Below the pieces are notes generated by a model, which was not told the DNA's origin, made no database searches, and saw only the letters and a list, made by a program, of their open reading frames with translations. This document shows positions 1 to 64,000 of a DNA stretch of 64,000 nt, in pieces. Numbering within the stretch: position 1 is the stretch's first letter; each line of letters opens with the position of its first letter. A program made the position numbers and the translations under genes. The DNA is from Cliona cf. orientalis (taxonomy: Eukaryota; Porifera; Demospongiae; Clionaida; Clionaidae), in contig OZ005689.1 of the NCBI GenBank assembly GCA_963930775.1, positions 14,942,923 to 15,006,922 on the forward strand, given 5' to 3'.

Positions 1-190
1 CGCCGAATTTTTAGAGATTAATATTTGGGGGCTGGGTACGAGACTATGTCTGCGTACGCATTCCATTCCCGTTTATAGCATAATATTATACGTATGACGA
101 CCTTTGCCGAAAAATTAGAGACTATATTCAATCATTCGGTAAAGGGTGCCGAATAATTAGAAGGGCCGAATTTTTAGAAGAAATACGGTA
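1..190. repeat. Fragment of a short inverted-repeat element, cut by window edge
   Basis: The motif GCCGAA followed by an AT run and TTAGA recurs four times (near 3, 108, 149 and 172), and the block ends in ACGGTA. This resembles one end of a Tc1/mariner-like miniature element, whose ends often read TACCGTA. The left end lies outside the window, so neither length nor target duplication can be judged. The block also holds a copy of the GGGCTGGGTACGAGAC motif near 29-44 that recurs across the window. Confidence 0.35.
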
Positions 191-239
191 GTCTGGTTTG
201 TGGCATCACGGTACAAGTCAGCTGTACTATGGTTTTCTA

Positions 240-345
240 AAATATACTGGCCACTATATTATTATACACACTCCCTCCTTGTACCTGTGACCAGGAGCAG
301 CTGTAGTGTCACTACTTGAAGCATTAACATCAAGGGCGTATCGAG
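240..345. repeat. Diverged direct repeat, copy 1 of 2
   Basis: This stretch matches 4880-4985 in the same orientation. The shared core reads GTACCTGTGAC, then GAGCAGCTGT, then GACTACTT or CACTACTT. Copy 2 lies just downstream of the 3' end of the Mutator-like transposase genes, so copy 1 may be the tail of a second, mostly deleted copy of that transposon. The link is an inference from the shared core only. Confidence 0.4.
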
Positions 346-599
346 CCGCTGATTTTTAGCAATGTGATATACCTTCTTTGGCATGCAGGGTGGGTGGTGG
401 ATGAAGTTTTGAGACAAAAGTATGCATACTCTTACTAGGGATTTTTTCAAAGGAGAGGGAGGAAGATGAAAAACAATTACAAGTACATGAGGACCTAATA
501 ATTATTGAGAGGGTGAAGACAACACTGTATGTGGGGAGGGGGGGGGGATTGGGGAATAAAAAAAACATGTCTTGTAAAAGCAGAAATGTAGCTAAAGGA

Positions 600-720
600 G
601 GAGTGGGGCCACACTGTGCGCAGTGACATACACATACGTACAGACACACGCACACACAACACACACACGTACACACACATGGATACATACACATCACACA
701 CACATGTACAAGAGAGAGAG
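600..720. repeat. CA-rich simple sequence
   Basis: An impure (CA)n microsatellite with interspersed TACA units. It produces long Cys/Val-rich open frames on the minus strand that are artefacts of the repeat. Nothing else was recognised in 350-1500. Confidence 0.8.
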
Positions 721-1518
721 AAAAAATTTGTAGAAGATGCATCCCAGTAGTGCATATTTAACTCGTGTTGCTTTACCTGCTTTGCAATGGAGTACAGGCA
801 GTATACAACTGCGTACACATAACACCAACTATGGTTGCTAGACAACAGCCAAGTCACATAATATGCGTGTATTTTAATGATCAACTCACAAACAAATATT
901 TCTACGTAGCTCCTCGCTACTGGTAATGAACTGCTACTCCTCGGAGAGGGAGGGATGTGCTGCATTTTAATTTACAATAGTACAATATTATAATCACAAA
1001 GAAAGTAGCTAGAGATTCATATGCTCAGATCAGTTACAAGGATGCATGAAATTTGTGTCATTGTTTACTTGATTAATCCAATGCAGTGTTGCTGAAACAT
1101 GTGCAATACAACAGATTTAAGTAGTTATCTGCTCCAAAGGAGGACTCATTTTTTGAAGATAAGCTCCAGAGCCATTGTGGAGTTTTTTTTTATTGTAACA
1201 CCAGTTGCAATACCTGCAGTGGAATAGTGGGAACCACCGACAGAACATGTGTTCTGTTTCGCTGTTATTGCAGCTCTTCAGGGTGGTGTACCCGAAATTC
1301 AAGTATCAAAATTAATTACATACCAGTAACATAGCAGGGACAACTTGACGAAGGGCTGGAGTGCATAAATCTGTTATAGGGAAAGTGTACCTATGAGTGC
1401 TTTGATTTTGTGCTGTGGATCATTTTTGCGCGGAGCATACCAAATTACAACTACCAGGAGTAAAAATATATCACTATATTCTGGAAAATCATTAGTAGGG
1501 ACCATTGGGTGGCTAAGT

Positions 1519-1519
<1 letters not shown>

Positions 1520-1576
<57 letters not shown>
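1520..1576. repeat. (CT)n microsatellite
   Basis: A pure CT dinucleotide run of about 57 bp ending at TCTCAGCA. It explains the Ser/Leu repeat frame across it. Confidence 0.95.
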
Positions 1577-1581
<5 letters not shown>

Positions 1582-1841
1582 ATTAATTATTTGAACCATC
1601 AGTTATATTTTTTAGCCTCTGCCAGTACAACTTAGCAAGATACTGTCAGTGAGCCTGTATGCCTTTTCCCCTGTTGCTGACCTAACCCTCCAGAGGACAC
1701 ATCCAAATAACTCCTGGGAAAATGCAATAAAAAAAACAATACCATGGTACAAGCAGTAGCATGCCTCAAAGCTGTGGGAAATGCTCTCACCACAATCTTC
1801 ATTAGACAGAGAGCAAGCAGAAGCACCCTGTAGTCTTGCAG

Positions 1842-3654
1842 TGGTTGCACAATCCTAGGTGCCTATACAAATACCATCTGACAGCTACCAAATCCTCATT
1901 CACATTACTGGGAAAATGGGACAGCATTTATCAAGTAAGAATACAATACTACCTTGAAAAGTTTATCCTCTAGTCTGACTTGCAGGGTATGTTACAGATG
2001 AGCTACAGGAAAGGGAGAGAGAGGTGCAGCACCTACAGCAGCTACAACAGCAGCTTGGTCTTAGAGGTACTAGCTATAGGCTGCATGCTTCACTATGTAT
2101 AATCATTCAATAATACTTTCTAGACCAGCGATACCAGCCATATAATATATGCAAGACAAAAAAAGGCAAAAGAACATCTCAGGTAAGTGCAAATGACAAA
2201 GAGCCATCTGTTTGCAGCAATATTGTGGGCAAATATTATAAGCAGTCACGGCTGACATACTAGAGGTTGAATTGACAGCTACATATTCACTTCTCCGAAC
2301 ACAGAAATCACAAACTCACCTTGTCTCTCATCCACCACAATCAGTTCCTCCTCCGCCAGCTGGTCAGCGATCCTCTGCTCCTCCTCCTCCAGCAGCGAGT
2401 CCCCCTCCTCCGGCTGGTCAGTGGCCTTCTGCTCCTCCTCCTCCAGCAGCGAGTCCGCCAGCTAATCGGTGGTCTTCTGCTCCTTGTACACCAGTAATGA
2501 GTCCTCCTCCGGTTAGTCAGTGGCCCTGTGCTCCTCCTCCTCCAGCAGTGAGTCCTCCTCCTCCGACTGGTCAGTGCCCCTCTACTCCTCCTCCAGCAGC
2601 GAGTCACCCTCCTCCGGCTGGTCAGTGACCTTCTGCTCCTCCTCTTCCAGCGAGTCACCCTCCTCTGGCTGGTCAGTGGTCCTCTACTCCTCCTCAGTGG
2701 CCCTCTGCTCCTCCTCCAGCAGCGAGTCACCCTTTTCCGGCTGGTCAGTGGCTTTCTGCTCCTCCTCCAACAGCTCCTCCTCTGGCTGGTCAGTGGCCCT
2801 CTGCTCCTCCTCCTCCAATGGCTGATCAGTGGCCCTCTACTCCTCCTTTGAGTCCCCCTCCTTCAGCTGGTCAGTGGCTCTCTGCTCCTCTTCCTCCAGC
2901 AGCGAGTCTTTCTCCTCCGTTAGGAATGAGTCCTCCTCCTCCGGCTGATCAGTGGCCCTCTACTCCTCCTGTGAGTCCTCCTCCTCCTCCGGCTGATCAG
3001 TGGCCCTCTACTCCTCCTGTGAGTCCCCCTCCTCCGGCTGGTCAGTGGCCCTCTGCTCCTCCTGTGAGTCCTCCTCCTCCGGCTGATCAGTGGCCCTCTA
3101 CTCCTCCTGTGAGTCCCCCTTCTCTGGCTGGTCAGTGGCCCTCTGCTCCTCCTCCTCCAGCTGCAATGAGTCCTCCTCCTCCAATGGCTGATCAGTGGCC
3201 CTCTACTCCTCCTTTGAGTCCCCCTCCTTCAGCTGGTCAGTGGCTCTCTGCTCCTTTTCCTCCAGCAGCGAGTCTTTCTCCTCCGGCTGGTCCTGCTTCT
3301 CCTCCGTTAGGAATGAGTCCTCCTCCTCCTGCTGATCAGTGGCCCTCTACTCCTCCTGTGAGTCCTTCTCCTCCAGCTGGTCAGTGGCCCTCTACTCCTC
3401 CTGTGAGTCCCCCTCCTCCGGCTGGTCAGTGGCCCTCTCCTCCTCCTCCTCCAGCTGCAATGAGTCCTCCTCCTCTGGCTGGTCGGTGGCCTTCTGCTGC
3501 TCCTCCTCCTCCAGCAGCAAGTCCCCCTGCTGGTCAGTGGCCCTCTGCTCCTCCTCCTCCAGCAGTGCGGCCTCCTCCTCCGGCTGGTCAGCGGCCCTCT
3601 GCTCCTCCTCCTCCAGCAATGAGTCCTCCTCCGCCAGCTCCACCAGTTACGTGA
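1842..3654 (+). CDS. Possible gene: coiled-coil exons spliced to a Pro-rich minisatellite exon
   Basis: Product not recognised. Successive candidate exons with consensus GT-AG borders keep one frame: 1842-1858, 1885-1934, 1986-2066, 2124-2182 and 2305-3654. The third encodes a Glu/Gln-rich helix (ELQEREREVQHLQQL). The last is a minisatellite translating to tandem Pro-rich units of 18 residues (GQWPSAPPPPAASPPPPA) and 15 residues (DQWPSTPPVSPPPPA). It is open from 2305 to the TGA at 3652-3654 except for one TGA at 2626-2628, where every other unit has TGG (Trp). Each unit also contains GGTCAGTGG, a donor-like sequence, so splicing inside the array could bypass that stop. No start codon was found, so the 5' end is missing. 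The phase agreement over four introns is the main support. The minus strand is open only over shorter stretches. Confidence 0.4.
2330..3645. repeat. Pro/Gln/Trp-coding minisatellite (54-bp and 45-bp units)
   Basis: Tandem CT-rich units of about 54 bp (18 codons) and 45 bp (15 codons), each with the invariant core CTGGTCAGTGGCCCTCTG. Unit length stays a multiple of three throughout, even across degenerate units at 2629-2817, which suggests the frame was under selection or that units spread by whole-unit copying. A block with the ATGGCTGATCAGTGG start occurs twice (2818 and about 3186), so a higher-order segment of roughly 370 bp was itself duplicated. Confidence 0.9.
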
Positions 3655-4879
3655 CCTACTCCACCAGCTCCCCTTTATGGTCATAACTGCATAATATGCT
3701 AATATTTTGTGGTTTTAGTTATTTTGCAATAGGATTGAAATCAAATTACTGTGAAATCTGCAGGGCCAATAAGCGCATGCACTTACAGCAGTAAGTGGAG
3801 TGGTAGTATATGCCTGATAAGGATATGCGCTTATCCCTAGATTCAGTGGTGTAGGAACCACGGGAGTGCTGGGTGCTACTGCACCCCTATAAAAAAAAAA
3901 CAACAACTTAGGCACACACGGGCTCATACAGTGGCCAGGCCTGACTATAAATTATCTCATAACATAACATAAAGTAGCTGAGCCCAGGTTTATGTCAAAA
4001 TGGGCGTGGTCAAAAGAGCCCGGGTCACACTGCTTTGATTTATGGAGGATGCTAAAGATGCATGTAAAAGATGATCTGAAACCTAATAGCAGCTGAGACC
4101 ATTACCAATGACTACAAGGACCATAGTATCTAGCTATAACGAGCATTGTCAGTTTTGGAGAAAGAGAGAGAAGATATATACCACCGCATGGTGGGTATAT
4201 GTAATTATTTTTGTGGTTGACTTGGCAGTCATGAAAATTCTACCCACGATGATGGGCATGATCAAAAACATGGCAGCATGGCCAGTATTAGCAAGCAAGA
4301 GTAGCCACTGTCATCCGGCTAGTAGTGTACAACCAATATTCTTCTATCTCATGCTATTTGTCCAAGTCTCTTTGCAGGTGTGGCTTGAAAATCGTGAGCG
4401 AAATTGAGCATGTGCATTGATTACATCATCATTTGTGTAGCGCCACGCCCCTAGATTGGGTTGCTGTCATGAATAAAAATAAACTCTGAGGGCCCTCTCT
4501 GATTTTCCAAATTACCCACCACATGGTACTGCATTTCCTTAATTCTGCCACACATTCAAGCAACCCAGTCAATTTTGTAAACATCACACTTGAAGCGGTG
4601 CACAATATAGGGTGACTAGGTGGATCCTATACAAGAGGCAACGAAGAGAAAGAAGATAATCAAGTAAAAGCTCATAATCATTGCTCACAGCAGTAGCTAT
4701 ACTCCAATATAATTACTACCTGCTTGTTCAATTATAACCGCATACAATTACACAGATAAGCAAGACATTCTATGGGCAGCCACATGAAATTTATTTCAAG
4801 GAACATAATATGGAATGTACACCATACATAATTATACAGTTGCTTAAACATTTTTATATCACCTATATAGTCTACTGTG
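3655..4879. other. Intergenic, no gene recognised
   Basis: AT-rich sequence with no convincing coding exon. A 99-codon plus-strand frame at 4108-4407 has no recognisable motif and no splice context that adds to it. Confidence 0.5.
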
Positions 4880-4985
4880 GTTAACCTACACACATACGTA
4901 CCCTCTCTCCATGTACCTGTGACTACGAGCAGCTGTTGTGTGACTACTTAAACGATGATTTCTAATTGAAGGGGATAGGAGCACT
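4880..4985. repeat. Diverged direct repeat, copy 2 of 2
   Basis: Partner of 240-345. It lies immediately 3' of the Ulp1-like reading frame (minus strand) and is therefore likely the non-coding tail of the Mutator-like element. Confidence 0.4.
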
Positions 4986-5005
4986 CTGTCGATCTGCTTT
5001 GCTGT

Positions 5006-5710
5006 TCAGTGATACACTCTGTCATAAATGTCCAAACACTCTGCCAAGTGCTGCCTCATAGACCTGTGATCGTACTTGATCTTGCATGGGTCATTACCAC
5101 TGCAAATGTCGTATGCAAATGCTAAGGCAAGGACTCCACAATCGGAACCATTTGACTGCCTTCCAGCATCCATCATTCTCATTACAAGCTGTTTAGCAGG
5201 ACTGAACACAAGGCTGGCAATCAATTTGACCGTCCCACTGGAAGCACTGGAGTACATGCTGTCGTACACATTGACCACTCCATCGTCACATCCAACATTG
5301 GAAATAGTACACCAGTGACAGCCTCCAACAAAGATGATCTGCACAAATTCTCCTCTGAGGATTTGGAACAACAGAGTCCTGTGAACTGCCGGATCTTGCA
5401 GGCCGGCTATGTTTGGGAATTCCTGCAAGATGAGCAACTGACCGACCCTAATGACTGTGTCTGAGAGCCAACCATCAGATGAAACAATTTCCTGTTTCTT
5501 ATCTATGTGCAAGGTGTACAGTGGAGTGGACACCCAGGTGTTGCTTACAACTGCAGAACCATTAGCTGAAGACAAGGCTGTGGGATCGTCAGTCAGGTCA
5601 ACAACAGTCTTGGTTAGGCCACAGTTACACACTTTGAGATTTGCAGAATCATTAATTTTGCTACATCTCGTAGCGAGATCCTTCCTGCAGTTCGCCAGTT
5701 GTCTACTGAA
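5006..5710 (-). CDS. Ulp1/C48-like cysteine protease part of a Mutator-like transposon
   Basis: This C-terminal piece has the signature of Ulp1/SENP (C48) cysteine proteases. A His-Trp (CHWCTISNVGCDDG) is followed by an Asp in NVYDSMY, then a Gln and the catalytic Cys in QSNGSDCGVLALA, giving the usual His-Asp-Gln-Cys order. Such proteases are carried by several Mutator-like and related DNA transposons; their role in transposition is unknown. The frame is open upstream of the nearest start-like codon (reading RKDLATRCSKINDSANL), while the preceding transposon frame (5614-6000) overlaps it in another phase. A single frameshift near 5640-5710 therefore separates two halves of one ancestral protein. 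Confidence 0.7.
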   Translation of the reverse strand, partial: FSRQLANCRKDLATRCSKINDSANLKVCNCGLTKTVVDLTDDPTALSSANGSAVVSNTWVSTPLYTLHIDKKQEIVSSDGWLSDTVIRVGQLLILQEFPNIAGLQDPAVHRTLLFQILRGEFVQIIFVGGCHWCTISNVGCDDGVVNVYDSMYSSASSGTVKLIASLVFSPAKQLVMRMMDAGRQSNGSDCGVLALAFAYDICSGNDPCKIKYDHRSMRQHLAECLDIYDRVYH

Positions 5711-7139
5711 ATGGATGGATCACCGCTGATAGCCGTCAACTGCCCCTTTGCATAGCCAGTAGTGAGAACTCCCTTGTGACAACATAGTAGGCATCGATCA
5801 CCAAACACTTGCACAACGCAGCAAGGAAGGTGACATTTGCCCAATTTGCTATCATGCAAATTCACGCAGTCACCCACCTTGAAGTTGGGCCTAGGCCTTT
5901 TCGCTGGGGGAGGCTTCTCACCTCCTGGCTTTTCTCTCTTTCCTCGACGAGTGGACCTCGTATTGACTGGCTTGCTTGCTTTAGGAGGTTTGGATTTCAC
6001 ACAAGCATCATCCTTGCCATTCTAGTCAGAGTCAGCAAAAGAGGCCTTGGGAAACAATGTGCACCCAACGTAACGATTTCGTGAGTTTGAGGGGCAATCC
6101 CTCTTGTGTGCTCGTCCGAGCGCTCCGCACACGCAGATACCACTTATTATGTCATCTTCAAAACACCAACTAGTGTCACCAGTTGGGGTAGGCACACTTT
6201 TTTCCAAAGAAATGCTTTCCGTGTTTGACAGGGTATCCTCAGAATAGGAAATGACATCATTATTGTCAGATGCTCTGTCATCCACAGAAACACCACTTCT
6301 CTGATTTTTTACGTTCAAAGGACATTCACTATGGTTGGTACGTAGGTGAGTGGTGGACCCACACTTGCACGTCCCTCCAGTTGTACGCTTCTTCTGTCCT
6401 TTTCGTTTGAGTTCATCTTCGTCTATGTCACTGTCGTCACTGCCATAGGTATCATGGCCATGCTTCTTTGACCACAGCTTGCGACACTGTGCATCCACTG
6501 TTCGCTCACTTTTCAACTGTATTATTAGCAGCAGAGCCAGCTCGGTTGAAACCACATAGTGTAGCCTCTCGAGGAAGATGTGCTTTGGTCTGAAGCGAAT
6601 GAACGCATTGTGGGAGGCCTCCAACCAATTGGAATGCCCCCTTTTAAGAATGGGGTGAACCAGCTGTTCGGCCATTTCTGCTCTCTCATGGCATTCAATT
6701 TTGTAAGCCAGAGAGTGGAAAGGACATGTCAGTGCATGCCTTGTGTGATAGTCTGTTCCTTTGCACTTCAGATCCTCTCCATCCTCACACTCGCCACAGC
6801 TGCATACTCGAAGTTGGTGAAAGTCACACCTACCAAACCCCCAATCGTGCTCGTCGCGGGCATGTCTGGCCAATCCTTTCATCCTGGTTGCAAACTCTTC
6901 GGCGGATTCACTCATCGACAAAATTAGCGAAAAGTAGTTTCTAGCCTTTTCAATGAACGCCTTGGAGAAGCAACCACATCCCTGTTTGTGCCTTGAGCAA
7001 TGACAGACCACGTCGCCAACAGAGGGAAAAGTGTCTTTATACTTTCTTATTAAATCAACAGTGAAGGACTTGATTTTCTGCAGCTTTTCCAGCTGCTTCT
7101 TGTGGGCTCTACCGGCATGCCCACCACAGATCATGATCT
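5614..7139 (-). CDS. Mutator-like transposase C-terminal region with Cys-rich fingers (broken)
   Basis: The exon begins after a consensus acceptor (CTTTCTTTCCCAATGCAG on the minus strand, ending at 7140), so earlier exons are missing or unrecognised. The protein shows Cys/His clusters (CHCSRHKQGCGCFS), then HSNWLEASHNAFIRFR and LERLHYVVSTELALL. This pattern is typical, from memory, of Mutator-like (MULE) transposases in cnidarians and sponges. Two zinc-knuckle-like motifs follow (CKCGSTTHLRTNHSECP and CVCGALGRAHKRDCP). A TAG at 6022-6024 lies in frame between this part and the basic, Lys/Pro-rich continuation (to 5614), which holds a small beta-barrel-like stretch (FKVGDCVNLHDS). With the stop and the downstream frameshift the copy is inactive. 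No terminal repeats were located. Confidence 0.7.
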
Positions 7140-8560
7140 CTGCATTGGGAAAGAAAGAGTATCATTGGACGATCTTTGTGCTGATCTTGCCTCTCATCCG
7201 ATATTCTGGTACAGAATTCGACTCTTATAACAGTCATTTTCCATACATAGCTTCAATCTTTTTGTGTATGCCTCAATCATCAGGAAAAGCCGGACATGCT
7301 CTCAGCGTAATTCTATCTTACGTGGTTTGCTCATTCAACCGATTATAATTACGTAGACTCCCCCCCCCCCCCCCCTCAGAATCATCAGGTGATATACATG
7401 TAATAATCTGCCTATGAACATTGGCGGAAATTAAACTTGGAGATAGGACCCAACTTCGTTATTGCAAAAATAATACCCCCCCCCCACAAACAAACTCTTA
7501 TAACATGCGTTTATCACCTTACCTTGATAATACTGTCTATCACTGGCCTTTCTGATGTATCACCAGACACAGTATTCATACCCAGTGTAACACACACATA
7601 CTGTGTAAAAACAATAATAATTAAAGTTAATCGCTCAGGTCCGAGGCTAATATTTTCTTCAAGTACTCACTTTTTGTGCATCAGCACTCTCAACTGACTC
7701 CATATCACTGCAGAAGATGAATAGATACAGTATCACCATGCAAGCACTCCATTATGGTCACAATCACACTATGGTACGTATACTCACGTTAATATGTTGA
7801 ATAACAAAACTTGGATGAACTGTTGAAATTTCCAACACAAATCTCTGTAGAAATCAGCACAACACATAGCTAACAGACCATACACCTGTACATGTACCTT
7901 GAGTTTCAGAAAATTGTAGCAATAATAATAATATATTATGGATACACCCACATTTGATAGTAACCCAGTATTGCTCTGCAGACCTCTAAATGACCACCCC
8001 CAAATAAGATGGATACCCTTCTCACAAAAATAAATGACTACACCCTCCGTAATTATGACACTAATATAGCCCCATACACATGCTGAGCTAGTGAACAGCA
8101 CCAGGAACACATTACCAGCTCACATGCACAAGGGATAAAGTAATTGGTTTTGTCCGTCTGTCTAGATCTGTCTGTCACCACAAAATCGCCAGATCTGGAC
8201 ATCTAGGCATCTGAGCGACTAGTAAATATGACAAATCCATACAAGTCGTCCAAAATGTGTCTTCAGTATGCTTCAAATGGTTTGGCAAGGCCCACGAGCA
8301 TCGCAAACACTGCGTCTTTGTTGGCGACACCTATCGACTTGACCCATCCACTGCAGTCCATGTGTATACGTCAGCTACATACATGTATGCACACTACTGC
8401 TGCAGCTCTCATTTCTATGCAAACAGATGTGGATGCAGATGCAATGTGCGACGGGGTATGTATTCTATAAAGCTCAAGTTGTTTCGTAGTGCACTGGGTA
8501 TGGGCAAGATTATGCGTGACCCTGCCCCTCACGTAGCACATGGGCGGAAAACATTGCAAA
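7140..8560. other. Non-coding, homopolymer-rich
   Basis: This stretch contains C runs (near 7360-7376 and 7480) and AT-rich sequence. It may include 5' exons of the Mutator-like element, but none could be tied in by phase. No other gene is supported. Confidence 0.5.
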
Positions 8561-8568
8561 TGTGTGGT

Positions 8569-8730
8569 AGCAAGATTATTCCTGCCTTTGACTTGAAAGG
8601 CTTCATGCTGGTATTAGGCAATATTATTAGGCCCTGTCAGCTTAGGTATAACATTATGGTGAGCAAGATTATTCCTGCCTTTGACTTGAAGGCTTCATGC
8701 TGGTATTAGGCAATATTATCAGGCCATGTC
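8569..8730. repeat. Two-copy tandem repeat, period 93 bp
   Basis: AGCAAGATTATTCCTGCC starts at 8569 and again at 8662, followed in both copies by nearly identical sequence through GGCAATATTAT and AGGCC. The copies differ by a few substitutions and a 1-bp indel, so the duplication is recent. Confidence 0.9.
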
Positions 8731-9304
8731 AGCAGATCTGATTATAGATAAATTTCACTGATGCAATGGGCAAAGCAGGGGCGCCCGGCCACAATATGCA
8801 GGAGTGTCATCATGGAATGAATGATGTTGCATAGCTCTGAGACTAAGATTATAGACCTTGAAGTTGCTGGTCCAAAGGAAGCTCATTGCTATTCATAATC
8901 CAGTCAGCCGTTCACTTCCGGGCTACAAGTGTGTATAGGCTCTGCGGGATTTACACAAGTAAGTGGTGCTGTACATCATAGCCTTGCCAACTAACTAGCA
9001 AGTAGCGGAAACGTTTGCTATGTAAAACAATAGAGCACTTGAGTTTGTAGTTCAAGGTATAGACTAATGCTAGCTAGCTTGTCTGCATGATGAAGAGACC
9101 TAGCTGCTCCGGGGGCGTATGGCAGCGACTCCCTTGTTGAGCACATAATTTACTCAGTTGGGCAAAGCGTAAACAATGTTCATCACATTGTCAAGCGCAA
9201 ACAGTAGGTATTTTTAGGTACATTTTCATCAGTTCTTGCTCATACACGGGCACAATGTATGGCTAGTTATAGCCTAGTTTTAGTTTCTGCAGAGACTTTT
9301 TTCA

Positions 9305-9768
9305 ACGCTGTGTCTACTGTACTGGCACCGGTACCCAAGATTTAGTGCTTGGAGTACCGGCAGCTCTAATATTAGCTATAGCTAATAGCCACTAATACTG
9401 AGTGCTAGACAACTAGTGAGGCTAGTAGCGGGGAGGGGGGGGGGGTTGGGTTTCGCTAATCAGTTAGTGATGAGGGGTTTTGGGTTTAGGCTATGGTTGT
9501 TGACAAAGGGTTAGTATTATAGTGACAAGGTGTATAAAGGTGGCAAAAAAACGACATCCAGCAGCAACGAGCTGGGTTGGCAGAGCGGACTAGGGCTAGG
9601 GCTGGTGGAGCGGTGGTCGTGGGTTCGAATCCCGCTTGATCTTTAGATTTTTTTTTTTTTATTCCACTTTCGAAAAATTTTCTAAGTTTTTTGGCGGGCT
9701 AGTTTGCCAGTACTTGAAGCGCTAAATTTTCAGTACCGGTGCCGGTACGGTAGACACAGCCTTTTTCA
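9305..9768. mobile_element. Inverted-repeat element with an internal tRNA-like pol III cassette
   Basis: The left end (CTGTGTCTACTGTACTGGCA at about 9310) is the reverse complement of 9700-9768 (TGCCGGTACGGTAGACACAG and inward), with about 60 bp of imperfect terminal inverted repeat. The interior holds a tRNA-like unit at 9569-9660. No clear target duplication was seen. It could be a miniature DNA transposon that captured a tRNA-derived SINE, or a fold-back repeat. Confidence 0.6.
9569..9660 (+). ncRNA. tRNA-derived sequence (A and B boxes, T-run terminator)
   Basis: TGGCAGAGCGG fits the pol III A box and GGTTCGAATCC fits the B box, about 50 bp apart. The T arm pairs (GTGGG/CCCGC). A run of T follows at about 9648, as in pol III terminators. 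The bases expected to form the acceptor stem (GCTGGGT and TTGATCT) do not pair, so this is not a working tRNA. A tRNA-derived SINE head is the best reading. The anticodon cannot be assigned. Confidence 0.65.
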
Positions 9769-9944
9769 ATTGTTGCTGTTTGAGTTAGCACTGTACATCA
9801 ATCTGTGATGGCAATTTTGGCTAGTTTGCCAGTACTTGAAGCGCTAAACTTTCAGTACCGGTGCCGGTACGGTAGACACAGCCTTTTTTCAATTGTTGCT
9901 GTTTGAGTTAGCACTGTACATCAATCTGTGATGGCAATTTTGAT
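9701..9944. repeat. Two-copy tandem repeat, period 122 bp
   Basis: AGTTTGCCAGTACTTGAAGC occurs at 9701 and 9823, and both copies continue nearly identically to GATGGCAATTTTG. The unit includes the right terminal repeat of the 9305-9768 element plus its flank. The element end was thus duplicated together with host sequence. Confidence 0.9.
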
Positions 9945-10353
9945 CTCGCTACAATGCATGGTGCAAGTACAAGCCACATTGAGACTACTATCCCCGTAAT
10001 CAGTAGTCTCGTGCCCAGCCTCTATGTTGCATGCAGAAAATAAAAGTATGGTGAAATGCGCATGGTTCCGGCAATATCTCATTGTGTCCTTTCAGAATAG
10101 TGTCCGTAAGTTCAGACGAGGGCGATAAGCTCAAATGTAGCTGGCGAGGATGTGGATGATCCATGCCTACCTACTGGGACAGGAAAATCTCATTTATACA
10201 GCTGCCGTTTGATCGTCTGGTTGAGAATCAGGCACTGAGACACTCGGACTCCATAATTTGCCAAGATTGTGCTTTCAAGGCGTCGGCTGGGTATAAGGCT
10301 GCGTGAATTGTGCATATAAGCAAAACATCGTGATATCGCTATCACTGACAATA

Positions 10354-11059
10354 CAGTGGAATCCTGCATGACGGACACCCCTCAACGGCGGACACCTGCG
10401 ATATAACGGACAATTCTGAATGTCCGGATTGTATTTCCATAGACTTCAATACATTCAAACCCCCACAACAGCGGACACCCCGCTATTCCGTATAACCAAG
10501 AGTAAATAATAAGGAGGAGAAGAGAGTATCGAATGCGCTATATACTCCGTACAAGATGTTTTCGGAAAGTCACGCGCCAGGAATTCAAAAATTGACCAAT
10601 CAGAGCGCTCGATTCGAATGGTACGTTGTGGGCGTGGTCTCGAGTGCAAGCTAACGCGAGCGCGATTTCGACCGAAAGCACGAGCAGATCACAATAAAAA
10701 ACGAACGTTTATGAAGAATCTAGCATAAAACTCATGAAAAACGCCTCTATTCTTCTCAGTTCTTAAAAAAATCAAGTGTTCAGCCCCTTGGGCTAGTCAC
10801 GTGCGCACGGCTGCAAGTCACGTTACTTGCCGAAAACATATTACACGGGGTATATAGCGCGTTCGACACTCTCTTCCTCTCCTTATTATTTACTCTTGGT
10901 ATAACGGACACTTATTTTGGTCCCGCAGTGATGCTTTATCATAGCTGGCCTCGATTGTAGGAGGGGCATGGTCAACCACTACCCCTGAGCTAAGGACACT
11001 TCGCTATAGCGGACTAAAATTTTGGTCCCAATGGTGTCCGATTTAGGGGGTTTCCACTG
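10354..11059. mobile_element. Tc1/mariner-pogo-like miniature transposon with TA duplication
   Basis: The ends are CAGTGGAATCCTGC on the left and GGGGGTTTCCACTG on the right. TA flanks both sides (10352-10353 and 11060-11061), as expected for the Tc1/mariner superfamily. CGGACA motifs recur inside both ends (ACGGACACC, GGTGTCCG). No transposase frame is present, so it is non-autonomous. A second element is nested within it at 10495-10900. Confidence 0.75.
10495..10900. mobile_element. Miniature transposon nested in the TA element
   Basis: Terminal inverted repeats of about 50 bp begin ACCAAGAGTAAATAATAAGG and end in its complement (TTATTATTTACTCTTGGT). The flanks are ATA on both sides (10492-10494 and 10901-10903). 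Removing the insert restores a continuous CCGTATAACGGACAC motif like those elsewhere in the host element. A 3-bp duplication suggests a PIF/Harbinger-like family. The nesting shows it is the younger of the two. Confidence 0.8.
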
Positions 11060-11825
11060 TATTTGTTTGCGTGTCATAACAATATTATGTCGTGCACATC
11101 TGGAACCAAAGTTGAAAAACGTTTCACCACACTCTTCCGATCTGCGTATGGGTACAAGAATATGCAATCAGGTACTTTGGGAAAACTTCCGTTCCGTTTG
11201 TAACATATCAGGAGGAGGAGGAAGGATCAGATTCTGATGTTGTGCCCATACTGGAGTTGTACCAGTGCTTAGCTGCTACGCCTGTGTGCAACACCTCACT
11301 TGTGAGATGTAGTCTAGTAGCCTAGCAAGCCCTGTAAAAATTGGTGATGACGTGGAGCAATCTGATTGGGCTCCACTCCTGGCTGCAGCAGGTACTAGTC
11401 TCGTATACATAGGCATAACACCAGAACCTTCCTCCTCCCCAGTCATAACAATACAAACCTAGCGTTTCAAGCCCAGTAAATCAGGCGACATGCATACAGT
11501 TCCAGGGCTGCCATAATCTTTTGACAATAAATCCTAAGGAACACATCCCAAATCCTGAGATAATCATGGAAAATACTACACCTTATGGAGTAGAAAGCTA
11601 AAAAAAAATCCTAATATTCCTAATTTGCATATGCTAATGAAGCAAAATTTATGCTCAAAAATCCTAATATTAGGATAAAATCCTAATCTCTGGCAGCACT
11701 GCAGTTCCATAGTCAGGAAAGGCGAGAAAACTATCAGTACGCCATATTATTATATTATGCTCACACAAATAGAGATCATCTCACAACTATGAGAATCGAA
11801 TCGTGTCACACACGACAGACACAGA

Positions 11826-11889
11826 CTAGTCTCGTCCCCAGCCCCCTTCATGCACACGCGTGCATGAAGGGGGCTGGGGACGAGACTAG
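11826..11889. repeat. 64-bp perfect palindrome
   Basis: Two 30-bp arms around a 4-bp loop. The arms begin CTAGTCTCGTCCCCAGCCCC and meet at TGCAC-ACGC-GTGCA. The end motif CTCGTCCCCAGCC matches a dispersed family in the window (see findings), so this is probably a compact copy of that family. Confidence 0.9.
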
Positions 11890-12073
11890 ACACAGACACA
11901 CACACAAAACTTACCAATTATCTCGATCTCGGTAGTGCGCAGACGAAGTTCACGTGGCACGATGGACGATATGCGCACGCGCAGTTGGACAGGGGAGGGG
12001 CTGATGCATGCGCATTTGGAAGGGGTGGGGCTGAAAGCACGACCTTTGACCTTAAAATTGACGACCGACAGCC

Positions 12074-12135
12074 AGTGGCGGATCCAGGGGGGGGGGGGGT
12101 CATGGGGGGCAGATGACCCCCCCTTCTAGGCCTGA
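12074..12135. mobile_element. Possible hAT-like transposon end
   Basis: CAGTGGCGGATCCAGG followed by a G run is a common left end of hAT-like miniature elements in invertebrates (from memory). No matching right end was found, so the copy is truncated or the call is wrong. Confidence 0.35.
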
Positions 12136-12582
12136 ATATCTTGTACCAGCTTGCTGTGCTTGGCTCAACATCCAACTTTGCCACCCTCCCTTCAACCAAT
12201 GAACCTTGATCTGACACAAAATATAGCTAAAAACCTGTTTGTACGATGAAAAAGTCGGGTTCCATTGACATCTCGGGCTGTTTGTCTCGTTCGCGGCAAC
12301 AATGTGGGCGTGGTCTTCACACGAGAAATTTGTGTGCCAGTAATATCTGCTACTTCACGGCATACTTCTCCTAGATATAGACCTGGGTTGTCAAGGAATA
12401 AACCAACAAGTAGCAATTCTTGATTGTTTGACAGCTTTCTGGTATTGCTTCTGTCAGGTTTATAACTGCAAGCATATACATGTTACAAGTTGAGTCAGTA
12501 CGCCATATGGGAATGTCAAACTGACACACACAACTTACTTGATCTGCAGTTATCTTGTTCAGTCAACAGCCACCGCGTATTA

Positions 12583-12797
12583 GGCAACTCCAAGTAAGTT
12601 TTCATCCCCCCGAGCCAAAAAACTTATGCGGGTGGGCGGCTGGAAATGGTCGTTTAATCACAAAACTGATGGAAATGGTCGTCAAAACCAAAAGTTCAGC
12701 AGTCCATACTTTTGTATTGTGCTGGTGCTGATGGAAATATAATATGCGGGCGGAAATCAAGGGGGGATGAGAAACAACTAATTGATTTGGAGTGGCC
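12583..12797. mobile_element. TTA-flanked miniature transposon (PIF/Harbinger-like), copy 1
   Basis: The ends GGCAACTCCAAGTAAG and ATTTGGAGTGGCC form an imperfect inverted repeat, flanked by TTA at 12580-12582 and 12798-12800. The inner parts TTTCATCCCCCC and GGGGGGATGAGAAA also pair, and GCGGGTGGGCGG/GCGGGCGG motifs lie just inside. It is non-coding. Confidence 0.75.
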
Positions 12798-12800
12798 TTA

Positions 12801-13764
12801 GGCTTTAGGTTCTGGCTCTGTAAGATTAGTTGTTCTGCGGGAATGCAATAATTGGCAGTTTTACGTGACGTCACGTTTAATTTATAATATTATTGCGCGG
12901 GCGCGCTTGCCTAAAATTAATGCAATATGCAGTTATTATTTCAAAGGGCGCGCGATGTTTAATGATAATGCGTGATTATTGTGGAGGCGCGTGACGGGGG
13001 AGGGGCTGGACAGTAATACGCATGCGAACTTAGCAGGGGTGGTGGGTCTGAATTGGTGACATTTGATCTTCAAACTGGGATGCTTTGATGATAAAAGCAA
13101 AGCAATCAATATTGAACTAAAGTCGCAGATTGTTCAGCTATATATATTGAACGTAGTAGCCAACTTATTAATTTTTCATAACGGAACATTTCAGTCCTCA
13201 TGCAGATCTTATACAAGAAATTAACCAAAAAGGATGACTTACAGTTACTACCGTATAGCGGGAAGGACCTGGAGCAAAGTGAGCAACATTCACTTTGTTG
13301 GATAACTATAGTGACCAAATACTCTCTAATACAGGCTCTGCTGCATTACAGTCTCAACTTCTTGCAATACACATTTGCTGTGCATGTAGAACAGGTTTAT
13401 GTTTCATGTAATTATTATTATTTATATTAAATAGTAAGCAACTGTGTACAAGTATATTTAATGTCACAATCATGGGATAATGTGGTTTGTATGCATGATT
13501 ATCTATTAACAGTACATGGTCACAAAACAGAGACGTACAATGTAGTTCATGCACAAACAGTATCCTGCCTAAGATTGCCCAATAGTACAGTGGTTAGCAG
13601 GCCTCTCGAAACGCGCGGCGCTTTCGCGCCGATCGTTCGACAAATTATGCATCTCTAGCTGTACCTATGGCCCGAGGCACTCTACTTTGTGGACACGGCC
13701 CTACAGTTCTGACCAATCCTGAGCCTTGCAGTGCGGACTACCGGTATATCTCCGCTCGCGCCGT
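12801..13764. other. Non-coding with a dispersed repeat segment
   Basis: Nothing coding is supported. The part 13445-13580 (TTTAATGTCACAATCATGGG through AACAGTATCCTGCCT) reappears around 51100-51180 and, inverted, at 51440-51575. Confidence 0.5.
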
Positions 13765-14066
13765 GCGTTCATAGGGGATCGACTAAGTTCACCCGGTTTG
13801 AAACGGTTACGTCATTGGTCCCACCCACTTCACGCGGCGCAGCGCATCGTTGGCCGCCGCTAGTACTTGCACTCTGAACCACCCTAATACCAAAATTAAT
13901 TTTGCCATCAACAAAGATGTCAGATCAGAGCTAGAGCTAGGGAAGGTTGTGTCTGTCTGTTTGTGCCATGGCCTGAAGAAGAGGTAGTAGTACAGCAGGG
14001 ATATCGATGCTCACGCCTGGAGGAGCTTGGATTGTTCCCATATAGAAGACCTATTGCAAGGGTACG
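13765..14066 (+). repeat. Left arm of large inverted repeat
   Basis: This arm is the near-perfect reverse complement of 15983-16163 joined to 16729-16849. It runs from GGGGATCGACTAAGTTCACC through the exon-like stretch near 13925-14062. That stretch can be read RAREGCVCLFVPWPEEEVV and ends at a donor-like GCAAGGGTACGTGC. The right arm contains the same frame, so the unit may have carried a coding exon, but the protein is not recognised. Confidence 0.85.
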
Positions 14067-14376
14067 TGCATGCACTCATTAGCCTCGTACCCAGGCTCAA
14101 GAGCTGAGTCATCTTTATTAAAATGAATAGTGAAGGTACTTGTAGAGGTGCAGATTCTACAGTAGCAGCTTTCTCTCTTAGTCAGTTGATCATAAATCAA
14201 TGGTGAAAGTTGCTAATAACTTAATTAGCTTTGTAGTCCACAAATCCGCAATTGCATATCAACATCAAGCTCTCCCTTGTGTACACAGTACACGTCTTCA
14301 CTATACGAAACTATGGAACTTTGAAGCTGTATAGAAACACTAAGTTTATTATACTGATTGGTTTCACTGGTAGTTA

Positions 14377-15024
14377 GGCCAGACCAATTTAATTTGTTGT
14401 TGCTCGGATATTGTGAGGTAAAAATTGGACCGAGCGACCGAAAAAAGGAAAAAATTGGGATGTGGTTATAGACCACAATCTAATTAAGACAGACTAATGT
14501 GACTATCTAGGACCAGGGAATCAAGATAGAATACAAAAACCACTCTATTGTATAGACGACTTAAGGCGTGAACGTTTAGCCGATTAGATGACCACCAGGA
14601 GGTGTGACCAGGCGCGATCGCACCTTTGCTGCTGCCTCAAATGTATTAGTCGTATATGGGAATAGAAATACTCTCAGTTGCTACGACACGATAAAAATCG
14701 AGCAGCACCCTAGAGCCTGAGTGCAGTAAGATCGGCCACTATATATAGTATCCATAATTGTGGCGATAGATGAATGGCAAGAGTCCTTGCTATTATATGT
14801 GTGTTTTAGAGCATTTCTTCCCATACCCATAGTGTATTTTTGACTACCAGTGGGCGTATGCATACGTGTGATATAGTGCAATTCACACTTTTTAATGAGA
14901 TAAACGTTCACGCTGTAAGTCGTCTATATAAGCTCCACCCAAGTTGATTAAATTTTTTTTGTTCTGTTTGCCCAAAAATTGGAGCAAGCGAATCCGTGCA
15001 ACAACTTATTTAATTGGTCTGGCC
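14377..15024. mobile_element. TTA-flanked miniature transposon (PIF/Harbinger-like), copy 2
   Basis: The ends GGCCAGACCAATTTAATTTG and TTATTTAATTGGTCTGGCC are inverted repeats, extending inward through GTTGTTGC/GCAACAAC. TTA flanks both sides (14374-14376 and 15025-15027). A further inverted-repeat element lies inside at 14551-14928. Confidence 0.8.
14551..14928. mobile_element. Inverted-repeat element nested in copy 2
   Basis: TATAGACGACTTAAGGCGTG and its complement CACGCTGTAAGTCGTCTATA bound this 378-bp segment; the arms continue through AACGTTTA/TAAACGTT. No coding frame is recognisable. It is probably a separate miniature element with TA-type ends, inserted into the host element. Confidence 0.7.
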
Positions 15025-15027
15025 TTA

Positions 15028-15982
15028 CATACGTCACTGTGTCAAGGGACTTCAAAGGAATGGTACCTGCTTTGAAGGATGGGATACCTTGATGAGCTGC
15101 TCTCATCACATGCAAAGGCAACGTGACTAGCTATGGTACACACGTATGGTAGACCATCAAAATCCACGTCTGGAATAGCCTTGTACCCAGGTCAATTCTC
15201 AAGGCTAGGTCTGGAAATACATTGTCAGTGGAAAAGAATTATTATCAGTACAGACACACAAATTAAAATGATGTAAAAACACAGTATAAATAGAAAATAG
15301 TCACTTTGATGTTCACTCTTTGCCAAATATGTCCTGTACAAAGAGGAAATATTCCCTCTATACAATACAGAATTCAATATTAATTTTGCTTACGGAAGGT
15401 GCGTTAAACTAAAACATTGGGAACTAAGGACAAACATTCTGAATAGCCAATTGCTACATGTACAACAATGTATGCACACACACACGTACACATACACAAG
15501 TATATATGTACAGTTATTATCCAATTACAGAGTACCTAAAGTGGTCAGGAATGGTACTAAGCCAATCAAATACTATACTGCTACTGTTCAGTAGATATGT
15601 GAAGGGCTATATTATATGAGAGGGGATTGGAGTGGTACATGTACATGTACATGTAACCCGTGTACTTACGTTTTTCATAACGTGGGTATGTTTTCCATAA
15701 TGCAGCTGGGACCAGAAAGAGGAGTGGGTGTGGCGATTGCCAAGGCTGTAGCTACTGAGCAATAGGACTGTGGTACCTGTATCAATTGGGAAATTGTGTA
15801 CTTAAATCTTTGATATATTCAAATACTTCATTACTATCTACAATGGTGCCTACAATACCCCACTAAATTCCATAAAATGCCCTCAATACTTCATTAGATC
15901 ATCTTAAATCTTGATACTACATTACTAACCAACCTTCCTCCATAGGGGTGTATCCTCATTATCTGGAATAGCCCAAAGATGA
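15028..15982. other. Spacer of the large inverted repeat, nothing recognised
   Basis: AT-rich, with a short CA/TA run near 15475-15515 and ACATGT repeats near 15638-15655. No exon is supported. Confidence 0.5.
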
Positions 15983-16849
15983 GTGCACGTACCTTTGCAG
16001 TAGGTCTGCTACATGGGAACAATCCAAGCTCCTCCAGGCGTGAGCATCCCTGCTGTACTACTACCTCTTCTTCAGGCCATGGCACAAACAGACAGACACA
16101 ACCTTCCCTAGCTCTAGCTCTGATCTGACTTCTTTGTTGATGGCAAAAATAATTTTGGTGTTTAAGGCCAAACAAACTTAATTACTAGTTTCTCAGGCTT
16201 TCAAATTTCAAAACCCATGCGGGAGGCGGCTTTTTATTTTATTTTTTTAATGAAAAATGGGCGTGGCGATAGTGACCACGCCCATTTTCGCTAGTGCTGC
16301 ACGTGGATGATACACAAGCTATTGCTGAAATACAAGTATTGAAGTCCAACCAGAGAGAATATATAGCCTAACAATCAAGTTTAGCTTTCTATTTAGTAGA
16401 GAAAAGTTTTATCAGTCGTACTAACCTTGTAAGATGACAACATTAGCCTGCACCAGATGACGTCATCATCTTTGAAGAAAATAGCTAGCTAGCTGCTGGC
16501 TAAATACCACTTTCACGGAGACTTCAGTTGTGAGATGTCAACCAAACTGTCCCGAGATGCCAGAAAACAGTTAGTTTTATGAACTCTTTACTGTATGTTC
16601 CAATTTTTGTCTGTTAATTAAATTAATTAGCACGTGACTGCTCACGTGAAAAATAAATAAAAAAGTCTTGCTTTCTCAAAATTTGATGCGGGCGGGCCTG
16701 AGAAACTATTAATTAACTTTGTGGGTGGTTCAGAGTGCGCAAGTACTAGCGGCGCGGCGGCCAACGATGCGCTGCGCCGCGTGAAGTGGGTGGGACCAAT
16801 GACGTAACCGTTTCAAACCGGGTGAACTTAGTCGATCCCGCGTTCATAG
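15983..16849 (-). repeat. Right arm of large inverted repeat, split by a transposon
   Basis: 15983-16163 and 16729-16849 together mirror the left arm 13765-14066. The intervening 16164-16728 is a miniature transposon absent from the left arm, so the left arm is the empty site. The minus-strand frame (RAREGCVCLFVPWPEEEVV, then SRLEELGLFPCSRPTAKV) ends at the donor-like AAAGGTACGTG. Confidence 0.85.
16164..16728. mobile_element. PIF/Harbinger-like miniature transposon, copy 3 (insertion proven by paired arm)
   Basis: The left end GGCCAAACAAACTTAATTAC and the right end TTAATTAACTTTGTGG are complementary, with CTAGTTTCTCAGGC/GCCTGAGAAACTA just inside and GCGGGAGGCGG/GCGGGCGGGC beyond. In the left arm the site reads GGTATTAGGGTGG without the insert. 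The right border has decayed, so the TTA duplication is no longer exact. Confidence 0.75.
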
Positions 16850-17434
16850 CAACCAGGCGCATTCAAGACGCGTATCCATGCCCGCATGTAATGACACGGA
16901 CTATAACATAAGAAAATTGTCGCGCTGAAAAATATTTTTCGTTGTATATTGTATAACCACATTTCCAGTTTGTAGGGAGCTTTGGCCCCTATGAGGCTAC
17001 AGAATTGCCTGGGCAACTATCTAGCTTGGACCCGCGTTCGTAGCCCAAAAATTAGATCATACCTAGACTTAGACTATATGGTCTGATTGCTGTAGAAACT
17101 TTTCTTGTGTACTGATGGCAGTGACGCCTTACCTTTGCTTGTTTTCTAGCCGTCTTCTCGAGCTGGATCATCCAGGATGCGAGCGCTCGAGCTGTATCTC
17201 AGTTTTGGCGAGCTACATTTAGAGCTAGCGCGGCCTAACGTTGACGATCTTTACCGCAATGATTATGCGCATGCGCTATGAGCTAGCAAACACGTGCACA
17301 CCCATTGCCAGCGTCTCATCTACATAGCTATACATCCGTTATATAAATGATAATTATAATTAGTCAGACGGTTTACTGAAGATTATACTAAAGATTGGGG
17401 TTTGCAAGAAAACGTCTTTGCTTTAATATTGAAG

Positions 17435-20400
17435 ATGAGTTGGCAATGCTTGTTAATCACAATCATATTCTCAGTGTTCAATCTCTTCAACATCTGTTCT
17501 GGTGCACTAGGTATTAGCTAATACTGCTACGTAGTCTACTGTAGCTAGCTGAATCTCCATAATTAGCTATTGTGTAGCTCTCCTAAAGTACTAGCATTGA
17601 TCTGAATAAAATTTCAACATGGATTTGGCTTCTATTTCAGAGATCCTTGAGGTACTTGAGGATCAGTATGGCTTGATTGGAAGTAATGTCACGGTAACCT
17701 GCAAGACCAGAGGTGGGACAGAGGCCTTCTGGGTGCTCAATGAAACTTCTATTACTGTCTCTCATCCAAGCACAAAACAAGATTACGAAAATTTTGGAGT
17801 AGTTTTCAGTCACACAGAGTCAGATGGATACTACAACTTGACAATGATTGTTCCAGCAATTCTGCCAATGAACAACACTAGTATTGGGTGTACCGCCAGA
17901 AATTCAATGAATAGTGCTACTGAGAATAGCAATCTTGTTGATTTCATAGTATTCGACAATCTCCGTAAGCTAAATTTTAACTATTTTGCATGATGTTTTA
18001 AAATTAATTGCCAGATAGCTAGATTATTATCTTGGTCTTTCTCCCCATCATAATTAATTTTACTTACATGTACTAGTTTGGGATAATAGCAAAAGGTGGT
18101 ATATATATTATGCTTAACTTCATATTAGGACCGTATCCACCATCGGTGAATGTTGATGTTTACTATTCTCCAACTTCACTTCCCATGATCCTCGCAAGCA
18201 TACATGGACTACCTCGCTGGCCAGGGTATGAGATGTCAGAATACACGGTGAATATTACAATTAGCAGCAACAATTCTCTCCTTCACCAAGCTACTGTTCT
18301 AAACAATCTGGAAAACAATACTGCTTTGTTCAATTGGACACTTCAGAAGCCCATTGCTGAGGAGTGCAGCACACTGAGAATAAGTGTATCTGCTGTGAGT
18401 GATGCTCACGGTGAAGGTGAACTAGCACAGATTGAAGTGCAACTATTAAAAGGTATTAAGGAATCTGATTAGAGGGGAATGCATTTCTTTCTTGTGTTAA
18501 GGGGACTGAGGAGCGATCCTAGCCAGAGTTAATAACAATCCTCTATGGATGCAGCATACTGGGCAGGTGCATGTTCCTTCCAGAAAAGAATCTAATTTGA
18601 TGGGGTTAGTGAAGCTGCTTCGTTCCATGCATAAAAAACTAATAATAATAATATTAAGTTGTATGATAAGTGCATACCTACATGGGATCATAATTTATTG
18701 GATCCGGTACCCTTTAAGAGAAAAAAAAGATACGCAGCCATAGATTAAACTATTCTGAATCAGCTGTAGAAGAGTTAGTGAATGATCAATTGAAGTGCAC
18801 ACTCCTGTTCTACTCCAACGGCACAGTATCTCAACTCTTAATACAAATAAGAGTAAGATATTCTATGTTAAAACTCAAAGAAAAGTAATTATTATAAATA
18901 TTTCCCCCTCTGAAGCTTCCTGATGTGTGTAGCTACCAGCAAGTCAATTACACTATCATAGTTGAAGAGGAAGAGGATGATACACCAGCTGCCCTGAATG
19001 TCTTATTGAATGGTCCCCACTACCACCAAGGCCCTGGCACTGTGTCTCATCAGATACTAGATGGACTAGAGAATGACCGTTTGTACTCCGCCAGGATACA
19101 AGTCAATCATATCACGGGAATCACCGAGTCAACTAAACATTTCTTTGGTAAGCTTGTAACTAATCTGTATGTTATGAAGGCAAGTGATTACTTGCTAATC
19201 TATATTATTATTATTTTGAGCTATCTGAATGATGTACAAACAATGCCTAATTCTTAATTTAGATACAAATTTTTTACTATTGTAATTTGAAAGAGAAAGA
19301 TATTCTCTTAGTTCAGGAGTAACTATGTGGAAATAATGTATCCATTCCTTATCGTTAAACTGTAAACTGATAGTATTTCCTTGCAAAATACTACGAAAAA
19401 CATGGTAATATCATTACATACATAAGGTTATTTGGCTCTTTTTATAATTGATTGAAAGCAATTGCTTGCACGAATTCCCAACCATTGTGACCTGAAACCT
19501 GAAACATACCAGCTGCATTCATCCTTTGTCTTGGAGTGTTTTATGCCATAGATTCAGAATACTTCATAATAGCATAGAGGAAGTATATAAGAATAGTAAT
19601 AATAATTGATTAAGTACACATACACACTATATAACATTAATGGTTAATTAAGGATAGACACTATTATGTTGGTACATTTGATGCAGGATAATGATATCGT
19701 GCATAATAATATTATTATCATGATTGTATATGTTTAATAATCTAATTATGATTATGTATTATAATATCTATAGAATAGTTAATACTTGAGTGAATTTACA
19801 CGCAGCTACATACACATAAGTAGAAAATTAATGCTCTGTTATATACAAAATCTACTTTTGGAGATAAGTTCATGCCCAAGGGTGCTCATCTTCACTTATG
19901 TACATGTAGATACAAAGCTACACTCAGGTATCCCTTGCAACAGCAGCATTTCAAAAGGTAAAGAAAAAAAAAAGCGTCACAGTAAAGTAACCTTTGTTTA
20001 CACTTCATTCCTTTGATTTCCTTTCAGGCACTGACAATTCTTCCTTCAAACTGGTAATGGGAGTTTCTATAGGCACTGTTGTGCTGCTGCTAATGGCTCT
20101 ATTGGTTGCATTCACATGTTCTTTTGTCTACACTCAAAGATTTCGCAAGAAACCACAAAGTAAGGCTGTCAATAGCAATAGCCATGCATGGCCAGTGACA
20201 CATATCTTCAAACAATTGATATGCACATACAATAATATTATACAGGTGAATGTTCGGCAAATAATAGAGCAATGATACACAATCCCCTTTATGATGGCAA
20301 TGGTCCGATGTATGAGAGCATCTTAGGAGACATGGTACAATGCAGGCAGACTGCTGATCCTATGACCACACCCACTACTGATCGCAGGGAAAGAGAAGCC

Positions 20401-20817
20401 AGGCAGTCTGGTCGATATGTTGGTGAACCAAGTCAGTTGCTTATCTCTCAAAACCAACAGAGGAGGCCAACACTGCAATCTGATACCTACGACCATCTAG
20501 CGGATCACAAAGGTATCAATAATAACTGATAACAGAAGTTTATAGCTATGCGTCTCATAGTCATTACTGAATCATTATCAATTATTAATCAACTATAGTC
20601 TATAGGAGTGGTCTGATAAAGTGTCTAATTATCTTTGGCTAAACTCATGCAGACACATTAATTTTGTCTAGACTAACCCATAATATTAATTTTACGTATT
20701 CTCTTCTTAGGAAATGAAATTGAAACTGTTCCACAGTCTAACGCTGAAATAGACGAGCCTTACACATTCATGAGCCCAGCTGGTACACTCACGGCCAACA
20801 GTAATAATACTTATTAA
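17435..20817 (+). CDS. Type I membrane receptor: signal peptide, Ig domain, two FN3-like domains, TM, tyrosine-rich tail
   Basis: Predicted 514 aa from coding exons 17435-17510, 17641-17964, 18129-18452, 18770-18852, 18916-19147, 20028-20159, 20246-20512 and 20711-20817. All borders are GT-AG and phases agree; most introns are phase 1, usual for extracellular modules. Residues 1-25 form a signal peptide. Residues 26-133 are Ig-like (Cys46, Trp56, Cys109). Residues 134-241 and 242-346 look FN3-like. About 356-380 is the membrane helix, followed by RFRKK. The tail has Tyr406 (NPLY), Tyr413 (YESI), Tyr472 (YDHL) and Tyr497 (YTFM), which could be SH2-binding or YxxPhi sorting signals. A further possible exon near 19863-19957 (CPRVLIFTYVHVDT) has no acceptor in the right phase. 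Probable role: surface adhesion or recognition with tyrosine signalling; the ligand is unknown. Confidence 0.85.
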
Positions 20818-21046
20818 TAAATCTACACTGTATAATTTTATACTATTATTGTCATATAATTTGTACTAGTCTTGTCAGTGATATTGACCAATTAACTATT
20901 ATACTACGCTCTATCCACATTCACTGTACGTATTATTATTATAGTAACTGATGTTTAATTTTTTTGCATTGTGGAATCGAGCAAAACTTCCCTTCTTGAT
21001 TTACATAGTATGTATGAGATAGTAATATTATAAGTACCTTATATAC

Positions 21047-21296
21047 CTTAGCAACCACATAGAAGTCCACCATCATCACAATTAATCCATCCAACCGGGT
21101 GGCTCTTTGATGCCTTTGATGACATGGCTTGTTCTTACGGACCTTCTCCAAAACTGTCTTCATGGGATCACTCAACTGAATCTGTATACAAACTTACAGT
21201 GAAGTTGAATCAGATGTTGGAATTTTGACTCACTGAAGCAGGGTCAAAGTTCTGGATTTCTGGTAGAGGATTATCAAAGAAGTCGTGAGCTATTAT
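21047..21296 (-). CDS. Two orphan exons of an unidentified gene
   Basis: Exon 21234-21296 (21 codons, starting IIAHDFFDNPLPEIQNF) and exon 21047-21181 (45 codons, starting IQLSDPMKTVLEKVRKNK) both have AG acceptors and GT donors (GTGAGT and GTATAT) and join in phase 0. No start, stop or further exons were found on either side. The next sequence downstream on this strand is the 3' end of the receptor gene on the opposite strand. The protein is not recognised; it may be a remnant of a gene displaced by rearrangement. Confidence 0.45.
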
Positions 21297-21833
21297 CTGA
21301 AAAATAATATTATGTGATATCCCTATTACCTTAATGGGTCACTATATATAATGTATACATACAATAATATGTTACATTATGTAGTCATGCATATAGCTAA
21401 GTGTCATAACTTGTAATAATAGTGTTTGCTGAACTGAATGTAATTTTTTAGAAAATAAATAGGGAGGGGAATCAACCTCAGGGGAACTGCGGGAAATTTC
21501 TGCACCCCCTAATTTTGCAACTGGAATTTGCTTTGTTGCATGTCTTTATTGAATAATGTATGTTTAACTTATGCTGTTCACGAACAAGTTGCTAGCACGC
21601 CACGGCAAAAAACATATTGCTACATATACCACACATATTATTCATGATGCTAAACATAGTATGTACTTCAATATTGCAGTCTGACACCATAGAGGGTGGG
21701 GACTACTATAGCTACATAAATTTACACAAAGCATTGATAGAAATAACTACTTAGGAATAAGAGTCTAACAGTTTGGGATTAGCTAATCATGGCAATTACT
21801 GAGTGTTAATGTTATTTTGTTATTCATCAGAGT

Positions 21834-24800
21834 TTAATGATACTCAGGTGTTGCAGTGCATATCATTTCTATATGCTGATCATTGCTTTCCTCTGGTGTT
21901 GGAGACTGATCTCGAGGCTTGGGGATTTCAATGACAGTGAAAGTCATTCCAGGTTGAACTGGAGCCAGGGGATACTCATTCACCTCCTCTCCCAGCTGGG
22001 AATGATCCTTTCTAACCAGCAAGTAGACGTGATACACAATCACTCCAACCAGAAGGATGAAGGTTATGATGGTAGAGGTGTAGGCCACAGCTGTCTGCTT
22101 TTTAGTGTCAATTTTGAAGCAATACCAACTAAAAGCAGATAACGCAAGAAGATTAAAGTATAGAATAGTATCCAAGATATCTATGAGTAGGTTTTTGTAA
22201 ATAGATACACCAGCAAATTTGCTTACAGACAGCATCAATCCAACTAAGATGTTTGTTGCTAAAAGTGAAGTTTGAGGGTCTCAGGACACAGTGACTGAAG
22301 CAGTGATGTACAAGACCACCCTCACAAACAGTAGCAAGCCAGTCCAGTAGCGATACTTACTGTTGTAGGGAGCATGATGGACAGAGATAAAGGCATTGAG
22401 CTTAGTGTTCCTTGTCCACTTGAAATCCTTCCACACTGGAATACGAACTAGCCACTGCCAGAGAAAGAGAAAAATTGTGTAGGGAACACCAACCTGAATA
22501 ATCAACAGGGCAACGAGGACAAGAGCTACGTGCTTTCCTCGAAAGTATGGCACATTTCCATCAGGAAGCCATACAGTCTCTTGTGAGCCATCGGGATAGT
22601 CAAGGACAGCAAATGACAAAGCTGTGATAGTCACTGAGAGGAGTTTGGCATAAGATAGCAGGATTAGTGTAGCTAGAGTTGCAATTGGGTCTCTCTTTCC
22701 AATTAATCCAGCAAATTGAGGGGAGTACTCGCTGACTATGATCACGATAATCACTAGGGAGATAATGTAGACAGGAAATGCCAGTTGAAGCCAGGTTTTG
22801 GAGTAGGCATCTAGGCCATCAAAGAAACAGACATCAATTCCTATATCCAGATTAAGCCAAGCTACAAACACAGTGGGAAAGCTAGGCTCTGACGATGGAA
22901 AGAAGATGGCATTGTTAGCTGCTACGATGTTGGCATAAAAGATAAAGCCATTGATCAGTCCAACAGCCACTGTCATGTTGAGGGCTAATAGTGCAGTCAC
23001 CAACAAGATCCCTGCTACAATGGCAGCTAGGAGAATTACAACAAGCACTGCAGGCCAATGACCGTGACAAGATAAGCAACGCGAACTACCTAGGGAGAGG
23101 CTGAGGTGTTCCTGACAACCTCCACATAAAACTCCACTACGATTGTAAGCACACTGTACGTCTGATCCATCAGGAAGGTTGAGATTCATGCTGATATTTT
23201 CAGTTGGGGGTCGGCAGTAGTCTAAAGGGCAGTTGGGATGAATGAGATAGCCAGGTGGATCAGTTTCATTGATGTGAGTGATCCATGAGTTAGTGTTCAC
23301 TCTCACAAGAGATTTGATTGTTGAGTTGCAGCTAGTGATATGGGGAGACAATTTTGAGTCACATACACATTCACATCTTGTATCACTATCAAGAGGCTGA
23401 AAGCCAACTGGGCAAGTGCAGTCACTGAACTCTATATACAGCTGTCCTGTGGAAAGTGTGGAGCTTCCACAAGGACCATCGGCAAAGAGGTTTATTATTT
23501 CAGAACCGTGAGGAGAGAACACATTGAATGTTACATTGCTACAGTTTTTCTGTACACTTTGAGTTTGCTGTCCTTCACTAAAGCCACCATCTTGTGAAGA
23601 TAGAGAACTGATGATGTTTGCATCTACAGAATGATTGACCTGATCCACTGCAACAAGTGGCACAGTGAAAGCTTCTCCTTTCTTGACTTTGGTAATTGGT
23701 GGCTGGTAGCTGCAGTCTTGCTCATTTTCACTCTTACAAAAACAAACTCGAACAGGTAGAGAGGATATATGGTACCTAATGCTGTTATGTTGGCGATATC
23801 ATCAAGGTAACTAACGCCTCTGTAGTGTGATGGTGGTGCTTCTAATTGGTCGTATACTTCAGCAAATGGACTTGGGATGCATCTGTCCAGTAGTCATCCA
23901 AAGATGTTGGCTCCTTGCTCACTTGCAGTGTTACCAGAGAAGAGTGTGTTTATTAACGATCCTACAATAAGTTGATGAAGTGCAAGTGTTTGGATAAAGC
24001 ATTCATTGTCAGGTGAGCAAGCACCAGCATTGGTATTGTCTGCCACATATATGGCCCCTCCATAGTTAGCATGGTTAGCTCGGAATATTAGTATGTTGTG
24101 CTCAGAAGGAATATGTTTTAGGATATACAATTTGGCATTAGCTTCTAAATAAAGTCCACTTCCATTTTTTGCGCTGTTGTTAATTAATTCAAGAGTCCCT
24201 GGTTGATATACATCAATTGTTGAACTAGTGGCATGGATTCCTCCACCCCTCACAGCATTGTTGCCAGAGATGATACAGGTATTCCCGACTTCAAGATCAC
24301 TTTGTTGGAGAGAAATCCCACCTCCATTGCTGACTGTGGCTGTGTTGTTGGCTATTGTTATTTCACCATACATCACAATTTTACTCTCAATTGCCAATAC
24401 TGCTCCACCACGCCTTGCTTGGTTGTTTGATAAACTGCCTACTCCAGTGAAGACCATGGTTGATTGGAAGCTTGTGATCGCCCCTCCTTCTTCTCGATCA
24501 CCAGCTGTTTTGTTTGATTGTTCTGCACAGTTCTCAAATCTTGTGTAGCCACTGAAATTAAGGTTACTGTTGAAAATATAGAGTGATCCTGAATTATAAT
24601 CAAATGTACCATTAGTAATGTGTGTGGAGCTTTCTATAGTGACCATGATTCCTCCATAATTGTTAGCTTTGTTAGCATAAAAATTGCTGCCAATAATGCT
24701 AAATGATGAAGCTTCGATAATGTATGCGACACCACCACTAAGAGCTGCACTGTTGTTAGTAAAAGTACTGCTGGTGATATTAAATGATGAATCAGATGTG

Positions 24801-26081
24801 AATATGACACCACCACGAGAAGCGGCACTGTTAGTAAAGTTACTGGTGGTGATATTAAATAATGAATCAAACGTGGACATGACACCAGCTACATCTGCAA
24901 TGTTGTTAATAAAAGTACTACTGGTGATATTAAATGACGAATCAAATGTGGATATGATACCAGCTACAATTAACTGCACTGTTGTTAGTAAAAGTACTGC
25001 TGGTGATCATGATATTAAATAACGAATCAAAGATTTGCATGACACCAGCAAAAGCTGCACTGTTGTTTGTAAAAGTACTGCTGATAATCATAAATGATGA
25101 ATCATATATCACCATCACTCCACCCTGAATAGTCAGGGGCCAATAGCTGTTGGCACTATTGTTAGTAAAAGTGGTACCATGGATATTAAAAGAGTCTCTA
25201 TATGCTATCATCACTCCACCGTGGATCAAGGCTGCATTTTCAATGAAATTGCTATTTTTGATGTTGATAACGGATTTCGATGTGATCATGGCTCCAGCAA
25301 AACTGGCTTTATTGTAGCTGTAAGTGCTTCCAACAACATGGAGACTGCTACTGTGTGCAAGCAGTGCTCCTCCTATCTGAGCACTATTGTCTGTAAACTT
25401 GCTGCCAATAATTGAAACATTGCTGAAGGCAGTGTATAATGCACCACCAACTGCAAGCGATGAATTTCGATTTAGATAGAGATATTTCAGTATATTATCT
25501 TTAACACTCAGATGAGGTAAGATTTCATGAAGCTCAAACGTGCTAGCATGTACATTGGAAAGGAATGAACTTCTTGTAATTCTAGCATCAGTCACTTCAT
25601 TCAGCACTAGTGCTGTGCCTTTGCCTTTCACACCCTCAAAGATGGTGTCTTCAACTATAAACTGCTCCACTTGGCTAACTCTGTTACCTCCACAACCAAC
25701 AAAGTACAGATCCTTTATCATAGCAAATGTTGTCTCACTGATATTGAACCTTCCTGACTGACTGCCACATTCTACAAACACAGTTCCATTGCCTCCTATG
25801 ACCTTTGTCATTGAGAAGTTGTCTGCATAAGACAGAGAGAGTTCTTCATCAAGACTGTGGTTTCCCGGCAGAAAGGTGAGAGATACGTTAGTTTCATTTC
25901 CGAAGTAGCTGGTGGAATTAGCAGCTAACTGTGCTAGAGTAAGGCAGGGATCTCCAGGATAGTGGACACTCAGTGAGGGTGTGATATAGTAGTGCACTTG
26001 GTTGTTTGCAGAGTCAGCATACACAAAGAAGAACAGTAATAGAGTGCAGATGGCTAAATAATTCATTTTAAATTTCACCAA
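21834..26081 (-). pseudogene. Beta-helix ectodomain + Cys-rich stalk + multi-membrane protein, intronless, four lesions
   Basis: It starts with a signal peptide (NYLAICTLLLFFFVYADS). About 700 residues of right-handed beta-helix-like repeats follow, of the form SSFNITSSTFTNNSAxxGGV, as in polymorphic outer-membrane/pectin-lyase folds. Next come GANIFG, a Cys-rich stretch (CTCPVGFQP, CECVCDS, GVLCGGCQEH, CLSC) and about nine hydrophobic segments including RYWTGLLLFVRVVLYI. The stop is at 21834. Four lesions interrupt an otherwise collinear frame of about 1,415 codons: a 1-nt frameshift near 24942-24979, TGA at 23894-23896 and at 22281-22283 (both where context suggests GGA Gly), and an AT dinucleotide expansion near 23768-23790. 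Similar single-exon proteins occur in sponges (from memory); their function is unknown. It is either a young pseudogene or contains sequence errors. Confidence 0.8.
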
Positions 26082-26754
26082 GATTTAGCCACAAGTAGCT
26101 GATCAAACGAGAGAACTGTTTCTAAATTATTTATTATTAAGCTTCTGGACAAAAAATCTGTATGATTCTTTTATAGACACATGAGCTTCAGTTATGTAAT
26201 AGCTATAAAAGTATTGTACTATACTATAATGGCCACTGACTCACTAGACTGAGTGCAACCACTTATGTAGCTACTGGTAATTGGGATTTCTCAATTATTA
26301 GCTACTGGACCACAAGAATCTTGTACTAATAGTTTCGATGAATACAGAGAATTGCCTGCAGCTTAATTCGACATCAGTAAACTTCTTGGAAGTGATCTAG
26401 CTATGGTAGATCGTATGACTTAGACAGTTGTCATCATTAATTTATACTTCAAAAGATCATCTGGGATGGTCATTCAACTGAGAATGGAATGTTATCATTA
26501 ATCAAACGCGGTTGATGTATGCACGCACCACAATCTAGTCAGGTAGGGTGGTCTATAAATATAATTATTTGTGCATGCATGCCTTGCGTAAGCTAACAGT
26601 GATTGATCAATTGAAGCCCTATGCATGCTTGTCGACATTGCTGCAAATTCACTTTTCTGAGATTTTGTGCAGCTATATCTGAATACGAGCAAGGACTTAC
26701 CGGAAGCTAAGGCAGGCAACTGATCTAAAAGATGTAATGTTCATGTGACCAATT

Positions 26755-28526
26755 AAGATTTAATGCCAGATAGACTATTATCTTAGTTAAGTTAATCTTT
26801 CTTCCCATCATGGTTAATTTTACTTACTAGCATTGGGATGATAGCAAAAGGTGGTATGTCTAACTTTGTATTAGGACCGTATCCACTGTCAGTGAATGTT
26901 GATGTTTACTATTCTCCAACTTCACTTCCCATGATCCTCGCAAGCATACATGGACTACCTCGCTGGCCAGGGTATGAGATGTCAGAATACACGGTGAATA
27001 TTACAATTAGCAGCAACAATTCTCTCCTTCACCAAGCTACTGTTCTAAACAATCTGGAAAACAATACTGTTTCGTTCAATTGGACACTTCAGAAGCCCAT
27101 TGCTGAGGAGTGTAGCACACTGAGAATAAATATATCTGCTGTGAGTGATGCTCACGGTGAAGGTCAACTATAGCACAGATTGAAGTGCAACTATTAAAAG
27201 GTATTAAGGAATCGATTAGGGGGAAATGCTTTTCTTTGTTGTATTTAGGGGATTGAGGAGTGATTCTAGAGGCTTAATACCAGAGTATAATTAATAACAA
27301 CCCTCTTAGTCTATGGACGCAGTATACCAGGCAGGCGTTCCCTCCACGGAGATAAGAATCTAATTTGATGGGGTTAGTGAAGCTGCTTAGTTCCATGATT
27401 ATGGTGTATGATCTTGGATAAGTGCATACCCACAAGGGATCATAATTAATTTTATTGGATCTGGTACCCTTTACGAGAAAAAAGATATGCAGCCATAGAT
27501 TAAACTATTCTGAATCAGCTATAGAAGAGTTAGTGAATGATCAATTGAAGTGCATATTCCTGTTCTACTCCAACGGCACACCCAAGGGTGCTCATCTTCA
27601 CTTTATGTACATGTAGATACAAAAGCTACATTCAGGTATCCCTTGCAACAGCAACATTTCAAAAGGTAAAGAAACAAAAGCGTCACAGTGAAGTAAGCTT
27701 TGTTTATACTTCATTTCTTTGATTTTCTTTCAGGCACCGACAATTCTTCCTTCAACCTGGTAATGGGAGTTTCTATAGGCACTGTGGTGCTGCTGCTAAT
27801 GGCTCTATTGGTTGCATTCACATGTTCTTTTGTCTACACTCAAAGATTTCGTAAGAAACTACAAGGTAAGGCTGTCAATAGCAATAGCCATGCATGGCCA
27901 GTGACACATATCTTCAAACAATTGACATGCATGTACTGTAACATGCAGATGAATATTTGGCAAATAATAGAGCCATGATACACAATCCGCTATACGATGG
28001 CAATGGTCCGATGTATGAGAGTATCTTAGGAGACATGGTACAGTGCAGGCAGACTCAGTCTGATCCTGTGACCACACCCACAACCGATCGCAGAGAGAGA
28101 GAAGCCAGGCAGTGGTCGATATGTTGGTGAACCAAGTCAGCTGCTGATCTCTCAAAATCAGCAGAAGAGGCCAATGTTACAGTCTAGTATGACCATCTTG
28201 CGAATCATAAAGATAACAACTGATGATGATCATGCCTAATAGTTTTCACTTTATGAATATCAATGATTTGATAATGACATCCATAATAATAACTTAATTT
28301 GTATGCATTAACTTTAATTCTTGGTTAATTATACTCTGATACATTAGTTTTGATCTAGGCTAGCCCATGCCCATATTGGCACAGAATCCTGTTAAGTTAT
28401 CATAGATATTGTATTTTCTCCTTAGGAAATGGAATTGAAACTGCTACACAATCTAACGCTGAAATGGAAGAGCCTTACACATTCATGAGCCCAGCTGGTA
28501 CACTTAAAGCCAACAGCAATAATTAA
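26755..28526 (+). pseudogene. Decayed partial copy of the Ig/FN3 receptor gene
   Basis: This segment aligns with 17990-20817. It keeps the first FN3-like exon (from 26876, PYPLSVNVDVYYSPTS), part of the next exon, the TM exon (from about 27735), the tail exon (IHNPLYDG, PMYESILG) and the last exon (EPYTFMSPAGTL, ending at TAA about 28526). It lacks the signal-peptide and Ig exons. A deletion joins the fourth coding exon directly to sequence matching 19873, losing the second half of FN3-like domain 2. An insertion creates TAG after HGEGQL, and a 2-bp loss shifts the tail exon near GARQ. It is therefore a pseudogene. Introns are also conserved, so it arose by DNA duplication rather than retrocopying. 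Confidence 0.88.
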
Positions 28527-28599
28527 AAAGTCTACACTGAATATTATTTGTAGTAATCTTGTCATTGATATATCATGTATCCACATTCACTGATAGAGG

Positions 28600-29660
28600 T
28601 ATGTAAATTATGCTAATTTTTTGGCCTATAATTCTATTCTCAAAAAAAAAATGCTCAAAAAATCCCTAATAATGCTCAAGGATTGCACCTGTAATTCTCA
28701 ATACACCAGTCAATTGCAACTCAAGTTGCAATTGAATCGGTCCGACTATTAATAATGTTGACAAAAATCGATTGATGTAAGAGTCTGACATGAGGAGACT
28801 TACATTGTTACACTATCATCGAGTGTAGCCATTTCAGTTTTACATATGCTCTGATTCGAAAGTGGGTAGCTACCAGCTGATTGATCAACCCTTTACCAGT
28901 CCATATTATGTAGTCCGGATGTTGTGAGAATTAAAGTTTGATTTAGAGGGGCCCTTGTCCAAAGTCCTTGTGGAAGAATTAACGTCATTATGACGTTAAC
29001 ATTTTACCTCCCCCCCTCCCCTCTCTCTCTTAACGTCACAGCATTTCAGTATTAATTCAACACTGAAACTCCGATTCTGCTCCATTTAGCCCACAGGTTC
29101 GGTATTTACTTATAATAATAATATTGTTCTACAGTGCTAGGTATATATGCCTTCATGGATTCATTGCATAACTGTACTTCTTTGATAGTTTCATGCTTGC
29201 CTGTAGCTACGTGCACACTTTTAGCTACATAGTGCTTGACACAGCTATTTCAAAATTAATGCAAATTTTGACACTGCTGGAGGTATATCTAGACTTCGTG
29301 CACAAGAATATTAATGCATAATATGCATAATCATAACTAAAGCTAAAGTCTGCTGACAATGCAGTTATAAAGCATCATGGACCAAGACCCCCTTCTCCCC
29401 GCCCCCCCCCCCCCCCCAACGTCATAATATGATGTTAATTTTTCAAGTCTACAAGGACTTTGGATATGCCCCCCTAAAATGCAGCTACTTGAAATTGCTT
29501 GCCCTAAATTCTCAAAAATAATATTATGCTAGTTGATGCCCTGGTTGATGCCTATAATAATGCTAGCATAATTATTCTCAATGCTTACACATACTTATTA
29601 TATATGCTTAAAATTATGCTGGCATAATTTAATTTATCCCTATTCACTGACTATAATTTT
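28600..29660. other. Intergenic, repeat-rich
   Basis: No exon is supported. TATGACGTTAACATTTTACC near 28990 and its partner near 29420 (AACGTCATAATATGATGTTA) form a loose inverted pair around AT-rich sequence with a C run at 29402-29418. This may be another miniature element whose ends were not resolved. Confidence 0.4.
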
Positions 29661-29669
29661 TGATTGTAA

Positions 29670-30020
29670 TACAGGTAGCTATTGCTGCAGTAGCATGTGT
29701 CATGAGCTTAGTCCACAAAAAGTATAAGTATGGGTTCAATTGGTGCATTTCGCTGTTTCTAAATTAATTCTGTGTCCCATTACCCCAGTGAATTATAATA
29801 ACATAGCTAGCACTATTGTTAAATTAATGTGGTCTTTCGTATATATATAATGGTAGAAAGCACCCCAATTTGTCAAGTTCAATGTGGTGACTCGGACTAA
29901 GTAATAACATTCAGGCTTACAAAGTTAAGAGTTTGAGTGAGCTAATTATAGCTACATCATTACAACACTGCATGTCAGATAAAATGTGCACGTGTGGATC
30001 TCGAGTGGTGGGAGTGGCGA
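29670..30020 (+). repeat. Dispersed repeat, copy 1 (about 350 bp)
   Basis: This stretch shares collinear blocks with 46350-46780 in the same orientation: TCCACAAAAAGTATA, TTAAATTAATGTGGTCTT, AATGGTAGAAAGCACCCCAA, AAAGTTAAGAG with TTGAGTGAGCTA, and ACAACACTGCAT. Divergence is moderate, so the family is not recent. No coding potential is seen. Confidence 0.75.
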
Positions 30021-30187
30021 AGGTAATAAATTATAACTATTAACAAGCTAGTGGTGACTCAAAATAATAATATCTGAATGGCAGCAGGATTAGGGCCACA
30101 AGCAGCATAAGGGTGCATCTCCCACAAAACTCCCCCCCCCCCTCCTCAGCCCTCCCCTTCAGTCAGTAGCCAACTTTGGGTTGCTAG

Positions 30188-30305
30188 TGGTGATAAAAAT
30201 CATCTGTGTGGGGCGAGCCTCAGGCTCTCCCTACACAGATGATTTTCATCACGAATGAATCAATTGACTTGCATGAAGGCTTCATGCAAGTCAAAAGATT
30301 CATTC
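30188..30305. repeat. Two adjacent long hairpins
   Basis: Hairpin 1 (30188-30252) pairs GTGATAAAAATCATCTGTGT with ACACAGATGATTTTCATCAC and closes at GAGCCTCAGGCTC. Hairpin 2 (30253-30305) pairs GAATGAATC with GATTCATTC and GACTTGCATGAAG with CTTCATGCAAGTC around a single G. They abut with no spacer. Confidence 0.9.
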
Positions 30306-31497
30306 GAGGATTCATCATGCTCAGATCATGGTATACATGATCACATGCATGCCATCGGCGGCACGGGGCTGGTGCAGTGGTGTCTCTAGGTAGCTGTAGC
30401 TTCTACCTGGGTGCAAGTAAACAAAAAAAAAGTGAATGCACAAGGATAACAGATATTTACAACAGCTAGCATATCATTTCCTACTGCAGTTATGCTCAAA
30501 ATTAAGAGGTACTATTCCATGAAGACAGTCTTGTTACTGTCTACGGCCGTGTATAGCTAGTAAAACTTTACGGAAAAAGAGTGTACCGTGAGACAGAGTG
30601 GGTTAACATCTTGAGGACAGGCAAACAACAAAACTACACATGCTTGTATGTGGTGGGAGCACAGATGTATGGATTTGGTACAGATGAACCCATATGCACC
30701 CCCTGGTGACACCACTGGGTTGGTAGCTACCCCCCTAGACGAGACTGCTAAATTGTCATGCAGATCATGAGTGTACGGATTTCGTGTATGTGCTTGATGA
30801 CTATTACCTGTGCATACTATAGATAAAAATATAACTCTCTCCTCACTGAAATGATCAGCCCACAAACGAGACCTGCACGAACATAATAATAAATAATTAT
30901 AGTGACTGGTTCAAGGAAAAGGGACTGCTCACAAGTTTTCATGACTCTTGACATTTTAGCATAGATACAAATGTGAATTGTACGCGAGAGGCGGGCATTT
31001 AAACCACGAGGCGAAAACCACTCAAGGCTATAGTCTAACTATAACATAAACCGCATTCTGCACTGACTAATTTGATATTAATAAAGAGTACATCAGAGTA
31101 ACCAGTTGGCTAACACTGAATCATCAATCGGTAATGATCGTCAAGAGAGCAGCTCCACTTACCTACGAAATAGCCATTCTACACAATCGACACGTGTCTC
31201 TATTCAGTTGCTAGGTAACTCACTTTTTACTACTTTGATGTCTGGGTGCATTTGACGCTAATTAGTTGCATCTCGGAACTGATTGAATTGACGACCTTTT
31301 ACCGAATGCAGTGTTTGCTAAGTGGTCATCACATCAATAAACTAATAATGGCAGTGGTACATGGTATGCATGTTAATTCTGACAAATTTTTCGGAGATAT
31401 TTCCAGATATCCAAGAATAGAGCACCATCAACGCATTGCACAGGCTTCTAAATTCCGCGCGCGTCCTTTTACCGCAACACTACAACACGATAAAATC

Positions 31498-31757
31498 AGG
31501 GGCGTAGCTTAGTTGTTTCTTTGTTGCCCGGAAACCCCCCTGGCAGTCCGATTCAGTATTCTCTTAGCTACCAGGAAACCCCCTTGGTTTCCAGATTAAT
31601 GTGCGGGCACTAAAATCTCCTGAAACTTAGAATCTCAAGAATCTAGCAAAATCTATCAAACTCTAGCTGAAAATGGCGATCGTTAGTAATAGAGGGCGTG
31701 GCCGTTAAATTTTTCGCGCGCTAGGAAACCCCTTTACAAAATCCTGGCTATGCCCCT
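31498..31757. mobile_element. hAT-like miniature transposon
   Basis: The ends AGGGGCGTAGCTTAG and CCTGGCTATGCCCCT are inverted repeats. The flanks ATAAAATC (left) and TAAAAATC (right) look like an imperfect 8-bp duplication, which is typical of hAT elements. The interior holds GGAAACCCCC repeats (three copies) and no coding frame. Confidence 0.65.
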
Positions 31758-33130
31758 AAAAATCGTAGATCCAACACTGGTCTTTTCAGTTGTTTTACTG
31801 TACAGTAGCACAGCCCATCTTCAAGTTCTATCAAAGCTTCGACGGTAACAAAGTTACTATTTATAAGTCAACATGAGACGTAAGTTTATTCGGCGTGCAA
31901 ATTGATGTTAGCCCATAACCGTATAGATAATACAGCAAGGGGCTTGCGAGAATAACTGTACTGTATTTAATATCTATGATAACATTATTTGATTTGATAC
32001 TCTTTTTTTGTGTATGTTCTGGATGTATGTATATAATGCAAACATACAGGTTATTTTACATTATTTCTCTGTCACTTGTGTTCAATTTGGCTTGCATCAA
32101 CCGAAGGAAGTCAGTTGCAAGGTATATTCATGTGTATAATATGAATATTGCAGTATAGAACGTTCAACCTCTACTAAAGGACCCTCCAAGGAAGAGACAT
32201 TACAGTAGCTATGTATATAGACGTCTTACAAAGACCTACTTAAAGAGTTCCTGCTTGTGGTCCCTAAAATGATTACTATTCCCTATACTTTTCATACATT
32301 AATAATTAAAGATCTTGTGGGAAGATAACAACCTCTCTGTAACTTAGAAACAAAACAGCTAAATCCCTTGTTTGGTAGTTCCACTGCAGCTATATGGATA
32401 CATGCACAATATAGAGGTAGGTAGCTGTAGCTAACAAATTAAAGTACTAACCTTTTTTAATACACACATTGTAGCCACAGTGTATTATGTCACCATCACT
32501 ATTATGGATCATTGTGAATTTACATGTTCAGCTAGCTATATATACCAGCTGGTCTGCAGTAGCTATAAGTAATATTATATTATTGGTAAATTGGTTATCA
32601 CAGTTTCATGCCTAAAATCATTTTTGATAACTGTGTTGAATTCACTATAATGTTCAAAAATAGGCTATCAAATTTTTATGGTTTGCCGGGGAATGAATAG
32701 AGCAGCCGATGTGCGATTAGACTTTAATTGTTTATAACAACAATTTAATACAATCAGCATAATAACTACTACTTGAAAACACAAATCTTCGTAACAGTTT
32801 TTTTTAAGGGAAAAACTCTCACAACTTGCTAACTAATAAGAGTATTGATTGAGCTTTTTTCTTTATTATTATATATTGTGGACAACAGACTGGAATTTTG
32901 TCATGTTCATAAGGAAAATATTTGTGAGGAATTTATCCCACTGTAAGGATTTTTATAAACTTGTGCATATAAAAATAGTTAAGGTTTGTAGTAAACAGAT
33001 ACTGTGGACCTTGTTATAATAACTGGTAATGGATATTCATACTAGCTGAAAAATTTCCTTACAAATCTTTGAAAGTATCACACACTAGCCAAAATTGAAA
33101 TGAAGCTACCTTCGATCATTTATATACACT

Positions 33131-33512
33131 ATTACGCCTTACTTCACTTGATAGACTCACCAGCCAGCCCTTCACATTCACTCCTCGTGAGTGTCACATA
33201 AGGGGTTGGCTGGCAAGACTATTCACTTGGCTAGAGCATGCAGGCACCATATATGCGTAGCTACGCGAGTGCCAAAAATGAATAAGATTTTTACTTCTAT
33301 AGACTAGGCTGTAAGCCCACGCAAACCCCGTGAGTCAGTATGGTGTAGCTACGAATAAGTTTGTAACACCTTCAAAATGAGGTAGCTACCAGCACTTCCG
33401 CATGAGGCAATTCAGAAGGGCTAAGTGAAACTGAATCTCTCGCTGCCATTATTCTGCTCTGCCTGCCAAGTAGCTACATGTGAACTCAAGAGCGTAGACA
33501 TGATTTTCAAAG

Positions 33513-33543
<31 letters not shown>

Positions 33544-33844
33544 TTTGCAAAGCGCACGAAAAATTTTGATTTTGTTGTGTCCAGAACCTTAAAATTGCAT
33601 TAAAATCAGCTATTTCCAGCAATTAGCTATAATATCTCAAATTTTTTGGCTATCCAACTATGATTACAGTGAATACAACTTAAATTTCATCTAACTTCAA
33701 CAATCCCATATATAGTATATAAATTGCTGCTTAAAAAGTGTGGGGGGGGGGGGGGGGGTTTGGACAAAGCCCCTTATGTGACACTCACGAGGAGTGAATG
33801 TGAAGGGCTGGCTGGTGAGTCTATCAAGTGAAGTAAGGCGTAAT
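33131..33844. mobile_element. Non-autonomous transposon with about 75-bp perfect terminal repeats
   Basis: ATTACGCCTTACTTCACTTG at the left is the exact complement of the right end (CAAGTGAAGTAAGGCGTAAT). The arms run without mismatch through CTCCTCGTGAGTGTCACATAAGGGG. The 714-bp element encloses two long G runs (33515-33541 and 33742-33758). It has no transposase frame. Arm identity implies recent movement or gene conversion. Confidence 0.85.
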
Positions 33845-34611
33845 AGGTATACTATATGCATAGAATTTTGATTGTGCTCAACCTCCTTTGGTGAATGCCT
33901 ATGGTTTATGATTAATGCTCGCCAATCGTGAATATACAATGTTATGACATTGTATTATTTGCATCAGCTTATTGACTTCGCGCAAATTTGTGACATTGCT
34001 GCAAGCACAGACGGGTTTGCATTTTAATGCTTTATTCACTGTGTCAATACACTATAGCCTAAGTATGTATTTACTAGGCTTGCATGTGTTTGTATACTAG
34101 AAAGTGGTAGCCTCGTCCTCAGGCCGTTGGAAAGTGGAGCAATCCCATCAGGGCTGTAGGAAGCATTTTACCATTGGACAGGCAAGTAACTAGCTGGTGG
34201 AGGATTGCATGTTGTATGAAAGCAGGTGATAATAATAATATTATTCTTTAACTAGATCATGGATCAAGGGAGGTGCTCCACTGAAGAATTAACACCTAAA
34301 TACCTTAATTATTTCGACATTAGACAATCATAGTGTAGCCAACTGAACACGTCACACGACTCAGCCCGAAAGCTTCTCTCCTCACCTTTGGAACCGAACT
34401 GTTGCTTGGGAGATTTAAAGGCTTTAGTAAGGTCGAAACTGCTCAGCAAAGTGTGATGATTCGGCCATGTCAATGACGATCAGCGTGCACAGCTGCTTAG
34501 GTGATCCCACCTCCTAGCAAGATAAATTACATGTACGTCATACGTGTGTTTGCGCACATGCGTGTATGCATACGTACGCTATAATAATTACAGACCGCGC
34601 CTAGTAGATGT

Positions 34612-34651
34612 TGGCACTTTAATATGCACTTTAATATGCACTTTAATATGA
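34612..34651. repeat. Short tandem repeat, 13 bp x 3
   Basis: GCACTTTAATATG is repeated three times head to tail. Confidence 0.9.
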
Positions 34652-35071
34652 ACGATTACAGCTAGCTACTAACAAGAAATAATATAATGGCATGCACCAA
34701 ACATTGGTCCGGCAGCCGCCGCACCTGCCGGACTGGCTCCTACAGCCCTACCCATAGAACTTTTAGCTACACCAAATGAGTTTTACACAGACACTGATTA
34801 GCTAGCTGTGTATTTGTGTCTATCTACTACCTGTAACGAATAGTTGATAGCTAGTTGCTATGCGGGGAGGCGCCTGCATGACCCTACCCAGTGTAACTTG
34901 ACTTCAACCTTAGGAGTTCCATTTGATGCCCACTTGTTTCTGTTCGGTATACATGACATTGCATGTTATCAGATTCATATAGCTATAGCTTGTTATGATA
35001 GCAAGACCTTAATTGGAGTGCACCATCTTATGCACACCAATTAATGCAAATATTTTTTGTTGGCCCACACA

Positions 35072-35190
35072 TGATCCCCTTTAATCATTGGCCTACGTAC
35101 CGGCCTATGATCACCCGTACCCCTCCTGTAGGTAGTAATTAAGTTTCGTATAAAAATGTAATCATTGATTGGTAGGCAACAGCCAACAAA
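35072..35190 (+). promoter_or_regulatory. Diverged duplicate of the lipoxygenase promoter region
   Basis: This block matches the region just upstream of the lipoxygenase 5' exon. Shared collinear motifs are CCCTTT, CATTGG (inverted CCAAT box), CTAC, ATGATCACC, GTAG and TATAAAA at 35149-35155. It lies 1.15 kb upstream. It may be an alternative promoter, a decayed duplicate, or a repeat that the gene adopted. Confidence 0.55.
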
Positions 35191-35446
35191 ATTAATACAC
35201 ATACACATGCACCTACACATGTAAAATGACTTGTACTGAATAAAGTAATTATTCAAGTCACTCAAATGGCACCTCAACTCACGTGCTAGCTATAATACTG
35301 AATAAACCGAACTCATAAAGAAAACCTAGCAATATCTTCATCTAGCATGTAAGTAATTAACATGGCTAAGGGTGCAATTTTCACCTCATGTAATTACAAT
35401 TTCAGAGACTGTCACCCGTGGTATTATCACCCAAATTGCACCCTTA

Positions 35447-35712
35447 GGCCAAGCAAAATTGATTATTAGTTTCTCATCCTATGTTCAGGAATTTCCCCAG
35501 GCGGGCGGGTGGCTTTTTATTTTATTTTTTGTTATGAATATCATTAAATGTCCTCATGAATTTCATTAAAAAATTGGCGCGTCTATGACGTAATGCCTCG
35601 TGCATTTTTTTAGTGATAGTTTTAATGATATTCATGAATTAAAATATGGTCAGGCGGAGGAAAAACTAGAGGCGGGCGGGGATGAGAAACTAATATTCAA
35701 TTTTATTTGGCC
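35447..35712. mobile_element. TTA-flanked miniature transposon (PIF/Harbinger-like), copy 4
   Basis: The ends GGCCAAGCAAAATTGATTAT and ATTCAATTTTATTTGGCC are inverted repeats. TTA lies at 35444-35446 and 35713-35715. TAGTTTCTCATC/GATGAGAAACTA and GGCGGGCGGG motifs sit inside, as in the other copies. A second inverted pair (AATATCATTAAATG and its partner near 35620) lies in the middle. This is the best-preserved copy here. Confidence 0.85.
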
Positions 35713-36224
35713 TTAACAATGTTATTTAAATGCAATGCCATGCATGGTCACATGTTACATTAATTTCCACTCTTTATAGGAACATATATAATTATAATAA
35801 CAGAATAATAGCATGATTGGTGTGTTCATTACAGTGGTAATATACAATGTCAGTATGATATGCCCAAATAATTATGCTTCTTCGTCTGACAAGTAAACAA
35901 TCTTTCTTTTCCATTGTGGTGGTTTCATTGAGCCTTGTTCAACTAAATATATATAGTGTCCTACAATTGTTCACAATATTGTACGATGGTTGTAGCACAC
36001 CTATAGCTACATGAAGTAGAGTGCTGTTCATGAACGTAGTGAGGGTGTATACAGTACATATACACTTGAATTTTGTGGTCCAGAATTATAGCTACCTTAC
36101 AAATAGACAAATTCACAAATAGTACTAGTCTAGCTAACGCTTAAATCTCACAACTTGCTCGTTATCTGACAGTATTTGTGGTCTAACCACCCCAATTACT
36201 GTAACATAACCATTAATTTTTTTG

Positions 36225-36363
36225 ATAGTTGATGCCCTTTCTTCATTGGTCTACCCTCAATATATGATCACCTTCTCCATCCGGTAGCTTGTAAATTGCC
36301 TATAAAAGCTTTGGTTGTTAAGGCAACTACCAAGAAACACAGAGGACAAACACACACACACAG
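36225..36363 (+). promoter_or_regulatory. Putative lipoxygenase core promoter and 5' untranslated exon
   Basis: An inverted CCAAT box (CATTGG near 36255) and TATAAAAG at 36301-36308 precede a likely start site at about 36330. The short leader ends in CACACACACAG followed by GTAAAAATT at 36364, a plausible donor. The next acceptor (TAATTATAG ending at 36469) leads to the exon carrying the ATG at 36509. The start site is inferred from spacing only. Confidence 0.55.
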
Positions 36364-36508
36364 GTAAAAATTAGATAGCTACGTATTTTTACCTGACAGT
36401 GTAGGTATTGTAAATTATTGGCAGTGCATAATATTATAATACCAATTATATAATTATAGGTCTACCTATATAGGTGCTGTAGAATGCTAATTAGCCATAA
36501 TAAAAACA

Positions 36509-39500
36509 ATGACGAATCAAAGTGAAGCCTTTCTTCACCTATTGGAGCAAAATGGGATTGCAGGTCTGTGACATCTGAGGGCATTACATAGCAAAATGTG
36601 TATACTGCACGTTTGATTTATTATGGCAGAATCCTTGGGCTTCCTTTGAACACATTAATAATACCTTTTAATAATGTCCTAGAACTATGCAACAGTTGAC
36701 TCAGTGGTGCATAAAGCAAGAAAAGGAAAGTTCACAGACCCATACTTGAGGTTGAGTCTGGGGATGATAGTACTATGGTATCCCCAGAGGGCCTGCAGAC
36801 TGAGTCACCATACCCACCTTTGAAGTTTGCAGCACAGCACTATGGGCTTTGCATGATCTTAATATTATATTACTAGTTTTATGTGGCTTTTGCACACAGC
36901 ACTAGCTGTGGCTTTGCACACAGCACTTTTCCCTAATAATTCTAGTAACCACATGTGTCAAATTGTGTAACACCTATAATATTATCTAGCTAACTTGGCT
37001 ATGTGATATGATTAATATGGATTAAAGCTTGGAGGGAATACTTACATTCCATAGTAATCTTATATATACCCAGTTACTATGGAATATTGAGTGTTTCCTT
37101 CATCAGGTTACCCTGGCAGTTACTATGAAATTTGAATACTTCCTCCAAGCTTTCCTTGTTTTTGCACTGATATATTATAGCATTCAGGTAATACTATATC
37201 CCTGGAGGGGGGATGCCCACTGACTGATCATACCCACCTTGGCACATGGCACTTATATTATAGTCTTGTGGCCAGCCTCTTCACTAGAGGAGGAAGGATA
37301 TTGATCCGGTGAAAAACCTATAGCTACAAGACTTGTTCAGTACAGCATAAAATTGTGATATTCAATCAGATTTATACACATATATAACTTTATTAATTTA
37401 TACATATGTAGCAAATTAAAACATTCTGTGAGGAGCACAAACAGTATGGTCAGGCAATGTGTGCTGTGTGTGCATATGCACAAACGCATATATTCTGTTT
37501 CACTACATTGAAGCTCGTATAAAGTTAATGATATTCAGTATTACACAATGCCAAGGGCTTATCGAGTTGCGTAAGCGGCGAGAGGGCATGCAACAGCCTG
37601 AAGGTAGGGTTGGCATCGCTGGTAGGTCTTACTTCCACTCCTTTCCTAGAATCTCCTCTGCTCTTCTTAGTGCATGTTACAAGAACAGCACTTGTAGTTT
37701 CCTTGCAGACTCTAGTGCAGTTGCAGCTAGCAGCATCCACTTGGTTGCCAATATCAGCCAACAAAAGCGCTAATACCAAACTGTCGGGATGGTCTACCAC
37801 TGGCCTGGCTCTCAGAACTAACGCTGGGGGTGGAAGAATCGGTTGTAGAATCGCATGAAAGAAGATCCATAACTAAAGAATGCCGTCAAGGTTTAAACCA
37901 AGTTTACGCCTCTTGGTTAATAGCTATTGGGGCTGTTTAGAGATCAAGAGCACACTATGCTTCAATTACATACATACATACAGCCCTTAAGCTGCCTCTT
38001 CATGCATATAATTATTATAGCTTTATACCTTTACTGCATTATACATTATTATACACTTGCAATTGTACAATTACACTACCATACATGCATTCTTAGAATC
38101 CTGGAGCGATTTTGGCATTCCATCTTGTGAGTGCACAATAAGTGAATTGATGACTGAGGAAGACTCTGAATTATCAGATACAAATCTGACTGATTCGCCA
38201 ATGAACGTGGATGTTTCTTTTAAGCAACTGGACAGAAAAGGTAATTTCAGCTCTTATTGATGAACAAGAGTATACAATCTCAATAAAAACACTATCAATC
38301 TAGCAACTAGATTATTCAGTGAGTTATACGATGATGAATTGTATGGTCATGATGTTGCATGCAATTCCTCCAAAGCTGTATTTCCCCAAAAGGCCAAAAC
38401 TAAGTCATTAACAATGAAGCCACATTATAGAAGTTAAAGGGGATGGCAGCAAACATAGTGCTAATATTAATTGTTGCCCATATGCACGCCATACAAACTT
38501 CCAATTTTTAAAGGGGCTGTATGCAAGTAAAAATCCAATTCTCTAAATTCCTAGTGATACTGTGATACCCTGTAACAGTATACCATAGATCGGAAAATTT
38601 TCGCCGTTAAAATCAGTTTTTTTGATGGCCATTTGGGTTGCAAAGATTAAACATTCAAAAAATACTATATCTACAATATATAATTAGCAACCAGGTATGG
38701 TGAAAACTATAAACACGCTAAAACTTAAAACGCTTGAAAATTTCCCGATCTACAGTAGACTGTGGCATTACCAGAACTGATTAATCTTATGTTGTAACAA
38801 TTAATTTTCTGATAAAATAGATGGAAAATACTACTACGGTTTATCTATTCTGACTGGAACTCAAGATGGAGCAGGAATCTCAAGCTCTGGCTTGTACATA
38901 ATTCTCGTGGGAAATAAGTGCTACTCTAACAAGATACAACTCCCAAGTCACTTGGACAAGGGTTCGAATAGCCATGTGTTGATTGAGAGTAGTACAGATC
39001 TTGGAAAGATACTGGTGGTGACCCTTGGCATTGATAACAAACTGATTGACAAGGTATTATCTCTTGGTCGCACATTGTATTGGTATATCAGCCAGGTCAG
39101 AGTGAGAAATGAACAGAAAAGATGGAGTAGGGTTTTCCCTTGCCAGCACTGGCTCGGAAGTGGTGAAGAAATCAGCATCACACATGAAACAAGTAATTTC
39201 ACAAAGAAAATTATATCTAAGCTATAAGTATGCACAGATGTCAAAAAATGATTAATGTCGATCTCCATGCGTGTTATTATTGTTATTGCTAATCATGCAC
39301 GGCACTGTAAAAATATTACAGAGAGTAAGCTCGCCTAGCTCGCTCACTCCTTAGTATATTATAGTTCAACTGGAACAGTAGTGATGAGTAGAAATCGACA
39401 GCAACGATATCTGCTGATGCCAGTAATGGCAATAGGGCAATCAGGAAATTTTCTACAAAAAGCGATCGCAAATGTGAACTTAGATAAGACAAGGACAAAG

Positions 39501-42500
39501 TCTGCCTAGCACAAGGTACTTATCATGATTGCTAAAAAAATCCCCTGATCGAAATTTTCATGGAAATATACATTGGATTGAAAGAATAGGAAGTGAACGT
39601 TTAAAGTCAATGCGAAAATTAATTTTCACACGAGACATACTGACAAAACTGTAGCCTTGCTGTGTTTGCTGATTGCCTGTGAATCCAAATTGAAGAGTAA
39701 AGTGTAGAGAAACGATGTTGAAGCTCTCTTGTGCATGCTCGAGAGACTGGGTAAAGCGAATTTCAATGCCAAACTACCTTGATCAGGGCACAAGTATATA
39801 GAAACCTCACTTCACTAGGATCAATAGTATTATGCATACATGCACATAGCCTTGTATATGTACCCAGGCTCTAATTATAAAAAAAGAGGGAGAAAAGAGA
39901 GCCTGGTGCATGTGTGCACATTTCCCAGGAATTTCATAAAAGTGTAAATTTTACCGTATTCCTCCGTAAACGACCCAATCAATTGCTTTATCAGCAGTTC
40001 TGTCCTTGTAGTTGTATCCATAGAGGCGCAAGTATCAGTTTGACGGCAAATTCTATGGCTCTACTTTGTGAGCAATTTTATCAGGTCCTTCAAATCAGTT
40101 TAGTGACTGTGTACACCTGCACACTTTGAAGCAGCTATGATATGGCATGGGAAGAACTCAACTGGCTGAAGCAGACCACAAAGCTTATAGTCATTACCCA
40201 TACAAATATGTGGGTTTTTTATCGTAGGATAAAATGGATTGGTAATATCAGACCATGAAATGTAATATTTCAGCATCATCACTCAAGTATCTGATCCATG
40301 AATCGAGTCATTCTGCTTGTTAGTTATGTATGAAAGATCTATATTATAGTGTCTTGCCTGTCTTGTCACAGGTCGTCATAATGGTATAGGTCATTTGCAA
40401 GCAGTCACTTGGTTTACATTAGTGCATACGCTATAACGGTAGGTACCAGGCTAACTTTTCCTCTCCAGCATAAATTAGACTAATGCCCATGGACAGCCGG
40501 TGGCACGGCCACACTTGTCAGTGTTAACCACAAGTCCGCGAGGTTGACAACGATAGCAGAAAACGCTCATCATATTTGAGGTCACTTAGTCAAGCTCAAC
40601 ATAAAGCGATAAACCTGTTCATAATCCCCAGCCTTTCTGTAGCTGCATGGCCAGCTCATATTACATTATACACTGAGCATAATATGCAGAATACAGTACA
40701 GATGTACCCAAGGAGAGAGTGAACGAAGTGAGCTCTCGATAATTATATCTTCAACACCTTTCATGTGTGTACACACATACCAACCACTGTTAAATTAATT
40801 CATTTAACCTTATTACAGGAACCTTGGAGGATTTGCCCACTAAAGATGAAACAGCTAGAGAGATCCTTCTTCACCAGCGAAATTCTCAACTGACGAAGAT
40901 GCAAAGTGAATACAAGTGGAAAATATGGTCTGAAACTGGTCTACCTTCCAGCATCGATGATACCTATACGAATCTTCCCAATGATGAACAGTTTGAGAGA
41001 ACTAAATGTGTCCATTTTACCGAGGACGCCATAGAGGGTGGTGCTAAGATTGCCTTTCAGTTGCCTTTTTTAAAGATAGAAGATCTACACACATATGAAC
41101 GAATGGAAGATTTGCACATATATGAGCAAGTGGCAATTTCACGAGGGAGACCAGAAGTGCGTGTGCATAATGCAGCTCGATGGACAACTGATGTGGAGTT
41201 CGGAAGGCAAATGCTAAATGGTGTGAATCCTGTAGTGATTGAGAGATGTACAAAACTTCCAGACAACTTTCCTGTGACCAATGAGATGGTTAAAGGGGTC
41301 CTTAATCGTGGACTAACTCTTCAACAGGAAATGGACGTATGTTGCAATAATAGTGTTATCTGCAAAACTATATTAAAAATCACATTAAAAACTATATTAA
41401 AAAAGTCTATAAAAAATCAGGATTCGATATGGAAACAGTGTTATGTGTTATAAATAATTATTCTTGGCCTTAGTATCTATCGTTAAATTAAACCAAATTG
41501 CAATTGCATGTACATTACATTTCATAGGAAGGACATGTCTATATCAACAATCTGAAAATCATGGATGGACTGCCAACCAGGGAAGGACAGTACAGTGCTG
41601 CTCCAATGTGTCTACTCTATGTCAATGGCAACAACCAACTGGTGCCAATAGCTATTCAGTTGAAACAGGAGCCAGCTGAGGACAATCCCATATTCCTTCC
41701 CAGTGATAATTGGATTGACTGGTTACTGGCAAAGATTTTTTATCAAAGTGCACATGCTCAGGTGTCTATACATAGCACTTTTCATGGGTTTTTTTTTTGC
41801 CCATGTGAAGGCTTGACTAGAATGAATTTAGTTTATCCTTTTGATCGAGTATTAAAAGTAATATAGATTTTGGGATTTCTGTGAAGAGTTCGAGAAGTTT
41901 TATTGAATATGTAGCCATGAGTTTCAGACTTCTTCAAGTTAACGTCACTGCATGAAGTGTATGCAAAATTCATTTCATACTGGGCTGATGCTACTGGAAA
42001 TGGACATCATTGATTGTTTTTGTTTGTTTTTTTACCTACATGTACCTACTGACCCTACTCTGTCCTATCAAATTAATAAGAGCCTAAGCTATATTGTGCT
42101 ATTTAATGTGCTCTCCACTGCGGATGGCATCCTCATTTGGCCCAGCTTTCACCCTTGCAGTTAATTGATATAGCTAGCTATTGATGCATGCCATCGTAAC
42201 TTTCGTCACAAGTTTAATTACAATTGTTAGCTATGGCCAGCTAACTATTAACGGACAACGAGCACTTTTGCCATAAGAGCTTTATACACTTGCATATAAA
42301 GATCTGACTTACAAACGTTGAAGGCATGATTGCAATCACATATTATTATAGTATACTAAGCCACTTGTGCATCATTTATGTATTGGAAACTATATAGCTA
42401 CTAAATAAGTGTGAAAGGAGTGATATCTTTTGAACAAAAGTTATGTATATAGAGGAAAAGTTGCGTTTAACTTGGCATAATGCATGTACAAACGCTCGAG

Positions 42501-44159
42501 ATGCTCGCATATAAAACATTGACATGTGATGATGTAAATTCCAACACACATGCACTGAGCCATATACATGTTGTCTCAGCTTCTGCATCCATGCAACTGC
42601 ACCTTTAGCTAATTAGCATGATCATTTCCACAGTATTTCTGTTACATCTCATAAGCTGCAGAAGCTAGGTTTATATTATGTTCAAAAATTTCAACTTGGT
42701 ATTGTATAGCATAATTTTTGATATGAATTCCCATGTGCTATCTAGCCCCCAGCTCTTAACCCTCTCCAATTATTATTACTTTATTACTGTTTACTAAGTC
42801 ATGCATTGCAAATATTCTTGTTTTTTTATGACCAATTTCCAGTTTCATCAACTCTCCACACACTACTTCTCCTGCCATGCTGCAATGGAGGCCTATGCTG
42901 TGGCCACCATGCGCACTCTTCCTGATGCTCATCCCATCAACAAGTTGCTACGACCCCATTTTCGCTATACCATGGCCATCAATTCTCGAGCTCGAGCCAC
43001 ACTCATCAATGATGGCGGCATTATTGATCAGTTCTTTGCAATTGGTGGGCTAGGAAAGGTTGAACTGTTCAAGCGGATTTCTGCAAATTACAGTGTTCAT
43101 TCAACAAATATTGTGAAGAGTGTAAGGGTGCGTGGGGTTGACGATGCCGACCTACTACCAGGCTATTACTATCGAGATGATGGGCTTAAGATATGGACAG
43201 CGATTGAAACATTTGTGAAGGAGTTTGTCGCTGAATTTTATGATAGTAATGAGAAAGTCAGTAACGATGCAGAGCTCAAGAATTGGGCAGAAGAAATCCA
43301 CACATTTGCGTTTCCTGGGGAGTTTGGCGCCAAACAGGGGCGTGGCTTTCCACAATACATTTCCACCAAAGAGGAGCTTATAGAGTACTGCACTCTCATC
43401 ATATTCACTGGGTCGGCACAGCATGCTTCCATCAACTTTCAGCAATACAGTATGTATGGGTTCGTGCCCAATGCTCCAGTAACCTTACGACTTCCCCCAC
43501 CCACCCAGAAGGGACAGGCCGACTATGTGCACTTGTTGAAAACACTGCCAAACAAACATGATGCTTCCAAGCAAATATTTGTCGCCTATTTACTGTCCCA
43601 GTACAGTCATGATGAGGTGAGTATATAATATTACATTATAACTGTACAATAGTTGGAGTAAAGATCAAAGGTGCCACCAGTAGTGCTTATCACAAACCAC
43701 TGTCTGCTCTGTGGACATGGTATACCCCCACCCCCAATAGCACAGAATAATATACCGGTATACCACAGGCCTTGTGGGAATACACCCTATAGTACAAGCC
43801 ACTTAGAGTATAGCCTGTTTATGGTTTTTGAATAGACCCCTGAGGCTGTCATACTGTTAAACCATTCCAGGCTATTACACTAACCATAACTTATAGTGTT
43901 AGTATAGCCTATGTAAGTTAATGATGTTATGTTCATAATGATTGACGGTGCATTATCTTTCTATGTACAATCTTATTAGATTTATTTGGGACACTATCCA
44001 AATAATCGCTTCAGTGAGTTGACGCCACATCGTCTTGCTCTTCGATTCCAGCACCGCCTTGATGCCATTGCTGCTGAGATTTTACAAAGGAACGAGAATG
44101 TGGATGTACCATACGTTAGCATGTTGCCACAGATGATCCCAAATAGTATAACTATATAA
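36509..44159 (+). CDS. PLAT-domain lipoxygenase (arachidonate lipoxygenase-like)
   Basis: Predicted 758 aa from coding exons 36509-36563, 38097-38240, 38821-39192, 40819-41336, 41528-41761, 42843-43616 and 43980-44159; all have GT-AG borders and consistent phases. The enzyme inserts O2 into polyunsaturated fatty acids to make hydroperoxides. Residues 1-66 are an acidic N-terminal extension. About 67-190 is the PLAT/LH2 domain (YGLSILTGTQDGAG), which binds membranes. The rest is the catalytic domain (FGRQMLNGVNPV, DNPIFLPSD, HPINKLLRPHFRYTMAIN). All five iron ligands are present: His448 and His453 (THYFSCH), His635 and Asn639 (QHASIN), and the C-terminal Ile758 (PNSITI). The Gly/Ala stereocontrol position is Ala491 (INSRAR), which predicts S-specificity. 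Phe505 and Phe506 replace the small 5-LOX pocket residues, so a 5-LOX activity is unlikely. There is no fused allene oxide synthase domain. The gene appears intact. Confidence 0.95.
37025..37155. repeat. Three-armed inverted repeat in lipoxygenase intron 1
   Basis: AAGCTTGGAGGGAATACTTA with TTCCATAGTAA pairs with TTACTATGAAATTTG and AATACTTCCTCCAAGCTT. A middle copy, TTACTATGGAATATTG, lies at about 37074. This is a small fold-back unit of unknown class. Confidence 0.75.
39193..40818. other. Lipoxygenase intron 3, nothing recognised
   Basis: AT-rich intron sequence. It contains a TAGCCTTGTATATGTACCCAGGCT motif split (near 39849-39870) related to the dispersed CTCGTCCCCAGGC family. No coding exon fits the flanking phases. 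Confidence 0.6.
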
Positions 44160-45660
44160 CTTTTTTGCTGAAACATTAACAGTTACAATGATATTGTTAT
44201 AGCTCTTCTTCAGCTTTAACAGTACACTAGTTCTGTAGTGGACAATAATGATTCATAGCTAGACTTTGGTTTGTTTATTAATAACTATAGTAGGTCGGGT
44301 TTTAATATAATATTATTGCGAGTATCTATTAATTACGAATTGCGAGTTTTCTACGTTTCGCAATTAATAGATTCGCAAACGTAAACGTGCACGTATACTA
44401 CATTATAGTACAGGGTCGGCCATCGCAATTATTGGATTCGCAATTTGGCCTGACTTGACTAGAACGCAATTATTAAACTACGCAATTAAAATCGATCCTT
44501 ATACAGTATTGTGCATAATTAAATTTTCTTCTGAGTGGCTCGATTTTTTGTGGTTTTCGATTTATAATGATATTATACTAATGCATTAGATAATGGTCAG
44601 CAATAGCTTACTACCACGCATGTGCAGAGCTTTATCTACCTTGTAATTTTTACAGTTGGAGGAGCGAGACAGTATGACAGAAAAGTGGCCCAGTAAAACA
44701 AAAGTGGGATATAACAATCGTGGTTAGGTGAATAAATTTAAAGTGGGCTACATACCAATTGTAAACACACTGTGTGAAGGTACTGTACGTTTTGGCTTTA
44801 CAGTACCTTCACAGTGTAATAGTTGTCAATGCAAACACACACTACCACTTCATTACAAGCAAACCACTACGATTACAGTTACTTGCTGCTCACTGAGACT
44901 GTAGCTGTAACAGAGGCAGCTATGCGGCTCAGTCAGGCTTGCCAGACTATGGCCCGTAGCTATTAACTGTTGGCTAGCCTCGTCCCAGGCCCCTCCCTAC
45001 GCACTGATAGGGATCTGGGGACGAGGATAACTGTTGGCATACACGTACGGCATAGAGTAGACACTACGTGGAGGGGGCTATCGCATGGCAGCTATGTATA
45101 CAGCCACGCCTCAACGTGAAACTTCAAGGACAGAATTCGGCGCTCGCTCAGGCTCGCCCCAAATGCCCTGCATTAACACTAGTATAGTGATATACATATA
45201 TGGTACGTCAGTCCTTCCTTAGTTACGCCCCGCCCAATGCCAGTCATTCCGGATTCCGTATGTATGCTGTTCTAACTCAGCAACTTGTAAATTTACACTC
45301 GTGGCTATGAACGCTGGAACGCTGAACAAAGCGAGAACTGAGGCTCCAGAGGAGGTGAGATCGAGACAGAATTCGTTGTCAATCGCAGCCTCAGCTCAAC
45401 AGCTGTGCTGCTCTGAGCGTTCAGGAACAGAGGCAGCTATATATCCTTGCAATGAAGGCGTGATGCTCATCGCCGATTCAGTAGAGTCTAGGCTATTGGA
45501 AAGAGTGCGTGTCAACAGTTAGAGACAAGCCATAGATTTGGCAGAAGAGAGAGAGGCCAGCCTACGAACATGCATCCTGCAGCCTATAGTTGGGTGTGGT
45601 GCAACATAAATACGCTCACTGTCGCTCAGGCTCGCCCCACAATGCTGTGCATTTCCCTAG
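44160..45660. other. Intergenic, short repeats only
   Basis: GCAATTATTGGATTCGC-type units recur near 44300-44480. A hairpin-forming copy of the CTCGTCCCAGGC family lies at 44976-45027, with ends CTCGTCCC and GGGGACGAG. A 73-codon plus frame at 45301-45522 has no recognisable domain. Confidence 0.5.
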
Positions 45661-45667
45661 TACCACT

Positions 45668-46345
45668 GGGCTGGACTTAACGTGACCACTCTTCCTTGAT
45701 GCTTGGTAATCCTCAGATGAGTACTTTCTCTCAGACAACCCTTACCATACGGACGGACGGACGGACAAAAATCGCCAAACGATTGCAGTAACCCTCCACC
45801 TACGCTTTGCGGCGAGGGTTAATGAATGCACAGGAGTGCTGAACCCTCACCGCTACACGCATGCATGACTCATGCACAACTCATGCACATGTACATCTAT
45901 AGTATGTCTCACTGTGTATGCCTGCTCAATATCAAAAGTATTGAACTAGCTAGCTACATACCCTGCACCTAAGGTACTCGAGTTTTCTTTAGAGTCAGTG
46001 CATGATCTAGGCGTAGGGAGAAGGCACCTGGCTATGTCACTGAAAGCCTCTGTGACTACTTTAACTAAATTACGCACTTGAGAGCCACTGCCTGTTTTAA
46101 CTTTACACTGTCACTGCATTGACAACTGACCAGCAAGCTAGGGCACAGAATGGCAACCACAGCTGCACACTACTACACCACTGGCAGGACTTAACGTGAC
46201 CACTCTTCCTTGATGTCTAGTAATCCTCGGATGCGTACTTTCTCCCAGACTACCCTTACCATACGGGACGGACGGACGGATAAAAATCGCCAAACGATTG
46301 TAGTAACCCTCCGCCTACCCTTTGCGGCAAGGGTTAATTACTGTG
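45668..46345 (+). repeat. Composite repeat A-B-A'
   Basis: Unit A (45668-45820: CTTAACGTGACCACTCTTCC through CGGACGGACGGAC and GGCGAGGGTTAAT) is repeated as A' at 46193-46340. Unit B (45820-46190) lies between them and reappears inverted at 50366-51063. A and A' each contain a short GGAC tetranucleotide run. Confidence 0.8.
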
Positions 46346-46349
46346 ACTA

Positions 46350-46780
46350 TTTTCATCATAGATACTTGCATTGTAGCATGTATCATGCATGAGTTTTGTC
46401 CACAAAAAGTATATGGGTTGAGTTAGTGCATTTCACAGCTAGCTATTCCTAAAAAATTAATAATAATTAATTTTGTCCCCCATTACCTGAATTATATTTT
46501 TATTATTATAGCACTATTATTAAATTAATGTGGTCTTATAGTAATTTTGATAAATGCAATGGTAGAGAGCACCCCAAATAGCAAAGGGATACACGGACTA
46601 GCCAATCTATCAAATTCATTGTTGTCAAGTCTGAAATTCCGAAGCCTAGTAATGACATTCTAACAAAGTTAAGAGCTTGAGTGAGCTAGCTATTATACTG
46701 TTGTATACAACACTGCATATCAGATAAAAATTTAATATGCACGTGTGAATGAAGCTCGAGTGATGGGGGTGGCGATACCG
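46350..46780 (+). repeat. Dispersed repeat, copy 2
   Basis: Partner of 29670-30020 with the same block order; see that entry. It directly abuts A' of the composite repeat, so the two may belong to one larger family. Confidence 0.75.
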
Positions 46781-47399
46781 GCAATGAATAGCTATCTAGG
46801 ATTCACAAGCTGCATGGGGTCACAATTTTTGCAAGATTTATTGTACACTTATACTATAATATTAGCTATTAGCTATTAATTTTGCACTAGCTTGTAATAA
46901 ACTATGTAGCTACGTTTGTATCAGTACTAGTACTGTTATGTAATTTAGCTGTATGTCCTCTATACATGCACATGTAATGTCGTAATAATACTATGCAATT
47001 TTGCATGCCATACAGGACTATGGTTTAGTGAGTAAGCAGCATACAATGTCATGTTTCCTTTGTCTTTCAATCATAAACTCATACGTACAGTGGATTGAGT
47101 ATTACCACTCTACATGCATGTACAGCAGCTCGCACTGCAGTGTGTAGTTGATGAGCCCACACTGGGATTAGCAAAGACACAATTACTCACTGGTAGCAAC
47201 AATGCACATGTTCAATCCAATTATACACAAGGAAAATTTTACATTATGTAATGCAAATGATGTAATGATACTACAATCCAATACCAATATAGCTACCACC
47301 GATCTAAGATCCTTAGATGATGCACAAAAAGCTAGATTTAATGAGACAAAAATCAATAAGAAGTGTCATAAATTTAATTTTCGTTAGGCAGGAGCAAGG

Positions 47400-49700
47400 C
47401 AATCTTGTGAACAGGCTTCGTAAAGACTCCAGATTGGGTCTATAATAATTACCTCAAGAACACGCACCAAGCCATCGCTACCAGTAAAAGCTTAAGCATC
47501 TTTCCCAGAGGCCACTGAGTAGGAAACATGCCACCATCATGAAGAACCACGATAGCTATCTCCAACGGAGATGTTTCTGGTAAGCTTGTGCCACTTGACG
47601 AATCTTCGGAGACTGGTCAGATATTCTTGCCTCCAGCGTTGCCAGAATTGATGAACAATGTTCTGACACAGCTGACGTGCCATCTACGTAAGAGCGATAT
47701 GGGAGGATATGAAGAGGATGGGTCGGGTAGCGCTTCGAACTCAATAGGTCGTCTGACATGGAAATGACTGGGTGTCAGCATATCTACCCCTTCACCACCG
47801 CGCGGAGAATTGGCCCTGCATGCAAAAGAGGAAGATGCTCTGATTGAATGATAAGCTTTGTTAATAGATGTGTACCGGAGAGGATGATCAGGTGCATTGT
47901 TAATAATATTATGCTAGTTTCGCTTTCTGTTCTCTCCCATAAACTCGATCGTATAATGGCATTAGAATCGAGGAAGAGATGAAGGCTTGTCAACATACTA
48001 TCAGATGAAATGGTGTTCTTTGCTTTTAGATTCCCAATTTCTTTACTAAAACAATCATATTGTGACCAGGGCCGCCGGAACCGGTCAGGCTGGTCAGGCC
48101 AAAACCGGACCACTTTTTTCAACGCTTAGTTGGGTAATGGTCGTTTATTTTATTTATCGAATGGTAAAGATCGTCAGATAATAAATCGCGCATGCTTGAT
48201 AGTGCAAATTAGCACACCAACTCATCTTCAAATGAGCTTCCTAATATTTTGGTCCTAGTTCAACAGTCTTAAAAGCTTAATATAAGTGGAGAGATTGTTT
48301 AGATCATGAGGCTGCCTTCTGCTATCAAAAATTCTCTGTTTCACTGAATCTTAATTGGGATTTGGGCCATACAACGAAGTCTACCAGTGAAAGTGGTCTC
48401 AAAAGCCATCAGAAGCAATTTCTGAGGTTGTAAATTACAAAATTTTCCTGGGGGAGCATGCCCCCAGACCCCCCTAGTTTTGCGTGCTTATGCACGCATT
48501 TGCTCCACGTTCTGACTTAAAGATGGCCGGACCACATGTAAATTGCTTCCTCCGGGCCTGTTGTGAATAGGACAATCTATGATTCTCAGCATTGGTGAGA
48601 TTCTCTTGGATAGACAGAGATGACATAATGCAAGTGTGGTCGATGAATCTTATTACCTGTGCTGTGACACAGGTTAGCTTGGAGTATATAGGAGGAGAAA
48701 CAGTTGAAAGGAATCACAGGCCAGGGTATCTGCATGTTCTTAATAGATGCAAAATGACAGGTTTCCGTCACCTCGATATTTAAGTCATCAGGAGATATTT
48801 CTGTTTGTATTAATAAACTGACCAACCTGAGAATGTAGATCTAAGCCAATCGAGGCCATTCTACCAGAGATTGTGACTCACCAGCTCATGTGGGAACATG
48901 CCTTTTGAGGAACAGGCAGCAGGATTTTGTTCCCAAGGAACATGCTTCCATATACAGGGAGGGATATGATCAAGTATGAATGAAATTAGATTATACCAAT
49001 ATTATAAGTTTTGAATGACACGGGTTGCTATTGAGCCGGTTCAAAATGATGGTGCTATCTGAGTCCCAAGCGAAGTGCTCTCAATAGGAATGTTTAGCAT
49101 TGTCTGATGTGTTCTAGCAGCGCTAGCATGGTTAGGATGTAGGCACTACAAAGCTCCAACCTTGGAATAGTAAGATGCTTCAATTTATGGGAGGCAATTT
49201 TGTTTTGGATGCAACCAAGGTAACATGTACACTGTGTACTTCTCCTTTGTTGTCTAGCCATCATACTCAAATAGCACAACTGCTGTGTAAGCAGCTGGGG
49301 AGGCATCAACAATCAGTGCTTTGCTGCATTCCAATCACTGGGCATGTCAGTCTTTCCGTCGAGTTTAGCTACCCACTCGAGTAATGAGATGGGTTGCAGA
49401 TGCTTAGCAATGCCTCTTCTCTTACAAAGGTTTGCAGCAACAACATGTGGGTCAGGAGGGTCACCCATATATCGTTGAGTAGTATGGAGAAATTAGTAAA
49501 CGTGAGTACAAGGTCAGGTAAGTGTTCAAAACAACAGTAATTCTAAGCCAGGACCAAAATACGACGGAGTTCTCTTGGCATTCAGCTCAAAGGACCGATT
49601 TATGATGAACCCACATAATATGCCAGCATTAATACACCGGCATAACAAAATCACCTATTATGCACAAAGCCAGCATAATAATATTTATGCTTAAGCTTTC
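47400..49700 (-). mobile_element. BEL/Pao LTR retrotransposon fossil, pol fragment
   Basis: Minus-strand fragments show features typical of BEL/Pao pol: an RNase H-proximal stretch (LKHLTIPRLELCSA), a following WKHVPWEQNPA-type segment, an integrase zinc-binding region (SLHLFLDSN, LLHAGP) and a far C-terminal piece. The order fits one element read right to left. It is clearly broken, with many breaks, lacks gag and recognisable LTRs, and is interrupted by another transposon at about 48068-48560. The divergence suggests an old insertion. Confidence 0.75.
48068..48560. mobile_element. DNA-transposon-like insert inside the BEL/Pao fossil
   Basis: CAGGGCCGCCGGAACCGG at one end and CTCCGGGCCTG at the other are imperfect inverted repeats. 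The interior has GGGGGAGCATGCCCCCAGAC, a motif common in non-autonomous elements. Retroelement sequence continues on both sides, so this is the younger insertion. The family is uncertain. Confidence 0.5.
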
Positions 49701-50319
49701 TACAGTGCTATATACTGTGCATAATAAACTGTGATTCACTTCTGTAGTGTTTACCAAAACATGACGTTTCCTACACATACTTGCCAAAGGATAGGGCAGA
49801 GTTTTTGTTAACTTAAAAAATTGCTAAGCAGAAAATTTTGTAACATTGAAAACGTGGGAGTGGCCTGGGGACAAGGCTAGAAAATTTGCTCTATCCTACA
49901 CATTTCCTACCCGAACGAAATCTATATTTTCATCTAGTGACACTTGCATAGACTATACCATGCATAGTATAATATTATACATGAATTAAGTTATACCTAA
50001 GTTTCCTCCAATACAGAAGTTTAATAGCAATGTACAGTGCATACTTAGCAATCATACAATGGAAATTATTTAGCTACTAATACCAGTACAGTAACTTAGA
50101 CCAAAAATATGTCATACACGTGATTCTACTATATTATTAGGTTATTTACAAGTATGTTTAATGCATGATCATCTATTACCGTACGTAATTAATCTAATAC
50201 TACGCATGGAAAAAAATTTTTTTTTTTCAATTTTGAAAAATGCGCGTTTTTCTGGTAAAGGTCGTCAATCGCTCCATTTGGTAAACGGTAAGGGTCGTCA
50301 TAGAGAAAGTACGCATTCT

Positions 50320-51063
50320 AGGTATGCGTAGCATAAAGGAAGAGTGGTCATGTCCGGTGTGCAGCTGTTGCAACTTGCCAGTCTGTGTTTACATGGCACC
50401 TACCTCAACTACATGACTGATTGCCATTCTGTGCTTTGCTGGTCAGTTGTCAATGCAGCAGTGGAGTAGGAACCAGGGGGGCCAGGGGGGCCACTGGCCC
50501 CCCCCCCCCCCCCAATATTTCAGAAGGGGGGGGGCCTGGCCCCTCCAATAATCAGGCTTGATACAAAACCCTTGTGTATGTTTTCTTTCAATTTTCAATA
50601 TTATATACCAGACTTTCTACGTAAAAGTTTGGTTTAAATTACTAAAATACGACCTCTACAAAAGAATAATTGTGGTCACAAAATTCAATAATCAAAGCCA
50701 CACCCACAATCTGTATCGGTGGCCCCTGCAACACGCGATTGCTTCCTACTCCACTGTGCAGTGACAGAGTAAACAGGCAGTGGCTCTCAAGTGCATAATT
50801 CAGTTGAAGTATGTTATGAAGGCTTTCAGTTTATATAGTGGCATAGCCGGTGCCTTCCCCAACTCTTAGATCACTGACTCTAAGGAGAACAGCTAGTACC
50901 ATAACCCTGTTTAGGTGCAGGGTATGTAGTTCAGTCTGAGTACCACAACCCTGTTCAGGTGCAGGGTATGTAGTTCAATACTTCTGACATTGAACATGTA
51001 GTGAGCCATGCTATATATTATGCATGCATGTAGCGGTGAGGGTTCTGCACTCCTGTGCATTCA
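50320..51063 (-). repeat. Inverted copy of composite repeat, carrying a transposon
   Basis: This segment is the reverse complement of parts of 45820-46270. Matching blocks are GGAAGAGTGGTCA, GCTGGTCAGTTGTCAATGCAG, AGGCAGTGGCTCTCAAGTGC and AGCGGTGAGGGTT. It holds the insertion at 50459-50756. A tandem pair of AACCCTGTTCAGGTGCAGGG units lies near 50905-50970. Confidence 0.8.
50459..50756. mobile_element. 298-bp miniature transposon with 5-bp target duplication and known empty site
   Basis: The ends CAGTGGAGTAGGAA and TTCCTACTCCACTG are perfect 14-bp inverted repeats. TGCAG lies on both sides (50454-50458 and 50757-50761). The related repeat near 46125 has a single TGCAG at this point (in complement), so it is the unoccupied site. 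The interior has G/C runs and no coding frame. A 5-bp duplication with CAGTGG ends would fit a hAT5-type family, but this is tentative. Confidence 0.85.
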
Positions 51064-51123
51064 TTAAACTACAGTAATAGTACATGCTCATAAGAGTATA
51101 TAGCTATGCATGTACTATTAAAA

Positions 51124-51487
51124 CATAGAGAGGTAGTTCATGCATAAACAGTATCCTGCCTGTGCAAGATTGTCCATTAGTACCGTGCGCATGTGCAGAT
51201 GGAAGCGGCATGCATGAACTTCTGTACAAATATTATTATTATTGTAGAGGCCACACCCCTAACAGTTCTAAGTGTGCCATGGCGACATGTGGCCTGTTCT
51301 TTATCATACCTGTCAGTAGTCCGGTAGCAATATTCAAGTAGAGTGAGAATGTCACCATTGCACACTTAGTTGGAGCTGCTTTCTATGAGGGGTGTGGCCT
51401 CTGCAACCGCTTCCATCTGCGCATGTGCACGGTATACTGACAGTCAGGCGGGATACTGCATGTTGTACAAGAACTACATCTCTATGT
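51124..51487. mobile_element. Inverted-repeat element with TACCGT ends
   Basis: The core 51181-51434 begins TACCGTGCGCATGTGCAGAT and ends ATCTGCGCATGTGCACGGTA. Pairing continues through GGAAGCGG and GGCCACACCCC, and also outside the core (CATAGAGAGGTAGTTC and GAACTACATCTCTATG). The outer arms match the repeat at 13540-13580. TACCGT ends suggest a Tc1/mariner-like miniature family. Confidence 0.75.
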
Positions 51488-51489
51488 TT

Positions 51490-53640
51490 TGTGAGCATGT
51501 AGCTACTGTTAATAGATAATCATGCGTGCTAGCCGCATTATCCCATGATTGTGACATTAAACATACTTGTTAATTTTGACATGTGTTTGCTCACTATGCA
51601 TGAGATCATTATTAATTTTGCATGTCTGGACAGGAAGTGGATGATAATATTATTACTAGAGTGATATTACTATATTATTATAGTACGCTGCAACCTCAAT
51701 TATAAACAGTGGTTAAAGCGTGGGCTTAAAAACTCCCACAACATACATCCTGCATAAACATCCTACACCTACACTCTGGCCAATGAGGGACAATTACCTA
51801 CTGAGCAAATGATTAGATGAATTACCATACTTGGAGAAAAGTAGTTGCCATGGCATGGGAGCTTCTATATTATTATAGTCCTCATTTTTCATGAGTCAGG
51901 ACTTTATTCAATGCTGCTAGCTATGTTATTTACCATCCCTAGTAGCTATGCATGGCATTGTGGTATGATCTTACATTTAAAATCCTGTCCTCAAACAGAT
52001 CTACCGCATGTGAATCAGTCATGCTATAAGAATAATAATATTATTATTATTATAGGAGCTCTCTTTTCACATTGTGTGAATTTATCTAAACTCTGAATCA
52101 TGTGATGGTATGATAGCATAATTATTATCAAAGCAAAGCAACCAAATTTTTGCAGGTAATTTTAATCTTGTCATCAACCCCCCCCCCTCCCTCCCCCCCA
52201 AAAAACATCCACCACAGTCTGAGCTTGCTCAGGTCTCAGACAAAGTAGCAGAGAGATTTCGATCTCAGACTAAGAACCCTTACCAAGGGTTACTTCCTAT
52301 CGGCAGTTTGTGGTGAATGGTCTACTGGCATAACGTGCCTGGTCCTACTCTGACTCAAATCTTTTAACTGTTATTTGCCCATTCAAGCAAACAGCGTTCC
52401 ATTGTTTGTCCACCACTTTAAATACTCATCATGTGGCTGATTGGCGCCATAAAAGCTGTCACTGCTGGGCCTGCCAGAGGCATTTGTGTCGTGGCTCGAA
52501 GGTTACAACAATAATAGAGCAGTGAGACTAGCTAATGAGTCCCATCACCATTCAGTGGTTACTTGCTCTTTTATTGCCATTCATGCACTGATTTATAAAT
52601 CAAGGGATGAAACAGAATTATCTATACTTTAGGTTATTCAGTATAGTTTTATTCCATAGTTTGTTCTATTTTGACTTTGAGTCCATATAAAATTCAGGTT
52701 TTAAGTTGCTGTTTCATTCTGTTCTGGTTGTAGCTCGTCGCCGTGCCTATGCCAGCTCTTAGGCGGGTATTAATTAAATTCCTATGTCACCATCTAACAA
52801 GTCAGCTCAGCTCTAGCTAACATACTCATATTCATATCTTACAGTTTACACAAACTCTTTGCTTCTATACAGTGTAGTGTGCAGCCGTGCCCACGGGCAT
52901 GAATATGATTATAAAGGTCATTGCTCAACACTCACAAAATAATTATTATGCAAAAAGTTTGGGTATTCACGACTTGTGTTCAAAAATTAATGATTATAAT
53001 CAGCTTATGTGGGTGTACATCTGTGTTAATTTAAACTATGAATTAATTTTTATGATTATATTGTTCTTTAAAAATGATAAAATTAATGTTGAGAGGTAGA
53101 GCAATGGTAACGTTCTCTCAAATCTTACTTGCCAGTATATATGCCAGTGGATAACTGTCGCCATTGTTAAAGGAACAGAATCACTTAGCTACACATGTTT
53201 ACGTAATGACCCAATGGGCAAGTCAAGATAAAAACGCACTATGCATGATATTTTAGATCAAGCAGCATAAATGCTTATCAGGTCATGCTTTTCATTGCAG
53301 CTACAAAATCAACATGTGGGCGAGTGACAGGAAGCAATGAGTCAAGTTATAGTAGCCTTATTGTCATGTGTGAGTCATTGCATTCAGGCATAAAGCATTG
53401 CCTGGCACTGCGTGGACTTCACAACATTGTATGCACTGAATTATGCATGTTCTTCTATGGCATATGGTTTGGATGTTTCCCAACTGATTCAATGCATTGT
53501 AGTATTACATTGCACAACTTATGAACATTACCCAAAATTCTGTGCTATTTAAAATAATGTGCCTACCAAAAACATTCATTATGATCTCCAGCAGCATGTA
53601 GCTAAATAGCTACTAGTAAGAATGAATAACTGAGCATGAA
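51490..53640. repeat. AT-rich dispersed repeat mosaic, part 1
   Basis: No gene is supported. Block TGGTGAATGGTCTACTGGCA (52313) recurs at 57905. Block TATTCACGACTTGTG with CTTATGTGGGTGTACATC (52965) recurs near 57595, 60025 and, weaker, 60720. These copies define a multi-kilobase repeat family that fills the rest of the window. Short T/A runs and a C run (52180-52198) also occur. Confidence 0.65.
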
Positions 53641-53659
53641 TGAATGGCTACTAGACTAA

Positions 53660-53720
53660 GCATCACGTACGCAACTGAAGCAGTTGCCACGGGAAACAGC
53701 TTCAGTTGCGTACGTGATGC
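53660..53720. repeat. Perfect 22-bp-arm hairpin
   Basis: GCATCACGTACGCAACTGAAGC is followed after 17 bp by its exact complement. Size and shape resemble a small-RNA precursor or a collapsed miniature transposon. It is absent from the sister repeats as far as could be read. Confidence 0.9.
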
Positions 53721-53925
53721 TCAGCTATAGCTAGTTGTAATTATTATAATGGGTAGCTAATCTTTGAATGAATAGTCCATGGCAGGTAGCTTGAAGCATA
53801 CACAGGTCATGAATAATTAATGCTTCTTCGGCAGCATGTGGTGCGTCGATAACTTGACGCTTCTGGGGAAGTACCTATGTAATGTATGGAAGCCGAGAAG
53901 TGCAATTTCCCGCACGACGCCCATT

Positions 53926-54450
53926 TCCGCATGCGGACGTACGTTCTCCGCGTGCGGAGAGCCAGCTCCGCATGCGGACGTACGTTCTCCGCGTGCGGAG
54001 AGCCATCTCCGCATGCGGGCAAACGTTCTTCGCATGCGGAGAGCCAGCTCCGCATGCGGGCGAACGTTCTCCGCGTGCGGAGCTATCTCTCCGCATGCGG
54101 GCGAACGTTCTCCGCATGCGGAGAGATAGCTCCGCATGCGGAGCAGGGTCTGCGCACACCGAGAAGTGCACCTCCGCATGCGGAGCAGGGTCTCCGCACG
54201 CCGAGAAGTGCACCTCCGCATGCGGAGGTACGTCTCCGCACGCCGAGAAGTGCACCTCCGCATGCGGAGGTACGTCTCCGCACGCCGAGAAGTGCACCTC
54301 CGCATGCGGAGGTACGTCTCCGCACGCGGAAAACGTTTGCCCGCGTGCGGAGGTGTTTTTGCCCGCGTGCGGAGTTGGCTCTCCGCACGCGAAGAACGTT
54401 TGCCCGCATGCGGAGCTGGCTCTCCGCACGCGAAGAACGTTTGCCCGCAT
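53926..54450. repeat. GC-rich array of TCCGCATGCGGA palindromes
   Basis: At least twenty copies of the 12-bp palindrome TCCGCATGCGGA or the variants TCCGCGTGCGGA and TCCGCACGCGGA occur, spaced about 20-21 bp. The left part alternates with ACGTACGTTC and GAGCCAG linkers. The right part has an exact 42-bp period (GAGAAGTGCACC starts at 54161, 54203, 54245 and 54287). Because 42 is a multiple of three and the units are palindromic, frames of about 100-210 codons are open on both strands. They are unlikely to be genes. The array is an isolated GC-rich island in AT-rich DNA. Confidence 0.9.
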
Positions 54451-55230
54451 TAGTTTACAAAATCTCTGCCCTATCCGCTGCCAAACATGTGTCGGAAAGC
54501 TTAACATGACATAAAGGAAATCTTACTTTTGGTCCATAGAGTGTGCATAATGCCAAGAGTATAAAGAGTATAAGAGAAAGTCAAGCCAAACCATAAAAGG
54601 AATGCTTACAATAACGCCCATGCTGGACTGGGCAATTCTTTACGCGTGAATAGAATGCTTGGGCTCTGAATAGCACTACTGGTGAGGACTTGCCCTTATG
54701 ACATAGTTTTGCACTCTATCAGGGGTGTTAAAATTACCTGAAGGACCTCTCTTTATTATTATGTATGTTGTATCAAGGTAATAGGAACATAATAATTATG
54801 CCGTTTAAGATTGAGATAAAGATTACACCTTTTAATGCATAATGTACCAAGTTAGTCTCTCTCCCTCACTCTCATCATGGTGTTAATGTCTACCTTTGAG
54901 TGCATCTTTTCACACACCAATCACTACTGCCATAATAACACAATTATCTAGCAAAGATAATCACATTATTGTTTTTTCCTCTCCCCTAACCCTCCTAGGG
55001 AAATCCCTTGGGGAATCCCCCTGGGGCACATAGAATGTCTGTCTATACACTGAGAACCTGCAAGATAAAAGACCCAGATCACACCAAATTAGGACATTTT
55101 GAAGGAGTTGGAATCTTAGGGGAGAGAACCAGGGATCTTCCCCTCCCAATGAAATGAGCAGAACAATGTTATAAGTAGTAAAAACACTCAACCAGCCTTG
55201 AGAAGGCCCCAGTAATATGTAGAAGATCAC
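54451..55230. repeat. AT-rich dispersed repeat mosaic, part 2
   Basis: 54615-54700 (CATGCTGGACTGGGCAATTC, then GAATAGAATGCTTGGGCTCT) is the inverted partner of 61150-61232. 54715-54765 (ACCTGAAGGACCTCTCTTTA) recurs directly at 62728-62780. No gene is supported. Confidence 0.65.
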
Positions 55231-55232
55231 TA

Positions 55233-55485
55233 CAGTGGAGTAGGAATGGAGGAGGGGGGGGCCACTGGCCCCCCTCCTAATTTTTCAGAAGGGAGGCCTG
55301 CCTCCCCCTCCCCCCCAATAATCAGGCTTGATACATAACCCGGCCTTGTGTATGTATTCTAAGACTTCCAATTTTTATCCGATTTTCTTCGTAAAATCTG
55401 GTTTAAATTACTGAATACGACCTCTACAAAAAATAATTATGGTCATAAAATTCAGAAATCAAAGCCACACCCATAACTTGTTTGA
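55233..55485. mobile_element. Second, truncated copy of the CAGTGGAGTAGGAA transposon
   Basis: It starts with CAGTGGAGTAGGAATGG and follows the 50459-50756 element through AATAATCAGGCTTGATACA, GGTTTAAATTACT, ACGACCTCTACAAAA and AAGCCACACCCA. It stops near 55485 before the right inverted repeat. It is therefore an immobile fragment of the same family. Confidence 0.85.
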
Positions 55486-57710
55486 TCATTAAATTTCCTG
55501 GTGTATTAAAGAACAGTTTGTCTCCCAGCTTGCTTGGCATATAGACCAGGCAAAGTCAAGGTATCTTCATAAAATCTGACCCTGGAGTGAGGAGCCCCCT
55601 GCTGTATAAAATGCAAATTAATGACATTGTGCTATAACACAATATTAATACGAGCTACCAGACATCCTATAAACACCTCCCCCCCAACATAATTATTATA
55701 AACATGCACATGTAGTAAAACTAATAAATTATGAGGCCATTGTGGATCTATTTGCGATAAAAGCAATTGACAGTTACTGCTTGTCAGGTAGCTACTTCTG
55801 GACACATCCCAATATGAAGCCTGATAATCTAGGCCCCCTCCCCCCCCCCCCCCCCCCCCAAAGTGTCTACAACCATGTTAGTGCCCAAGTATATGGATCA
55901 AACCTTTCTTTTCTGGAAAGGGAAATGTATAAAAGTTCTACAGTAATGAATAATATTATTATTAATCTGGCCAGATTCGTTTTTTCCCCCATTTCAAGTT
56001 TTGTGACAGATACCGATGACCAATACAATCACGTTATGTTGGCCGCCTGATCGACATCCTTCAGTGGATACTTGTGTGATAAACTACCATAATTACAGTG
56101 TACCTATTAACAAGAATAATAATATTTATCATAAAACATGATAGTACGTAGTATAATAATTATTATACATGGCCCAGCTGTATGGAAAAATCCCACAATA
56201 GGGCTGTTACGAGTTTAAAATCAAGACGCAATACTAATTATTCTGAGCTGCTCACATATTAATTAATTTGTTCTGATCTTATGTCTGGTGGCCCATGGGC
56301 TCTTCTGTCAGTGATCAGCTTGCAAAATAATTTGATATACACAATTATAATAGTTCCACGTGTGTACGTGTGTGTCCATGTGTGTGTGTGTGTATGTGGG
56401 TGTGTGGGTGTGTTAACGATCATAAACATTATTTTGGGCAAAAAGGATACACAATTATTCATTGATTATAATTTTAATACTGACAAAATGAACACATCAG
56501 TGAGCAGAACAGGTAGCAAAAGTGGGGGGTAGGGGGAAGGTAAAGTTATGCTGGCATTAGTTTGAGGATAATAAGTGTGTATAAGCATTTGAGAATTATG
56601 CTAGTAATATAAGCATTAAGTAGCATAATTAATTTTTTAGAATTTTTGGGCACACTACTGCAAGTAGCTTTTTAACATGAGTAAACGGACCTAGACTATA
56701 TACATATTATGGACTGGGAAAGGGTTGGTGCCTACTTTTGAATGCGAGCACAATGTCATGGTAAAACTGAAATGGTTGCACTAAACTTGTGCCATAACGA
56801 TGACACCTTTTAAATGTTCATTCATATCTTTAGTCATTTGGATACTTGAGATAAGTGCATATATCGTTCTGAGACTCGTTTAATTTGGTGTATGAGATAC
56901 CCAGATCTGCAGCAGACTCAAAATTCCTCGAGCATTTGTTGTTCTTCCTCTTTGAAGGAATAGTAACTGAATTCACTATGAAAATAATCAGTCTCCAGTT
57001 TGAGATTAATAGAATCATTGTAATTACTAACCTCTAATTTGGTTTCCTTAAGAAAGCATGTTTCTGCATAATTATCAAGAGAACAACACTATTGCCACCA
57101 CTTCTAATACTTACAACTACAACATAATAATATTTAGTTTTATTGAGTTTCACATGTACATTCCATAAAATTTTAATATTATTGACCATTGACTATATTA
57201 TATTATAGGATTCATTCTGTTCTGGTTGTGGCTCATTGAATCTTCTGTTCCCTCTCCTCCACCACGTCTACGCCAGCTCTGCATGGGGTACTGCTATATA
57301 TAAGCATTTCCTTTATTGTGTAATCTTAATGATGTAATCATTACATAATTGCCCTGAGATATTCATTGTACAGCAGGAGTATAATAAATATTATTACACT
57401 CGAGATGCTGTTAGGCACCTTTGCTTGATCCACAAAGTAAACTACATGTATTTATTCTAGTCAGAAAAGGATCAAGTATTCCTTTCCCATTTATAGCAAT
57501 TTAATGTTGGTTAGCTAAATTCTGTCTAAACTCTAGTGCTGGCATTGCTCAACACTCACGATTGTGTTATTATAACATGCAAAAAGGTTACGGGTATTCA
57601 CGACTTGCATTCAAAATTAATCATCTTATGTGGGTGTACATCTGCATGTGTTAAGTTTAAAATTCATGCACTTCAATCATTTGAATGTTACACAGGTACT
57701 GTATAACAAA
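55486..57710. other. Non-coding, simple repeats and dispersed blocks
   Basis: A C run lies at about 55840-55860 and a GT-rich microsatellite at about 56359-56413. Repeat blocks shared with 52-53 kb begin near 57200 (TTCATTCTGTTCTGGTTGTG). No coding exon was found. Confidence 0.55.
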
Positions 57711-57714
57711 TACT

Positions 57715-58198
57715 TGTTGCCTGTCCTCTCCTATGCCTGGAGAGCATATGGGTGGGTGGTCATTAATTATTCATTATGTATGAATATCATTATGTAACTA
57801 CTAAACATTGCTCACTTCCTGTGGTTTACAAGGAGCATAATTCAATCTCAGATTATGAACCCTAATTAGCTACTCCCTATCGCAAACTGTGCGGTGATTT
57901 GTGGTGAATGGTCTACTGGCATAACCTTCCTGGTCCTTCTCTTACTCAAATCTTTTCACTATTAGGCCACTGTAACTTGATTCCTTGTTTCCCGTCACCC
58001 GCCCGCATGCTTATTTTGTAGCCGCCTCAAAATTCATTATGCATTGCTACAGCAAGCCAGCTAGTCATGCTCCTTGTAAACCACAGGATGTGGGCAAGGT
58101 TTAGTGGTTACATAATGATATTCATACATAATGAATAATGAATAATGACCGCCCGCCCGCATGCTCTCCAGGCATAGGAGAGGACGGGAAACAAGCAT
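57715..58198. repeat. Inverted repeat pair, arms about 130 bp
   Basis: 57715-57845 (TCCTCTCCTATGCCTGGAGA through CATTATGTATGAATATCATT and CCTGTGGTTTACAAGGAGCA) is the reverse complement of 58067-58198. The right arm is part of the TTA-flanked transposon at 57965-58214. The left arm is therefore a partial second copy of that element in opposite orientation. Confidence 0.85.
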
Positions 58199-58214
58199 TT
58201 AAGTTACGGTGGCC
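57965..58214. mobile_element. TTA-flanked miniature transposon (PIF/Harbinger-like), copy 5
   Basis: The ends GGCCACTGTAACTTGATTCC and ATTTAAGTTACGGTGGCC are inverted repeats. TTA lies at 57962-57964 and 58215-58217. CTTGTTTCCCGTC/GACGGGAAACAAG and CGCCCGCATGC motifs sit inside. The sister repeat at about 52370 runs through this point without the insert, so it marks the empty site. Confidence 0.85.
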
Positions 58215-58217
58215 TTA

Positions 58218-61200
58218 GCTATAATTTTATCCATTCAGGCAAATAGCCTGCCATTGTACATATCTGTCCACCAATTTGGTTAAAAATAGGATCTCAATAA
58301 CTGATCCTGTGGCTACTTGGCGCTATAGAAGCTGTCACTGGCCTGTGGCGTTTGTGTCGGATTGAGTCAACAAGAGTGGAAAACCAGAGTTCTGGTGTAC
58401 TATATAGCTACCAGTACTGCTGTGGCTTGAAGGTTAGCTATACTACAACAATACAGTGGTGAGACCAACTGATAAGTCCCATCACCTGCGGTTACTTACT
58501 CTTTTGTTGTGGTTGACTGATTAAATCAAGGAACAAAACAGAATTGTCTAGACTTCAGGTTATTCATTGACTATGCTGTTTTATTGAGTTTCGTAGTACA
58601 TTCCATATAATAATTATTTTGAAACGCTATTATTATTGTGTGTGTGTTTGTACGTATTCAGGCATAAGGAATTGCCCAGCCCTGCATGGCCTACACCACT
58701 GTATCATGAACTGCAGTTTTGTATTGCACAATTCATTAATCAATATTATGAACATTGCCTAAGAATCTGTGCTGTATATTTACAATACTGTGCATACCAG
58801 AAAATAATATTATTATCTCCAGCAGTGTGTAGCAATAGCTTGTATATATTGCGCAATGCTCAGCTGTTCCTAATTAATTATAATAGTGACATGTAGGTAG
58901 CTTGAAGCATGTTTGTATAAGTCATGAATAATGATAATTATTATTACAATAATGCCTCCTCTACACCATGACTCCTTACAGTGGGTGGTAGTGGTACACA
59001 CCAGGGTAATTGTGCCATTTTATAGCTCATTAACTTCTACTTAGCTAGCTACTCAATATTAAATTTGTACTTGATTCATCACTTACCGTGTTTATCATGT
59101 GTGTGCATGTTGGGAGCACTCCGGATCCATTGAGACCACCCATACTACGATAGAGTGAACACAAAATTTATTATCACACTCAATCCCATAGTTGTATTAT
59201 CGACGACTACATGCAGTTGTCTGAGCTATTTGCTCAAGTGCTTCCTCCATTTGATCACAGACTCATTGACATAAAGTTTCTATTTTAAACACGTAATATT
59301 ATTGTGTATGCACACTACTTCCTTGAGCAATTTAGAAGCCCATTATTCAACTTTTTCAAGAAGCTGCCTATTATTAAAAAAATTATTCACAAATATTTGG
59401 CCCAGGCCTAACTATATTATGCTGTTTTGTATAATAATTGAGTTTCATAGTACATTCCATTAATTTTATTAAATTGACCATTGACTATAAGATTCATTCT
59501 GTTGTGGTTGTGGCTCGTTGAACCTTTCCTCATGACCTTGCCTAACAGCTGTTATACTGTTACCTAGGTAACTAGTGACAGAATAATTATTCTCTAATAC
59601 AGTATAACATCTGATTCAATATTCTATTTTCAAACAGATTCATGTTATTTAGTGTATACAGTGACACTGTGGTCAACATGCTCAAAGAATAGGTACTAGC
59701 TAGGTAATCATAGTAAATTCCTATGTCAACATCTGTCAAATCAGCTGTAACATAATAGAGTACGATGGATACCCCTCCCTATGATTGTATACGATTGCTC
59801 AATACAAGACTCAGCGAATAATGCACAATGCACACACATGCATACATCCTTGATTCACAAAGTACTATATATATATATAAATGATTTATTCTAGTCAGAA
59901 AAGGATCAGGCATTCCTTTCCCATTTATAGCAATAATATTGGTTAGCTAACTTCTGTCTAAACTCTAGTGCTGGCATTGCCCAACACTCATGATTATTTT
60001 ATTATAATTATGCAAAATTGTTTTGGATATTCACGACTTGTGTTCAAAATAAATGATTATAATCAGCTTATGTGGGTGTACATCGGCTATTCATATAATG
60101 GGTAGCTAATCTTTGAATGAATAGTGGCAGCATGTTAACACAGGTCATGAATAATTAATACATGTTCAGCAGCATGTGGTGCATTGACAACTTGGCGCCT
60201 CTGGGGAAGTAGCTATGTAATGATTACCTCATCAAAGGATTACACATAATACCAAGAGTATAATAATAGTAAAGAGAGAGGGAAAGTGTCCTACCCCTTT
60301 ATACAGATGCTGTTGACTTTTTAGTGCTGGTTTACACGATGAGCATAATAATACACAACCATAATTATTATCATAGTCTAATAATTAATAATGATTGCTA
60401 TAAAGAAAGCTCCTCCAGATGATTTAAGATAGATAGTGATTTCGTGACCCAATCATTAGTTTCAAAAGTGTGTGAGCAGAATTTTATGCAATGATTATTA
60501 TTTTGTGCAACATGACATTGTGTTCATTCATAATGTGTCTTTCCTGCTAATTAATTTTGTGGGCCATGGTTGATGATAAATATACAGTGCACAATGCATG
60601 TGTGTCCCACAAAGTAAACTGATTATTCTAGTCAGAAAAGGATCATGCATTCTTTTCAGTATATAGGCACCGCTTACTCTATTGTACTTCAGAAGAGAAA
60701 ATTCTTATTAGCTACTTAGATATTCATAACTTGTGTAAAGGGAGTATCATCTGCAATGATTATAAGCAAAATTATTATGTGGGTGCAAATATCACACATG
60801 AGTCATATGTCACACAAGCACATGTCCATGCGCATGTGTGTGTTCTTCAGCTGACCATCAGTGGTAAACAACACTTTCTAAGATGATATGCATGGATCAG
60901 GAAAAAGAATTATAATACCATGCAAAAATTTCGTTGTTAATTTTGTGCGAGGTAACGAAACTTTTTTACACGAAAATAGTTTATCTGGTAGGCTTAAATT
61001 CATCGCCATCTTTCATGTTTGAAGTAAAAGAATGTAGTATGCGAAAAACTGGTCTTTAATATCAGATTTGATGAATCATTGTTGTTTTTCCAATGCATTG
61101 TTATTAAAGTTCACTGTGGTTAAAGATATAGAATGCAAAACTATATCACAAGGGGAAGTCCTCACGAGTATTGCTATATATATAGAGCCCAAGCATTCTA

Positions 61201-61950
61201 TTCACGCGTAAAGAATTGCCCAGTCCAGCATAGGTATTTGTTTCCTTTATGGTATGGCTTGAGGGGTTCCTATCAATATACTGTGGTATTGCCTTAATTG
61301 CATTGCACAATCCTATATTGCTCAATGGTTTGTGCTACAATATGCCCAATTGCCCAATGCATGGTTTATGCTAAAACTAAAACAATATGTAGTGCATACC
61401 AAATTTAATTATATTTATCAGCTGATCACTGTGTGTAGCAATATTAATAGCTTCAGTTGTGCAAATAGAAAATTGGTGGTTACATGCAGCCCTGCCCTAA
61501 TTAGCACTGACAGGAATAAGTCTTGCTGGCCAGATTCTCTTATCCATTTTGAATTTTGTGAGGATGAATCACTGATTTGCATGGCATAAGGCCACAACAA
61601 ATCATTAATAAATAATTATTATGTGCGTAAATAGATCTGTAGATTATTGCTATGCAACGATTTCATTGACATTATTATGTTGTTTATTGGATCAATGTAG
61701 CTATAATTATGATACATATAATACGATGAATACTATCGATCATGATGAAAGTATATAAGGGTAGAACTAAAATTAATTAATAGGGGATTTTTTCCTTAAA
61801 TTTATAGCATGGCCATCTATACTATAATACAGTTGTGTGTTTGTGGTTGTTTATCACACAAGTATGTACATCTGCCAACCACTGAAGGACGTCGATCAGG
61901 TTGCTGAAATTGCGCATGCAATGATGCATCTGTCATGTTGTACAAATTAT
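58218..61950. repeat. AT-rich dispersed repeat mosaic, part 3
   Basis: Copies of the 52-53 kb family continue here: GAAGCTGTCACTG near 58330, ATTGCCCAGCCCTGCATGG near 58671, TAGCAATTTAATG-type blocks near 59930, and TCATGAATAATTAAT with GCAGCATGTGGTGCATTGAC near 60145-60195. 60090-60270 is the array-free counterpart of 53740-54590. No gene is supported. Confidence 0.65.
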
Positions 61951-62161
61951 TACCGTATAGCGGGAAATTTTCGAGGGAGAATACTTTCGCGGATCGGTAG
62001 GAAAGGAGCATTTCGCGGAGAAAACTTTCGCGGAATGTTAAAACTGGTTGCATAATGGGTATGGCATGCATAGAATTTCGTGGAGAAAACTTTCGCAGAT
62101 GGCTGAAAAATCGCGAAATTCGTGAAAGTTTTCTCCCTCGAAAGTTTCCCACTATACGGTA
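61951..62161. mobile_element. Tc1/mariner-like miniature transposon with TACCGTATAG ends
   Basis: TACCGTATAGCGGGAAATTT at the left pairs with AAAGTTTCCCACTATACGGT plus A at the right. Interior GAAAACTTTCGCGGA-type repeats pair again (AAACTTTCGC, GCGAAATTCGTGAAAG). The TA at each end is consistent with a TA target. It is non-coding; protein frames across it are artefacts. Confidence 0.8.
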
Positions 62162-63090
62162 TTGTTCTACTGACAGAATTTTGATTATGACATTGTACCA
62201 CACAATTGATGAGGCTATCATAAAAATCTGGCCAGAGCTGGTCTCCCCAGGAGTATAATAGATAAGTACTATATAATAGGAGTGTTGAACTGCATACTGT
62301 ATGCTGCGTTTCAGAAATTCAATGATATTACAAGTTGTATCTGTAAACGATTGATTGCTTATTCCTATCATATTGTTGTGCTAACTATGGATGATCTGGG
62401 CAGACCACATTAGTACGTGTATACTAGATAGCTAACTGCAGACAGTGAGTGGCTGGAAACTCAATCAGTACATATTAAGAACCATGTACTTGTTATGATA
62501 GTGACCACAATAAATATTGTTCCAAGTACTACACTAGTGATGCCTATAGTTTCCAAAAAATGCATTATTATAATAATATGATACTATTTGTTGAATGTTC
62601 CTAGATAATATTTTACGGCCGACAAGAGTATACCTCCTATAGTGTTCATCATTGTAACAATTGTTAGGCCCAGGCCCACCCTTGGCTGTAACACCCAATC
62701 TAATGTTATTTCTTGGTTACGAAATTACTATCTCAGGGGTATTAAAATCACCTGAAGGACCTCTCTTTATTATTATTGTGTTACGTTTGACTATGGCTGT
62801 GTACTGTATGTTCATTATGTAAACCAACAGTAATACTGTGCCTGAACGATTAGCATCATCAAGACTATAATAGTAGTATTAGTACTGGCAGCTCAAAGTT
62901 ACCTTCAGACTCTAGTTATCATAAATACTGTGATTTGATTGGTTAAATACAAGGGTTATAAGTTACTTAGAACCCCTCTACTTAGAATCCCTCTACTTAG
63001 AACTTCTCTATATATACGTACTTAGAAAGCTAGTTCTTTATGCAACAATGTACAAAAAGTTACTAAGCAAAAGCATGCTAGAGTCTAAAC
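62162..63090. other. Non-coding, short tandem repeat
   Basis: A unit reading CTACTTAGAACCCCT or a close variant is repeated about three times near 62963-63026. Block 62728-62780 matches 54715-54765. No gene is seen. Confidence 0.55.
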
Positions 63091-63235
63091 AAGTTAGACA
63101 CTTCAGCCAATGGGATCTACTGTCTTTAGAATACTTTAGACACTTATAAAACTCGCAGGCTTCGCCTTCGGGATTTTATATCAGTGTCTTCAGTATTCTA
63201 AATCCCGTAGATCCCTTGGCTTCAGTGTCTAACTT
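63091..63235. repeat. 145-bp fold-back repeat
   Basis: AAGTTAGACACTTCAGCCAA pairs with TTGGCTTCAGTGTCTAACTT. Pairing continues through GGGATCTAC/GTAGATCCC, TTAGAATACT/AGTATTCTAA, AGACACT/AGTGTCT and ATAAAA/TTTTAT around a GC-rich loop (CTCGCAGGCTTCGCCTTCGG). AGTGTCT repeats symmetrically within the arms. Confidence 0.9.
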
Positions 63236-64000
63236 ATATTTATCTCTGCCAGCAAAGTAGTTGTGCCTATAGTAAAAAAAAAAAAAGCTGTGAAAAGCAC
63301 ACATGCATTGAATGCAATTAAAATCAGCGGCTCTCTCTATATTATTAGACACTTGACTATTACGTAATCCGTTGATGAGATAATCATTACATATAATCTA
63401 CTTTCCCAGAGACATCAGATCTATGTTGTCAACGCTATGTGTTCGTCAGTCATTAGCTATTGTTACTCAATACAAGTGAACAATGCATACTTGATCCATG
63501 GCCACAAAATAAGCAGAAGAGGATCGTGCATTCTTCTTTCATTTATAGTCCTGCTGAGTAGCTAGTTTATACTATAATCGTGTTTTGTGATAAATATTAT
63601 TAGCTACATATTATTATGGTAGTTCATCACACAAGTATGACATTAAGTCAATAATAATAAACACAATGGATACCTACATGTGTTGCACATAGTAAGTGGG
63701 CGGGTGATTATTGACTCTTCATAGTCCACTCTAAAATAATAATAATTATTATATTGCTGCTTCCTCTATGAATGTCATTAATATAAGGGCCCACCTACTA
63801 AAAAGTAATAATAAAATTAATGTAGATGTGATAGACTGCATGGGTATGTGACAGGAACAAAACAAATATGTGGGTGTCTGTTTGACAATGTGTGTACGTG
63901 TGTGTCCATGTGCACTGTTAAAAATGGGGTGCTGTCCCAGCACCCCATGTTTGTAGCTTGATTAGCATACAGTACCGGATAATCAAAATGTACACGATTT
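63236..64000. other. Non-coding tail of window
   Basis: AT-rich. A short palindrome GGGGTGCTGTCCCAGCACCCC lies near 63927-63947. No gene is supported. Confidence 0.55.

What the first reader, a model, noticed from the sequence alone, without database searches (positions are those of the whole stretch)
53886..54545. GC-rich palindromic array inserted into one copy of an AT-rich repeat
The array of TCCGCATGCGGA-type palindromes (53926-54450) is flanked by sequence (GCAGCATGTGGTGCGTCGAT and GGGGAAGTACCTATGTAATG on the left, ATAATGCCAAGAGTATAA on the right). The same flanks occur at 60150-60270 but are joined there by only about 30 bp of unrelated sequence. The roughly 660-bp block is thus an insertion or a local expansion. 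Exact 42-bp periodicity, embedded dyads and open frames on both strands are unusual. It might be a mobile palindromic satellite, a protein-binding array or a recombination-prone element.
Basis: partly seen in the sequence, partly recalled or inferred. Interest (0 to 1): 0.8.

Follow-up and report, generated by a model that had tools for sequence, protein, structure and literature searches.

The report
Jumping gene filled with palindromic repeats
The palindromic repeat array is the body of a small, now damaged jumping gene (a DNA transposon) whose relatives have inserted at many places in this genome, and its repeats look like stacked docking sites for the enzyme that moves it.

Summary
The array is real and is an insertion, but not a free satellite. 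Elsewhere in the 216.8-Mb genome the TIR bounds copies with a 6-bp target duplication: exact in 20 of 22 copies tested (19 of 21, one more), against 0 of 420 mispaired controls. Two copies on different contigs differ at 1 of 903 bases, so movement was recent. The 6-bp duplication, the TATGG/TGTGG ends, and an intron-split integrase core (Pfam rva_4, E 9.5e-17 for three joined exons) inside a 10.77-kb copy with the same ends point to the IS3EU/GingerRoot superfamily. A KDZ transposase inside another copy proved to be a separate nested transposon. CCGCATGCGG palindromes sit mostly 20-22 bp apart (about two helical turns). A sister subfamily with nearly the same TIR tip carries arrays of CCCGCAT, the same half-site. 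I infer transposase-binding arrays, as in the foldback-like element Galileo; this is untested. New variant of a known kind.

The parts
53741..53884. left flank: AT-rich host repeat; 5 paralogues without the element found (one of them at 60101-60230 of this window)
   Evidence: identity 90, 86, 81, 78 and 76%; no array palindromes in those five loci
53879..53884 (.). GTAATG, expected surviving copy of the 6-bp target duplication (the right copy was lost)
   Evidence: position next to the TIR; paralogue L017 reads GCAATG; inference
53885..53936 (+). left terminal inverted repeat TATGGAAGCCGAGAAGTGCAATTTCCCGCACGACGCCCATTTCCGCATGCGG
53926..54450 (.). array of CCGCATGCGG-type palindromes, mostly 20-22 bp apart, arranged as inverted arms around a centre
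54155..54297 (+). central units that repeat the TIR-tip word CCGAGAAGTGCA (starts 54159, 54201, 54243, 54285)
54450..54451 (.). breakpoint: the element's last ~45 bp (right TIR), one target copy and 95 bp of host DNA are missing
54451..54762 (.). right flank, host repeat, 91% to paralogue L017; not part of the insertion
60101..60280 (.). diverged element-free paralogue of the host repeat

Best explanation
The block is a truncated, non-autonomous DNA transposon of an IS3EU/GingerRoot-like family with foldback-type ends. SHOWN: copies share a TIR that starts TATGG or TGTGG, carry arrays of CCGCATGCGG palindromes just inside it, and have 6-bp target duplications. A 10.77-kb copy with the same ends and an exact target duplication contains exons of a DDE-type integrase core and shares up to ~380 bp next to its array with 12 other copies. 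Two copies on different contigs are nearly identical. The window copy has lost its right end. INFERRED: an integrase of this family acts in trans on the short copies, cutting at TRTGG and joining to a 6-bp staggered target. The palindromes, about two helical turns apart, are a ladder of binding sites that loads transposase (or a partner protein) and helps the ends meet. They grew by tandem duplication of TIR-proximal sequence.
For: Target duplications: exactly 6 bp in 19 of 21 copies with both ends recognised and both flanks held, 5 of 6 bases in the other 2, 0 of 420 mispaired controls; a 22nd copy reads GGTCAC/GGTCAC and one sister-subfamily copy TTATGC/TTATGC. TIR sites genome-wide, sister subfamily included: 115 forward and 110 reverse at up to 2 mismatches, 0 and 0 for the reversed-pattern control. 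In print: 6-bp TSD, TIRs over 30 bp and TAYGG..CCRTA ends for IS3EU of rust fungi (PMC12730594, passages); TA..TA for IS3EU, mostly TA..TA and occasionally TG..CA for GingerRoot, 6-bp TSD (PMC10045372, passages). Integrase: rva_4 has 137 matches (exon pieces counted apart) in this genome and none in 14 control genomes, one of them inside the 10.77-kb copy; its first exon alone scores E 4.9e-8 and three exons joined at splice sites that I predicted score E 9.5e-17. No other copy of that region above 82% identity was found. Up to ~380 bp beside its array is shared with 12 of 27 other array loci held, at both ends in 7 of them. Recency: 1 difference in 903 bp between C6:10852838 and C15:6851036. 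Array: 653 of 716 palindrome spacings are 18-24 bp, mean 20.7, over 20 copies; the window centre repeats the TIR-tip word four times, and 17 of 19 other copies hold GCCGAGAAGTGCA more than twice. In the sister subfamily CCCGCAT is tandem inside nearly the same TIR tip; 9 of 10 such clusters listed on C1 and C2 lie within 1.2 kb of a listed TIR. Precedent: the Galileo THAP domain binds sites in repeats of its long TIRs (PMC3688188, abstract and section 2.6).
Against: Exons 2 and 3 alone gave no Pfam match. About 2.85 kb of the 10.77-kb copy is unread, so a nested integrase unit is not excluded. The window copy is array-only and is not among the 12 that share the inner ~380 bp; it is tied to the C11 copy by TIR and array alone. 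That rva_4 is the IS3EU transposase domain is recalled, not tested. TGT ends fit GingerRoot's rarer TG..CA but not TAYGG. Another long copy (C14, 6.9 kb) holds a P-like TNP RNase H gene whose status (nested or not) I could not test. Two of 19 copies lack the TIR-tip word in their arrays. Phase coherence of the window palindromes at 10.5 bp is only moderate (R 0.45, no control). There are no binding data.
Confidence: 0.75

Rival explanations
1. The same transposon, but the arrays are passive: slippage and gene conversion of a TIR-proximal palindrome, with no role in transposition.
For: Copies made of TIR and array alone vary in length from 575 to 1007 bp. Palindromic tandem repeats are prone to such expansion (general knowledge). 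Central units copy the TIR tip, as plain duplication would produce; shared ancestry of the two subfamilies could also explain the shared hexamer.
Against: Two subfamilies with nearly the same TIR tip carry differently built arrays from the same hexamer CCGCAT. Spacing is held at 20-22 bp for the most part. Repeats in long TIRs bind transposase in Galileo.
Confidence: 0.3
2. The arrays bind a host factor (methyl-CpG or zinc-finger protein, insulator or silencing factor) rather than the transposase.
For: CpG observed/expected is 1.36 in the array against 0.51 in the window.
Against: The tested words lie in or beside TIR copies: 11 of the 12 palindrome loci listed on C1 and the first 5.2 Mb of C2 (50 of 194 sites listed) and 9 of 10 CCCGCAT clusters listed on C1 and C2. 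A host site would be expected outside the element too.
Confidence: 0.1
3. The family is mobilised by a KDZ (Zisupton-type) transposase, because a copy on C16 with the same ends encloses KDZ and CxC3 domains.
For: Pfam KDZ E 2.2e-13 and CxC3 E 1.4e-16 inside the 6.2-kb C16 copy.
Against: That KDZ unit has its own ~105-bp inverted repeats, found twice more (C1, C2) with no array TIR beside them at up to 1 mismatch. GAGAGA stands at both of its junctions with the array. Published KDZ duplications are 7 or 8 bp (PMC12730594, passages).
Confidence: 0.04
4. A simple local satellite or an assembly artefact.
For: Tandem structure.
Against: 194 exact CTCCGCATGCGGAG sites genome-wide; at least 22 two-ended copies tested with 6-bp duplications, exact in 20, on contigs of megabases.
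Confidence: 0.01

Closest known systems
IS3EU / GingerRoot DNA transposons
   Same: 6-bp target duplications, TA..TA (sometimes TG..CA) ends, TATGG..CCATA, TIR longer than 30 bp, integrase core inside a long copy
   Different: Long palindromic arrays just inside the TIR. My paper searches on IS3EU (20 of 35 papers listed) listed no such architecture. Links of IS3EU to satellite DNA are in print: oyster CgiSat35 and CgiSat47 are labelled DNA/IS3EU (PMC8268682, passage) and half of the beetle TCAST10 repeat resembles IS3EU-1_TC (PMC5844308, passages).
Galileo (Drosophila, foldback-like, P superfamily)
   Same: Long, internally repetitive TIRs; repeats there carry transposase (THAP) binding sites (PMC3688188, abstract and section 2.6)
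   Different: P-type transposase and long direct repeats instead of 20-22-bp palindromes
Tetris (Drosophila virilis foldback element)
   Same: Tandem repeats inside the TIRs that share a 37-bp stretch with the outer TIR domain; non-autonomous; seeds satellite arrays (PMC4079207, passages)
   Different: About 220-bp repeats; 8-10-bp duplications; no autonomous partner found there
Zisupton / KDZ transposons
   Same: A KDZ unit lies inside one copy (C16)
   Different: It is nested; KDZ elements make 7-8-bp duplications

Membership tests
IS3EU/GingerRoot | 6-bp target site duplication | tested here: met
   19 of 21 exact, plus 1 of 1 further copy and 1 of 1 sister-subfamily copy
IS3EU/GingerRoot | TA..TA (GingerRoot occasionally TG..CA) termini; TAYGG..CCRTA | tested here: met
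   All 48 ends printed read TAT or TGT before GGAAG; the TGT ends fit TG..CA but not TAYGG
IS3EU/GingerRoot | TIRs longer than 30 bp | tested here: met
   outer ~52 bp near-identical between the two ends in most copies
IS3EU/GingerRoot | DDE integrase-type transposase in autonomous copies | tested here: inconclusive
   rva_4 E 9.5e-17 over profile 7-96 of 194 in a copy with the same ends; motifs of the first two acidic residues seen, the third not read
IS3EU/GingerRoot | Transposase falls in the IS3EU/GingerRoot clade in a tree | not tested
   no reference transposase sequences held
Foldback-type structure | Long TIRs with internal tandem repeats | tested here: met
   ungapped 190-bp arm identity 0.42-0.93 over 19 copies
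KDZ (Kyakuja-Dileera-Zisupton) | 7-8-bp target duplications | tested here: not met
   6 bp
KDZ (Kyakuja-Dileera-Zisupton) | KDZ transposase integral to the element | tested here: not met
   nested unit with its own TIRs
Galileo / P superfamily | P-type transposase integral to the element | tested here: inconclusive
   TNP-like RNase H E 1.4e-10 inside the C14 copy; none of the ten best other matches in the genome lies within 400 kb of a TIR site listed
hAT6 | 6-bp duplications with a hAT transposase | not tested
   hAT genes were not searched
Polinton | 6-bp duplications with a Polinton gene set | not tested
   6-bp TSD is shared (PMC10045372, passage); Polinton genes were not searched

The most novel reading that the evidence does not exclude
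An IS3EU/GingerRoot lineage has evolved foldback-type ends in which its transposase reads a 'ladder' of dyad sites (CCGCATGCGG) on one face of the helix. A sister subfamily re-coded the same hexamer as 7-bp direct repeats, so the two arrays are alternative grammars for one DNA-binding protein.
Probability: 0.35. Interest if true: 0.6.

Novelty: new variant of a known kind. Interest (0 to 1): 0.42.

Why it matters
It shows how a short palindromic 'satellite' can be spread through a genome inside a transposon, and it adds foldback architecture to a superfamily for which my searches listed none. Many near-intact copies, one candidate autonomous copy and two sister arrays sharing a hexamer make the binding-array idea directly testable.

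Tried and rejected
KDZ partner: first favoured because of KDZ and CxC3 domains inside the C16 copy, rejected when the unit's own TIRs were found elsewhere without the array TIR.

Coding array: judged unlikely, because the DNA is stop-poor and open in several frames at once; no coding test was made.

P-like transposase in the C14 copy: left open. One search gave 74 matches, itself included; none of the ten best others lies within 400 kb of a TIR site listed (exact sites listed in full; 1-mismatch sites listed only for C1, C2 and the start of C3; 2-mismatch sites not listed).

Kinase-like exons in the 10.77-kb copy: a DNA search returned mainly an unrelated repeat nested there (40 of 211 candidates scored), so the gene's origin is open. 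Two L067 frames tried as an N-terminal part of the integrase gave no Pfam match. The joined exons gave no PDB match up to E 1.

Rows dropped: one search prints 48 ends chosen from the hits; hits with 11 or 12 mismatches to the 35-base seed were left out. The 21 copies are those with both ends recognised and both flanks held; C1:12028923 was left out there (diverged seed) and tested. Other two-ended copies, among them C2:1393477, C7:6384913, C12:6613572 and C14:7375129, were not tested because flanks were not held. One search used 19 complete copies plus the window copy; C11 and C16 were not in it. Clusters were grouped by eye, from lists cut at 100 rows.

Full report
What is there. The window lies in a 216.8-Mb, 149-contig genome (G000:C1:14942923-15006922), eukaryotic by its intron-split genes; no species name is given. 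The array reported at 53926-54450 is real: 24 of the window's 27 near-matches to TCCGCATGCGGA fall in it, and 100 shuffles gave a mean of 0.90 over the whole window. Its palindromes lie mostly 20, 21 or 22 bp apart; over 20 copies (19 complete ones and the window's) 653 of 716 spacings are 18-24 bp with mean 20.7, and 38 are 17 bp. TRF calls the period 41 and 20, not an exact 42.

It is a transposon. A search with the left flank (41 matches, 40 of 72 candidates scored) showed that window 53885-53925 recurs on many contigs, often in inverted pairs around similar arrays, while the sequence further left recurs in five places without any array. Aligning the ends gave a shared terminal inverted repeat, TRTGGAAGCCGAGAAGTGCAATTT..., printed for 48 ends. 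In 21 copies with both ends recognised and both flanks held, the 6 bases outside the two ends are identical in 19 and match at 5 of 6 in the other 2; lefts paired with wrong rights matched in 0 of 420. A further copy reads GGTCAC on both sides. At up to 2 mismatches there are 115 forward and 110 reverse TIR sites, a sister subfamily included; the reversed-pattern control has none. Two copies on C6 and C15, in opposite orientation, differ at 1 of 903 bases, so the family moved recently.

The window copy. The element begins at 53885. Its array runs to ...TTTGCCCGCAT at 54450, where complete copies continue into the right TIR. The paralogue at C1:15970608 (L017) shows the empty site: its left part matches the window to GTAATG (there GCAATG), 95 bp follow that the window lacks, and then it matches 54451-54762 at 91% (alignment). 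So the right TIR, one target copy and 95 bp of host DNA were lost.

Which superfamily. Three long copies were examined. The 6.2-kb C16 copy contains CxC3 and KDZ domains (E 1.4e-16 and 2.2e-13), but these belong to a nested unit. Its own ~105-bp inverted repeats recur at C2:7424994/7433622 and C1:35809161/35817943, where one search lists no array TIR at up to 1 mismatch, and GAGAGA stands at both of its junctions with the array. The 6.9-kb C14 copy contains a TNP-like RNase H gene (E 1.4e-10); I could not read its ends, so whether it is nested is open. The 10.77-kb C11 copy (target CTGATC on both sides) contains exons of an integrase core. A genome search with Pfam rva_4 gave 137 matches and none in 14 control genomes, one of them inside this copy. 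The 600 bases I could fetch there hold three exons with the motifs GPNYIWHVDGYDKL, SRKMLWLK and CPRVLRSDYGTENV. The first scores E 4.9e-8 to rva_4, the other two alone give no family, and the three joined give E 9.5e-17, with rve at 0.012 below its cut-off. No near-identical copy was found elsewhere: 12 other places match at 74-82%, all within the first-exon region. The next 1.1 kb towards the TIR is likewise unique apart from its last ~60 bases. Up to ~380 bp beside the array is shared at roughly 66-81% with 12 of 27 other array loci held, at both ends in 7 of them; the window copy, which is array only, is not among them. This makes the C11 copy the best candidate for an autonomous or formerly autonomous member.

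Comparison with print. IS3EU elements of rust fungi make 6-bp duplications, have TIRs over 30 bp and end TAYGG..CCRTA (PMC12730594, passages). IS3EU is described as always TA..TA, and GingerRoot as mostly TA..TA and occasionally TG..CA, with 6-bp duplications (PMC10045372, passages). The array family fits: TAT and TGT ends coexist. KDZ elements make 7-8-bp duplications (PMC12730594, passages). hAT6 and Polinton also make 6-bp duplications and were not searched for. That rva_4 corresponds to the IS3EU transposase is my recollection; a tree would be needed.

What the array may do. The palindrome CCGCATGCGG is two overlapping copies of CCGCAT. A sister subfamily with nearly the same TIR tip (TATGGAAGCCGAGAAGGGCAATTT), also with a 6-bp duplication in the one copy tested (TTATGC), has tandem CCCGCAT instead. 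Of the CCCGCAT clusters listed on C1 and C2, 9 of 10 lie within 1.2 kb of a listed TIR. For the palindrome, 11 of the 12 loci listed (C1 and the first 5.2 Mb of C2) lie in or beside a TIR-bearing copy, and the twelfth (C1:7319524) has sequence like the C11 interior. The centre of the window array repeats the TIR-tip word CCGAGAAGTGCA four times, and 17 of 19 other copies hold GCCGAGAAGTGCA more than twice, that is, beyond their two ends. In Galileo, the THAP DNA-binding domain of the transposase binds sites inside tandem repeats of the long TIRs (PMC3688188, abstract and section 2.6), and in Tetris the TIR repeats share 37 bp with the outer TIR domain (PMC4079207, passages). I therefore favour a ladder of binding sites for the element's own transposase, placed about two helical turns apart, with passive expansion as the main rival. 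Phase coherence within the window array is moderate (R 0.45 at 10.5 bp, no control). No binding was tested.

Verdict. A truncated non-autonomous member of an IS3EU/GingerRoot-like transposon family with foldback-style palindromic arrays: ordinary in kind, unusual in architecture. Ten paper searches were made. Those on IS3EU (20 of 35 papers listed) or combining IS3EU or GingerRoot with tandem repeats or foldback listed no description of this combination; the library holds open-licence papers only.

Noticed in passing
L077 (C11:6464900-6468400) 2152-2541 and 3179-3499, + strand: The 10.77-kb copy carries protein-kinase-like exons (PF00069, E 0.0027 each, below cut-off) on the strand opposite to the integrase. 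TET+ IS3EU families of fungi have an alpha-kinase gene opposite to the transposase (PMC12730594, passage), though that is another kind of kinase.
   Followed up: partly
G000 genome: rva_4 integrase is abundant: 137 matches (exon pieces counted apart), a number of them in open frames of 250-480 aa, so this host seems to carry a large load of integrase-type transposons.
   Followed up: no
C1:35809161-35817943, C2:7424994-7433622, C16:5835958-5841577: KDZ transposon family with ~105-bp inverted repeats; the C16 copy is nested in an array element with GAGAGA at both junctions.
   Followed up: partly
window 53656-53724: Near-perfect hairpin (33-bp arms, 91%, 3 nt between them) just left of the element; part of its right arm is present in paralogue L017.
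   Followed up: no
L079 (C1:214850-217800): Sister-subfamily copy: inverted ends of about 436 bp (84%), CCCGCAT arrays, and an apparently nested second element with 55-bp inverted ends.
   Followed up: partly
window 40794-43628: Lipoxygenase exons (PF00305, E 2.6e-8 and 4.2e-59).
   Followed up: no
window 2341-3654: Minisatellite of 45-105-bp units with long open frames.
   Followed up: no
window 5006-7161, - strand: Two open frames, one with a weak Ulp1-protease match (E 0.00078, below cut-off); possibly transposon-derived.
   Followed up: no
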